64,000 bases of DNA, taken from Undaria pinnatifida. Its lineage: Eukaryota; Sar; Phaeophyceae; Laminariales; Alariaceae. How positions within the stretch are numbered: the stretch's first letter is position 1; every line of letters begins with the position of its first letter. The position numbers and the translations under genes were made by a program. Positions 1-64,000 of the stretch are shown one piece after another. Under the pieces are notes generated by a model. The model ran no database searches. It was not told the origin of the DNA and was given only the letters and a program-made list of their open reading frames with translations. Location of the stretch: assembly GCA_012845835.1 (NCBI GenBank), contig JABAKD010000014.1:3769710-3833709 (forward strand), read 5' to 3'.

Positions 1-626
1 GTCGCCGTTCCTTGGCTTGACGGGAAACTGATATTCACGACTGCGTATCTTAGGCAAGATTTATTTCACCACGACTGTCATGCGAGAACATTAGGAGTTA
101 CTTTCACGAGTCAGGTCGAGTCAGGGTAACCCGTCCCGACCCGCGAGATATAAAAAACTCCTGACCCCACCCGACCCGTCCCATGAGATCCCAAACACCT
201 CTCAGCCCGACCCCACTCGACCCGCGAGATTTTGATAACCTCCTGACGTGATCGGCGGGTTCGGGTTGTGACCCGTGGAAAGCGCTGAAAATTAGGAGCC
301 GTCCCCGGAGTTCAGGCCTTGCGTTTCGGGGTGGGGTCAGGGTTAGGGTTGGGGTTGGGAGCTGACTGATGTGCTGGAGAGGACGGATGGATGCGGTGGG
401 AACATGCAAATCTCAAGGCCTGAAACCCGGGCATGGCTCCCTACCATCCCCGGTAGTCGTTACTTTTGGTATCGCCTGTGAGTAGGCTCGTACTGCTCTT
501 CGGCAGTGTCAATGTGTACGCCATCTGCGGGCAGTCGTCTTCCCGTCGTCGTCTACCTGGTTTGAGCTGTCGCACTCGTTCGATTTCTTGCCGGGTTTAT
601 AATGAGAGGTGGAAGCGGAGGCATGA
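1..626. repeat. Region 5' of TBP with GGGTCGGG-type inverted repeat
   Basis: About 106-290 holds a repeat with inverted ends: TTCACGAGTCAGGTCGAGTC on the left and GTGACCCGTGGAAAG on the right. Related copies lie at about 2558-2741, 31365-31535 and 52940-53095. It looks like a non-autonomous inverted-repeat element. The rest of the stretch shows no exon I recognise; a core promoter for TBP cannot be picked out. Confidence 0.55.
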
Positions 627-746
627 TTCCGTTCCTCTAGGTGTATCTATTATCCGAGCACTGATCAATGTTTCCCGTTGTCAAACCCTCGACACCTCCA
701 CCAACAGCAACAACAGCTAAAGCAGCAGCAGCAGCAGAAGCCGGCA

Positions 747-7966
<7,220 letters not shown>

Positions 7967-8770
7967 CGCGACTAAGGAAGCACTCTCCATAGTTCTATCA
8001 GACGCTACTACAATGGGTACCCCGTCTTAAAAGCGCGCAGGATAAGAGCTTTCGGGACTTAGGAGCGGTCAAATCGGCAGTTTCCCGCCTCTACTATAAC
8101 TACTATAAGCTATGTACTGTGCACTACAGATGAGAGCAGCCGTACAGTTAACCCCTTTAGAGCCCCAAAATCCCTTCCTGTACTCACTTCAAGTAAAATT
8201 GTCCCCGAAACGGGTTTCCAGTTTTAAAGGCGTTAATATCGCTTGTTTCGGCTTGTCACAGGGTGTTCTCAGATCGGGGCACCCACTGTTATAAATCTAC
8301 CGCCCAAACGGCGAGCAGAGAGCGCCGAATCGTAGCCTCCCGGGAATAGGTTGTTTGTGTCCCTCCCAAGGATATATTGCTTGAGTCCCTGGGATTGGAA
8401 AGAGGGGGGGGGGCAGCGTAGGAGGCATTTTCCTTGGGGAGGGGTTATTTATGTCCCCTGTTATGGGTTTCCTTTTTGGAAAGCGTTTTTTCTCGGGGAT
8501 GACATCGAACGATGTCCTTTTATTGTCCAAGCTATTGTTTTAACGCCGATGCTCGGCGGTAACATTGTGGAGGTGTTGGCTGGCTGTAGTGCTGTTGTTG
8601 TAGCGCTCTTTTTCTGATTGATTTACGGCGGACGGGCGGACAGGCGGGCGGGCGGGCGGGCGGGTGGCCACCAGCGCACTCATTAGGGCTCCGGAGTCGG
8701 TTGCGTGAAGCGTGGTGTCGGGGGGTGGCCACTTGGCCGCGGGATGTCCTCGCAGATAAAGTAACTTTGT
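7967..8770. other. Intergenic after TBP; one TTAA MITE, GGGC run
   Basis: Contains the TTAA-flanked MITE at 8148-8236 and a short GGGC run (8642-8664). I see no exon or RNA gene. No clear polyadenylation signal can be assigned to TBP. Confidence 0.5.
8148..8236. mobile_element. TTAA-flanked palindromic MITE, copy 1
   Basis: 89 bp bounded by TTAA on both sides. Ends CCCCTTTAGAGCCCC and CCAGTTTTAAAGGCG are imperfect inverted repeats. The TTAA target suggests a piggyBac-type mover. Copies also at 25526, 26016, 31180 and 44206. Confidence 0.75.
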
Positions 8771-8819
8771 GTGTTACTAGTTTATATCATGCAGCAAAGA
8801 AGGCGGGTAAATGGTGCCG

Positions 8820-9130
8820 GGGAGTCGTTCTACGACAGCCCCCCCAACTTTTCTTTCAATGAAGTCGCCCGTTTCGAAACCAGCTCCTGGCCGTATCTCC
8901 CTGAATTCCGGTGCCCCTTGCCCCCAACCCGAGGTCATCGCTTGATGGTCCTTCCTTTGCAAACAAGAACACATGTTGAAACATTTTTTTCATTGCACCC
9001 TTCCTCGTGTCGAGCAGCCATGAAACGTTCGCGAAATAAAATGGTTGTTTTTGAGGGGGGCGATCGTGAAATCAGTCCCGGGGGTCCTCCAAGCAGCCGA
9101 ACGGTTCATGGCCAGGTGACCGATAGATGA
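8820..9130. repeat. Dispersed repeat W, copy 1
   Basis: About 300 bp from TTCTACGACAGCCCCCCCAA to TGAAATCAGTC. Copies at 47240-47480 and 54880-55130. Reading frames across it are similar between the later two copies but broken here. Function unknown. Confidence 0.6.
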
Positions 9131-10122
9131 GGCAAGCAATCGCTCGGAGCGCCGCGCAGCCCAGATGCATGGTGCCCAAAGCTGAAGGGAGGGGGCGGCA
9201 GTAGGGAAACCACGGTTGAAGAAAGCAACAAGGAGACGGCAGAAAGGGCAGCAAGGCACCAGGCCGACTAGTAGGTAGAACCTGTCTACGTAACTCAAAA
9301 CTGCTGCGACTACGTTGTGTTTTGTTTCGTTCTTTGGATTGCCTGCTCCATCCCGCTCGGAGGGGCAGTGCCGGCCGATACGGCGTTACTGCCACCGCCG
9401 GTATGCTGGTTCTTGATTAACCGGTTTTTCCTTCAATTTATTTTGTTCCTTTCTTTGTGCTTTTTTTTCCTTTTTTGCTTTGCCCTTTCTGCTTCCGTTT
9501 GGGTACCCTTGGGGTTATCGAGACGATGATGTCGGTATAGACACCCCGCCATCGTAAAGACAGGCAATAGAGGACACGGACCAGGTAGCAATGCTCCTGA
9601 CCCTCCAGTAGTTTCATTCGGAACAACCGTGCCGTCCTGTTTCCCTGTTTCCGTTTTTTTTCGTTTTTGCTTTCTTGCTCATCTTTGCTGTATTCTTTTT
9701 ATTTTTGCTGCAAAATAGTCTGGTGTGCTGGCTTGCGTATTTCTGTGTTTCGCCCGTGTGCTGTGTTAACGCAATACATGGTAATCAAACGTAAATGCAT
9801 AGACTATATACTTGGAAGTATATGTGTTTGTCACGGTTAAAGCTTGAGAAACCTGCGACGAGTTTGCACTTGACTGAAGTGCGTAGGAATGCGGGGAAAC
9901 TACGTAAAGTCGTGTTGATTCGTGGACGCCTGTTCACGGATAGTAGTCTGTTGAAATCTTCTGTGATACGAGTGACGAGCAGGTGGTGGGTGGTTGACGC
10001 ACTGTGTTTGTCGTTTTTATTTTTATTTTTGATATTACCTTTTTACTTTGTTGCCAGCTCAACTCGTAGTTCGGTTTTGCCCTCTCCTTCTCGTCGGCTA
10101 TCTTGACAAGCGGTAGCCACAG
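9131..10122. other. No gene recognised
   Basis: T-rich tracts near 9420-9500 and 9650-9720. Longest reading frames have no family signature and no supporting splice sites. I see nothing further. Confidence 0.4.
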
Positions 10123-10199
10123 GTGTCTTTCCCTTCTCCCCCCCCGTGCGTACTGGGTAAACTGGTAAACCGAGTACATTATGAGAGCTACGTCTCTTC

Positions 10200-11112
10200 G
10201 CTGGACCAGCTCCTCGAGACGAGCCCCCAGCGAGACACAAGCGAATCTCAAGGCGAGAAGGAGACACGAGACTTGGCCAAGGCCCGGCAACGGGGTCAAT
10301 CGGGATCAGGGGCTACCGCCTTCCTAAGGGCGAGGCCTGTAGACTCAGCTAGAACCATCCCTGCATCAGAGTTCGTGACTGCGGGAAAGAGATTTCTGGG
10401 GATAGAGGACTTTTTGGCGGCGAGGTGCCAATGCTGCGATGAAGCGGAAGTTAATACGCGGCATGCACGATTGTGTCACCGATCGAGCGCGCAGGTGAAC
10501 CAGCACCAACCCTTTGTGCACGCGCTCTCCCGCACCCTTTATATCATGTCCATCCGCCACCAGGTGGAAAGCGTTCCACGCGGACAAGGATTTGCGAATG
10601 GACATCGTGATTGAGGCAGGTGGACTAAGAGATGCTACGACATCGGAGTACCGCGACAAGTCGATACTCCTCGACGTCACGTATGCGGACCCACAAGGAG
10701 GAATCCACATGCGGGCAGGAAGTGCGGAAACGGATCAGCGGCTTCCACTTCCGAGGTGCGCAAGCGCAACCACTACGCTCGTCCGGGACAGGTGTCCTTC
10801 GACGAACGCAACTATAAACTCGCCACCCTCGCGGTGGAAAGCTTTGGGCGCCTCGGTAAAGAAGGCAGCGACCTGATAGATCAGGTGGCGGCAAGCATCG
10901 TTGGAGGGACGGACGCATCGTCCCCAGCGCGGAAAGGCATGTGCAAGGAGCGACTATTCCAAATCATCTCTGTGACCACTCAGGTCGCGATTTCGCACAG
11001 AGTTCATCGATATAGGCTATCTCTGAGGGATCGTCAGGCCGCGAGGGGAAGGGAGGAAGAATCGGGAGGACTACGGCCACTGGCCTGGGGTGGCAATATT
11101 GACGAGGATTAA
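10200..11112 (+). pseudogene. 3' fragment of a non-LTR retroelement: zinc finger plus restriction-like endonuclease
   Basis: Three frame segments together look like one C-terminal domain. Segment 1 (to about 10560) has a zinc-finger pattern in FLAARCQCC...TRHARLC (Cys-x2-Cys, His-x3-Cys). Segment 2 (about 10570-10740) has DLRMDIVIEAGG and LLDVTYADP, which resemble the PD-(D/E)xK endonuclease core used by R2/CRE-type non-LTR retrotransposons to nick target DNA. Segment 3 (to 11112, ending NIDED-stop) has SFDERNYKLATLAVESFGRL. Frameshifts near 10565 and 10740 show it is dead. No RT domain lies upstream, as expected for 5' truncation. The family assignment rests on motif shape only. Confidence 0.6.
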
Positions 11113-11344
11113 GGTAGACTCTCAACTAAAACATATATAGGGAAAGGAAATGGTAGATGGAAGGAGAAGATGTGTGGGGAAAGGAGATGGGCAAATGGTT
11201 GGCCCGGAAGATACCATTTCATTGCATTACGGTGCCATCATTCGACTCCATATTAGGTACTACTGCTGCTTTATGGAAGGACATTCGATTTCCATCGGAA
11301 AGCCATCTACGCTATATTGTCGGAGGGCAAAAATAATGATAATA

Positions 11345-11760
11345 GTTTACAGATTCGACGTGAAACCATGTCATGGTTGAGGTGAAACCACGTGATATCA
11401 GATGTCACACTCACGTCAAGGCCATCATAGATGAGCGGTAGTGTTGGTGGCGATGATGGGACAAGCAGGACGCCCCCCATCTCACTACCTGCTCTACCCT
11501 GCGTTTCCCTGCGTTACCCCGCACTACCGTGCCTAGCCTTGTCATGCCTGTCTTTTAGTATCCTCTTTTTTAGGGGAATAATGCATATAAGCTATTGCGT
11601 CTATCCAGCGAGCCTTGAGGAGAGACCAATGAAGACACTGGAACACATGAGGAGGACGCTTCCCAACACCGACCAACCACGCATCCCCCTCTCGGAATAC
11701 CAATACATTCTTCTTTGTAGACTTCTTATTATTGGCGTTGAGCTATGAGAAGCTCGAGGA
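11345..11760 (+). repeat. Dispersed repeat Y, copy 1
   Basis: Starts with the near-palindrome GTGAAACCATGTCATGGTTG, then GTCACACTCACGTCAAGGCC, a run of CCCTGC/TACC variants, and ends around ATACCAATACATTC. Copies at 37825-38065 (shorter) and 43015-43425. No conserved ORF. Confidence 0.65.
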
Positions 11761-13046
11761 GACAGGAAAGGAGGAGTGAGAGCATGGGGTGGGGTGAGGC
11801 TCACAGAGTTCGCTTCCCGCCAGCATTGGTGCTGTGCTCTCTTCTGGACCTTCACCTGTGGAACGTTCTCCTAGATGTTCTATATTCCTATGAGCGCTTA
11901 AGGCGCTTACATCTATCTCTTTTGTCCAGAGGAGGAACGTTCCATTACCGAGAACGCTCTTGTGGTGTAAGCTAGCTAGATTCTACGGGTTATCTTCTCC
12001 ACTCAGAATTTTACGTTCAAGAGCATCTTCTTGTGGCCAATAGACCATGACTCTGCGGGCTATCTTACCGAATCTATTGACAGCTATAATGACACTCTGT
12101 TACATTAGCCCACCCTGAATAGTCGTATAGGCACACCTCAAGACGGTCGAAGGGTAACGACAAAGTTCATCCTAAAGACCGTGAAAGGGGGTCGAAGATG
12201 CCGCTATTCGAAACAAAGAATTGAGGCTAAAGATTCCCCCACACCTTGTAATGAGGCCTAAACGCCAAGGATGGGGACATTCACGAATAAAGCAGATCGC
12301 TGAAAGAAAGACCATAATAAGATAGAGGAAGACACAAAACCCAGAATGGGGTGACCGAAGTTGAGCAACCGAAGCTAGAAACGAAAAAGGAAACCTGAAG
12401 ACGAAGCGAGGCGGGTTTTTTTCCGATCTGGGTGTCCGACCTGATTTCCGATTTATCCGAACTGCCTATATGAGGTACATCATAGATAGAGGGGTGTGTG
12501 TGGGTAGTAGAGCGACATCGCCCCCCCCCCTAGCAGTTAGGGGGGTTCTTTCCAGATAATGTAATATATCGGGGCGATTTTTTTTCCGATCTGGGTGTCC
12601 GATCCGATTTCCGATTTATCGGAACTTCCTACCTGGTGCACATCATATACGATGTGGATGTGTTTTGTGGGTGTTCTTCACACATGAAACTCATATTTGC
12701 ACCCATCTATATCGAGCGCAACCAGTGTCGTCGTCCGTGCTGATGATGCTCGGCGAAATCTTCGATCTCACAGCTGGATGGAAGAGTGTATTTATTTGTA
12801 TTTTTATCATAATAATAGAGAGACGAGCTCTCTCTCTCTGTGGTCACAAAAGCTATGAGACAGATTTAAACACATATTATTATTATCATTATTATTTTCG
12901 CCCTCCGACAATGTAGCGTAGATGCCTTTCCGATACAAATCGAATATCCTTCCTTAAAGCAGCGGTAGCACCTAATATGAAGTCGAATGATCGAACCATA
13001 ATGCAGTGGTATCTTCTTGAGTCCAAATACAGCAACCAAGCTTCAA
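11761..13046. other. Repeat-rich, no gene; short duplication at 12415 and 12580
   Basis: An approximately 80-bp block with TTTTTTTCCGATCTGGGTGT and GATTTCCGATTTATC occurs at 12417-12495 and again at 12578-12655. A partial family Z copy with an AT tail lies at 12735-12800. Nothing else recognised. Confidence 0.5.
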
Positions 13047-13314
13047 TGTTAAGATACGGCCTCGAAAGGCCTGTAGGTATCCGAATTTGAGATCATTTGA
13101 ATGGGTTTCGTATGATAAGGTTGGCGGTTTATATTCGGGGAAGTTAGGAATTAGATCGGAGGCACGCGCCTCCGATCTCAGAAGCTATCCCGGGCTCTGG
13201 TGGAAACGAATAAAGCTACATCTCTACGAAGGAACGAAAGTGAGTACTCCGAGGACCTACCCAATTGGCAGACCTGCAGGGGGCACTCTGTGTCCCCCAC
13301 CTATTAATTTAACA
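13047..13314 (+). repeat. 5' LTR
   Basis: 268 bp, TGTTAAGATACGG to ATTAATTTAACA; ends are TGTTAA/TTAACA inverted repeats. Contains a 10-bp inverted pair around ATCGGAGGCACGCGCCTCC and a possible polyadenylation motif AATAAA in CGAATAAAGC. Identical by eye to 21091-21358. Confidence 0.95.
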
Positions 13315-13315
13315 A

Positions 13316-13332
13316 GTGGCGTCGTCGGCAGG
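13316..13332 (+). other. Primer-binding site of the LTR element
   Basis: TGGCGTCGTCGGCAGGA begins 2 nt after the 5' LTR. TGG is the complement of a tRNA CCA end. The same 17 bases occur at the matching place in the TRIM at 54113-54506. Which tRNA primes is not determined. Confidence 0.7.
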
Positions 13333-13442
13333 ACAGAAAAAAAGCGAAACATTTTTTTTCTCTCCCTGTTTCTTCGACGGGAGCGCGGTCATGCGCCCTG
13401 TCGGGGCCCCGGCCCGCAGATCATGGGCGCGGCCAGGGTCGA

Positions 13443-13799
13443 GTGCCGTCCCAGTCGCTTTCGTGGCAGACGGGATCGAGCCATCATTCAACTGTCATGC
13501 CCATCGATGATTCATCTGACCCTTGGCTTGACCACACATCGAACTGCTGGCCACTAGAAGAGCATCATTATGCAGAAGGTTTCGCCGTTAAGGCCTCGTT
13601 TAAGACAGTCGACCCTCCCCTTTGGAGCGGCCTCCTTTCACCTCGCGCTGATGCCCTCCGAGAAAACCGGGGGCTTTGCCTCAACTGCCACGAAGACAAC
13701 CATTCCTTCAAGCTTTGTAGGCATCCTTATATTACTGCGAGTGGCTGCTTGAACCCTGAACTAGGCCAACTTGGCGACGATGACGCACACCGACGTTGA
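13443..13799 (+). CDS. Gag-like fragment with CCHC zinc knuckle
   Basis: An open frame of 118 residues whose C-terminal half has CLNCHEDNHSFKLC, a perfect Cys-x2-Cys-x4-His-x4-Cys knuckle as in retroelement nucleocapsids, which bind the element RNA. The upstream matrix/capsid part is very short and not recognisable, and the frame stops at 13799. Either the Gag is minimal or the ORF is decayed. The start shown is simply the first ATG in the frame. Confidence 0.6.
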   Translation: MPSQSLSWQTGSSHHSTVMPIDDSSDPWLDHTSNCWPLEEHHYAEGFAVKASFKTVDPPLWSGLLSPRADALRENRGLCLNCHEDNHSFKLCRHPYITASGCLNPELGQLGDDDAHRR

Positions 13800-15160
13800 C
13801 AAACACGCATGGTCTGCTACCGCCGAGACGACAAATCCTCTCGCCCAAACAACCACAAGAAAAATCGTCGCCATCTTTCAGGATCAGGGCCAGGTAAACT
13901 GTTACAACGATACCACATACACGTCGGATCACCATGGTATCCTGCGCTCGCCCGCCTCTTCTGCCCCCGCTCCCGCTTCTCGAATGCGCTTTGGAGCAGC
14001 CCACAACCCGGGCGAAAATAAATGTGCGCGCCAACCTGGCACATTCCGTAACGGCAATTGACAGCTCGACGGCGGTACGGCACCGTCGACAACACTGTCG
14101 GGGGGTACCTATTTTGGTTTCAGGAAATGCTCGTGTTCTGTTGCTAGCCTGTCCAGAAACGCAGCACAGATTGCCTCTGTCAAGAGCCTACGGGCTCCTA
14201 CGCCGTCTGCGGACGATTCTCACGGCGTAGTACCGGCGGCGGAAACTAGCGCTTCAAGCGTGGTTTCCTCCAGCCAGGTAATTTTTTTTCTTTTCTTTCT
14301 TTTTCGACGGCGAGAACGCGCGCTTTCAGCGACGTTCCCCTCGGTCATGGTCTGAGTTCGGCAACGGGAACCGCGCTTCCAGCGCCGTTTCCCTCAGCCG
14401 CGGCATAAACTCAGCAATGGGGGTACGCGCTCCAAACGCCGCCCCCATCAACCATGGCACGGGAGCCTGCGCTTTGCGCGCTCCCCCTCTAGGTACGCGC
14501 CGCGCAACAATATAGCTGCAGCGACGGCGCGTCGCCTTTTTTACGCGTATGTGTGCATCCCCCCCTCTCCCTGACCAGGCGGTGGCGGTCGGTTTGAGGT
14601 GTGGGACGGTCGACCCTCGAAACACTTTTTCTGACCACGAGGTGGCGGTCGATTTGAGGTGTGGGAAGGCCAACACTAAAACACCGAGATCTTTTGCGAG
14701 GCTCGATCCAGTGTTTGCTCGCGATAAGAGCGGGCGCTCTGTCCTTTTTTCCATCAAGGAGGAGTCGACAAGATTAGCTACCTCGTCTCCCTTCTCCAAG
14801 AGACATAACGGAAGAGAGCCTCCTCGGGTAAAAATATTATTGCCTTGCCCGAGCCCCGCTCCAGAAGACGCCCACAGGGTTTACGGACCCTGCTTCGTCT
14901 TTTAACACGCTAACCCACGTGTTTCAGGCTACGTCTGCCCCAGTGGCACAGGAAGAAGATCCGACACTGCGCGACGGGCCAGTGGTGACTCCACGGCCTC
15001 CAGCCTGATCAGCTGGACGCTATTCCCGTAAATTTACGGAAGAATCGCGCCTCTCGTCAAGCAGAAACAGCTCAGAGCCCCTGCCCCTTTGGGCGCAGTT
15101 GGAGCAGTTTTCTTGCGATTATACGCCAAAAAGCGAAGAGGCCACGACGCGAGAAACCGT
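13800..15160 (+). other. Internal region of LTR element without a recognised domain
   Basis: Several short overlapping frames rich in Arg/Pro/Ser. Two adjacent 60-bp segments near 14575 and 14635 share AGGTGGCGGTCGRTTTGAGG. The stretch 14842-14925 reappears in inverted orientation at 21908-21986, so it belongs to a wider element family. Confidence 0.5.
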
Positions 15161-15910
15161 GGGTTCGGACTCGCGTCGTGCTCCCGAGGCCTGGTGTTCC
15201 TGAGGGGGACACTACAGGCCCAAAGAGCCGAGGACTGGTGTTCCCAGACGGGGACATTACAGACCCAAATGCCCAAAGAGGCTACCGACGGGTTGGCACC
15301 GTCGGTGTTGGACTCTTTTTCGGGTGTAATGAGGGCGGCTTCTTACGAGTTTCCGCCAGCGAGTGAGGAGGACCCGAGGCGAGAAACCCCAGGTTCGGAC
15401 TCGCATGTTGCTCCCGAGGCCTGGTGCCCCCGCAAGGGGACATTACAGGCCAAAGAGCCGAGGACTGGTGTTCCCAGACGGGGACATTGCAGACCCAAAT
15501 GCCGAACGAGGCTACCGACGGGTTGGCACCGTCGGTGTTGGACTCGTTTTCGGGTGCAATGAGGGCGGCTTCTTACGAGTTTCCGCCAGCGAGTGAGGAG
15601 GACCCGAGGCGAGAAACCCCAGGTTCGGACTCGCATGTTGCTCCTGAGGCCTGGTGCTCCCGCAAGGGGACATTACACGCCCAAGTAGCCGAGGACTGGT
15701 GTTCCCAAAAGGGGACATTGCAGACCCACAAATGCCGAACGAGGCTACCGACGGGTTGGCACCGTCGGTTTTTGCCATTTTTCGGGCGCAGTTAGAGCGG
15801 ATTCTCGCGCTTTTCCGCCAACGAGCGAAGAAAGACCCGAGGCGAGATACCACGGGTTCGGATTCGCGTCGTGCTCCCGAGGCCTGGTGTTCCTGGACGG
15901 GGACATTGCA
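15160..15910 (+). repeat. 230-bp tandem repeat inside the LTR element
   Basis: Block starts marked by CCGAGGCCTGGTG (or CTGAGGCCTGGTG) at about 15184, 15414, 15644 and 15876, so period about 230 bp with just over three copies. Each holds GGCTACCGACGGGTTGGCAC and GACTGGTGTTCCCA. Copies two and three are nearly identical, pointing to recent expansion. Confidence 0.85.
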
Positions 15911-15963
15911 GGCCCAAATTTCAACACGGATTTTGACCCTTCTCTCGAATACTCCACAGCCAA

Positions 15964-16460
15964 GTGGTGTTATTCTGGCAGCTCCCATCCTATTTTCCAC
16001 CCTGGTCCCCTTCGTCGTTTGCCGTGGACGACGTATCATATTCTTGCGCGGAGCAGGACATGATGGCCGAAAAGACCAAGTTTTTGCAAGACCATCGAGC
16101 AGTGGGGCTCATTATGTCGTCGCCTCGTCCAAGCACACGCAAACGCATCGGTCGAGGCGTGCACAACTTTGACTCCGCTGTTGGGGACAGGGAGAAGCAA
16201 AACGCCGTGTCACCTGGCACCTATGCCAAATTCACGCAGAATTCAGCCACAAAAAAAAAAAAAAAAAAAAAAAAAAAGTCACCTTTTGAGCTCTGACAAC
16301 AAGCTTCTGGCTGAATCCTGCCCTCTGAACCCAGTGTGGGGCGTTGGTCTCCGGGCTGATGGTCCCAGGGCCAACAGCCCATGCCAGGGGAGAGGAAAAC
16401 TTGCTCGGTGAGGCCCTTTCTGCCGTTCGCGCAGCTATTTGCGACAATGAGACCGGGTCG
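15964..16460 (+). pseudogene. NADAR-like domain within the LTR element, frameshifted
   Basis: Frame one (15964 to about 16250) reads LFWQLPSYF, then YSCAEQDMMAEK, IGRGVHNFDSAV and GTYAKFTQNSA. After a poly-A run (16250-16277) a second frame gives HLLSSDNKLLAES and PVWGVGLRAD (to about 16395), and a third frame gives ENLLGEALSAVRAAI. This order matches NADAR (YbiA/RibX-like) domains: the AEQYMMA signature, GR-V-F, KF-QN, LL-T-LAEASP, WG-G and W-G-N-LG. NADAR proteins are known as N-glycosidases on riboflavin-pathway intermediates and as enzymes that remove ADP-ribose from guanine in nucleic acid. Here Tyr is Asp in AEQxMMA and the Trp before DREKQ is Gly, and two frameshifts are present, so this copy is probably inactive. 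The shift at the poly-A run could in principle be a slippery site or an assembly error. Confidence 0.75.
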
Positions 16461-16615
16461 GCGCACCCGGCCTCCCCTAGTCGGTTCCGCACCTGCACTG
16501 CGAGTGCAAGAACCAAGAAATCTCGTCCGCGCCGCAACCAGACCGTTCACAGCGGCCAGCGCTCGCAAAGCTTCCCCTTCGGCGTTTCCGACCTATTTCT
16601 CGGGCGCGTTGGCCA

Positions 16616-17734
16616 ATGAAAAGCCGTGAAGTTGTGGAGATAGCTTTTAGCGTCGGCCCTGACCTTGCGATGTCAGAACACTGCCCCTGTTTCATCGAGG
16701 GTACTGTGACGCTGGACGACGTTTTGTTCACTATGAAAATCGCGTTTATCAGTCGAGCAACGCTCGACTTGGAGAGGCACTGGACTCCTAAAGATTTGGG
16801 GACCGGCAGCATTGCTTGGGTTCCCAAACACCTCCGAGGATACTGAGGGGAACAAAGTTCCGCATATCCTCCGGCCACAATACATAAGAGAGCATTGGCA
16901 AAGTGGGGACCCTCAATGCACGAGTCCAGCGGTAGCTTGAGTTCGTCACGGCGTTCGATTGCACACTCGAGTACCGCAAAGGCAGCGCCAAGGGCATCGC
17001 CGATTTTTCCGGCCCGTTTTCCAGAGCCCGCTACGGAGTACGACCGCAGTGGCTTGGAAAAATTCAACCTCGTGGGGTTGACAAGCCTCAACCCCGTTGG
17101 AGATAGCGGTATCTACCTCCTACGGACCCGCGGGCTGCGCGCTCCCCCCTCGCCGATCCCAGGAGTCGGTTCGGGTGGACTCGCGCCCCTCGCCAAAAGC
17201 ACTGTCTTGGGTGGGCTCGTGCCCCACACGGAAAGCACTGCTTTGGGTGGACTCGAACCCCTCGCCGAAAGCACTGTCTTGGGTGGGCTCGTGCCCCGCA
17301 CTGAACATGCTGCCTTGGGTGGGCTCCCTCTCACCTCTACCGCGTTTCACGATTTTCGCAAACACGAGCCACGTATAAGGATTGACGGCCTTTCTGTTTC
17401 CCCGGGGAGATTCGTCGCTCGTGTTTCTGCCTCCGTCGCCACTACCGAAGGCTGTACCGGCCGCGGGTCGATTTCACCTGCCGCCGACACTGTTTTCGCT
17501 TCGGTCTTTGCCATACCCATCGAGGGCGGCACGGGCTCCGCAGAAGCCCTGGCTGCAGCGACGCCCATCGCACAGCCGACTTATCTATCCCGGAGTTCTT
17601 TACAGGAGACGGCCCCCGCCGCGACCACCGGTTCGACTGTGTCCGTCTCCGCCATGCTTGGCACTCCAGCCCCTCCGTCGTCGACGACGCGCCAACGAAC
17701 AGCGATAACAACGGGTAATGCACTCCCGCTGTAG
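16616..17734 (+). other. Spacer ORFs between NADAR and integrase; 36-bp repeats
   Basis: A 76-residue frame (16619-16846) and a 279-residue frame (16895-17734) have no recognised domain. 17185-17335 holds four units of about 36 bp that read STVLGGLVP / STALGGLEP. Ala/Ser/Thr/Pro-rich flanks look like linker sequence. No RT motif. Confidence 0.5.
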
Positions 17735-17737
17735 ATT

Positions 17738-20228
17738 ATGGATTCGGGCCCGGCGGGGCCCCTCGGCCATCTTGCGGACGAAGTACAACCCCGTCGCGAG
17801 TTCCACGGCCGCAGCCGACCCCGTCGCCGCCGCGACCCCTGCTCTTGTCGACTCGCCGGTCCGCACGGTGCCACTGCCGTCCGACCGCGACCTCGCAGAG
17901 CCTATATAGGAACTCCTCTCTTACGGCTCACGCCTTCTCCTGGTGGCACGCCGACCGCATATACAAGGGCGGACGCCCTTCGCAACGCTGCTGAATTGCG
18001 TTTCGCTGATTCCGTCGCGTGTTATTCGCATTACGATTGGAAGCGAGAGCAGCACGCTGAGCCGACGTGCCACGCCATGATGCGTTACGTTTGTATCGGC
18101 CGGCAATCGGTCCTGCCGCCCGACTTTTTGGCGTGCTACCTCTTGCACAAGCGTCCCTCCCTCTCAGACATCCAGGAGCTGGCGGGTAAGGGTCGACTAC
18201 ATACAACCGACGACGTCATCGTCCTACTCGTCCGTAACCCGACACTACCGCCAACAAGCTCCGACAAACCGAACTCTGTGGGGCGAGCTGCTTGCTTTGC
18301 TAAACGACGAGCCAGTTCGCATCTACGTTCCCCTGCTCATGCGCCCTTGGATCATGCAAGCTTGCCACTCGACGGCCTCCTGCCACCTTGGCACCACGCG
18401 CACGTTGCGCATGCTGGAGCGTTTTTATTGGTGGATTGGCATGAGTGTGTGTACCCGGTGGTGGCTTCGCCACTGCTTGAAGTGCCAAGCGCGGATAACC
18501 CCACGGCTGACTGTCCGCTGGCCCATCATCACAATGCCTCTGCCGGAAGGTCCAGGTATCGCCGTCAGTGTTGACTACTTCGGCCCCCTTCCGGTCACAC
18601 CACGAGGCAACACCTACATCCTGCTGTTCACCGATCGCTTCAGTCGTCGGGCCGACATGTTCCCCGTCACTGCCGCTGAGTTCACCGCGGAAGGTACAGC
18701 CAATATCCTGGTGAACCAATACATACCCTTGTGGGGGTGCCCGCGCACCATACTCTCGGACAACGGACTGCAGTTCTGCTCCAAGCTTTCACAAGCTGTA
18801 TGTCAGTTGTTAGGTGTACACAAGCATGATACAAGCTCCTACCATCCCAACTGTAACGGGGGCGTTGAGCGGGTAAATCAAACTATGGCACAAATTCTGG
18901 CTATGGTCGTCAACGAGCGACAAGACGACTGGGACTTGCATCTGCCCCACGTCGAATTCGCTTACAACAACTCTGTCAGCGCGGCGACGGGTTTGGCACC
19001 CAACGAGGTCCACATGGGCAGACTCCCACGGCTCCCCCTGACGATTTTCGACCGCAAACGTGTCGTGGGACACCAGAGTCTGGCCCGTGACCTCCTGGCC
19101 TATTGCGATTTGGCCACCGACCGGCAAAAACGCGCGAACGACATTGTCCGCGCACACCACGCCCTCACCGTTTCCCGTGTTGACCGCAGAAACTCCGCCC
19201 TCGCCGACGCGCTGCGTCCAGCACCTAATTTCACTGTGGATGGTTGGGCATGGGTATACAATTCTGCCTCTACCATCCGCCAGGGTGTGAAGGCGAATAC
19301 CGACGCCAAGGTACTCAAGGCCAAACTCGCGCTTAACTGGACGGGCCCATACAAGGTCCTGGCCGTCGGTCCCTGCTCCGCCGCCGAGACCCCGGACGGC
19401 TCGCCGCTCGGGAGCAACCTCCTTTATTTGGATCTCCCTTCCGACCTGCCTGGTTCGGACGCTCGTCAGCGTGTGGCAATCGAGCGCTGCAAACCCTGTG
19501 CCAACCCCCACGACAGCGGGGACATGCCCAAATACCTACCGGCGGGGCTGACACAGTATGTGCTCAACAAATTTTCCAAGACGTCCCCGCCGTACCACGT
19601 CACTCAAGACGACGTTTCGACTCCCCTCCAACGGCTGGAGGTGGAGCAGATCACTGGTCATCAGTCGGTACGGGGGCGAGGTGGCATCATCACGGTGCTA
19701 TACAAGACGCATTGGGCGGGACTCTCCGAACCGTCCTGGGAGCGGGAAATGGACCTCCACCTCTCCCGCTCGCACATCTTGCGTTATTGGGCCGGAACCC
19801 CGGACCAGCACCGCCAAACCAACCGCCTTTACCGCCGAATGCGGATCGGGGCGGCACAGCGTGAGCTCTCCCGCAACAACGGGGAACGTTTCCTAGCGCC
19901 GGGCTACGCCTGTGTTTCCCGCACCGATTGGCTCCGTCGCTACCACGACACCATACTTCCTAAGGGAGCCCACTTTTGGTACAAGGGAGACGATGGTTTA
20001 TGGTGTCTAGGAAAAATCAGCGCGAGCACTACCGAGGACAAGGTATACCTGGTCCGCTTTCTGGACGACCCGGGACCGATTAAACTCCCTCTTCCTCCGG
20101 CGCGCTACACGACTTCAACGGGAGCCGTACGAGGCTCTTGGTGCTTGCAAGTTCACATCGCCAGTGCGTTTCCTCGGGGAATCCAACGTAACGTAGACGA
20201 ATCTCGAGGCGCGGCCGTGGCCAGTTGA
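17738..20228 (+). CDS. Integrase with chromodomain (pol C-terminal part)
   Basis: The frame from 17738 (DWKREQHAEP..., IQELAGKGRLHTTDDV) shifts near 18298, where one extra T breaks it into the frame open from 18297 to 20228. The main part has the integrase zinc finger (His-x5-His in CHSTASCH; CLKC), then the DDE core: Asp in SVDYFGPLP, Asp in SDNGLQF, Glu in NGGVERVN with exactly 35 residues between the last two. After that comes a GPY-like NWTGPYKVLAVGP, and a chromodomain-like EVEQITGH...YKTHWAGL..SWERE...ILRYW. The last about 130 residues include a tudor-like stretch FWYKGDDGLWCLGKIS. This enzyme would insert the cDNA, with the chromodomain steering it to chromatin. Only the +1 slip near 18298 mars the frame. 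Confidence 0.9.
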
Positions 20229-21090
20229 CTTCCAAGCCACCACCGCTTCTCGATAGTTCTTCATTTTTTTGAGGTATGAGTTTTGCGTCTTTGTCTTTGG
20301 GTCGTTCGTAGTGTCCTGAGGGTCTTCATCGAGTTTTGGGGCGGTTCTTTCCATTTTTTTTTCTGTCCTGCCGAACCCCCTGCTCAATGCCGGGTCAGGG
20401 TTCGGGAAAAACGCCGCTATCTGAGGCGCGGGGTTGCCGTCTTTTTGTCATAGTTCAAATTCGCCCTGCCGACGCCCTCCTCAGCCCAGAGCCGGGGGGC
20501 GACCAGTGTACGGGTCTGTGTGTCTTCTTTTATGTTTTGTGTGTTGTATTTGTTCTGCTTTTTTTTTTTTTTTTTTGTCGTCTAAATGCTTCCTCCCCTA
20601 GCGGGGCAGTATGTGTTGACAACTTCCATCCCGGGTATTCGTAGTTTCCTCGTCTAACCCCCCGCCTTGCCGATGGCCCGCGGGAGGTTTTTCGCATGAC
20701 TTCTCCCTTGTGTTAGCGCCTGCGTTCCCCTCCATATCGACGAGGGCTCGCCTCGCCATAGTACTTTTTCTGTGGTTGGTTTACCGCAGAGCCTTTCCTG
20801 CCCCCCCCGCCACACCGGCGGCATGCGGCAGGTTCTAGAGCCTTTTCTGCCCCCCCCGCCACCCCGGCGGCATGCGGCAGGTTTTTGATGGGTGACTATT
20901 GCCTTGCTGTAGGGCATGCTTTTCTTTCTACTGCTTTTCTTCGCGTGTTCCTGGCTCCATAGCCAGACGGTTAGAGGTGTGGGAGTGGGGTTTGAGGAGC
21001 CGCATCTTCGACTCATGGTCTAGTTCGTAGAACCGGAGTTTCCCCGAATCTCCCATATTTCTGCATATGCGACTCATCAGGGTGGGCTAG
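20229..21090 (+). other. 3' non-coding part of the LTR element
   Basis: No ORF of note. A 50-bp block with CCTGCCCCCCCCGCCAC and GGCGGCATGCGGCAGG is repeated at about 20796 and 20850. Just before the 3' LTR, CAGGGTGGGCTAG is only weakly purine-rich, so the polypurine tract is not clear. Confidence 0.5.
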
Positions 21091-21358
21091 TGTTAAGATA
21101 CGGCCTCGAAAGGCCTGTAGGTATCCGAATTTGAGATCATTTGAATGGGTTTCGTATGATAAGGTTGGCGGTTTATATTCGGGGAAGTTAGGAATTAGAT
21201 CGGAGGCACGCGCCTCCGATCTCAGAAGCTATCCCGGGCTCTGGTGGAAACGAATAAAGCTACATCTCTACGAAGGAACGAAAGTGAGTACTCCGAGGAC
21301 CTACCCAATTGGCAGACCTGCAGGGGGCACTCTGTGTCCCCCACCTATTAATTTAACA
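21091..21358 (+). repeat. 3' LTR
   Basis: 268 bp, identical by eye to 13047-13314, followed by TCAA, the duplicated target. Confidence 0.95.
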
Positions 21359-21659
21359 TCAAGGTGATTTCGCCATGCAATGCCAAGTAGAGCGTACTGA
21401 GAGTCTCGCAGGGTTGAAGAGAATATACTATGACATGTGTATGCCGTTGCTTGTTAAAGTATGCATATATATATGTGTGCTTCGCTGTCTCCTTACTTGG
21501 TCGCCTGTGTTTTCGTTCGTTGTTGGTGGTGTGGGGTGTAGTGCTGGCGTCTTGGTGCTGGCATTATTGAGTGTGGCGGCGCGTATCTCCGACATTGTGA
21601 CCTTTCTTCGTCATCTTAGCTTCAATATTCAATATTGCACAAATAATACCACTCACTAA

Positions 21660-22030
21660 TCCAGGTATCAATATTCCAATCACAAGTACAGTTGGGCGCC
21701 AGACCCGTCGCCGCGCTGACGGAGTTGTTGTAAGCGAATTCTACGTGGGGCAGATGCAAGCCCCAATCGTCTTGTCGCTCGTCGACGAAAGGGTTTCTAG
21801 ACCTCCGACGGTATCGGAACCCACAACGAGGAGGCGAGGAGAGGCGGAGGCGGAACCGGAAGCAGACACGGAGGCGGACACTGAACCGGATACACCGTAG
21901 CCTGGTGCACATGGGTTAGCGAGCTTAAAGACGGAGCAGGGCCCGTAGACCCTGTGGGCGTCTTCGAGAGCGGGGCTCGGGCAAGTGGAAATAGTCCATA
22001 ATCTACAGCGGGGGTGCATTGCCATAATCT
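21660..22030 (-). pseudogene. Inverted relic of a related LTR element with integrase fragment
   Basis: On the minus strand 21797-21689 reads VDERQDDWGLHLPHVEFAYN, matching the integrase at about 18910-19000 of the intact element but cut off after SAATGLAPN. 21986-21908 matches 14842-14925 of the element. These two segments are not adjacent in the intact copy, so the relic is rearranged or from a deleted variant. 22010-22100 has short tandem duplications (CTACAGCGGGGGTGC, CAGGTATCAATATTCCA). Confidence 0.7.
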
Positions 22031-22099
22031 ACAGCGGGGGTGCGTTGCGCCTTGACATCCAGGTATCAATATTCCACTCACAAATACAGGTATCAATAT

Positions 22100-23426
22100 T
22101 CCACTCACAAGTAATTATTATTACCTGGTGGTATTAATTATCACTATTTACTATAAATAACTAGAATATTAGACTGTACTACGACCTCTGGCACAAAATA
22201 ACAGTCGTTTTGTATGTAGCAGAGCACGCATGAGATGCAGCGCTGCTACATGGCCTAACACGGCCTAACGACCTCATCATGTAGGCGGCCACATGCCACG
22301 TATCTATCTATACTGACCCTGCTTCTTCTACGAAGTACTTCTAGGTCCCCCAAGGGCAGGACCAGGGGGAAGATCAGATTAAATCTGAAGATTAGATTTT
22401 AGAATTTTAGGATTCCGACTATCATACCCTTGATCTGGCTTTTTTCAGCCGGGATCCGGGGCTCTGCCGGGGATTTCCTATTTTTCGTTTTTGTTTCGAG
22501 GTCTGTTGGTGTGGGTGACACTCGACCTATTTCTTCTGGTTCTTCTGCTTTCATCAGCACTGCCGGACTGCTACCACGCCACGCACGCTGCACCCCATCG
22601 AGCCCCATTTGCCGTTGCAGCAACCCCTGTGCCACTGCTGGGAAGAGAGCTCCTTCAATATTTAGCTGGCAACACACGGAGTGACCTCTGTCGGCTTCTG
22701 CCCCTTGACGGGGTGCTATCTGGCGGGTCCGCGGTTCACAGGGAGACAGAAAAAACAAAAACGAAGAACGAATCAGCGCACCAGGAGGCCAAGTGGGAGT
22801 CGGAGGGGCAGCGACTGTAGCGGCGGCGGCAGCGGCAGCGGCAACAGCTGTGGTGGACGGAGTGGGGGGGGCGTGTGTTGAGGGGAATGTGCAGCGCGAG
22901 GAGCAAGGGCGGCCTTGCGGGTTTCTTCCGGCGGAAAAAGGTACGGCCTCAGCCTTGTCATATCCCATGCCCACAGATTCGAGTTTTTTTTCTCGTCGCG
23001 TCTGACTTGTGTTTTGTGACTGCTGCCGTTACAGCAGTTAAAAACTGCTGCTGTACGAGTACCTACAAGTATACTGCTGTAGAAACAAAGAAACCAGGTG
23101 ACCGTGGTTGACCGCATTGACGGACCTCATGTGTATTCTAAAACCAGTATAATGAAGCCCAAAGACGCCTTGACGCGTCCCAAAATATCGGTCTCCTATT
23201 GCGTTACCCTATTGTTTTCGACCTCATCTGATGTATACTTGTACAGGTATACTCGCAGCATCTCGTAGTAGCGGCCTGCCCGAAATACCGGCAGTATATC
23301 GGAACCCGGAGCTTACTGAATTACTGGGCCAAGCGTTTTCACAGCACTATATCGAGAAGCCGATACTTCTAACTTTTACGCCGGCAGTATAGAGGTAACA
23401 CCTACTGCTTTCTTGCAGTTCGTATC
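22100..23426. other. No gene recognised; one CTATAG-type repeat
   Basis: 23270-23400 belongs to the repeat family with GCCGGCAGTATAGAGG ends also found at 47170-47850, 53620-53790, 58485-58645 and 63790-63935. 22790-22860 is a GC-rich GGC run. Reading frames here lack a family signature. Confidence 0.45.
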
Positions 23427-23612
23427 GTAGGGGACCCCCAGCAAGGCGGGTGGTGTGCCGATGTGACGGCCTTTTGGAGGGAAGCCGCCGTATTTATTCC
23501 AGTTTATGACTTATGATATGAGTGCAATTCCCCAGTACGGGTCGCGCCAAGCGAAGCCTCATGTCGGGATACCACGCCTGACCGAAATGGGGGGACCCCT
23601 ACATACTACAGT
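23427..23612. mobile_element. Tc1/mariner-like MITE, copy C
   Basis: Inverted ends GTAGGGGACCCCCAGCAAGG and GGGGGGACCCCTAC with the internal AGCCGCC and ATGAGTGCAA landmarks of the family at 1702. Confidence 0.6.
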
Positions 23613-24284
23613 TGTGTGCTGTATCTTCGTGCCTCCTTCTGGAAACAAACGAACATGGCAACTATCAGAAAAAACGAAGATTATCTCTCTTCTTGTTTGC
23701 GTCGGCTTCTCGTTCTGCGCTTGGGCAACGGAAAAGCTTTGGGGCCTGCGTCAAACTGGCGCGTGGCTCACGAGGCTTGAACATCTGCCGGCTGGCCGAC
23801 GGGCTTATCTTTGGAAGACCGGGAGTCAGCAGGATCGGTAGAAGCAGTGGAGATATCATGCCATGATTCCGACGATCTGCGATGGAGGAGAGCGAGCCCG
23901 TTTGAGCCCGAAATTGTGTACCGGGTACCTGGTAGTCTTACCAAAAAAAGGGTTGTCAGAAACATCGACATATGAGCGGCCGCATGCATGCATGTCACGA
24001 AGCTGCTCATGAATTGTACGCGTTCGCCGCCTGCCGCCCCAAACCTCAATGCATCCAAGTTACTTCTGCGAGTGGAATACGTATGATACACGTATGACAT
24101 GATGTACGTACAACAGGCAGCACCGCATTGACACGGGCATTTTTTGTTCCTTGCTTGAACGAACATGCCTGGAAATGAGAAATGGAGATCATGTGCCTGA
24201 ATTCAGCAGGCGCTCTCTGTTTTGTACAACAGCAGTGACGACCTTCTACGTGATCGTCTTCCACACATTTACCGGTATATGTTT

Positions 24285-24440
24285 CTGGTGGAGGCTTCAG
24301 CTGCTCTGTGATATATGCGTGTACCACCTTTGGTTTGTGTTTTTTCCCTGGGGTATTCCTCAGCTCCAGAGTGACTGGAGCCTGTCCTGTGACCACGGAC
24401 TTGATTATGCGAGTTAATGTGAGAACAACAGGAACAACAA
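24285..24440 (+). repeat. Dispersed repeat X, uninterrupted copy
   Basis: Contains GCCTGTCCTGTGACCACGGA then TTGATTATGCGAGTTAATGT and GAGAACAACA. Other copies: 25975-26120 (interrupted by a MITE), 39990-40105 and 59815-59940 (both inverted), 60795-60945. It supplies the empty-site sequence for the TTAA MITE. Confidence 0.7.
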
Positions 24441-25525
24441 CAACAACAATACAGCAGCATAAGCATAATAAGCATTAGCACCGCCTTTCACGGCTTGTTG
24501 TGGATACCACCGGCAGTGTTTACGTTTTACCGCACCTGGTACACTACTGTCTTCTTTTTTTTCTTATCCCATCCACCAGAGGGTACCCGAGGGTATAATT
24601 TATAAAAAATATTTCAAGGACGTCAGCCGTGAGTTCGACGAACGCACTTTTTGTTTCTCCTTCTCCTCGCTGTGTAGACGTAGACTCAGACCCGGGATCA
24701 TTAAGCGGGCTCTTCTTCCCCCATCACCCCGGTGGGCGACTTCGTGTTTATCGCGAGTAGAATCCAGCACTTTCTTCCCTCGTCGACTGGCGTTGAACGT
24801 GCTTAAACACGCTATAAAGCGCTCTCGGCAGTTGTTGTCTCTAGAAAATAAAAGCCGCCATGCCATACCGAGACGTGAACCCCTTGTTAGTATTACGAGT
24901 GTTCGAGGTTTACCACTAAACCACCGGGGCGACCGGTGTTGCTCTGGCTATAGTATAGCTCTAGCAGGCGGGCCATTATTGCCATTTCGACAGTAGGTTC
25001 ATTTATTACATACACCAGCAGCAGTAGTACCAGCTGCTAAACCTTAGTTATATCGGTTCTTTTTATCTACTCAACGTCATCAGTAAAACACCCAGCCGTG
25101 AAGGAGAAACCCAAAACAAATAATCGCAAATGAACAGAGGAAAGCAAAAATGTCAGCGAAGTTTATCGTGTTACATCAACACCGATAATATAAGTTTCGT
25201 TGGACCACCTCAGCACAACAATTCGACGCGAGTCGACGAGGGAAGAAAGTGCTGAATTGTTCTCGCAAATATAGACGAAGGCGCGTACCGTAGTGTGGAG
25301 GGGGGAGAAAAGCCTGCTTGGTGACACCGGATCTGGGTTGCGTCTCGGGAGAGGGAGAAGAAAATGTGCGAAGATAAGAGATGGGATGAGCAGAGAGAGC
25401 TCTCAAGTATACGCGATTCAAGCAAGCAAGAGCTTTTAGGTTCGTGTGCTATATTATAAAACTTCAAGTACACTCCAGCTGTGTGTGATACTCCGATCGC
25501 GTGTATTACGGGTTGTGTGTCCTCA
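24441..25525. other. No gene recognised
   Basis: 25205-25440 is related to 1435-1640 (shared ACAATTCGAYGCGAGTCGAC and GACGAGGGAAGAAA), so it is a dispersed repeat. 24868-24935 has tRNA-like stretches but does not fold as a tRNA. Nothing else seen. Confidence 0.4.
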
Positions 25526-25614
25526 TTAACCCCTTCACAACTGGAAACCCGTTTTGGGGGGCAAAATTACTTGGATTTAGTATAGGGAGGGCTTCGGGGT
25601 TTTAAAGGGGTTGA
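25526..25614. mobile_element. TTAA MITE, copy 2
   Basis: Left TTAA, right TTGA. Opposite orientation to copy 1: CCCCTTCACAACTGGAAACC at left and TTTTAAAGGGG at right. Confidence 0.7.
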
Positions 25615-25974
25615 AGGATATATACGACCATATTATGTGGTAGTATTTTGAGGCAGATAGTAAATCTTGCTAAGGTATGATAGCTATTTGGGCACTCTGG
25701 CTGGCTAAAGGGTACCGTGATATACGGCTCGATCGACCTGTGAATAGTAATAGCGTGTTTCCAAGCAACAGCGTCCCGATCCGGCCGAGTCAACCTATTA
25801 ATAGAGCCTTCACAAGCCATAGCATCCAAGCATAGGTCACCCTATAGCGTTTTGGTTCGGGTTCGGGTTCGGGTTCTGGTCGGGTTTTCGACGTCAGGCG
25901 GCAGGCGGCACGGCCAAAACCTCCGCGTGGAAGACTAACTCCTAGGACGATTTTAACAAGCTTCAATACGAACC

Positions 25975-26120
25975 TGTCTGGAGCTGTCCTGTGACCACGG
26001 ACTTGGTTGTGCGAGTTAACCCCTTTAGAGCCCCCGAACCCCTCCCTATACTAAATCCAAGTAATTTTGTCCCCAAAAACGGGTTTCCAGTTGTAAAGGG
26101 GTTAATGTGAGAACAACCTG
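25975..26120 (+). repeat. Dispersed repeat X interrupted by a TTAA MITE
   Basis: GTCCTGTGACCACGGACTTG and GTGCGAG precede the MITE; TGTGAGAACAACC follows it. Uninterrupted copies read GCGAGTTAATGTGAGAACAA, so the insertion site is exactly TTAA. Confidence 0.8.
26016..26105. mobile_element. TTAA MITE, copy 3 (insertion demonstrable)
   Basis: 90 bp including both TTAA copies. Ends CCCCTTTAGAGCCCC and GTTGTAAAGGGG. Inserted in repeat X, as shown by the uninterrupted paralogues at 24410, 40025 and 60915. Confidence 0.85.
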
Positions 26121-27284
26121 TCGGAAGTATATGATTTGTCATGCGCCCTGTGATACTGCCTTTTAGTATTCGTTATTTGACGATATTGACTCTCCAATCT
26201 CTAACCTGCAATCTCGAGCGCATTTTTTCCGTTTGTCCTTTTTGAACGGTGAAAGTGCGATGCTACTGCTGCGGTCGTGCTAGTTCAGTATTATACGCAC
26301 CGTATTCATATTTTGTGTTCATCTTTGGTTACGTGGCATACATACGTTGACGTTGTCTTGTGCAGTCAGACACCCAGTAGCCTCACCTTTTACTACTAAG
26401 TAACTGCTGTACGGAGCGAAACCATCTGTTGTTTGATATTAAATGCGGCGCAATTATAAAACAAGATGTTTGTCGACGGTGCGCGAGCTACGATCAGTAC
26501 CTTGTCGTTGTGTTGGGATGTCCAGGCAGCCATGGGCGACAGGGATCACTTGGACCACAAAAATAGAGCCCTACGACAACGTGCCGTCATGCGCGAGCAA
26601 TAAAGTGGTCCTGAGAGATGCCCATGTTGGTTTCCTAGAATATGTTGGCGTTTTTTGTTTGGGGCCTATTCGCCTATTCAAGGAGGACCTCTCCCCATCC
26701 TCACAAACACGGATATCGACGTAGCATAGGCCCCTCTCGGAGGTACTGCCTTGGATTGTCGAGGGAGATGTGCCTCATCAAGCTTGTGGTGCCTACCTGG
26801 TTTATTATCGACGAACGTCCGCGGCGGAATATTTCTTCGGCATTCAAACCGTAAACGAAAAATGTGTCATTGTACAGCAAGACGTGCCTCGGAGCCCCTG
26901 TCGCTTGCGACCTCGGCCCGAACCAGGGCCAGCGTCAGGCGCAACGAGTGGCCACGTTGTCAGGGTTTCCATCGATACTTGGATGTGTCTCGATAGATTT
27001 CTGTGCGACGAGTAAACCGGAATCACCAACTTTCGAGAAACGTCATCAACATCGGCCTAAATTAGAAACGAAAGAAACATGAACAGGACCTACAGTAGTA
27101 ATAGTAGGTGCTACTATAATCACTAATTTAGTATACGATACGTACTGCTACATACAGCTAGCTGTACTTTCGGTGTTGGGTTGGTGTCACTGACAAGATA
27201 TGAAATGCATACTAAAATGCATCATACACTATTTGGGTTATTAAAGCTGAATTAATGCATGGGGACTCCCCGGGTACTGTTGCA
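26121..27284. other. No gene recognised
   Basis: Frames of 80-93 residues at 26443-26724 and 26770-27015 show no family I know. They could include a 5' exon of the Nudix gene, but no splice pair supports it. Confidence 0.35.
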
Positions 27285-27665
27285 AAGGTATACCCGTACC
27301 CCGGGTATTGTGCCACAGCAGTCTTGAAGAAGTCACAGAAATTCCGGGCTAGGGTATGGGGATCTTACAGAATTTACAGAATTTGCGGGTACGGTACGGA
27401 AATGTTGCAGAACTCACAGAAGTTCCGGGTATTGTGGCACGGGCGTACAGAACTTGGACAATGAAAAAAAAACGATGTACCCGTACCCCGGGTATTTGGG
27501 GCACTGGCGTACAGAACTTCCAGAAGTTCCGGGTACGGGTATGAATGTCGTACATGGCTTCCAGAAGTTCCGAGTACGGGTATGTATGTCCTACAGAACT
27601 TACAGAAGCTCTTTGTAGGGCAATACCCTGGGTAAATACCCCGGGTATGGTTTGTGCGTACCCTG
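27285..27665 (+). repeat. Degenerate minisatellite CCGGGTAYGGGTATG / ACAGAACTTACAGAAGTT
   Basis: Seven or so loose units built of CAGAAGTTCCGGGTA and GTACCCCGGGTATT elements, about 50-60 bp apart. Reading frames through it are by-products. Confidence 0.7.
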
Positions 27666-27799
27666 CGGAACACGACCTTGAAAAATTTCCGCTTCTGAAG
27701 ATGCGCGATTCCGATCCGTGAAAAGGCCTTCGTACTATTTAATAAATTATAAATACTTGAAGATACCTGGTACTTACGAAAAACCGGCAGGGGTTTCCC

Positions 27800-27887
27800 A
27801 TGGTTCGGTTCGATTCGATTCGATTCGGTTCGGTTCGGTTCGGTTCGGTTCGGTTCGGTTCGATTCGGTTCGGTTCGGTTCGGTTAC
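27800..27887 (+). repeat. (GGTTC)n microsatellite
   Basis: About 17 units of GGTTC with some GATTC variants, 110 bp upstream of the first Nudix exon. Confidence 0.95.
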
Positions 27888-27999
27888 TATTAATACGTGT
27901 GTATCCATATCTGCATCTGTCTATATCTTTTGTCTACCTGGTATCAATAGATCTGTCAAACTAATGTGCCTACGCCCCCCGCTTTTTTTCCCGCCGCAG

Positions 28000-28140
28000 A
28001 GCCCGCAAAACGCCACCGCCTTCGACGCCACCAGCCCGGTATCGAAGACCCCAAACCTTACCCCTGTGGTTCGCAAGGAAACCATGGTGGACCCCCCAAC
28101 GTCGCGTGATCTCAAATACCAGTGCATCAGCGAGACGCCG
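28000..28140 (+). CDS. Nudix gene exon (5'-most seen)
   Basis: Acceptor CCGCCGCAG after a strong pyrimidine tract; donor GTGAGA at 28141. 47 codons, including PNLTPVVRKETMVDPPTSRD and LKYQCISETP. GC-rich third positions. No homology assigned to this exon on its own. Confidence 0.65.
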
Positions 28141-31100
28141 GTGAGACGGAGAGAGGAGAGAGAGGGGGGGGGGGGGGGGGGGTGAGGTGTGTGGGGGGAG
28201 GGGAGGGGAAGTGGGAAGATATAGGAGATGGGAGAGATGGTAGAGAGGGAGAGAGGTACGCTCGTGCTATCATTCAATGCCGTTCTTCTTTTTCGTATTA
28301 TATCGCTCTGCTCCTTTCTTTTTCTGCGAGCCGGAGGGATGTCTTTCCGCCGTTCGGGGGGTGGCCAGTTATGAGGCTGTCAGGGCCCTGCCCTCGCTTG
28401 CTTTGTAGATAACGTACGACTCTGACATGTCGCTGCTGCTCTGTTAGTATCTGCCCGGGGTACTAGCCCGTAGTCCACTTATTGTCCATAAGAATATTAT
28501 AAAGCACTCCCTCCCCCCCTCCTCTATCGGAAAAACGCCTTTTCGTCAGGCGTACAAGGGATGGCGGAGTATCGTTAAGCGAAAAATCAGGGGCCCTCAA
28601 GGCAAGGTTCGAACGTACGATGTGATCACACAAGAGCATACGTCTGTCCTCGTCTTCACGTGGGATACTCAGGTGATTGGATGGTTTGTGATGTTTTTTA
28701 TGCTTCGCTGCTTAAAGACAAGTGATTTGCATGGCCGAACCGTTATATCGTTTTGACGGTATTCTCAGTAACGCATTGCGGTACAAAACATAAGAACAAT
28801 GAGGCAGAAAGGGGAGGCTTTGGTTCAGGTATTGTCGAAAAAGGAAGACATGAGGGACGAGAGTAGAGATGTTGGATTCAGGTACCCGGCCGGACATATC
28901 GCAGTGCTGTCGGTAATGCTGTGCTTTCGGTCATGTGTTGCTGTCGATAACACAGTTCTGTCGACATCGCGGTGCTGTTGGCCATGCGGTGATGTCGATG
29001 TCGCGATGCTGCCCGCCATGCGTTGCTGGTGGTAACGCGTTGCTGTCGATATCGCAGCGCTGTCGGTAACGCGGTGCTGTCGGTTTTGCGGTGATGTCGG
29101 TAACGCAGTTCTGTCGATGTCGTGGTGCTGTCGGTAACGCAGTGCTGTCGGTCTTGCGTTGATATCGGTAACGCAGCGCTGTTGATATCGCGGTGCTTTC
29201 TGTAACGCAGCTCTGTAGGTGACGTGATGGTGCTTTCGACGTTGCATTGCTGTGATGATCACCTTGCTGTTGGTGACGAGGTGCTCACGGTAACATCGGC
29301 CACCCGGTGCTGTCAATCGTGTGGTGCTGTCGGTCACGTGGTGCTGTCGTTCATTCGTTGGTGTCGATGTCGCCATGCTGTCGGTCATGCGTTGCTGCCG
29401 GCTTGGCAGTACTGTCGATAACGCGGTGCTGTCAGTCGTTCGTTGCTGTCGGTAACGCAGTGCTGTCGATATCGCGGTGCTATCGGCCATGCCTTACTGG
29501 CGGTAACGCAGTGCTGTCGGCTTCGCGGTGCTTCCAGTTATGCGTTGCTGTCGGTAACGCAGTGCTGTCCTTATCGATACCGCGGTGCTGTTGGTCATGC
29601 CTTGCTGCCTGTAACGCAGTGCTGTCGATAACGCAAGTGTTTCTGTCATGCATTGCTATATGCTTCGCATTGCTGTCGACATTGCGGTGCTGTGGTTATC
29701 GCGTTGCTGTCCGTGACGCAGTTGTGTTGAGATCACGGTGCTTTCCGTCACGCGGTGCTGCCGATAACACCGTGATTTTGATATAGTGGTGCTGTTGGTA
29801 ACGCGCAGCGCTGTCGGTCATGCGTTGCTTTCGGCGTTGCCGATATCTCGGTGCTATGGGTCATGTGCTGCTTACGGTAGCAACATGCTGTCTATATCGT
29901 GGTGCTATCGGTCATGCGTTGCTGTCGGTAACGCACTGCTGTCGGTAATGCAGTGCTGTCGATATCGCCGCGCAGTCTATGTCGCGGTGACGACGGTCAT
30001 GCGTTGCTGTCAAAAACACGGTGCTGTCGGTAACGCATATCTTAGCGCTGTCGGTCACGCGGCGCCGTCGGTCGCGCGATGGTGTCGTTTGGCTGCTGCT
30101 GCCGCTGTCTCTCCACACTCGGCCTGACTCTGCCAGACAAATTGCGGCGTTCTGATAATATAGCGCCGTGCTGTCAAAAATCGCACCATTGACCGCTCAA
30201 TGAGCCGAACTCACAGTCGACATATTTGCAATCATTTTACATACTCGCGCCGCGCTGCTGTTTCTGCTGTTCGTTTTGTTTGTTTTTTTCCGACAGACGA
30301 ACACGACGACGATATTGAAGGAGTTTTATCCGGGCCTGAACCGCCTGATGTATGGCGTCGTCGGCGGCAACTACGAGCCGGATAAGCACACGTCGGCGTT
30401 GCAGGTGAATGCGGCGGCCTGTGGAGGACGGGTGTTATGAAAAACACGTACCAGTAGAACGATCGTCACACGTGTAAGATAGGTCCAACGAACGGTATAA
30501 CCCATCCGACGATATTCATATCACCCCGGCAAATTCCACACATTAGGAGATCGATTTGCCGATGTCGGGGATCGCCCCGCGCTCTCTGGCACTCTCATGT
30601 CCTTCGCTGATAAAGCTATGGAAGGCTCTCTCCTTGCCCCACATCCCACGGAAGAAAAGTACCCTTGGCAGCTGGGAAAACGCCTCCATGTCAATCGGGA
30701 CCCTCTCATAGAGTAGGGGAACCATAGCCCCCCCTTAAGAAACAAACGATGACAGTGGGTACCTTGATTTAAGAGCGCCCCGTGACAAGCCAAAACGTTC
30801 GCTCTTAACTACAAAGCGCCCTTATCTGTAGTGGGAAATATATTGCTGTTAGTGTGGCAGGATATGCCAAGTTGGCCGCGTTTGACTCCCGAAAGCTCTT
30901 GACTCGTGTGCTCTTAAATCGGGGGGTACCCATTGTTTGAATATCAAAAAAAAAAAAACTTTTGCACGTCGTGTTTTGTTGTGTCGTTTGTGCATGCACC
31001 TTGTACCCACGCGTGTATTTTTTATTGTGACGCATGGTGTATTGTGTACCAGGTATTACCTTGTGACGCATGCTTTACGGTACGGGTGCTCCTCATCGAA

Positions 31101-32569
31101 TCCTTTTAGCACCGCAGCCCCGATATGGGGTTAAAACACTTGGAGTTAGACTAGGATAATGTTAGGAGTTGAAAATGGGTTAACTCCTATACAACTGAAA
31201 CCCTTTTTTTGGGAACAAAAGTACTTGACTTTAGTGTAAGGAGGGATTTTGGGGTGCTAAAGGGGTTAAGGAGCTCGACAGCAACCAAAAATTGACTTTA
31301 GGAAGAATGGGTTAACAGTGCAATCCAATGGACGATCCCATGGCCCATGCATGATCCGGCCAGCGGGTCGGGCCAGGTTTTTTTCAAAACGTGGCGGATC
31401 GAGTCGGGTCGGGGTCAGTAGGTGATCGAAATGTCATGGGTCAGTTCGGGTCGGGTCAGGAGGTGTTAAAGTCTGACGGGTCGGGTCAGGTCACCCTGTT
31501 CCGATCCGACCCGCGAGAAGTGGTCCGTCCCGTCAAAATAATCCCGTCAGAGTAATATTTTGACCAAAAATTGCTACCCCTATCTTATTCTTGTTTCGTC
31601 TAAGTGTGCACCTCATTACTTGTTCGTTTTTTTCTACGTCAGGCCGCCGCCTGCGAGCTAGAGGAAGAAGCCCACTTGCATGAGGGCACCTGGCATCCCC
31701 TGATGAAGAACGGGGAGACGGTGGCTGGAGCGGGCAAATACTCGACGCAGATCTTCCACCCTTACCTGGTAGTGGATCCCGTTGTGAAGGGGGAGCCGAG
31801 AGCGCTGGACGACGGGGAGTTCATTGAGTACATCCGAGGCGTTTCTCTGGAAGAGGTGAGGGAGCGTTTTGAATGTTTTCTTCTTCGATCGATTGAATTT
31901 GAAGTGTTTAAAGGTGTACGTGGTATACCGAGTACGTGAAAAATGCTTCAAATGTATAAAAATGCTTTTCATGTATACCGAATGTACGCTGTTGTAAAAT
32001 GTATGCCGAGTATATGAAACAGTTCTTGTGTTGACTGCAGTATGCCGCAAGTAGTATCTCGTTTTGGGGAGATTTTCTAGGTGGAGTTAGTGTAAGATTT
32101 TTTTTTTGTGAAGGTTGACAGCTTTTTGTTTTCAAAATTTTCTTGAAAGGTGTGAAGTCCATGTGCTGGTTATGCAGAGTAGCGCGTCGGACGTTCACTG
32201 TCTTTCTTGGGCAGGGCTGCACTGGTTGTTTTTGTTGGCTGTTGGAGGTGGTGTTGGGGTTGGTGATGGCGTCATGGGTGGTGGTGGTGGGGTGGCGCTA
32301 TTGTTGCTGCTGGTAGTGGTGATGGTGAAGATGGTGGTTATGATTGGATTCGCCCGACGTAGCCGCAGCACTGACCCAGTTAACGCTTGCCTCTTATTGC
32401 CACGTCTCGGCCGCGACTCCCTCACACCGTACCCGTAACGTCTCCCCTCCTTTCTCGTGACTGACCAAAGGTGCGCGCGATGATCGTCGCGGGGGACATG
32501 AGCGTCACTTCTGGCTATGCGACCCTCATGGCCATCGAAAAGCTCAGGGAGCTAGGGCACATTATGTAA
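28000..32569 (+). CDS. Nudix hydrolase-family protein, 5' end missing
   Basis: Exons 28000-28140, 30297-30404, 31643-31855 and 32471-32569 are all phase 0-0 and join to 186 residues. The core reads ILKEFYPGLNRLMYGVVGGN, YEPDKHTSALQ, then ACELEEEAHLHEGTWHP, IFHPYLVVDPV, DDGEFIEYIRGVSLEEV and a closing MAIEKLRELGHIM. This is the order of an ADP-sugar/ADP-ribose pyrophosphatase-type Nudix fold. The Nudix box is the AxxELxEEAHL variant: Glu residues that bind the metal are kept, but the usual Arg of REUxEE is Cys and the G-x5-E start is altered. Enzymes of this fold cleave nucleoside diphosphates linked to another moiety; the substrate here is unknown. The N-terminal beta-strand region that should precede ILKEF is short, so an exon may be missing between 28140 and 30297 or the N-terminus is divergent. 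No start codon is assigned. Confidence 0.75.
28141..28890 (+). other. First Nudix intron, 5' part
   Basis: G-rich run at 28157-28240, then ordinary sequence. No exon with matching phase found here, though one is expected if the N-terminal strands are encoded separately. Confidence 0.4.
28895..30110. repeat. 17-bp minisatellite, about 70 units
   Basis: Units such as GTGCTGTCGGTAACGCA, GTGCTGTCGATATCGCG and GTTGCTGTCGGTCATGC follow each other with a 17-bp period over 1.2 kb. Because 17 is not a multiple of three, the frames on both strands cycle through the same 17-residue pattern and stay open; none is likely a gene. Lies in the first intron of the Nudix gene. Confidence 0.95.
30297..30404 (+). 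CDS. Nudix gene exon with GGNYEP
   Basis: Acceptor TTCCGACAG, donor GTGAAT (30405). 36 codons, ILKEFYPGLNRLMYGVVGGN then YEPDKHTSALQ, the strand and loop leading into the Nudix helix. Confidence 0.8.
31180..31269. mobile_element. TTAA MITE, copy 4
   Basis: TTAA on both sides; CTCCTATACAACTGAAACCC at left, GGTGCTAAAGGGG at right. In the Nudix gene's second intron. The 70 bp before it (31110-31180) resemble 41150-41230. Confidence 0.75.
31365..31535. repeat. GGGTCGGG inverted-repeat element, copy 3
   Basis: Repeated CGGGTCGGGTCAGG and CCGATCCGACCCGCGAGA motifs as in the copies at 106 and 2558, in opposite orientation. Confidence 0.5.
31643..31855 (+). CDS. Nudix gene exon with Nudix helix
   Basis: Acceptor CTACGTCAG, donor GTGAGG (31856). 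71 codons starting AAACELEEEAHLHEGTW, the metal-binding helix, then the C-terminal half of the fold. Confidence 0.85.
32471..32569 (+). CDS. Nudix gene last exon and stop
   Basis: Acceptor ACCAAAG; encodes VRAMIVAGDMSVTSGYATLM and AIEKLRELGHIM, then TAA. The C-terminal helix is the expected end of this family. Confidence 0.85.
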   Translation: MRAMIVAGDMSVTSGYATLMAIEKLRELGHIM

Positions 32570-32609
32570 TGGATATTTGAACGCCTTTTCGGGCGTTCGG
32601 TTGGCACTG

Positions 32610-32790
32610 TACAGTGCGGTTGATACCGTGCAGTGCTGCTGGTACCCTACCGTGTACGGTTAATACCGCACAGTGCACGGCTAGTACCGTACCGTGTACG
32701 GCTAGTGCCGTACAGTGCATGGTCAATGAGGTACAGTACGGCTAGTACCGTACGGCAGTACGGCTGGTATCATACAGTGCGGTCCGTTTT
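32610..32790. repeat. GTACCGTACAGTGCGGCTA minisatellite
   Basis: About ten irregular units of 16-20 bp (GGCTAGTACCGTACAGTGC and variants) right after the Nudix stop codon. Confidence 0.75.
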
Positions 32791-34839
32791 TTTTTATTTT
32801 TTTCCAATCATCCGGGTGTTGCAGGCCGGACCGGCGTATTGGCGCTATGTTGCTTCAACCCCCCCCCCCCCACCCCCATTCCCCTCTCTCATCTCAGCCC
32901 CCCAGTTAACCGTGTGTGTCATGACACTTTGGCGGCACTGTAGGCAAGGCCGTTTGTTGTTTTTCCGTGTTTTGGGGCGTCGAACTCGAAGTGGCAGCGC
33001 TGCGATTTTAGGGCGTGTCTTTACAGAATGTAGGAACTGGGCGGGAGGAGGAGCGGGAGGGGGTTTATTTGCTATCGATGATACCCTACACGTCTACACG
33101 TACGACGCGTGTGGTGCTGCTGGTTTAGTCTGGAGCCGATTAGGTAGGGGCTGGAAGGGCTTGGAGGAGGAGGGTGGAATTTGGTGGTCTCGCTCATCTT
33201 TCTGGCCTGGGACACTTCGGTATAGTGGTTGTTGTTTTGCTTTTTCCTCATTCTGTTGCTTTATCTTTTGGTGGTTGTGGGTGAATTGTTTTTTTGGCCG
33301 TGAAGGATTTAGTCGGCTGTCTGTATTTGTATCTTCTGGCGGGAGAACGTGACATGCCTCACTTTCTATCCGTCATTTCGGGTGAGGCTTGGGGGGGGGG
33401 GCGGGCAGGCGGGAAAGGTGTTCCGGATTACTTGTGATGCTACGATTTTGTGCTTTTTTTACTGTGACGGGGCACTATGTTGAGGCGTGTTGCTTTCGCT
33501 GTCCGTGCTTGAAGCGTGTCTTGCGTTGTGTTTATTTGTCTTCTGGTTCCGGTGCCGTTTCGTTGAATGCGTTACTGGGTGGGTGGGCCGGCCACTGTGG
33601 GTTTTAACAAGAAATGAGGCCCTAATCGGACGGGTGTGTTGCGCAGAACACCCGTTTTGCCTTGGGGTGGGGCTGATGGCACGGGTTGCGTCAAACATCT
33701 GTTCATTTGGGGGGGGGGGGGTATAAAATGAGGAAAACCCCCCGGTACAACAGTTTTGCAGGTGACCCGAGGCTCTTGTAGTTGTTGCTGGACGAATGAA
33801 GTGTACAGCAGTACAGCAGCAGCACGCCGGTGTCAGCATAACTTGCGATACGCAAAGTACCGTTGTGCTATACGAGGACGGGGCTCTGGCGCGAGCTATG
33901 GACTACGGCGGTTAAAAATAATGTCATCGCCATAGGGCTGCTGGTATGGGGTTTCCAGTTGAGTAGGGCTACGCGGGAGAGATCCGGGGAGGGGGGATGT
34001 GAGTACTCTGGCAAATCACGATGTCTTGTATTTGCATGTTGTACGAATTGATATATTGATGGGTACGCACGGTTAGCAGTATGTAAAGTTCAGAGGAGGG
34101 ATGGGTGACACGCTTCCCTTCCATCACTCAACGATATGCCTTGCGATTGATTAGCTGTCAGAATCGAGGGTGTGCGCCGCCCACACACTTTTTCCACCGG
34201 CCGTGAAGCCTAGCAAGGGTATCACACATGATCATACCCACCCCCTGGGATAAATTGCCGAGCTTACTTTCTCCGTGAAACACACACAACGCTACCTCTT
34301 TCAAAATTATCTTGTCGCGACCTGTCCATAGACATCGCTCGTACGTTTGTATCCTCTCCCCGTGGTCGAGAAAATCGGCTTTTGGAATTTCGTCCGAGGG
34401 GTGTGTTGTCGTGCTTATTATACTGCACGCTTACGGCAGACAGTGCGGGCCGTTAAGCCTAGAGAGAAAGGCTTTACGCTTCTGGCAGGCAGTGCTGGTG
34501 GGATTAGCTTTGTCACTCGAGTCTATGACTGTAGGCCGCGGCCGAACCGCCTGTCTTCACCTCTATTACGTTTTCCTAAATATTGTACGTATCGATTTTT
34601 TGGCGTAAGGTACGCATTGATTGCCCCGGGAGAACCGGGTATTTATTAGCTGGTATTTATCCTGTGCATCATCGTTTTTTATTATTGTACGCAGCGATTC
34701 TTGGCACTAGTTATTGATTTCCTCTCGGGAGAGCCAGCGATTCATCGTTTTTTTTTGTGTCGTTGTCCCGTTTACACATAAGAACGAGATGCTGAGGCTT
34801 GTACGCACTATTTTATAACTAATTTTCAAGGACGTCAGC
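32791..34839. other. No gene recognised between Nudix and TOG genes
   Basis: G/T-rich stretches and long frames without family signatures. 33590-33730 includes a G-run. I see no RNA gene. The two flanking genes converge on this stretch, so it holds both 3' ends. Confidence 0.4.
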
Positions 34840-35079
34840 CGTGACTTTGACGAATTTCAGGTCAATGCTCATCTTTGCAAGCTGCGTTGTTGGTACTCGT
34901 AATTTGTCTGCACTACGTGCTGCATCGAAAGAGCCAGCGATTCCATCCGATTTGTTGTTGTTAATGGATAAACAAGAGCGACACCGTGCGGCACATCCGA
35001 TTTATCATTGTGTGTAGTATTGGAATGGGATCTTGAGGCGCGAGCGAAATGTGGAGAATCTTAGGCCTTTGACCGCAAA

Positions 35080-35810
35080 TACGAGGCTCCGCAGATCTTT
35101 CTGCCCTACAAAGCAACCACGCCCTCCAGGCGAATGGTGGGCTGCGGCTGCTTGTTGTGTCATGCGTTGCGGATGAAGTCTACGTATTGCGGATTTGACG
35201 AGGAATTCTCCAGCTCGTGATGCAGCTTTCAACGGCCTTGCGGACGCACAGAATATGCTGACATGCGTTACGGGGTGCAGTCTCGAAAATTGGTGAGGAA
35301 TTCTCCCCTTTTTTTTTCATCTGCCTCCCAAATGTTAGACGGACGAACGCGCAGAATGTGCTGACATGCGTGCCAGGCACAGTCTACGTAGGGTTGACCA
35401 GGGGTTCTTCATAATGCTCTTTACCGCTACATTTGCGGATGATCTCGCAGAAGGTACTGACATGCGTGGTGGACGAAGTCTCCGAATTGACAAAGGAAAC
35501 TCCATATTATCGTGATGCGGCTCTCAGCCTACCTATGGTCAAAAAACCACCTACGTAAAATCCGGGGGATAAACCCAGGATGTCCCATGGCGACCACAAC
35601 CCGCTATATACGCGAACACGGAGGGTCGGAATGTGCTGACAAGCATGACAGGCGTAGTCTACTTGATACGGGGTTGTCGTTCAGGGATTTATCCGTTTTG
35701 TTATGCGCCTTTCTGCGGTTACATACGTGGATGAACGGGCAGTGTGCTGACATGAGTGATGGGTGCAGTCTATTCATACGTTTATATGAGTGTTGTTGAC
35801 GAGGGATGGT
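35080..35810 (+). repeat. Degenerate tandem repeat of about 110-120 bp
   Basis: Six or so blocks marked by GTGCTGACATGCGT or close variants, each followed by a GCAGTCT/GTAGTCT element, at about 35250, 35360, 35455, 35635 and 35750. Divergent, so old. Confidence 0.6.
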
Positions 35811-36273
35811 GGTGTGGCAGCACGACGGAGGGTGTGTGTATGATGCGTGTTTCAGACCCAGATTGTCCCAGTCAAACTCATCCGCCAACTTGTCGATTAG
35901 AACGTAAAGTGGTACGGCAGAGAAACGGAGCGTGCGCGTATGGTGCGCGTTTCAGAAGCTTCTTTTCGCAGTTAACCGCGTCGACGAATTATCGTCCTCG
36001 TCGTAGTACAACCTAAACAATTACAATGCAGTACTGGGGAACAGCACGCCGACGCATATCATAGGCACTGTTTCACAATGAGATTATTAAATCATGGATT
36101 GGGACATGAAGTTAGCCACGCAGTCGTGTGCACGCGGCTTACGCTGCACGTACCAAAGGGAAAATGATTGATAAATAAATCCCTTTCACAACCGTCACCG
36201 TTCGTCACCTTCCCCCCCACCCCGGATACACGCACAACCCGCCGCCCCCTCCCGAAACACACAACCGTCGGTG

Positions 36274-36559
36274 CTATCGGCTTCGACTCGCGTCGCTTAA
36301 CGCAGCAGCCCCGTAGTCATCGCTGCTGACGGTCGAAGTGGACCGGGGGTACGGACGGCTTCTTCTAACACTAGCCCCCCCGGCTGCCTTCCGCACATTA
36401 CTAAGGACGCTGTTACTATTATCGCAGCTGGTACTAACAGCTGTCCTGGAAAAGGCGGGGTCGAGCGCGACTTCTACCGCCCTTAAGAGTGACAGCCCTG
36501 CGTCTCGCACACTGGGGTGGTTTTCCCGGACTAAAGAGAGCGCCGCCGGCCGAATGTAC
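36274..36559 (-). CDS. TOGARAM: TOG gene last exon and stop
   Basis: Acceptor GTTGCGGTAG; completes a Lys codon, then YIRPAALSLVRENHPSVRDA, GLSLLRAVEVALDP, and a Ser/Arg-rich tail ending SDASRSR, stop TAG (36276-36274). Confidence 0.85.
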
Positions 36560-39500
36560 CTACCGCAACGTGTTGTGTTTCGCGGTAGCAAGCGGTAAGG
36601 GCGAGCGCGGGGGGGTAGGGAGGGGGGGGTGGCAGGCGGGAGGGCGGTGGGGTAGGGAGGGGAGAGTGAGGAGTAAGTATGAGGAGGGGGGGAGAAGGGG
36701 GGGGGGGGGTACCGCATGCGCCAGGCGAGGAGGTGTTCATAGATATCTGACGCGGGATATCGAAAGAGAATCGGATTCGATACGATGTCAATAAACGAAA
36801 AATTGAATCGACATGCGATGAGTTCGATACTCGATATGCCGAAACAAGTCGCTCAGTATCATCAGTCTTGAAAAATACGAGGATGCCGGGGCGTCGAGAG
36901 CAAACCGCGTTCGATGTATCAAAAGTCCGACAATCCGATATTCGATATATGGTATTTTTTTACGCGGCATCAGGCTTCCAACACTAACGCAAGTACATCT
37001 TACACTGACATTCACTTTGGCAACAGGGAAATGTCGCAACTTTCTATACAATAAGCAACACCTAGTGCACGTACACTCGGCGGGTATGCAACTCGCTTTG
37101 GCAACAAAAATATCACAATGTTCGTAACGACACCATCACTTTAGCAACAAGAATTTCACATTTTCGATAGACATCTGGCAGATACGTTACTCCTCGAAAT
37201 GCGGTGCAACCTGAGACAATGTGGTGGAACCTAAACCAATGATCCTCAAACACATGTAGAGAACACGTTAGCGGAGTAAATTCCGGCAACACCCAACACT
37301 ACTGTAACAACTGCATGCCAGGTACTCTACATATGCATTGAACTCACTTTGGCAAGAGGGTCGGTTTCACGCGTCCCACGACCGGCGTGAGGTCCCGCAG
37401 CAGGGCCAACATGGGCACCTGACCGCGAAAGCGAGAAGCGGGGGCTGTAGACGTCAGGGTACATCCTGGGTACATCCTCGGGTTTCACATGCGTGGATTG
37501 AAATGGATCCTGGACAGATATGGATCTTGCGGCGGGTATGGTGTAGACGGATTGACCACTCAACTCAGGGCCAGTACCGCTGTAATGCACGGACTAGGTA
37601 GTCATCTACGTGGCACATTCATCGGAGAGACGTAATTATAAGGCGAGACTCATAGAACGGAATAGGTGAACGTATTTTATATTTTTACGCCCCACACTTC
37701 AGGAGCTCCAGATACCCCACCCAAAAACTGACGTTCGTAAAACAAAAGAAGCAAACCGATTAACAGTCCCGTGGCCTCGTAGGTATACAAACGTTATGGA
37801 GTGCCCTCCGTAGACGGGTAGTTTATAGATTGGACATGAAACCGTGTCATGGCTGGGGTGAAAAGCGGTGATAGAAGATGTCACAGTAGTCACGTCAAGG
37901 CCATCATAAATGGGCGAAATATAGGTGACGGTGATGGTCCAGGCAGGAAACCCCTCATCGTTCTCCGCTCTGCTTCATCTACCATGCTCTGCTCTGCCTG
38001 TCTTTCAGCGTTCTTTTTAAGGGTACCAACGTAAGCCTTTGCGTCTAGACAGCGATACCTTTACATAAACGGTTTTATTCCACAACAACATTGGCCACAG
38101 TGCGTTAGTTGTTGGAGCCACGTCAATCAGAAATGTTGTGGCATAATGTGCAAGCCCTATCGTAGCACGCGCTATTGGGCAGCATACGCCCCCGGCGACA
38201 AATAATTGGTATACCGCCCCCCACTCAAGGATGCCGCTATTCTAGGAGATAGATGGAGGCCACAGACGGCTTCATAGGAAGGGGATAGGATAAGCAAACA
38301 GTTTTCAGGTAATATATGGGAAAATAGTAATGAGCGCCCAAATCTTGGAGGTGTATCTATAAGGAGTAGGAACGGTGCTCCGTCTCGAAAGGGATGCGCG
38401 GCCAATGGTCAAATGACTAAGGCAAGCAACAAATGAGTGCGCCCTCCCCCCCCCCCCCACCCCCACCCCCACCCTTACCCCCACCCCCACCCAGGGATTG
38501 CCTACAGTGTATACCTTGAGGCGGGCGTTGCCGTACTGGGCTAGAGAGGCGACAGGCTGCACCATCAGACAGGGGTCGACAGCCTGGCACAAAGCGTCCA
38601 AAGCTTCCTCCGCCAAGGCCACGCGCTGGCGCGAATCACAAGCATACGTAACGACAGCGTTAAACCATTTGACGTGCACTGAAGTTAAGATTTTGATCGA
38701 TATGCAAGAACGGGGTGAGAGACATTGAGGTTCGTTTTTAGACGACTTTGATAATTGTGCATAACCTATTTGGTTGTCGTACATTCACGTTCTTATCGTA
38801 AGTTGCCTTTGTTTTATTTTTTTTCGTGGTTTATAGAAACCAACCAGCGACGTGCGCCCGTTCAGTTCGGGGGGGAAGACACACACAAAACGGAGAAGAG
38901 CAAAAAACCATCGGCGCCCATCTTCTGCGTGGGAAGGGGGGCGGTGAGGGGATGACGTGTATTTAGACACAATAGTGCACGCGAACTATACACCGCGAAA
39001 GGCTTCTGATGTCGGCTTTTTAGGGGTATGACGGAAGCTCATTTTCGAAAAAAATGCCCGTGACGGATGCTTGCTGTAGTAACCGGTACTACCTGGTAGG
39101 TCTTTGGCAGCCAGTCGCCCCAGTGGCGTATCAGGTTATTGTCGAGCCTGGTATAGGTCAGTTTCGTGAGTTCGAGTCCCCCCAGGTGCATGCTCGTATA
39201 AAATTCGTAGGGATTTTTTCTTGTGCGCAAATTGACTTGCGGAAAGCGCGAGAGCGCGAGTTAGCAAAACACTCGATGAAAACTCGACGAGCAGTGGGAT
39301 TGCTGAACCCTGTGCGCGATAAGGTTCGAAGACAAGAAGCGGGGGGGAGAAAGGACGACACCTGTTACCACGGCTTGTCCAGAAGCTGAAAAAACAGAGT
39401 TTTCTGAAAAATGGGAACGGAGCCTAAAATGAGAACGGACGGTTTTTTTCAGAAAGCAAACTAATTATGTACAACTCAAAAAAAAAAAATGACAGTCCTG

Positions 39501-42500
39501 TGGGGCTGTACAGCAGCCTTCGAATGAGCTGTCGCTCAGGCTGGAAGTCCTCGGCATCGCCTCGGTAGCCAGCATCTAGAGAAATCACCATAGAGCCAGC
39601 GTATATCGCTTTTTGCGCCCATTCGAAGGCATGAGATGGAGCATGACCGTTCTGACGAGCTCCTCTCACAGGGCTGGCCAAGGGGTTTCGCAGGATCATT
39701 TCGGTTCTCTGATACACCACATGGTTCTGGAGATAACGCTTGGTTCTCATTTTAGGCTCCGTTCCCATTTTTATGAAAACTCTGTTAAAAGTAGAAGTGT
39801 GATCGAAAAAAGAAAAAAAAGAAGAAGAAAAAAAGGGTGAAGCACGTCGGCCGCCGTGCGCCCGTGACTGGTGCTTATGTTTTTTTGGTGACCTTTTGTC
39901 AATAGGCACATATATTTGCACACTGCGAAGCTGGTGTCCGCCATCGTAGGCCTCCTAGGTTCCTACCTGTTTTACGTGTCCCGTATGTTTAGCTTTTGCA
40001 TCGTCATTGTTGTTGTTGTTCTCACATTAACTCGCATAATCAAGTCCGTGGTCACAGGACAGGCTCCAGTCACTCTGGAGCTGAGGAATACCCCAGGGAT
40101 CGTCATAATTATCGCCTTGCTACGGCTTGCGCGACGCTGTAGACCTGTTTTGAAGGGTGTCCAAGCTGAGCTTTTGTCCCTCCAGGATGAAACCTCGGCA
40201 CGGGCCTTGGGGTGTGCTGGATGTGGATGCATGGGTAGAAAGAACGGCTTTATGTAGAGAAAAAAACACACAGACGCACACACCTACCTGCTGGTTTGAC
40301 GAGGCGAGATTCTTGCAAACGGCTGGTATGAGCGTGTTGGCCACCGGCTCGAGCTTGTCCGCCATTGTGGACGCCACCTGGACCACACCATCCAGAGCGT
40401 GAAGGTTCACCTGCAAGCGTTCGCGGGCGTGGTGCAAGCGGCGTCGCAATGGAGATACGAAGCAGGGTTTCAAGGGGTGCAAGAAATGACGCAAATTTGC
40501 TACGAGTCTTCAAGAGACCAAAAAGAAAACGGGAGTGTACTAAGGAGATGAGTGTGTAAGCGAGAACGAACGGGGGAGCACGGGCAGCAGCTAGACTCGA
40601 TCGGTGTCAAACCGATCGCAGGTACAGGACGGAGCTAGGTCTTCGTGCATAGGCTTCCCTGTTTTGTTGTCTTCCTTCTGGGGACGTTTATGTGAGGCGC
40701 ATGGGCGTAGAGACAGAGTATCCCCTGGCATGTCTGCCTATTAAGCTAGTCCTTGGGGATTACTCATTTTCTTATCCTCTGAAGACGTAGTAGAGAAGCA
40801 GCTTTATTAGTCCGACCAGAGCCGGATGACATCTAACGATGAGGGGCACTCGTCCGTATCATTTCGTGACTACGAAGATCTACTCCCAAATACAAAACGC
40901 CATCCTATCAATACAAAAACGGTCAATTACCCTTTTTTGAGGCAGTTACCGGCGTTCCAATGCCGTACCATGACATTCATGAGTGATCGATGTTGAAGCT
41001 CATGCTCCACATTCTCGGGCTGTCAATTTCAACATACTGTATCTGGCTGCCAACTTTAGTCGAATGGTGTGACGCGTGCTACGATATAGCTCTAGGCATA
41101 GCACTTTTAGGGGGAAAAGTTTTATGAACGACGGGGCTTCTAAACCCTTTTTTTAGCACCGCACTCTCGACATGGGGACAAAACACTTGAAGTTAGACTG
41201 TAACAATTTCAGGAGTTTGAAAATGGGTTAACCCAAAAAAATCGTCGGAGAAAAAAAGTCAATTGTTTTTCTCTTCCCAATGTTTATACCTGGTACTTTT
41301 CATGCTTAGCTTAGGCCATGGGTTCGGTCTTCTTCGGGTTGCATTTTTCAGCTTTACTAAAAAAATGCCAACATTGTATGGGCAAGGTAAAGAGCTATTC
41401 AAGGCGAGAACCTTGCGGGGCAAGAAAGGGCGCCTCTCGGCCGTAATAAGTGCCGTCCTGCGTAAAAAATTGTGCCTGGAATGAACATGTATACCAGGGT
41501 ATATATTTTTCGTTTTTTATTTTTACTTTTATTCGTAGCTTTTAGTCTTTAGCTCAACTCGTAACAGGTTGTACCCTCAACGACGACCTTCTCGCAACCC
41601 GTGGTCACAGGTGCCTTTCTTCCCTCCCCCCCCCTCCCCTTTCATCGCACGTAGACAGGGTTCAGCATTCCCAACTTTCAGCTTTTTATGCTCGTCGATT
41701 TTCTCATCTAATTTCGGTCTGTATCTGTCGGTGCCCTCTTCACCCCTTTGTAACTTTATCCAACACGTGTTTCGGGGACAAGCCTCTCTATTCCTCGGAA
41801 ATCGTGAAATAGCGCGCGTGCAGTTTTTTTTTCCAATAGTTATAGTAATGTGTTAACGGGGCACAACCTAGAAAGCTCTCGCATGCGCTCGGAAGAAGAG
41901 TCACCCCTCTATAGTGCGGTAGGGGTAGCGCTTTTTTGGGCCAAACGTATTTTTCTCACCTCTATAGTGCGGTTGGGCTTCTCAACCGTGGAGCTATCGC
42001 ATATGACACTTATCATAATATTACGTTTTTTTTTATTTTATTTTTTATCCTCCGGCGGATGGGGAAAAATAAAGCTTTAGCTCACCACACTTCCGCGTAT
42101 TTTCATACGCGTCGTGTGTTTTTACGAGTATGTGTTTTAGGAACTATTAATAGCTCATACAACTGTTGGTCCGGTTGCTATCGCTGGCATCTGCGGTGAG
42201 CCGGCCTACGCCAAGGGGCTTCTTCTGGGTCCATCTGCTTGTCTTAGAGGGGTGTGGGGAGCCCGTGCCGGGTTGGTTCATCGGTAGGGGGTCGGGGGGG
42301 GGCGAAAAGCTGGTCTCGTTTTTTCAAGTTGTTGTACTCTGCACTCTACTCGTATGTCGGAGCAAGGCAAAAACCCGACGGAGGAAACGCTGCGAAGAGA
42401 AAACGCCCAGAAGCCTCGGCGCCATGTATGGCAGGTCTCTCTGCTAGGCAGGCTCCACGTTGGTCCCTCATTTGTACCTGGTATTAGATAAGCTCTTGTA

Positions 42501-45500
42501 CTAGTGCCACAAGCCACGGCCAGAACTAAACGCTCAACGGCGTTCATAGACCGAGGAGCAACCATTGCGTCATTTCTCCATTTTCCTTTATGCACATGCC
42601 TTCAAATTCATGTGAACCCCTTTTGTGTCGTTTCCGTGCTCTAGATCTGACGCCTTGTTAGGCTCCCAGAGCAATGCCATAACATTGCGCGAACGTATGT
42701 CTTCCAAGGCGTGTTTTGGGTGAGAAATTGAGCTGCTCCCCATATCAGGGGAGCTCAGAAAACTCTTAGAACCTGCTGCATGCACCCCTACCTATCGTGG
42801 GATGGCTCAGTACAATGTGTATCTGCGCACGCCAAACGAAGCAAAGCCCGCCCGCACCTTCAGGTTTCCGTCCGCAAGCAGCTCGGACATGCGGTCGACG
42901 AGTCGAGCCGACTTTCCTGCCGCGTACAGCTCGTCGCCGTGCTCGCCCAGAAGCGCGGTCGCCTATGTTAAAAGCGAAAGAAAATAAAAACAGCGTAGAA
43001 TATGGTAAGCTAAATGTAATGGGGTGCCCTCCGTAGGATAGTTTATAGCTGCGACGTGAAACCATGTCATGGTTGAGGTGAAACCACGTGACATTAGATG
43101 TCACACTCACGTCATGCCTATCATAGATGGGCGATAATGTAGGTGACGATGATGGGACAAGCAGGACGCCCCACATTTCACTACCTTGCACTACCTGCTC
43201 TACCCTGCGTTTCCCTGCGTTACCCCGCACTACCGTGCCTAGCCCTGTTATGTCTGTCTTCTAGTATCCTCTTTAGGGAAATAATGCATACAGGCTTTTG
43301 AGTCTATCCAACGAGCCATGAGGAGAGACCAATAAAGACACTGGAACCAATGAAGAGCACCCTTCCTAAGACCGACCAACCACGCACCCCCCACTCGGAG
43401 TACCACCACATAAAGCTGTCGTCGTTAGCAGGAATCTGCGCAGAAGAAATAAGGGCAAAACGGTAAACGATAGCTAAACGCTGTCGCGCCGTTAGCACGA
43501 ACCCGCGTGCGCAGTAAGAAGATGCTCTTCTTGTAAAAGTCCCTTCGACGTAAGTGTGTGTTGGTGTATGTACGGCGGACGCTCCAGGCAGATCGACAAA
43601 AAAGATCGTTCGTTTCTTTCGGTTGTTTGTGCCGTCAAAAAAAAAACCTCGCATTTTGTTCGCAAAAACTCCAACAGGCTTCCTTCTCGTTGTGCTCGCT
43701 TTTTTACTGGCACAAATATTAATATTAATACGTACTTCGTAATTATCCGGTGGGGGTGCGATCACAACTTTTTTTTTTGTTTTCAGAGGTTCGCCCCTTA
43801 AGAACCTGAAAAAAAAAAACTTACCCCCTCCTAAAAACAGTTTCTGTTCTTTGTTTATTTATTAACGCAAAAACTGAAAGCGCAACCAACCCGACGAAAA
43901 AACAAAACAAAACATAACAGATACGATGAAAAACAAGAATGGCATCACTTGCGACGATTTTGGGCCATATTTGGGGACAAAACTACTTGGAAATAGTATG
44001 GGGCATAAAACAAATGGGCTTGGCCCCGACTAAGAATTTCTTAAAACCCTTCCACTACCGCAAAAAATATTCCACACCAAAGTAATTTGTCCCTCTGAAA
44101 TGTGGGTGCCCTTCTCTGTAGAGGTTTAATCGGTGTCGAGCCCTTTCACGCACTATCTCCAGTCGATACAACAGCACTGAAAACAGAGTGAAGAACAAAT
44201 CCTACTTAACGCCTTTACAACTGGAAACCCTTTTCGGGAACAGACTGGCTTGAAATTAGGATCGGGAGGGATTTTGGGGTTCTAAAGGGTTTGAAGCAAG
44301 AATTTGAGCCTTGATCTAGAATAAGAACGTAATAAGTGTATTTAAATATTAGGGTAGGAAAAACATTTTTTTCTCTCTTCTTTTTTTTTTTCATCCTCCA
44401 GCGGATGGGGAAAAATAAAACTTATTAAGCTCACCACAGTCCCACGTATTTTCATGCACGTCGTGTGTCGATTTAACTCGATTGAATTCGCAATCCAGCG
44501 CTAGCTGGCTTGTCCTTTCGGTTCCCGCAATAGCGATAGCGCGAGCTAACAACATCGAATAAAAACTTGAGTTTGGTCGAAAAATAAGAACGTAAGGGTT
44601 TTAACTTGAGCCAGGTCCAAAACAAGACCATAAGAGTTTTTGAAGTGGTAGGGGAGGATAAAAACTCATCAAATAAGAACTTGCGCTTGGTCTAAATAAA
44701 ATAAGAACATTATGGATTTTTCTTGAGCAATTTTGCGCACTATTGGTAGCTGTATTCCGTTCTCACTTCGTCGAGTCCTTTCACGCGCTCCCTCCAGTCG
44801 CTCGAATCCAGGTTAGCAAACACGCCCGGCAACAGCTCCGCCTCCCGACAAAAAAACGCCTTCGACGATCTTTTTCTTGCTCCGGCGCCCTCTCGGGGAG
44901 GCGAAGTTGATCTTCGTCCGGTGGACCCTCGCCCTGGCACCTGCTTCCAAAAAGCGTGACGTACAGCAGTACAGGGCACCACGCAAGAAACACGGCGATA
45001 AGATTGGCAGGCTGATATTTACTGGAGAATGAGAAACCCGGGCGCCATTATACTGAAGCTAGCGTGAACGCACCATTTCCCGAACAAGAAACCTAGCCTG
45101 GGTCAGTATAACATGGTAACAAGGAATTCAGGCTGATATTTTCCGGAGAACAAGAAATCCGGTTGCCTATAGATACACGACGAGAATCATGAAAAAAAAA
45201 GGCCTTTTTTTTTTCCCCCGACGATTTTGGGCTAAGTAAGGAGTGCTGTCATTCAGAAACCAATTTCGCCAAAAAAAGGTATACCTCTACCGTAGCACGC
45301 TTCGAGCGCGCCAGAAAAACGTTGGTGCACGTCTAACTTAGCATGCCTCTCATCCCACGGTTTAGATAGGGCCTCGAAAGGCCTGTAATTGTCCGAATTT
45401 GAGATCATTTGGATGGGTTTCGTATGATAAGGTTGGCATTTTATATTCGGGAAAGTTAGGAAATAGATCGGTGGCACGTGCCTCCGATCTCGGAAGCTAT

Positions 45501-48500
45501 CCGGGGCTCTGGTGGAATCGAATAAAGCTACGTCTCTACGAAGGCAAAGAAAGTGAGTACTCTCCGAGGACCTGCTCAATTGGCAATCCTGCAGGGGGCA
45601 TTCTGTGGCCCCACCTATAACCTTACACCACGGTGGGGGTTTCTATTTTTCGGGCCAGGCGTTTTCGACCGGTGGCGGGTTGAGCTCCTCGATTGTGGAA
45701 CTATGGGTGTGTATGCTAATTTTCACGAGAATGTTTTATTTGAGGACTGGCGCATAGAAGCGTTGGTCGGGTTGCAGAAGCGTGCTACGACAGAGGTATA
45801 CCTTTTTTTTGGCGAAAATGGTTTCTGAATGCCGGCACTCCTTTTAACCGGGAAAAAAAAAAACTATTTTTGTTGCATGATTCATGTCGTGTATCTATGG
45901 GGGCAAATGTTTTTTTTTTTTTTCGTTCATCCGCGGTATGATAGCAGTTTGATTTTCTCTCCAAATTATTTTTCGGGGAGAGGTCTTGACCTCACAAATT
46001 GAGGGGTAGTGTTGGAAAAAAAAGTGGTGCACCTCTATCGTAGAAGGGGTCTACCCCCTCTATTGTAGAAGAGGTCTACCCCCTCTATCGTAGAAGGGGT
46101 CTACCCCCTCTATCGTAGAAGGGGTCTACCCCCTCTATCGTAGAAGGGGTCTACCCCCTCTATCGCAGAAGGGGTCTACCCCCTGTATCTTAGAAGGGGT
46201 CTACCCTCTCTATCGTAGAAGGGGTCTACCCCCTCTATCGTAGAAGGGGTCTGTGCACGAACGAATGCCTTCCAAGCCATGTTTGGGGTGATGATATTGA
46301 GCCAGCTCCTCATGTTAGGATCACAGAAAATTCTTAGAATCTTCTGCTGCACCCCCTAGCGTGTGGGATGACGAATCCTTGCCGCGCGTGAGTTCCTAGC
46401 GGCAGCCATGTTGACAATGAACAGAGGGCAAGCAAGTGCCTGATTCACGGTTTTTCGGCTGATTCAGTGATACGGTTTAGTCACCAGCAAGCTGTCTTAT
46501 GTGTATCTCTTGTGTTGCGTGCGTGCCTCTAACAATATACGTGCTCGTCCAGCAGAATTAAATCGACGCACGACACATAGATAGGGAGAGTTCTGGCGAG
46601 CTTAAGGGTCGTTTTTTCCCGTCCGCCTACGGTCTAAAATATAAACGGAAAATGAAAACGAAAAACGAAAAACGTGATTCGCGTGTACATACCTCTCCAG
46701 CTCCAGCCGCTCCCGTTCGCCGTCGGTCATCGCTGACGGAACCGGCTACATCGCTGCTTTCGTACGGGCTGCGTGATTTTCGGGCGATATCATGTCCGCC
46801 TTCCTGGGTGTGGCGTAATCCTGTCCCCCTCCTAGGCTTTTCTGCGTTCTTGATCAACTGTTTTTTTTCGTCGGTAAGGTTGTGCAAGGGAGACCTTTGT
46901 CGCGCTAGCATACAAAGTGGGATCACCTATTTAGGGCCTATTTGTGTTTTTCAGCAGGCCAGGACGCCTCGCGCTTGAGTCGTTAAGGGGATAAATTTCG
47001 AATTTACATAGTATTTTCAGCCCTTGCGCGTTTGTTCTGTTCGGAATTCGCGATGTGTGCTTCGCCAAGGAATCGTATTTTTTTCGCTGGGCCATCCAAA
47101 CATGTTTAGGTTCGTTTCTGGGCGAGGTTCATAGCCATTCGCGCGAGTGGCCTAAACTCAGTAGAATAGTGGCCCCTCTATAATGCCGGTGCGGGAGCTA
47201 TGAGCACAGTAGTGGTCCTTCTATAGTGCCAGTTAGAGTTGTTCTACGGTACCCCCCCCAACGTTTCTTTAACGAAATCGCCGGTTTTGAAACCAACTCC
47301 CGGCCGTATCTCGTGCAATACGGTGCCCCTTGCCACCACCCCGAGGTCGTCGTTCGATCGTCCTTTGCAAACAAAAAAATATACGAGCATTTTGTTTTTC
47401 ATACCATCATCCTTCCTCGTGTCTCGAGAGCAGCCATGAAACGCTATTTTAAGAACATCGCTGGTTTTGAGGTGGGCTATTGAAGAATCAGTTGGTACGG
47501 GAGCTATGAGGACAATAGTAGTCCCTCTAGTCTATATTACCGGTACGGGAGCTATGAGCACGGTAGTGGTAGCTCTATATTGCCGGTATGTGCACTATAG
47601 AGGGAAACACCGGCACAATAACGGAAGCCGGCACTACTGCTCCGCATACTGCCTCCAATGGCTGTTCCCGTCCGCTCTAAGCGAGTTTCGGAGGCAGCCA
47701 TCACTACCCAACCAGCGCTATAGCGGGCAATCGGCGCTACCCAGCAGGCACTACAGTGGTAAACCGGTACTACCAAACCAGCACTATAGCGGGAAACCGG
47801 CACTACTCAACCGGCACTGTCCAACCGGCGCTATAGAGGGATGCAGGGCGCCATTCCCCACCGTAGCCTTAGTCCGCCGCGAAAAAAAAGATGGTACCCG
47901 GCCTTGACGCCTCCCTACTCACACGAGACCGTCACCTCTCAGCAGCTGCTATGTATGCTGCTCACCTCTTCGCCCCGCAGCCTCGGTCTCAACTGAGGCT
48001 GCGTGCGAGACAACAATGCCGGTCCTTCCCGTAACCCCTCGCCATGGCCTGGTCGTCGTTCCTCTTGCCATCCACCCGTACGGCTTCGGGAGCTGCTGCC
48101 GCCGCTGGTCCCGCCGCCGCCGCTCACGTCTCCGCCACCCCGAACGCCAGCAGCCGGGGAATAATAGTTTCCAGGCAAGGAATCCCGGCTATCGGAAAAC
48201 CGCGTACTATCCGTGCCGTTAGAAAGGCGCCGGTTATCTTTAATGCGGCTTCCAGTCGAGGGATCCCGGTTATCGCATAACCGCGAACCGGCACCGTCGA
48301 CAATGCGCCGGATACCTCTGGTATCGAGTATACGCGTACCGATATCGGGCCGGCTATCTCGGTTATCGGATAACCGAGCACCGACACCGTTAGCACGGCT
48401 GTCTCTGCTGTCGAATAACCGCGTACCGACGTCGGGTCGGTTATCTCTGCTATCGGATAACCGCGTATTGTTGTCTTTGCTGTCGGATATCCGCGTACCA

Positions 48501-51500
48501 GCGCTGTCAAAAAGGCGTCGGGTATCTCTGTTACAGCCCGTGGAGCCGGGGGCGGTACCCGCGGGACCGGCGGCGGCGGTGGTGGTGAAGCCCGGGCCGG
48601 AAGGGAGAGAGAACTTCAAGAGATCTCGACGGAGGCGTCCTAGAATAGGGGGTGGTATTTCTCTCCGAAGCCGGGCTTCGTCGACCTCGCCCTACAAAAC
48701 AATCGGGGCCAGTTTTGTTTTTTATTGGAGCGACGGGAGGCGGGGGTGGGAAAGGGGGTAGCGTGTTGGGGGGGGGTTGGGGGGGACAAAGAAATCGGGT
48801 TAGTTTTGGTTTTACGGGGCGGGAGAAGCGGGAGTAGGAGTGAGGTCCCGGGGGGGTACACGATCGCGGAAGGCAAGGAGTGGGCGAAACGTTTCGGTAT
48901 GATGTGGAGACAGATTAATGCGGTGGAACCTGAGCCAATTGCGGTGCAGCCTGAGCCAAACGCGGTACAACATCAGCCCACAATGCTGTGCAATCTGGGT
49001 CTTATGAGGTTCAACACATACATATAGATAATGCGATGGAGCGTAATATCTGACAGAGCAGATGGTAGGGACCGAACGATCGCGGAAGGGACAAGGGAGA
49101 CAAAACGGAGGGCGGGGGGATTGAAGGAGTTCAAGAGGCCTCGACGGAGGCGTCCTAGGATAGGGAGCGGCATTTATCTCCGAGTCGGGCTTCGTCAACT
49201 TTGCCGCAAAGAAACCGAGTATTTTTGTTATTTATCGGAGCCGTGGAGGCGAGGGTGGAAACGGGGTGGTATTGTTTTTTGCTAAAGCGGCGGGGGCGAG
49301 GGAGGGAGGGAACGAGGACGAGGGGCGGACAATCGCGGAAGGGACTACGTGGGCGAAAAGTGCGTACCGTGTGGAGTATAGGCAGTTGTACCAGCAGATG
49401 CATGTACCCATGCTCCAGGAAACGAACACTTCAACTCTGATTGTACTACAACACGAATAAGCAGGACTTTCCCGCAATCAAGTTCTTCTGGCCGGAGACT
49501 TCTCTCACCGCATCGAGAAGAAGAGCCACGAGCGCCTTAGCGTGCTGTCGCGTCTCCTGGTTCCCGTCCTACAAAGAAAGTGCACGATAAAACCGTTCCG
49601 TTGATTTCACGTAGGAGAGGCTGTTGTCCACGCTCATTTCTTGAAAAAAGCGATACGCACGAAGCAAGCTGGCTAGACGTTTGGAAAAATCCCCGCAGAT
49701 CTACGCTTCGAAACATATTCCAGGTGCAGTACGGGTCCCCCAGTAGTGGCGGTGGTGTGCGAGAGCAATGTGACCGCCTTGTAGGGGGGAGCCGTCTTAT
49801 TCATCCCACGTTTATGAGTACTCCCCAGTAGCACCAAGCGATTTTGACCGCCTTGTATCGGGATACCGCCTTATCGGGGGACCCTTATTGCATGTGCGGT
49901 GGCAATGGGATCTTCAACGGTGACAAATGCTACCTGGTATTTCATCGCCGTTGACGTTCGCGACGCCCTAGACCCCTCTCCTCACAAAAACTCGTCCTAT
50001 TTCACACTAATATCCTCGGCAAGTGCAACTAAAAAAAACGGTCGACAAACCAACCACTGGTAACATATACCAGGCAGTAAAAGGATATATCCCCCCTTGA
50101 GTCTGCTGGGAGAAAAAACGGCCCCCACACGACTTACCTGCAAAAACCTCGGCAACGTAGCGAGCAGCCTATCCATCTCCCTCGCTCCCACGCCCCCCCC
50201 CCTGCCCCCTTTCCTCGCACCGCCTCCCCCTTCCCCCCAACCATCATCCCTACGCCCACTCTCCTTCGAAATCGACGTAGAGGCAGTAGCAGCAGCCGCA
50301 CACCGTCGCCGTACGCATAGGAGTGTTGCCAGGGCAGATTTAGCGCGAACCGCCGGATTGCGGTGGTTTCCACAACCCAGGAAGGCGGAAAGCGCCCGGG
50401 AATCGGTGGCGGCTTCGACCACCTCATCCACACACTAGAAATGCATCGGGGCAGCGGGGGGAGGGGGGTGGGAGGGACGGTTTTTCTGAGCTTTTGCGCG
50501 CATAGGCAAAGGCGGGGAGGGGGACTGGTCTGAGTTTTTCCGCGCATAGGAAAAAAATAGTGGGTTTTCACGCGCCAGGAAGGCGGATAGCGCCCGGGAA
50601 TCGATGACGGCAGCGAGTACTTCATTTTCGCAATAGAAAATGCGTTGGGGTGGGGACGGGGGTAAGGACTGGGGGGGGGCTGAGCTTTTGCGCGCTTCAC
50701 AAAAAAAATGGGGGGACTCTGGCAAGTGACGGAGCATTTCGCCTCGAGTTGGCTCATTACTAGTATTGCGCTTGCAGCGTAAAATGTCCACCTCATCCAC
50801 GCATTGGACATGCGTCGGAGGGAGAGGGTGGGGGTGCTGGTCCGGATTTTTTTGGTGCACCTAGGCAAACGGGGGATTGGTTTGAGTTTTTTGCGCGCAA
50901 GGCAAAATAAAGAAAATAGTGGGGTTCCGAATTGTGGGGGTTTCAGCGTGCCAGGAAGGCGGATAGCGCCTGCGAGTCGGGGTTGCGGCTGCACCCACCT
51001 TCTATCTGCGAAGTGGAAAATGCCTCTGGAGGGGGGAGGGGGGAGGGGGGATGGGAGCTGGTCTAAGATTTTGGGTGCTTTATACCAAGCGTATGAGATA
51101 TTAAATAGTGCGGGTTCCGGTCGGGGGTGTGCGGGGTGGGGGTCGAAGTCAGTGTAGAGCTAGCCCCTCGGAGTGAGGAGCCTAAAAAAAGTTGTGTGCG
51201 GCCCTACCGGCACTATCCTGCGTCAAAATCCCACCACCCCGCGTGCTGCCGCGACCAGTAATTCCACTTTTTTTTCGCACAGCAAATCGTTTTCAGCTGC
51301 CGTAACATTCCCGTAGTCGCTTTTTCAACTCGCTTTGGGGTTTCGATTGGCCTCCGAGGCCCCTCCCATGGTACATGTTACACTTTTTCGCGCAGGTGTT
51401 TCTGGCCCGTTAAGCTCCTCAAGTGAAAAGCTATCGGTTAGTGTGATATCGCTTATAGTGGGAATCGAAGGACACGCCAGCTAGCGCTGGATTGCGAACG

Positions 51501-54500
51501 CAGAGTTGAGCTAAATCGACACACGACGTGCGTGAAAATGCGTGGAAGGTGTGGCGAGCGTAAGCTTTATTTTTCCCCATCCACCGGAGGATAAAAGAAA
51601 AAAAAAAACATAAAAAGAAAGAAAAGATAATTTTACGAGCATAATACCTGTTTTAGGACTAAAGGTTGGTCGGGTTGTTGCGCGAACGAATGTCTTCTTC
51701 GAGGTCGTGCTTCGTGTGATATATTGACCTCCTCATGTCAGGAGCTCGGAAAATTCTTTGAATCTTCTGCTGAAACCCTACCGTGGGATGACTCCTCTGT
51801 GCTGCTATCAGCCGGTATCTCTCACCCAGAGGGGGCTACTACCCTACTACCCCCCCCCCCCGCATCAATTCGTCGGCAATCCATTTCAACCGCTGCGGGG
51901 AAAAAAAACAAAACATCACACACGAATTCGGACCATCTTGTTTGTCCCCATAATCGGGGGTGCGTATTCTAAGAGGGACAAAGAGAAGCCTCACCTCGCG
52001 TGCTGCCTCCGCCAGAAATTCCACCTTGTCCGCCAACTTTTTGACCAGGACCGGGCACACCATCGGGAGCTCGGGGTCCAAAGCTCCCCCCAGGCCACGC
52101 CACAGGTCGGTCAGCGTTAGCAGCGCGTTCTTTGCCACCTACGTTGAGCAACATTATTAAGGAAGCTGCGTCGGAGACAGAGATACGCACGCTACGGTAT
52201 AAGGGTTCAACCGTTTTTTATTTTTGCGGGGGCTCCTCTCATGAAAAGTATCAGGAGACGGCACTTTGACCCCTTGACCGACGGCAGTTTTCCAATAATT
52301 CACCTTGACTGCCGGCAAACTACTAGGTTATAGTGCGAAACGATCGGTTTGACACCCTTGACCGACCGCTGAACCTTTTCCCTTGACTGACCGCCTCCTG
52401 GCATATTTGCTCTCATGTGAGGAGCTCTACAGTACACCATGTCCCAAAAAAATGCTGCCTCATCCCCGACTTGGTTTTGCCTCAGATGCGTCAACAGGTT
52501 TGCAGGCGTAGCCTTGTATCTGGTATGTAGTTTTTTTTGTAATAGTACACTGAAAGTGTAACCCGATGGACAGACAGAACCCATGGGGCTAGCTAGAAAA
52601 GGTGTACGGAAACGACGAAATCCCGACGATTTAGGGGTTGAGGCATACAAAAAATGACAAAATTCGACGGTTTTGGGTTAAGAAGCCTCGTTCGTTCAGA
52701 ACCAAAAACAACACCCCCCCTCCCCAAAAGCGCTACCTCTATCATACCATGCGTCGAGCGTGGTTTTACAGGCCCACATGCTTTCCTCGACAAAGCTCTG
52801 TGCACGAAACTTTTGCTTCTGAGGTGTATCCGCAACCAAAACTGCATGGGACAAAGCGAAGAGAGAGTGTTCTTTTAGTTCGCGGGAATTTTCATGGGTC
52901 ACGCACGCCCCGTGGAAGATGTTTCTCCGAGAAAAAATACACGGGTCCAGTCCAGTCGAGTCCAATCCAAACGGGTCAGGACGCGTTCGGCATCTCACGG
53001 GTACGGTCTGAGTCGGTCAGGAGGTTCTCAAACATCACGGGTCGGGTCGGGTGTACGCAGACCCGACCCGACCCGCAACAAGTCCCGCAAAACACCATAT
53101 AGTTTTTTTGCCACTTACGTCGAAAAAAATGTTTCGTCAGGGAGCAAGCTGCGCGTTCATCAACCAACCCCTTCAGAGCTGCATCCGTATTCTCGAGGAC
53201 AAACGACTTGGGAGTAGGGCATCTTAGGAGGCCTTTGGCGGTGCCCGCAACCGTGTTTGCTATAGACACGCCTAGGCCAAGCACGGTCTATTGGCCAGAA
53301 GTTGTCCCCCCTTGGCCAAAGGGGGGCTGGTCAGCACCATTTAGGTGCTAAAAGAGAGAGATAAGTTGCTGTATTAGCCCCAAAACACAAGAGAACAAGC
53401 GATCTTAATTTCATCCCCGAATCTCCATACGAGAATTCAGAAGAGGATAAATATAAACCCCTGTTGTCTTCAGATCTAAATAATGTTCACATCTCACGTC
53501 GGATCCTCAGCAGTCAATCGCCACCAAGGAGATCAGCTGTCGCATGCATCTTACCACCGACACTACACACTCTCTGGTGCTCCACTCTCCACATTGCGCA
53601 TCGCGAGGACTGTCTTATACGGTATTGGTCCCTCAATAGTGCCGGTTGCCATTGTAGTGCCGGAAACACCGGCACTACAGCGGTAACCGGCACTACAGCG
53701 GTAACCGGCACTACTCTGCACACCGACACTACTGATCCTTTTCATCTGTTCCAAGCGATTCCACAGGCACTATAGAGGGCAACCGGCTCTACACCAAGGC
53801 TAGGGTAGGGGGGATGTCGATACTCAGCACCCTCGCCCGAGCGACTCCGTTCCTCAACGAAAAACAAAAATACCTCAGGCGATGCGTTTGGCGCGGAGTA
53901 GCTATACCAAGTCCAAGTCCATAGCGTTTCTTCATGTGTCAAACGAAAAACAGCACGCAAAGCTTCGGACCGCAAAAGGAATGGGGGGGGGGTAATTCGC
54001 GCGAGCGACCCCGAGCCACCGCATAGCGAAGACCCACAAATTACTCCCTTGCCGTAGCCACCGCTACGTCTCAGCCGGTTCTATAGAGGGACATCTACTG
54101 TATACTAGTGATTGATAAGGAATCAGTGGGGAATTAGTCCGTTTGACCACTTGTACAAAAGGTTAACCAATAGCTTACTACGACCCAAACTAAGCCTTAT
54201 AGCACTCTCCCCCCCATCTGAAACGGCGGGATATACCAGGTCGGCCGGATATACGCGGCGGACCTGTCAATATCCAAGCGGTTTCATTTTGCTGGGTATA
54301 CCGGGGAGAGTATTTTTCAAGTTCGATCATGGGGAAAGTCTGAAAAAGAATATTTTGGTGGATGGTGGGACTCGAAGCCACGACCCAAAACACTCATGGT
54401 CCTGCCGACGACGCCATTTGTTTGTTAAGGTATTAGTGGGGTATTACTCCGTTTGACCACTTGCAAAAGGTTAACCAATAGCTTACCCAAACTAAGTCTT

Positions 54501-57500
54501 TTAACATGATCCACAGCTGTCAGATTCTGCCCCCCTCAGAAACGGGTTTAATAGTTTCCGCGCACAGATTGATTAACATCACCCTGTTGACCCTGGTACA
54601 AGCTACATTGTAGTTCCAAGGGGAATCGCCGACCTATATCCTTCATGAGGACACACACCCGGAAATACGCGCGATCGGAGTATCACACACAGCTTGCAAA
54701 GATGAGCTTCGACGAAATCTTCGATCTCGCAGCTGGAGCGTATTTTTATTTTTGTGATACTAATGGCAGCGACAGCGGATGTGAGGCAACATGTCCTTCG
54801 AAAAACGACAAGGTGGAACAGGACCATCCGCATCGATCGTGCTCCGCCCTGACAAGAAGAAGCCGCTTCGGCGTCGTTCTACGACAGCCCCCCCAACTTT
54901 TCTTTAACGAAATCGCCGGTTTTGACACCAGCTCCCGGCCGTATCTCCTGAAATACGGTGCCCCTTGCCCCCACCCCGAGGTCATCGCTTGATGGTCCTT
55001 CCTTTGCAACCAAGGAGTTGCATGAAGATGTTTTCTTCATAGCATAATTCCTCGCGTCGAGCAGCCATGAAACGTTCGTTAAACAAAATCGCTGGTTTGG
55101 GGGGGGGGGGCTATCGTAGTAAGAATCAGTCTTCGCCACTCACTCACTCGTGTCACAAAACGCACCGGGTACCAGGTTAAGCGCCAAAAAAAGTGTGATC
55201 GTTGTTGCTGTTTTTTTGTGCTGTAGAATATGTGTGTCTTTTGCAAAATCAAACAGAGAGCGTAGACCCAACTCCAATCCTAATCTTGACCCTAACCCTA
55301 ACGCTAACCTCAAACCCAACCCGGGCTAAGGCTACTAAAAAGGTGTACTGCCCGAGCGCATTGTGAACTTCGTGAAAACAAGTGCAGACCACCTCAATAA
55401 TCTTGACAGGTACCAGGTGATATTTTCGGTACATGATTCCAAGAAACTCTTCTTTTTTTTATCTTTAGCTGTTATTTTTTTTTAGTTCTATAGTAAACAA
55501 CGCACACCGAAAAAATGACCCCCCACACCTGCGATCGAAGGTTTTCCACATGACCCAACACGTCCCTGACCAGCGCATGCAGATGAGACTGCGAACCCAG
55601 CAGCGCCGCATGGTGCACCGCCAGCCTCCTCACAGAATTCAGGGTGTGGAATATTTCCGGCCAGGTGTCTCGTGGCAGCGACGACATCGCCCGCTGTAGT
55701 TCCTGCGTCGGGTTTGGCGATGGTCGGATGTCCTGTACACGAGCATGAATTTCAGGGTGGCAGTGTTAGTTAAGTGTGTGGAATATTTCCGGCCGGGTGT
55801 CTCGGGGCAACGGCGACATCGCCCGCTGCAGCTCTTGCCTCGAATTCAGCGACGGTGGGACTTCCTGTGCACGACGCCGAAAACATGGGTATCGGGTGGC
55901 AGCGTTTGGGAGAGCCACACCCCTCTGGGACCCAGATACAGTCATGACCCCACGTTAGTGCGGTACTCTTGGTGCGAGTCCCCAGTTTAGTGCGGTGAAA
56001 ACCAACTTGTCGACCACGTTAGTGCGGTACTCTCGCCCAGTTTAGAGGTGAAAACCTACTTGTTGACTACGGTAGTACGATGCTTTTAGTGCGGGCCCCC
56101 AGTTTGATGCGGTGAAACCAACTGGTCGACCACGTTTGTGCGGTACTCTCGAGCAGTTTAGTGTGGTGAAAACCTACTTGTCAACTACGTTAGTGCGGTA
56201 CTGTCCCCTAGTTTAGTGGTGAAAACCTACTTGTTGACCACGTTAGGCTGTACTCTCAGTGCGGCCCATCAGTTTCGCGCGGTGAAAACCAACTTGTCGA
56301 CCACGTTAGTGCGGAACTCTTAGTGCAGGCCACCAGTTTAGAGCGGTGAAAAACAACTTGTCGACCACGTTAGTGCGGCACTCTTAGTGCGGGGCTCTAG
56401 TTTAGTGCTGTGAAAACCAATTTGTCGACCACATTAGTGCGGTACTCCTAGTGCGGGCCACCCAGTTTAGTCCGGTGAAAACCAACTTGTCGCGACGTTG
56501 TCCTCTAGAGTACCGCACTGTGAACCCTTCTGGGGACCAGGTGCATAAATTACGCTAGCGGAATAGCTGGGGTCTTGCCAACCGTGCAGTCCAGCATAAG
56601 CACACGCAGAACCGCGGGCAGGATCGTGTACCTCCTTGCACCGTGGCTAGGACGCTACACCTGTCATCACCCTATCCAGCAGCCCTCGTTCCTGCACGTG
56701 ACCGATGCCGCAATCGTCATTCTTCCCGGCAGTTTTTTCCGCTGAAGCCCCGAAGGGGTCAATACTATCCCGGGGGTATCCCGGGGGTACCACTTTAGTG
56801 CGGTCATTTGCCAGAATGTAAGTGTTAGGGAATTAGTGGGGTAGAACTAATAGTCCGTTTGACCACTTGCAAAAGGTTAACCAGTAGCTTACCCAAATTA
56901 AGCCTTATAACACTCTCTCTTCCCCCCTGAAACGGCGGGATACCAGGTCGGCCTGATATACGGGCGGACCTGTCAATATCCAAGCTGTTTCATTTCCTGG
57001 GGATACCGGGGAGAGTAATTTTGAAGTTCGACATGGAGAACGTCTGAAAAAGTTCATTATTGTGGATAGTGGGATTTGAACCCACGACCCAAAAAACCCA
57101 TGTCCTGCCTTCGACGTCATTTGTTAAGGTATTAGTGGGGTATTAGTCCGTTTGACCACTTGCAAAAGGTTAACCAATAGCTTACCCAACTAAGCCTTAC
57201 CTGGTATAACATAAGTATCACGGGGGTAGTTCGGAGTACCACTTTAGTGCGGTCGTTTTGTCATCTGGTAAGGCACCCGCACTATTGTCGGACCACGACT
57301 GTGCGGCGACGAAAAAACCCGGCAAAGCCCTCGATCTTACAGCGTGAGCGCGCCATGCACGCGTACAGTAAAGGTTCCCCAGTAAGGCGGTGGTGTGCCA
57401 GAGAAAATATGAAGGCGTTGTTGGGAAAACATGAAGGCGTTGTTGGGGGAAGTCGCCTTGTTTAATTCGGGTTATGAGTGCAACACCTCAATTGCGCGCC

Positions 57501-58975
57501 AAGCGATTTTGACCGCCTTATATCGGGATACCGCCCTTAATCAGGCCGCCTCGTTGGGGGACCCCTACTACTGTACCAGAAATGTGGTTAAAAACACCTC
57601 ATAACAGCAGATACATCCGATAACATACCATAATAATAGCATGTTATGCCACAGCAGCAGAGAGGGCGACTTGCAACTCCTTCATCCATCGGACAGATCC
57701 GATAAGACACTTGTTCATGATCTATGCCTTCAGGGCAGGTTGATCTCTGCTCTACATGACCTGCAAGGCGTAAATAATCATGATGCCGGTGTGAGAGCCG
57801 GGTAATCCGAATGATCTAGCACATCGTTTCCTGGATTGGACGTGTGCCACACCGATCACGCACAAAATATAACGTAACGGGCTGTTCGTTCAACATGCAC
57901 CATAGCCACTGACCCAAAGTCAGCGCTGACCATGAGTCAGCGGCTATGATGCACACGTAACAAAAGCACAATCCGGGGTCTGTCTGCCTGTTACGCACTA
58001 GACGCTAAATTTACCTCAAGAGTTGCAACCCCTGTAATCAGCGCTGCCGTTCTACTCGGACGGACCGACGTGCGCGAATGGCAATATGTGCCAGCGGTTG
58101 TGGTCTAATTTTTTACAACAACACATGTCTATAGGATTCAGATGATCTAGGTCGTGATCTGTCCGACGTGTGAACGAGCCCCTTGTTCTCAAATTCGGTC
58201 CCTCCATCCACGATGCCCTGCCTCAGCAGCGCGGGTTTGCTTGCACCCGGAGTTTGCGTGATACAGTAATGGCATCTCTATAGCACCGCCCACGTGTTTA
58301 TAGCGGTTGGCATTGCATGACGGCCTAAGAAACCTTGTTGTGTTTGCAATGTGTATCTTTGTTTCGTAGTTTGTGACCACAGGGCTCGTTTCGCCACGGA
58401 GCCTTCGGCACGGACACTGGTTGTGCTGGATGTAGATGGGTGAAAATGCCAGTTTAATGTGAAGAACACACGCATAGCAACGTTGTGTGTCAGCCGGAAA
58501 TATCGGCATTATATCGGCAACCGGACACTACTCCGGTTACTACCACTACTGGTCGTTCCCAACTGTGCTAAGCGATTTCACAGGCACTAAAGCGGTAACC
58601 GGCACTATGCAGACGGCACTATACAGAGGGGCCACTACTGTCGTTGGCAGAGTCTGGTTTAAGGGACGGGTCAACCCGCTCGCTTGGTGTCAGTGCTCGC
58701 ACCTGGATTGTGAGGTAGTCGAAAGAATCCGGCTTAAGGGCTGAACCAGGCGAAGGTGGGATTACCGCGGCATTCCTTACCCCCCCCGGTGGTAGTGACC
58801 CCCCCTGTCCCCCCTGACCCCCGCCCCCTCCCGCATGGGCTTCATGCAGAAAATCCCGGTCGTGACCCCCGCCGCGACTTGCTCCTCTTGCTTTCGTCTC
58901 CGTTGTTTCTCGGTGTTCGACGCTGCTGCGGGTTGTGACTGAGTCGCTCTCGGTTGTCCAGGGCTCGGTGTCTCT
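36274..58975 (-). CDS. TOGARAM: TOG-array protein, TOGARAM/crescerin-like
   Basis: Minus-strand exons: 58975-58781 (tentative), 55732-55529, 52138-51995, 50434-50138, 49568-49509, 48639-47966, 46803-46693, 44940-44767, 42962-42858, 40410-40288, 38625-38515, 37418-37348, 36559-36274. Almost all borders are phase 0. Exons 55732 to 49509 make one TOG domain: TWPEIF, NLRSQ then VAKNALLTLTDLW, NPAVRAKSALATLL and DGNQETRQHAKALV. Exons 44940 to 36274 make a second: ANLDSSDWRERVKGLDE, VNLHALDGVV, CKNLASSNQQ, QPVASLAQYGNARLK, SVRDAGLSLLRAV. Order, spacing and these motifs match the last two TOGs of TOGARAM proteins, which bind tubulin and set axoneme structure in cilia. A disordered linker lies between. 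About 785 residues recovered; more 5' exons may lie beyond the window or be unrecognised. The e-f junction (49509 to 48639) has a phase mismatch, so one border or small exon there is unresolved. Confidence 0.85.
36990..37240 (-). repeat. Short tandem CACTTTGGCAACA units in the last TOG intron
   Basis: CACTTTGGCAACAGGGAAAT, CGCTTTGGCAACAAAAAT and CACTTTAGCAACAAGAATTT recur at about 60-bp spacing. Exon 37418 ends in a related CTTTGGCAAGAG string, so this may be more exon-edge duplication; the match is short. Confidence 0.4.
37348..37418 (-). CDS. TOGARAM: TOG gene exon: VPMLALLRDLTPVV
   Basis: 71 nt, phase 0 start, phase 2 end; acceptor TCGCGGTCAG, donor GTGAGT. The only non-phase-0 border in the 3' half; the next exon supplies the missing base. 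Confidence 0.82.
37825..38065 (+). repeat. Dispersed repeat Y, copy 2
   Basis: GTGTCATGGCTGGGGTGAAA, GTCACGTCAAGGCCATCATA and CTGTCTTTCAGCGTTC mark it. Shorter than the copies at 11345 and 43015. In a TOG intron. Confidence 0.6.
38515..38625 (-). CDS. TOGARAM: TOG gene exon: RVALAEEALDAL
   Basis: 37 codons, phase 0-0, acceptor TTCGCGCCAG, donor GTATAC. RVALAEEALDALCQAVDPCL, MVQPVASLAQYGNARLK. Confidence 0.88.
39990..40105 (-). repeat. Dispersed repeat X, inverted uninterrupted copy
   Basis: GTTCTCACATTAACTCGCAT and GGTCACAGGACAGGCTCCAG are the reverse complement of the copy at 24285. It has an intact TTAA. Confidence 0.7.
40288..40410 (-). CDS. TOGARAM: TOG gene exon: VNLHALDGVVQ
   Basis: 41 codons, phase 0-0, acceptor CGCTTGCAG, donor GTAGGT. 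VNLHALDGVVQVASTMADKL, EPVANTLIPAVCKNLASSN. Among the best matches to TOGARAM TOG4. Confidence 0.9.
40430..42780. other. TOG intron, mostly unassigned repeats
   Basis: 41150-41230 resembles 31110-31180. 42050-42130 shares CCTCCGGCGGATGGGGAAAA, the TTTTCATACGCGTCGTGTG motif, with 44395-44470 and 51510-51595. No exon seen. Confidence 0.4.
42858..42962 (-). CDS. TOGARAM: TOG gene exon: ATALLGEHGDELY
   Basis: 35 codons, phase 0-0, acceptor TTTTAACATAG, donor GTGCGG. Ends SELLADGNLK, which joins VNLHAL in the next exon exactly as in TOGARAM (..D.N.KVNLHAL..). Confidence 0.85.
43015..43425 (+). repeat. Dispersed repeat Y, copy 3
   Basis: Near-identical order of landmarks to copy 1 at 11345, including GACGATGATGGGACAAGCAG and the CCCTGCGTTTCCCTGCGTTA run. 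Confidence 0.7.
44206..44294. mobile_element. TTAA MITE, copy 5
   Basis: TTAA at left, TTGA at right, same orientation as copies 2 and 4. 43960-44130 has a related but more decayed segment. Confidence 0.65.
44767..44940 (-). CDS. TOGARAM: TOG gene exon: start of TOG B
   Basis: 58 codons, phase 0-0, acceptor GGAAGCAG, donor GTGAGA. Basic linker, then LLPGVFANLDSSDWRERVK and GLDE, the canonical TOG first helix. Confidence 0.85.
45233..45847. mobile_element. TIR element interrupted by a solo LTR
   Basis: About 65-bp inverted ends: left AAGGAGTGCTGTCATTCAGA through AGGTATACCTCTACCG and GTAGCACGCTTC; right the inverse, ending CTGAATGCCGGCACTCCTTT. Inside lies the solo LTR 45359-45627. Without it the element is about 340 bp. 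Half-copies with the same ends lie near 52650-52765 and 63425-63535, usually next to a CGACGATTTTGGG motif. Confidence 0.8.
45359..45627 (+). repeat. Solo LTR related to the 13-21 kb element
   Basis: 269 bp, about 85 percent like the LTR at 13047 by eye (CCTCGAAAGGCCTGTA, GGTTTCGTATGATAAGGTTG, GCTATCCGGGGCTCTGGTGG). Flanked by CCAC on both sides, the same 4-bp duplication length. Termini decayed (GGTTTAG for TGTTAAG). Implies LTR-LTR recombination of an older insertion. Confidence 0.9.
46030..46252. repeat. 25-bp minisatellite, nine units
   Basis: Unit CTACCCCCTCTATCGTAGA plus AGGGGT, nearly perfect over nine copies. The core AGGGGTCTACCCCCT is palindromic. In a TOG intron. Confidence 0.95.
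46693..46803 (-). CDS. TOGARAM: TOG gene linker exon
   Basis: 37 codons, phase 0-0, acceptor CCACACCCAG, donor GTATGT. EGGHDIARKSRSPYESSDVA then GSVSDDRRRTGAAGAGE. Disordered; supported by phase fit on both sides rather than homology. Confidence 0.55.
47170..47850. repeat. CTATAGTGCCGG-type repeats (two or more copies)
   Basis: Many CCTCTATAGTGCCGGT / ACCGGCACTATAGAGGG strings in both orientations, with the conserved interior TACTGCCTCCAATGGC seen also at 53700, 58545 and 63880. A repeat W copy is embedded at about 47240-47480. Confidence 0.6.
47966..48639 (-). CDS. TOGARAM: TOG gene long linker exon with SDSRDN repeats
   Basis: About 224 codons, RLRRDLLKFSLPSG, then some 12 repeats of LSDSRDNR / LFDSRDSR / LSDNRDSR type, then Gly/Ser-rich and Arg-rich sequence to RLRGEE before donor GTGAGC. 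Disordered linker between TOGs. At DNA level the repeats share ATAACCGCGTACCG. The start given follows CTATTCTAG; this leaves a phase mismatch with the previous exon, so the 5' border is uncertain. Confidence 0.7.
48590..49345 (-). repeat. Tandem duplication of the start of the linker exon and its upstream intron
   Basis: 48600-48730 (exon start, acceptor and intron) recurs at 49120-49260: shared TCGACGGAGGCGTCCTA, GGGCTTCGTC, and TTTTATTGGAGC / TTTATCGGAGC. A third landmark, ATCGCGGAAGG, occurs at 48864, 49080 and 49333. The duplicate keeps the acceptor and an open frame for some 60 codons. Confidence 0.7.
49509..49568 (-). CDS. TOGARAM: TOG gene exon: DGNQETRQHAKAL
   Basis: 20 codons, phase 0-0, acceptor TTTGTAG, donor GTGAGA. 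Corresponds to the DGSQETRYYGRKML-type last helix of the TOGARAM TOG3 domain. Confidence 0.8.
49726..49891. mobile_element. Tc1/mariner-like MITE, copy D
   Basis: Ends CAGTACGGGTCCCCCAGTAG and CGGGGGACCCTTATTG with the same interior (GCGAGAGCAATGTGACCGCC, AGCGATTTTGACCGCC). Confidence 0.65.
50138..50434 (-). CDS. TOGARAM: TOG gene exon with Gly-rich insertion
   Basis: 99 codons, phase 0-0, acceptor GCATTTCTAG, donor GTAAGT. CVDEVVEAATDSRALSAFL, NHRNPAVRAKSALATLL, then about 45 residues rich in Ala, Ser, Arg and Gly, then EMDRLLATLPRFLQ. The low-complexity part interrupts two helices that are adjacent in other TOGs. Its 5' 70 nt are copied at least three more times just upstream. Confidence 0.85.
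50555..51025 (-). repeat. Tandem partial copies of the exon at 50434
   Basis: Copies near 50640-50560, 50815-50755 and 51025-50940 repeat the C-rich tract, the acceptor and the exon start (DSRALSAFL or DSQALSAFL still legible in two; GTGGATGAGGTGG in the third). None carries the exon's own donor. Spacing about 190-200 bp. Confidence 0.75.
51995..52138 (-). CDS. TOGARAM: TOG gene exon: VAKNALLTLTDLW
   Basis: 48 codons, phase 0-0, acceptor TCAACGTAG, donor GTGAGG. VAKNALLTLTDLWRGLGGAL, VLVKKLADKVEFLAEAARE: HEAT helices two and three of TOG A. Confidence 0.88.
52640..52765. repeat. Half of the 45-kb TIR element
   Basis: CGACGGTTTTGGGTTAAGAA, GTTCAGAACC and GCTACCTCTATCATACCATG correspond to the left arm at 45225-45300. 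No right arm seen. Confidence 0.5.
52940..53095. repeat. GGGTCGGG inverted-repeat element, copy 4
   Basis: GGTCCAGTCCAGTCGAGTCC to GACCCGACCCGACCCGCAAC; most degenerate member. Confidence 0.45.
53110..53271 (-). pseudogene. Orphan TOG-like exon
   Basis: Acceptor CTTGGCCTAG, donor GTAAGT. Reads VSIANTVAGTAKGLLRC, PTPKSFVLENTDAALKGLVD, like the middle of a TOG domain (LL-ag-t-FI-e--d-AL-a-v). Its phase (two leading bases) cannot follow exon 55732-55529, where it would create a stop within four codons, and exons 55529 and 52138 already join perfectly without it. Either a remnant of an extra TOG or an alternative exon with an unseen partner. Confidence 0.5.
53620..53790. repeat. CTATAGTGCCGG-type repeat
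   Basis: Contains ATAGTGCCGGTTGCCA and three tandem CACTACAGCGGTAACCGG units, then CAGGCACTATAGAGGGCAAC. Confidence 0.6.
54113..54506 (-). mobile_element. TRIM (miniature LTR retroelement), copy 1
   Basis: On the minus strand: 84-bp LTR (54506-54423, TGTTAAAAGACTTAG to CTAATACCTTAACA), PBS TGGCGTCGTCGGCAGGA starting at 54416, about 220 bp without ORF, polypurine tract GATGGGGGGGAGAG, then 92-bp LTR (54204-54113). 4-bp target duplication TGAT on both sides. Terminal hexamers and PBS equal those of the 8.3-kb element. It cannot encode proteins and would need them in trans. A tRNA-like segment (CTTCGAGTCCCAC) is also inside. Confidence 0.85.
54524..54750 (+). repeat. Family Z repeat, copy 3
   Basis: GCCCCCCTCAGAAACGGGTT to GATCTCGCAGCTGGAGCGTA, then a T-rich tail. 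Best match to the copy at 4143. Confidence 0.6.
54880..55130. repeat. Dispersed repeat W, copy 3
   Basis: TTCTACGACAGCCCCCCCAA, TATCTCCTGAAATACGGTGC and GAGCAGCCATGAAACGTTCG as in the copy at 8820. Confidence 0.65.
55268..55330. repeat. Short telomere-like CCCTAA tract
   Basis: GACCCTAACCCTAACGCTAA, flanked by degenerate versions. About four units of CCCTAA type. Confidence 0.5.
55529..55732 (-). CDS. TOGARAM: TOG gene exon: first helices of TOG A
   Basis: 68 codons after CGTGTACAG, ending at donor GTGTGG. DIRPSPNPTQELQRAM, then TWPEIFHTLNSVRRLAVHH and HVENLRSQ. The DW/TW-x-E start and NLRS end are typical of TOG repeat one to two. A tandem copy of its first half lies upstream at 55772-55885. 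Confidence 0.85.
55772..55885 (-). repeat. Tandem copy of the first half of exon 55732-55529
   Basis: Shares GTGTGGAATATTTCCGGCC, CGACATCGCCCGCTG and TTCCTGTGCACGA with 55643-55740. The copy includes the acceptor side. No donor of its own. Confidence 0.75.
55955..56500. repeat. Minisatellite of 54-65 bp, nine units
   Basis: Each unit holds GTTAGTGCGGTACTC, CAGTTTAGTGCGGTGAAAAC and CAACTTGTCGACCAC, with short (about 54) and long (about 64) forms alternating irregularly. Between two TOG gene exons. A stray GTGCGGTCATTTG unit lies at 56800 and another at 57245. Confidence 0.92.
56823..57211 (-). mobile_element. TRIM, copy 2
   Basis: Minus strand: 90-bp LTR (57211-57122), PBS-like TGACGTCGAAGGCAGG, 190-bp interior with a perfect T-arm-like GTGGGTTCAAATCCCAC, polypurine tract AGGGGGGAAGAGAGAG, 90-bp LTR (56912-56823, TGTTATAAGG to CCCTAACA). 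4-bp target duplication TAAG on both sides. The 57211 LTR has an extra CCAGGTA near its start relative to the other LTR. Confidence 0.85.
57366..57572. mobile_element. Tc1/mariner-like MITE, copy E
   Basis: CAGTAAAGGTTCCCCAGTAA at left, GGGGGACCCCTACTACTG at right, TA on both sides. An internal 27-bp duplication AACATGAAGGCGTTG is unique to this copy. Confidence 0.7.
58485..58645. repeat. CTATAGTGCCGG-type repeat
   Basis: ATATCGGCAACCGGACACTA, TACTACCACTACTGGTCGTT, then CGGCACTATACAGAGG. Confidence 0.55.
58781..58975 (-). CDS. TOGARAM: Tentative upstream exon of the TOG gene
   Basis: 65 codons, phase 0-0, acceptor CCCGATACAG and donor GTAAGG. Encodes RDTEPWTTESDSVTTRSSVE and a Gly/Gln-rich tail ending SLPPGG; low complexity. 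Its end phase fits the next exon, which is the main support. Confidence 0.4.
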
Positions 58976-59281
58976 CTGTATCGGGCAATGGAACGAGGTT
59001 CGCGGTGAAGACATGACAAATGCGGTATATGTCGTCGATTGTGGGCTAATTGAGGGACAGAAAATACCGCCTCTCGTTGTTCGCTACTGCTTCCGGGTTT
59101 TAGCTGTGTCGTCCTCGGGTGAGCAAGGCTCGCATTTTCCATTTTTCCCTTCGTTGGACAACGGCAGATGGCGTGGCAATGAATTCCGGGTGACTGTCGG
59201 TACATGTAGAAGCAGATTCCATCGTTTTTTATTATTGCCGTCTGACAATGTGTAGGTAACATGAGTTTCAACGCTGATCAC

Positions 59282-60780
59282 CCCATAAATCCTTCAAGAC
59301 AGTATAAGAAAACCAAGGGACGCTCACGAAGAAAAGAAAATCTTTGTATAATCGGGTAATGGAACGCAGAAACGGTAAAAAGTGACATGCAAGGATGTTT
59401 CCAGGCGACTGTTTGTGACCACGCCAAGGGAGCAGATTATGTCATTGGGCAATGGAACCACATAAAGCGGTAAGTGTATGCTAAAGGTAATTCCGGGCGG
59501 TTCGTTGTGCGGCAAATGGAACCCGGTGAAGACATTCGATGGGCAAAAGGAACACGACAAAGGCGCAATAAGCAATGAAACGCAGCGAAGGCGTGCAATG
59601 GGTATTGGAACCCGGCAAAAGGCGGGTAGTGGGGAATGGAACACGGCAAAGGCATGCAACGAGCACTGGGACACGGTACAGGAATGCAATGTGATATGGA
59701 AAAGCGGAAGAGGCGTGAACTGAGCAATATAACACGGTTATAGGCTTGCAAAATGGGCAGTGGAACACCGTAAAGGCGCGCGTTGGGCGATAGAATCCGG
59801 TAACATGCAAATGCATATATGTGGCTGTTGTTGTTCTCACGTTAACGCGTATAATTAAGTCCGTGGCAACTAGACAGGCTCCGGTCATTCTGAAGTGGAA
59901 GAATACTCCAGGGAAAAAATAAAACATACCAAAAGCGGTACACGTGTATATCATCGCTGACGCAAGTCATACATCCGCCCAAAAAAAAAATGAAATCGGA
60001 CTAGCGTACGTGTACATGTGGTATATGTGTATTCTAGGCTGTCGATTGTGGGCTCGTCGAAGGGCAGATGAAAAGACGGAGATGGGTGGCACGACACGTC
60101 GAGTCACAAACGCGCCAGGTTGATGCAAAGACACAAGAGATCCGGAAAGTGCCGAAGGCAACTACTGTACATTGTAGACCTAGCCAACAAGTACCTAGTC
60201 GGCGCAAATAACGAGTTTGTCGCTCATTGAATACACTAAGGTGGTGGCTGCATCACGGTGGCGATTTCCCTTCATTATTGATTGTATAAAAAAAAATACT
60301 TCGAAGAACACCACTACCGAAGGGAGCTAGACTTTTCGCATGGGTTTATTTTATTGTTCCTCTTGATTTTTGCTTCTCTTTCTTTGGGAGAATGTGTACG
60401 AGTGATTGGCGTTGTAGTCCATGCTGCATGTCGTCCGCTTGGCATAAACAAATAGTTGACGTCTTGAATTAGTATGAACTAATTAAATTTTGCGGCGTTT
60501 ATCGTTGGCCAGCTGGTGAATGAGCTAAACATATTCAAAACAGTAATCAGGTATGCTTGGGTTAGAGTTTGTTGTCTCTCGCGAACATAGAAAACAACTA
60601 AGATCTTAAATTGGTATGAATACATCAAATTCTCCAGGCTAAAAATCACTGGGTGGAGTCTTCCAGACCAAAAATATTGTGTTCCCGTCGAAGCACATAA
60701 AAAACGGCACAAAAATTACATATGCTCTGTCGGATGGCTAAAATATGAATTATGTTACACACCTCGGATAGATCATCAAT
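59282..60780. other. No gene recognised; GGAACnCGGTAAAGG-type loose tandem repeats
   Basis: 59350-59800 has many AATGGAACACGGCAAAGGC-like units at irregular 30-50 bp spacing. 59815-59940 is an inverted repeat X copy. Nothing else identified. Confidence 0.5.
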
Positions 60781-60794
60781 CCCTCCTTGATATA

Positions 60795-60945
60795 GATCAG
60801 CTATGATATATGCGTGTACCACTGTTGGTTTGTTTGTGTTTTTTCCCTGGTGCATTGGGAATATCCCTCCACCCCAGAGTAACTGCAGCCTGTTCTGTGA
60901 CCACGGACTTGATAAGGCGAGTTAATGTGATACCACCACCAACAA
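60795..60945 (+). repeat. Dispersed repeat X, copy 5
   Basis: CTGTGACCACGGACTTGATA and GCGAGTTAATGTGA; intact TTAA site. Confidence 0.65.
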
Positions 60946-60959
60946 CGTTGACCATTCAG

Positions 60960-61970
60960 GACGATCTGTATGGTCTAGCTCATGTTACCCGGTAGGAGCC
61001 GTACGATCTGCATGATCTATCACGTGGTTCCTGCCGTGGCTCTGTACTCTATAGATACGGGCCCAGCACAACATCTCAAAACGGCAGATACAGGATCTGC
61101 TATAGATGATCTAGATGATCTAGATGATCTGTTGATGATCTGTAGATGATCTAGATCATGATCTGTCCGCGGTGTGCAATGGTATCATTCCTTTGGCTAC
61201 AATGCGGTGGTGGCGATACAGCGGTGGCGCTTTCTCTCCGTTGCTTTTCGTGCGGTTCGTTTTTTTAACAACACAATCAGGTTGGAGTACATGTGTCTTA
61301 CGCCCGCCCGCCCGCCCGCCCGCCCGCCCGCCCGCACCTCGCTTGCTCTTTCCTCTTTTTTTCGTCGCTCCTGCCGCCGCTTGGTTGCCGAAGAAATCCC
61401 CCCGACCTAAGCAATTGGGAGGGAAAGACATTTCACTCAGCGGACAGATCACCGATCCCAGTCGATGATCTAGATATTGAATGGAAGAGCTGTATGATCT
61501 AGCGCACGTTACCGGGCGGGAATCGTATGACCTGAATGATGCAGCACATGTTTCCAGGATTAATCATGTACTTTGTAAAATATACGTATCACGCAGCTTG
61601 CAAAATATGACTATCAACCCTAAACTAGTCGAACTCACAGCTAAACTATTTAGAATCTATACATGTAGAACCTGCACAACATCTCGTAACGGCAAATATC
61701 GGGTCTAGATATCTACGTGATCTGCACCGTGATCTGTCAAATGTTTGAACAGTCGAAGATCCCTGTTCATGGTCTATGGCATTCAGGACAGACAGATTCC
61801 CTGGCCTGTATGATCTGCGCGGCCTACGTACAGATCATGTTGCTGGGTGAGGGTGAGGACCAGATTATCTATCTGCATGATCTGGCACATCGCTCGTGCA
61901 TGAGGGAGCCGTACGACACAGATCATGTACAACATACCATAACGTCAGATACAAATCTACTGTAGATTCA
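60960..61970. repeat. GATC-rich dispersed repeat with 9-bp tandem core
   Basis: GATGATCTA units at 61090-61160 and scattered GATCTGCATGATCT, GTACGATCTGCATG throughout; relative of 1985-2480 in opposite orientation. A (CGCC)n run lies at 61298-61337. Confidence 0.6.
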
Positions 61971-63000
61971 TCCCACGATACGGGTTGTATTTTATAAAAA
62001 TATTTTCAGGATGTCAGCCGTGAGTTCGACAAATTTCGGGTCAATACTCATCTTTGCAAGCTGCGTTATTCGTACTTGCAATATACTATATGGGTGAGTT
62101 TTTTATTGGGAGGGGTCCTATTTTTTTTGTCCACTATAATGGTTAGTGTTGGTTTTTTACTTTAGGTGGGGAATTTTGAGCTAGATCTAACATCATATCT
62201 ATTCTATAAATTTGTTACTGTAGTTTCCACTGTATTTAGCTAAGTGCTTTTTTTTCACCAGTTGAGCTCCTCAAGTTTCGAGCTATCAGTTAGTGCGATG
62301 ATTTTGCGAGTATATGCGTTTTAGGACTAGCGCATAGAAGGGTCGGTCGGGCTTCGCGAGTGAATGCCTTCGAAGTCATGATGCGGGTGAGATATTCAGC
62401 TGCTCCTCATGTGAGGAGCTCAGAAAATTCTTAGAACTTGCTGCACCCCTACCTAGCGTGGGAGGGCACTGTGAAGGATCTAGATCGTTATCTGTCCGAT
62501 GTCCGAACGCCTGGGAAGCTGTGTAGCGCTCGGACTAAGAGTGTGTCTGGGTTCTTACACCATGTGGTGCGTCGAAAAGAGGCAAAAAAAGGCACGCGCT
62601 CATGCTGCGCTAGGGGTGCACTTGAAAAAAAGTACGGTATTCCCCCTCACTTGAGGATCTCTATACCTCATGGCCTAGGCATACCCCGAAAGGGTCTAAA
62701 AAACAGTACTATTTGTGAGGTAAATGAGGCAAGAGTGTCTTGTACATGCAATAAGTAGGCCGTGTGCGTTCAAAGAAAACCTTTCAAAAAACAACAAAAC
62801 AAAAACGAAAAAAAATCCCACCACATGTCCACCACAAACCGCCCCCAGCCCGGCTACCGCAGCCATCTCAAGACGACGTGCTACGAAAAAAGCTCCACGA
62901 GTTAGCGTAAGTTGTTAGTCCGCTCCTAGACCCCGGCTGTGTGGAAAATCGGCCTTGTACAGCTTTGGTAATCAGTGACCTAAACTACCGGCAGACGCTA
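61971..63000. other. No gene recognised
   Basis: 62000-62085 is a family Z fragment (inverse). 62260-62460 shares GAGCTCCTCAAGTTTCGAGC and GAGCTCAGAAAATTCTTAGA with 46260-46350 and 51410-51770, so another dispersed repeat. No exon identified. Confidence 0.4.
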
Positions 63001-63218
63001 CAGAACAGACAGACAGACCAAGTAAATAACGGAAGCCTGTACCTGTATTGTACGCACCCCGTTATGTATAGGCCTTCTCGCCTTGCAAGGCAAAAAACAG
63101 CTAGACAGACAGACAGACTGACTGACTGACTGACTGACTAATAAAAAAATGGAAGCCTGTACCGTACGCACCCCGCTACGACAAGGCCCAGGCCTTCTCG
63201 CCTTGCAAGGCAAAAAAC

Positions 63219-63266
<48 letters not shown>

Positions 63267-63330
63267 TAATAAAAAAATGGAAGCCTGTACCGTACGCACC
63301 CCGCTATGACAAGGCCTTTTTTTTTTCTTG
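63000..63330. repeat. Compound tandem repeat with (GACA)n
   Basis: Three copies of a 110-125 bp unit: GGAAGCCTGTACCGTACGCA, CTCGCCTTGCAAGGCAAAAA, then a (GACA)n run of differing length and ACTAATAAAAAAAT. Confidence 0.9.
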
Positions 63331-63424
63331 CGAGGAAAAACAAAAAAAAACGGCCTCGGTCGCTTTCGTTCCACCTCGTTCTTGCCTCGTTGCGAGTTGA
63401 TTTCCAACGACACATTTATTTCCT

Positions 63425-63535
63425 CAGTTTAGGAGTCAGGACGCGCCACCCCTATATCGTAAGCCGGTGCTACGATAGAGGTGACACTTTATGGACCACA
63501 ACAAACAGTTTCTGAACAACGGGGGACTCCTTAAC
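63425..63535. repeat. Half of the 45-kb TIR element
   Basis: GTGCTACGATAGAGGTGACA, then CAGTTTCTGAACAACGGGG and ACTCCTTAACCCAAAAATCG correspond to the right arm at 45780-45850. Confidence 0.5.
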
Positions 63536-63789
63536 CCAAAAATCGTCGGAGAACGTACATTTTTGTTTTTGCAAAATGACATAATATTTGGAATATACTT
63601 CGAAGTATATATATATCTAGGCAGTGAATTTGTCCATCGGGGTTGAACTTTTCAGTTTTACTCAAACTCAGATTTTGGGTGAGGTATGGAGCTCCTGAAG
63701 TGATCAAATTTAATCAAGTGACCACCTTCAGAAGACAAATCGAGTCACCACCCTCAGAAGGCCAAAAATATGCACCTCTATATACATGT

Positions 63790-63935
63790 GTCTACAGCAG
63801 TAGGGGTTCCTCTATAGTGCTGGTATGTGCCAGACGGACATGCCGGCACGAGAGCGGCAACCGGCGCTACTACTCCGCGTACTGCCACTGCTGGTCGTTT
63901 TCATCTCTGCCAAGCGATGTCACGGGCGCTGTGCC
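63790..63935. repeat. CTATAGTGCCGG-type repeat
   Basis: TTCCTCTATAGTGCTGGTAT, CGCGTACTGCCACTGCTGGT, AAGCGATGTCACGGGCGC; same order as the copy at 58485. Confidence 0.6.
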
Positions 63936-64000
63936 GGCATATAGCTGGTCGTATCCATATACGCCAACATATTTCGCAAGCACAATTTATGATATAGCGG

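Follow-up and report, generated by a model that had tools for sequence, protein, structure and literature searches.

NADAR enzymes strip ADP-ribose from guanine, with E43, K50 and E/D125 as important residues (PMC11543638, PMC11125620), and the YbiA subfamily is defined by a glutamate at position 125 (PMC11543638). NADAR/YbiA proteins and the DarT1-NADAR antitoxins are stand-alone proteins with tested hydrolysis of guanosine-linked ADP-ribose. In animal RNA viruses the domain is embedded in a replication polyprotein of RNA-dependent RNA polymerase systems (PMC9503650). Two retrotransposon cases are described in PMC12477816 (Genome Biology), a paper of 2025. The oyster Crassostrea gigas displays divergent NADAR-like domains in ORF1 of Tx1 LINEs, and Ectocarpus displays an association of NADAR with Gypsy elements, Ectocarpus sp. 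7 containing a NADAR-bearing Gypsy lineage exemplified by Gypsy-12_Ec32. A literature search that paired NADAR and its synonyms YbiA and DUF1768 with terms for retrotransposons, kelp or brown algae recognised PMC12477816, from titles and abstract openings, as the sole paper on the subject, and no enzyme assay of any retrotransposon NADAR was found in the literature search.

The locus described here lies in a 64-kb stretch of the genome of the kelp Undaria pinnatifida, the whole of which is referred to as the window, and is best read as a decayed, probably trans-mobilised member of the known NADAR-Gypsy lineage. It resembles the Ectocarpus lineage, as described in PMC12477816, in the anatomy of Pol and in the similarity of its relatives' reverse transcriptase (RT) to that of the Ectocarpus NADAR-bearing Pol proteins. 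In contrast to that lineage, the host is different, the window copy is RT-less, its NADAR is dead and its chromodomain stretch stays below the Pfam cut-off. Placement beside Gypsy-12_Ec32 is by description, the RT having been compared through pairwise identities with the Ectocarpus Pol protein P0241. Crassostrea gigas Tx1 likewise is a retrotransposon carrying a NADAR-like domain, although it is a non-LTR element with the domain in another protein. Similarly, the Undaria domain belongs with NADAR/YbiA and the DarT1-NADAR antitoxins in family PF08719 and its open-frame copies have largely the same ligand-contact residues, whereas it appears as a domain of Pol instead of a stand-alone enzyme and is dead in the window. 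The viral domains share the embedding in a replication protein, but the Undaria case is a retroelement. Relative to PMC12477816, the presence and abundance of such elements in kelp, the residue and selection tests and a mosaic RT-less subfamily with a dead NADAR are new as far as the literature search shows; the supplements of that paper may list other brown algae. The features of the window element, all on the plus strand, are the following.

13047-21358, plus strand: the whole LTR-bounded insertion, with paired identical LTRs
13047-13314, plus strand: 5' LTR of 268 bp, TG...CA; the 3' LTR of one family A copy with open frames is 98.1% identical to it
13317-13334, plus strand: putative primer-binding site beginning TGG, 2 nt past the LTR, proposed from reading the sequence
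13677-13718, plus strand: Gag zinc knuckle, sequence motif CX2CX4HX4C
15110-15917, plus strand: tandem repeats, each about 230 bp, at the place of the pre-NADAR part of Pol
15964-16242, plus strand, frame +1: NADAR piece 1, which keeps E43, K50, K75 and R79, with G at W89
16243-16272, plus strand: A-run segment inside the dead NADAR, 12-38 nt long among 30 loci
16277-16396, plus strand, frame +2: NADAR piece 2, which keeps E125 and W133, with N at D130
about 16398-16440, plus strand, frame 0: NADAR piece 3, the NLLGEAL block, assigned by reading the block and without a Pfam match alone
16739-17134, plus strand: broken RNase H remnant in two frames, located by tblastn of Ectocarpus Pol proteins
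18081-20228, plus strand: integrase open reading frame of 715 aa, H2C2 and rve by Pfam
19638-19769, plus strand: chromodomain-like stretch on the C-terminal side of the integrase, PF00385 below the Pfam cut-off
21091-21358, plus strand: 3' LTR, identical to the 5' LTR, with TCAA beside both element ends

The two LTRs match at 268 of 268 bases (100%), start with TG, end with CA and are flanked on both sides by TCAA; the window insertion is therefore young. Paired LTRs together with a target-site duplication identify it as an LTR retrotransposon. ARAGORN predicted no tRNA gene within the 64-kb window. The leader and most of Gag upstream of the knuckle are missing, whereas ten sibling copies retain sequence upstream of the point corresponding to 13344. 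Searching with five Pol proteins by tblastn revealed no RT in the window copy, and the two long frames preceding the integrase (16847-17734 and 17735-18574) have no Pfam match. With no RT found, the window copy does not show the order protease, RT, RNase H, integrase of an autonomous Ty3/Gypsy element. The chromodomain-like stretch matches PF00385 with E 0.035 and 14.5 bits, below the cut-off of 25.1. Elsewhere in the window, a likely solo LTR of the same family lies at 45360-45618 (about 90% identical), with no other element part matched nearby. Antisense fragments of the same lineage adjoin the element at 21691-21788 and 21896-21985, corresponding to the integrase and to a stretch like 14844-14933.

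The preliminary description of this DNA, made from its letters alone, had reported NADAR signature blocks in three successive frames between the Gag knuckle and the integrase. The blocks are indeed found at 15964-16440, in the order that they have in the NADAR family. The Pfam profile that it had proposed as a check recognises the domain: PF08719 matches piece 1 (15937-16272) with E 2.7e-16 and 60.7 bits, above the cut-off of 35.1. Piece 2 (16274-16405) scores E 0.0051 and 17.5 bits, below the cut-off, and the third piece alone gives no match to PF08719. Against solved structures piece 1 alone matches weakly (E 0.08, 8bau). Residues were mapped through the alignment of the related NADAR-protease protein P0250 with 8bau (E 2.1e-14), in the numbering of PMC11543638. 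Entry 8bau is presumably the P. nicotianae NADAR of that paper, since counting along its chain reproduces the residues named there, shifted by two positions. On this mapping the window NADAR retains E43, K50, K75, R79, E125 and W133 and displays W89G and D130N, which agrees with the earlier statement of a frameshift and two lost conserved residues. R93 is replaced by K, a change that is no loss because 24 of 40 open-frame copies likewise have K at this position. With its frameshifts, W89G and D130N, the window copy has no uninterrupted domain with conserved ligand-contact residues. The glutamate at E125 that characterises the YbiA subfamily is present in piece 2, as it is in 38/40 open-frame copies.

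The preliminary description had allowed that a fragment of a host NADAR gene might have fallen into this one copy by chance, an idea with which the frameshifted state of the window copy would agree. The genome speaks against it. A search with the window NADAR stretch gave 808 candidate places, and the 40 scored all match it at 94-100% identity. Similarly, PF08719 gave 1454 first-look candidates in the Undaria pinnatifida genome, and each of the 150 scored exceeds the PF08719 cut-off. Ectocarpus proteins and two Undaria copies carry the domain joined to RT and integrase. A chance insertion of a host fragment is refuted by these genome copies and by a single reading frame running through NADAR, RT, RNase H and integrase, and its probability is negligible. 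Intact-looking relatives, which the same description had recommended seeking, do occur: 22/150 scored NADARs lie in open frames of at least 2000 aa.

Two families of open-frame copies, A and B, were recognised. In the family A copy on C18, a knuckle-bearing Gag frame (1019 aa) and an in-frame TGA precede a Pol frame of 2473 aa. Within this Pol the order is NADAR, DTGS protease motif, RT, RNase H and H2C2/rve integrase. The family B copy on C22 displays the same order in Pol, and its two LTRs are 99.8% identical across 494 bases. In both copies the protease is recognised by the DTGS motif alone. NADAR thus precedes RT within Pol in one A and one B copy, but not in the RT-less window element. 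The earlier proposal that an ancestor of the element carried an intact NADAR gene holds in that intact-looking NADARs exist in Undaria and Ectocarpus; it does not hold for a separate gene, the domain being part of Pol in the same frame as RT, RNase H and integrase. The Pol of the lineage would accordingly be read as an N-terminal NADAR, then an aspartic protease motif, RT, RNase H and integrase.

Gag and Pol of family A share one frame, with a lone TGA between them at the same site in 7/8 loci (L002-L008; about 1224 nt before NADAR); the eighth, L001, has a different sequence upstream. A Gag-Pol TGA is also present in the family B copy read (L054 955-957). The single in-frame TGA suggests either stop readthrough or re-initiation. 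RNA structure as a readthrough signal was dropped, as the two 100-nt stretches folded past the Gag-Pol stop barely beat their shuffles (z -0.73 and -0.66). The C18 copy spans at least about 15.6 kb. Its Gag frame is preceded by about 3.9 kb of leader (L055 1-3777), in which lie a 442-aa frame on the minus strand (L055 1141-2469) and internal repeats. Structure prediction for P0250 (alignment A1, 8 rows) was poor, with a mean pLDDT of 39.8.

The breakdown of the NADAR was studied at 30 of the 40 scored loci, namely 29 and the window itself (L060). The W89 codon is GGG in 30/30, and piece 1 is without indels relative to the window in all 30. Piece 2 lacks indels in 28/30, the remaining two differing at its extreme start, where gains and losses of letters balance. 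The A-run segment between the two pieces has the phase of the window in 17/30 loci and another in 13/30, its length ranging over 12-38 nt; because this phase varies, the break at this point cannot by itself be taken as fixed. The segment (16243-16272) could mark copy lineages. Window interval 14460-17960 is aligned in one long piece at 22/30 loci, in two overlapping pieces at 6/30 and over shorter stretches at 2/30 (L072, L089), so that 28/30 loci leave no room for an RT. Three changes therefore predate the spread of the subfamily: W89 was lost, the frame broke behind piece 2 and the RT-less structure arose. The preliminary description had attributed the decay to this copy. The frameshift and the residue losses are there, but decay private to the window copy is ruled out by the GGG codon in 30/30 loci and by the shared RT-less structure. 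Decay is, on the evidence of the aligned copies, a trait of an RT-less, non-autonomous subfamily that spread after its NADAR broke.

Of the 39 scored places other than the window, ten siblings were fetched with their flanks. All ten have the integrase half and the 3' LTR, at 95-97% identity to family A, and the best leader piece is 93-97% identical. In contrast, the N-terminal Gag stretch is only 67-69% identical to family A in nine siblings, and 76% over a shorter stretch in the one on C22. From about 18150 to the 3' LTR the window element is about 96% (95.9%) identical to family A, whereas within 13355-18149 the matching stretches are only 69-83% identical, with gaps. The identity step near 18150 is located where two fetched pieces, L049 and L050, meet; it is nevertheless real, since binned identity rises from 78-85% in the preceding 350 bases to 94-99% in the first 250 beyond. 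A segment of 651 bases spanning this junction is at least 97% identical at 40/40 scored places, the window included. Ahead of 18150, two of the ten siblings (those on C27 and C28) share just 78-79% identity with the window, and the interior or the junction thus varies within the subfamily. As judged from these identities, the subfamily is a mosaic of family A-like ends and an older, diverged interior. No 5' LTR was found in the fetched upstream stretches of any of the ten siblings, so dating by their own LTRs is not available; the missing 5' LTRs are probably owed to the long leader.

The window copy shares its LTRs and integrase half with family A, and the siblings share the leader too. These shared ends, the lack of RT and the recent insertion lead us to infer mobilisation in trans by family A. 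Very probably, then, the window element is a newly inserted copy from an RT-less, non-autonomous subfamily of a Ty3/Gypsy lineage that carries a YbiA-type NADAR in Pol; here the NADAR is a fossil, the subfamily is most likely trans-mobilised by family A and the chosen open-frame copies show signs of constraint. The subfamily would have been copied after W89 and the common frame were lost, the RT-less copies most likely being mobilised in trans by open-frame family A; such copies could lose NADAR if open-frame partners supplied Pol.

Conservation of the active site was evaluated in 40 NADAR regions (L009-L048), chosen from the 150 scored for nearly full coverage, no stop and a high HMM score: 23 of family A, 16 of family B and one other, L047. 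Positions R79, W89, D130 and W133 are kept in 40/40, K50 and E125 in 38/40 each and E43 in 36/40. Pooled dN/dS falls with divergence through 0.70, 0.46, 0.39 and 0.24 over the pS bins from 0.005 to 0.35. The bin below pS 0.005 gives 20.4, which is meaningless with 0.5 synonymous changes, and the bin at pS 0.35-0.74 gives 0.56; 303/780 pairs are saturated and stand outside the dN/dS bins. Because open, high-scoring copies were selected (40/150 scored, 1454 candidates), these measures are biased towards constraint. In the dN/dS comparison that the preliminary description had recommended, family A versus L047 yields 0.19. In family B the shared changes (8 N : 11 S) differ from the singletons (64 N : 21 S; p 0.011), but family A displays no such shift (shared 6 N : 5 S, singletons 45 N : 25 S; p 0.53). 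Piece 1 of the broken subfamily shows 17 N : 10 S altogether, too few for a conclusion. The chosen open-frame copies thus show a largely retained active site and, by codon comparison, signs of purifying selection. Pairwise dN/dS for the dead domain is 0.26 for window piece 1 versus A, 0.34 for piece 1 versus L047 and 0.38 for piece 2 versus A, values from which its lineage was probably under constraint for most of its history.

What the domain does can be proposed tentatively. It may be an N-glycosidase that, as the element replicates, clears ADP-ribose from the nucleic acids or proteins of the element itself, and its substrate at that stage might alternatively be a host-made ADP-ribose derivative. 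The suggestion of the preliminary description, that it might shield RNA or cDNA from ADP-ribosylation by the host or imitate a host repair step, stays conjectural. It is somewhat improbable that the domain acts on a soluble metabolite, such as an ADP-ribose derivative, an NAD-linked signal or a riboflavin intermediate, and so counters host signalling. The largely conserved active site of the open-frame copies would suit such a role, and soluble ADP-ribose derivatives have been posited for viral, above all phage, NADARs in PMC9503650; the same paper, however, favours macromolecular targets for eukaryotic RNA viruses with a polyprotein NADAR, and the fusion in Pol would place the domain among replication proteins. 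The present data do not separate nucleic acid from soluble substrates. A non-catalytic binding or structural module of Pol, a reader of ADP-ribose or nucleic acid, is an unlikely role. E43 is replaced by K in 4/40 open-frame copies and E125 is altered in 2/40, which speaks for such a module, but the predominance of E43 and E125 and the invariance of R79, W89, D130 and W133 argue against it. The NADAR-Gypsy association of Ectocarpus extends to kelp in high copy number, with open-frame copies that largely conserve the active site and show signs of coding constraint and with RT-less derivatives that have decayed. Given this contrast, one purified domain would be enough to test why a retrotransposon would carry an ADP-ribose glycosidase. 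An eraser of nucleic-acid ADP-ribosylation encoded by a retrotransposon would hint at an ADP-ribosylation defence in brown algae.

The breadth of the association was explored with the NADAR part of Ectocarpus Pol protein P0101, for which 12 of 288 candidates pass E 0.001. Eight of the 12 come from Ectocarpus sp. CCAP 1310/34, all with RT among their listed domains, and four are others. A DTGS motif follows NADAR in P0246, P0248 and P0250, and P0247 aligns with the post-NADAR piece of family A. Of 166 relatives of the window's piece 1, the 120 listed have G at position 89 in 69 cases, W in 35 and another residue or no alignment in 16. The nearest bacterial gene found belongs to a planctomycete MAG (62% in the best segment). 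Scanning genome contigs with NADAR alignment A2 confirmed two bacterial loci, and in viral contigs scanned with Ectocarpus Pol P0241 and with A2 no relative was confirmed; the planctomycete NADAR as query gave 8 loci on viral contigs.

Families A and B are 78% identical in RT-RNase H, and Ectocarpus P0241 is 71-72% identical to Undaria A and B in this region. In NADAR, A and B are only 49% identical, and A is closer to Ectocarpus at 60% (L010, L023, P0241). These identities would be expected if NADAR had been acquired repeatedly, or exchanged in family B, an event that we regard as doubtful. The retrotransposon NADARs do not form one clade in a 28-row tree, with which a single origin remains compatible. 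Constrained to one clade, the Undaria and Ectocarpus rows give p-AU 0.021 and all retrotransposon rows 0.081, which point to separate acquisition; after removal of two viral rows, L092 and L097, however, p-AU is 0.28 for all retrotransposon rows and 0.23 for the Undaria rows. Families A and B likewise reach only about 50% identity in the protease region adjoining NADAR, so that their low identity in NADAR would be explained by a faster clock. Independent acquisition by family B is thus suggested by one test and not established, p-AU being 0.28 with two viral rows fewer. A fuller scenario is speculative and improbable as a whole. A brown-algal Gypsy element would have recruited a bacterial-type NADAR as a counter-defence stripping host-added ADP-ribose from its RNA or cDNA; the domain would have been selected since before the split of kelp and Ectocarpus and replaced at least once, in family B, the RT-less derivatives losing it only because the proteins of open-frame partners serve in trans.

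One predicted Undaria protein, P0110, displays a cyclic-nucleotide-binding kinase joined to the integrase tail of this element family, being 97% identical to the integrase query over 30% of that query. The fusion is probably a gene-model artefact or an exonised copy.
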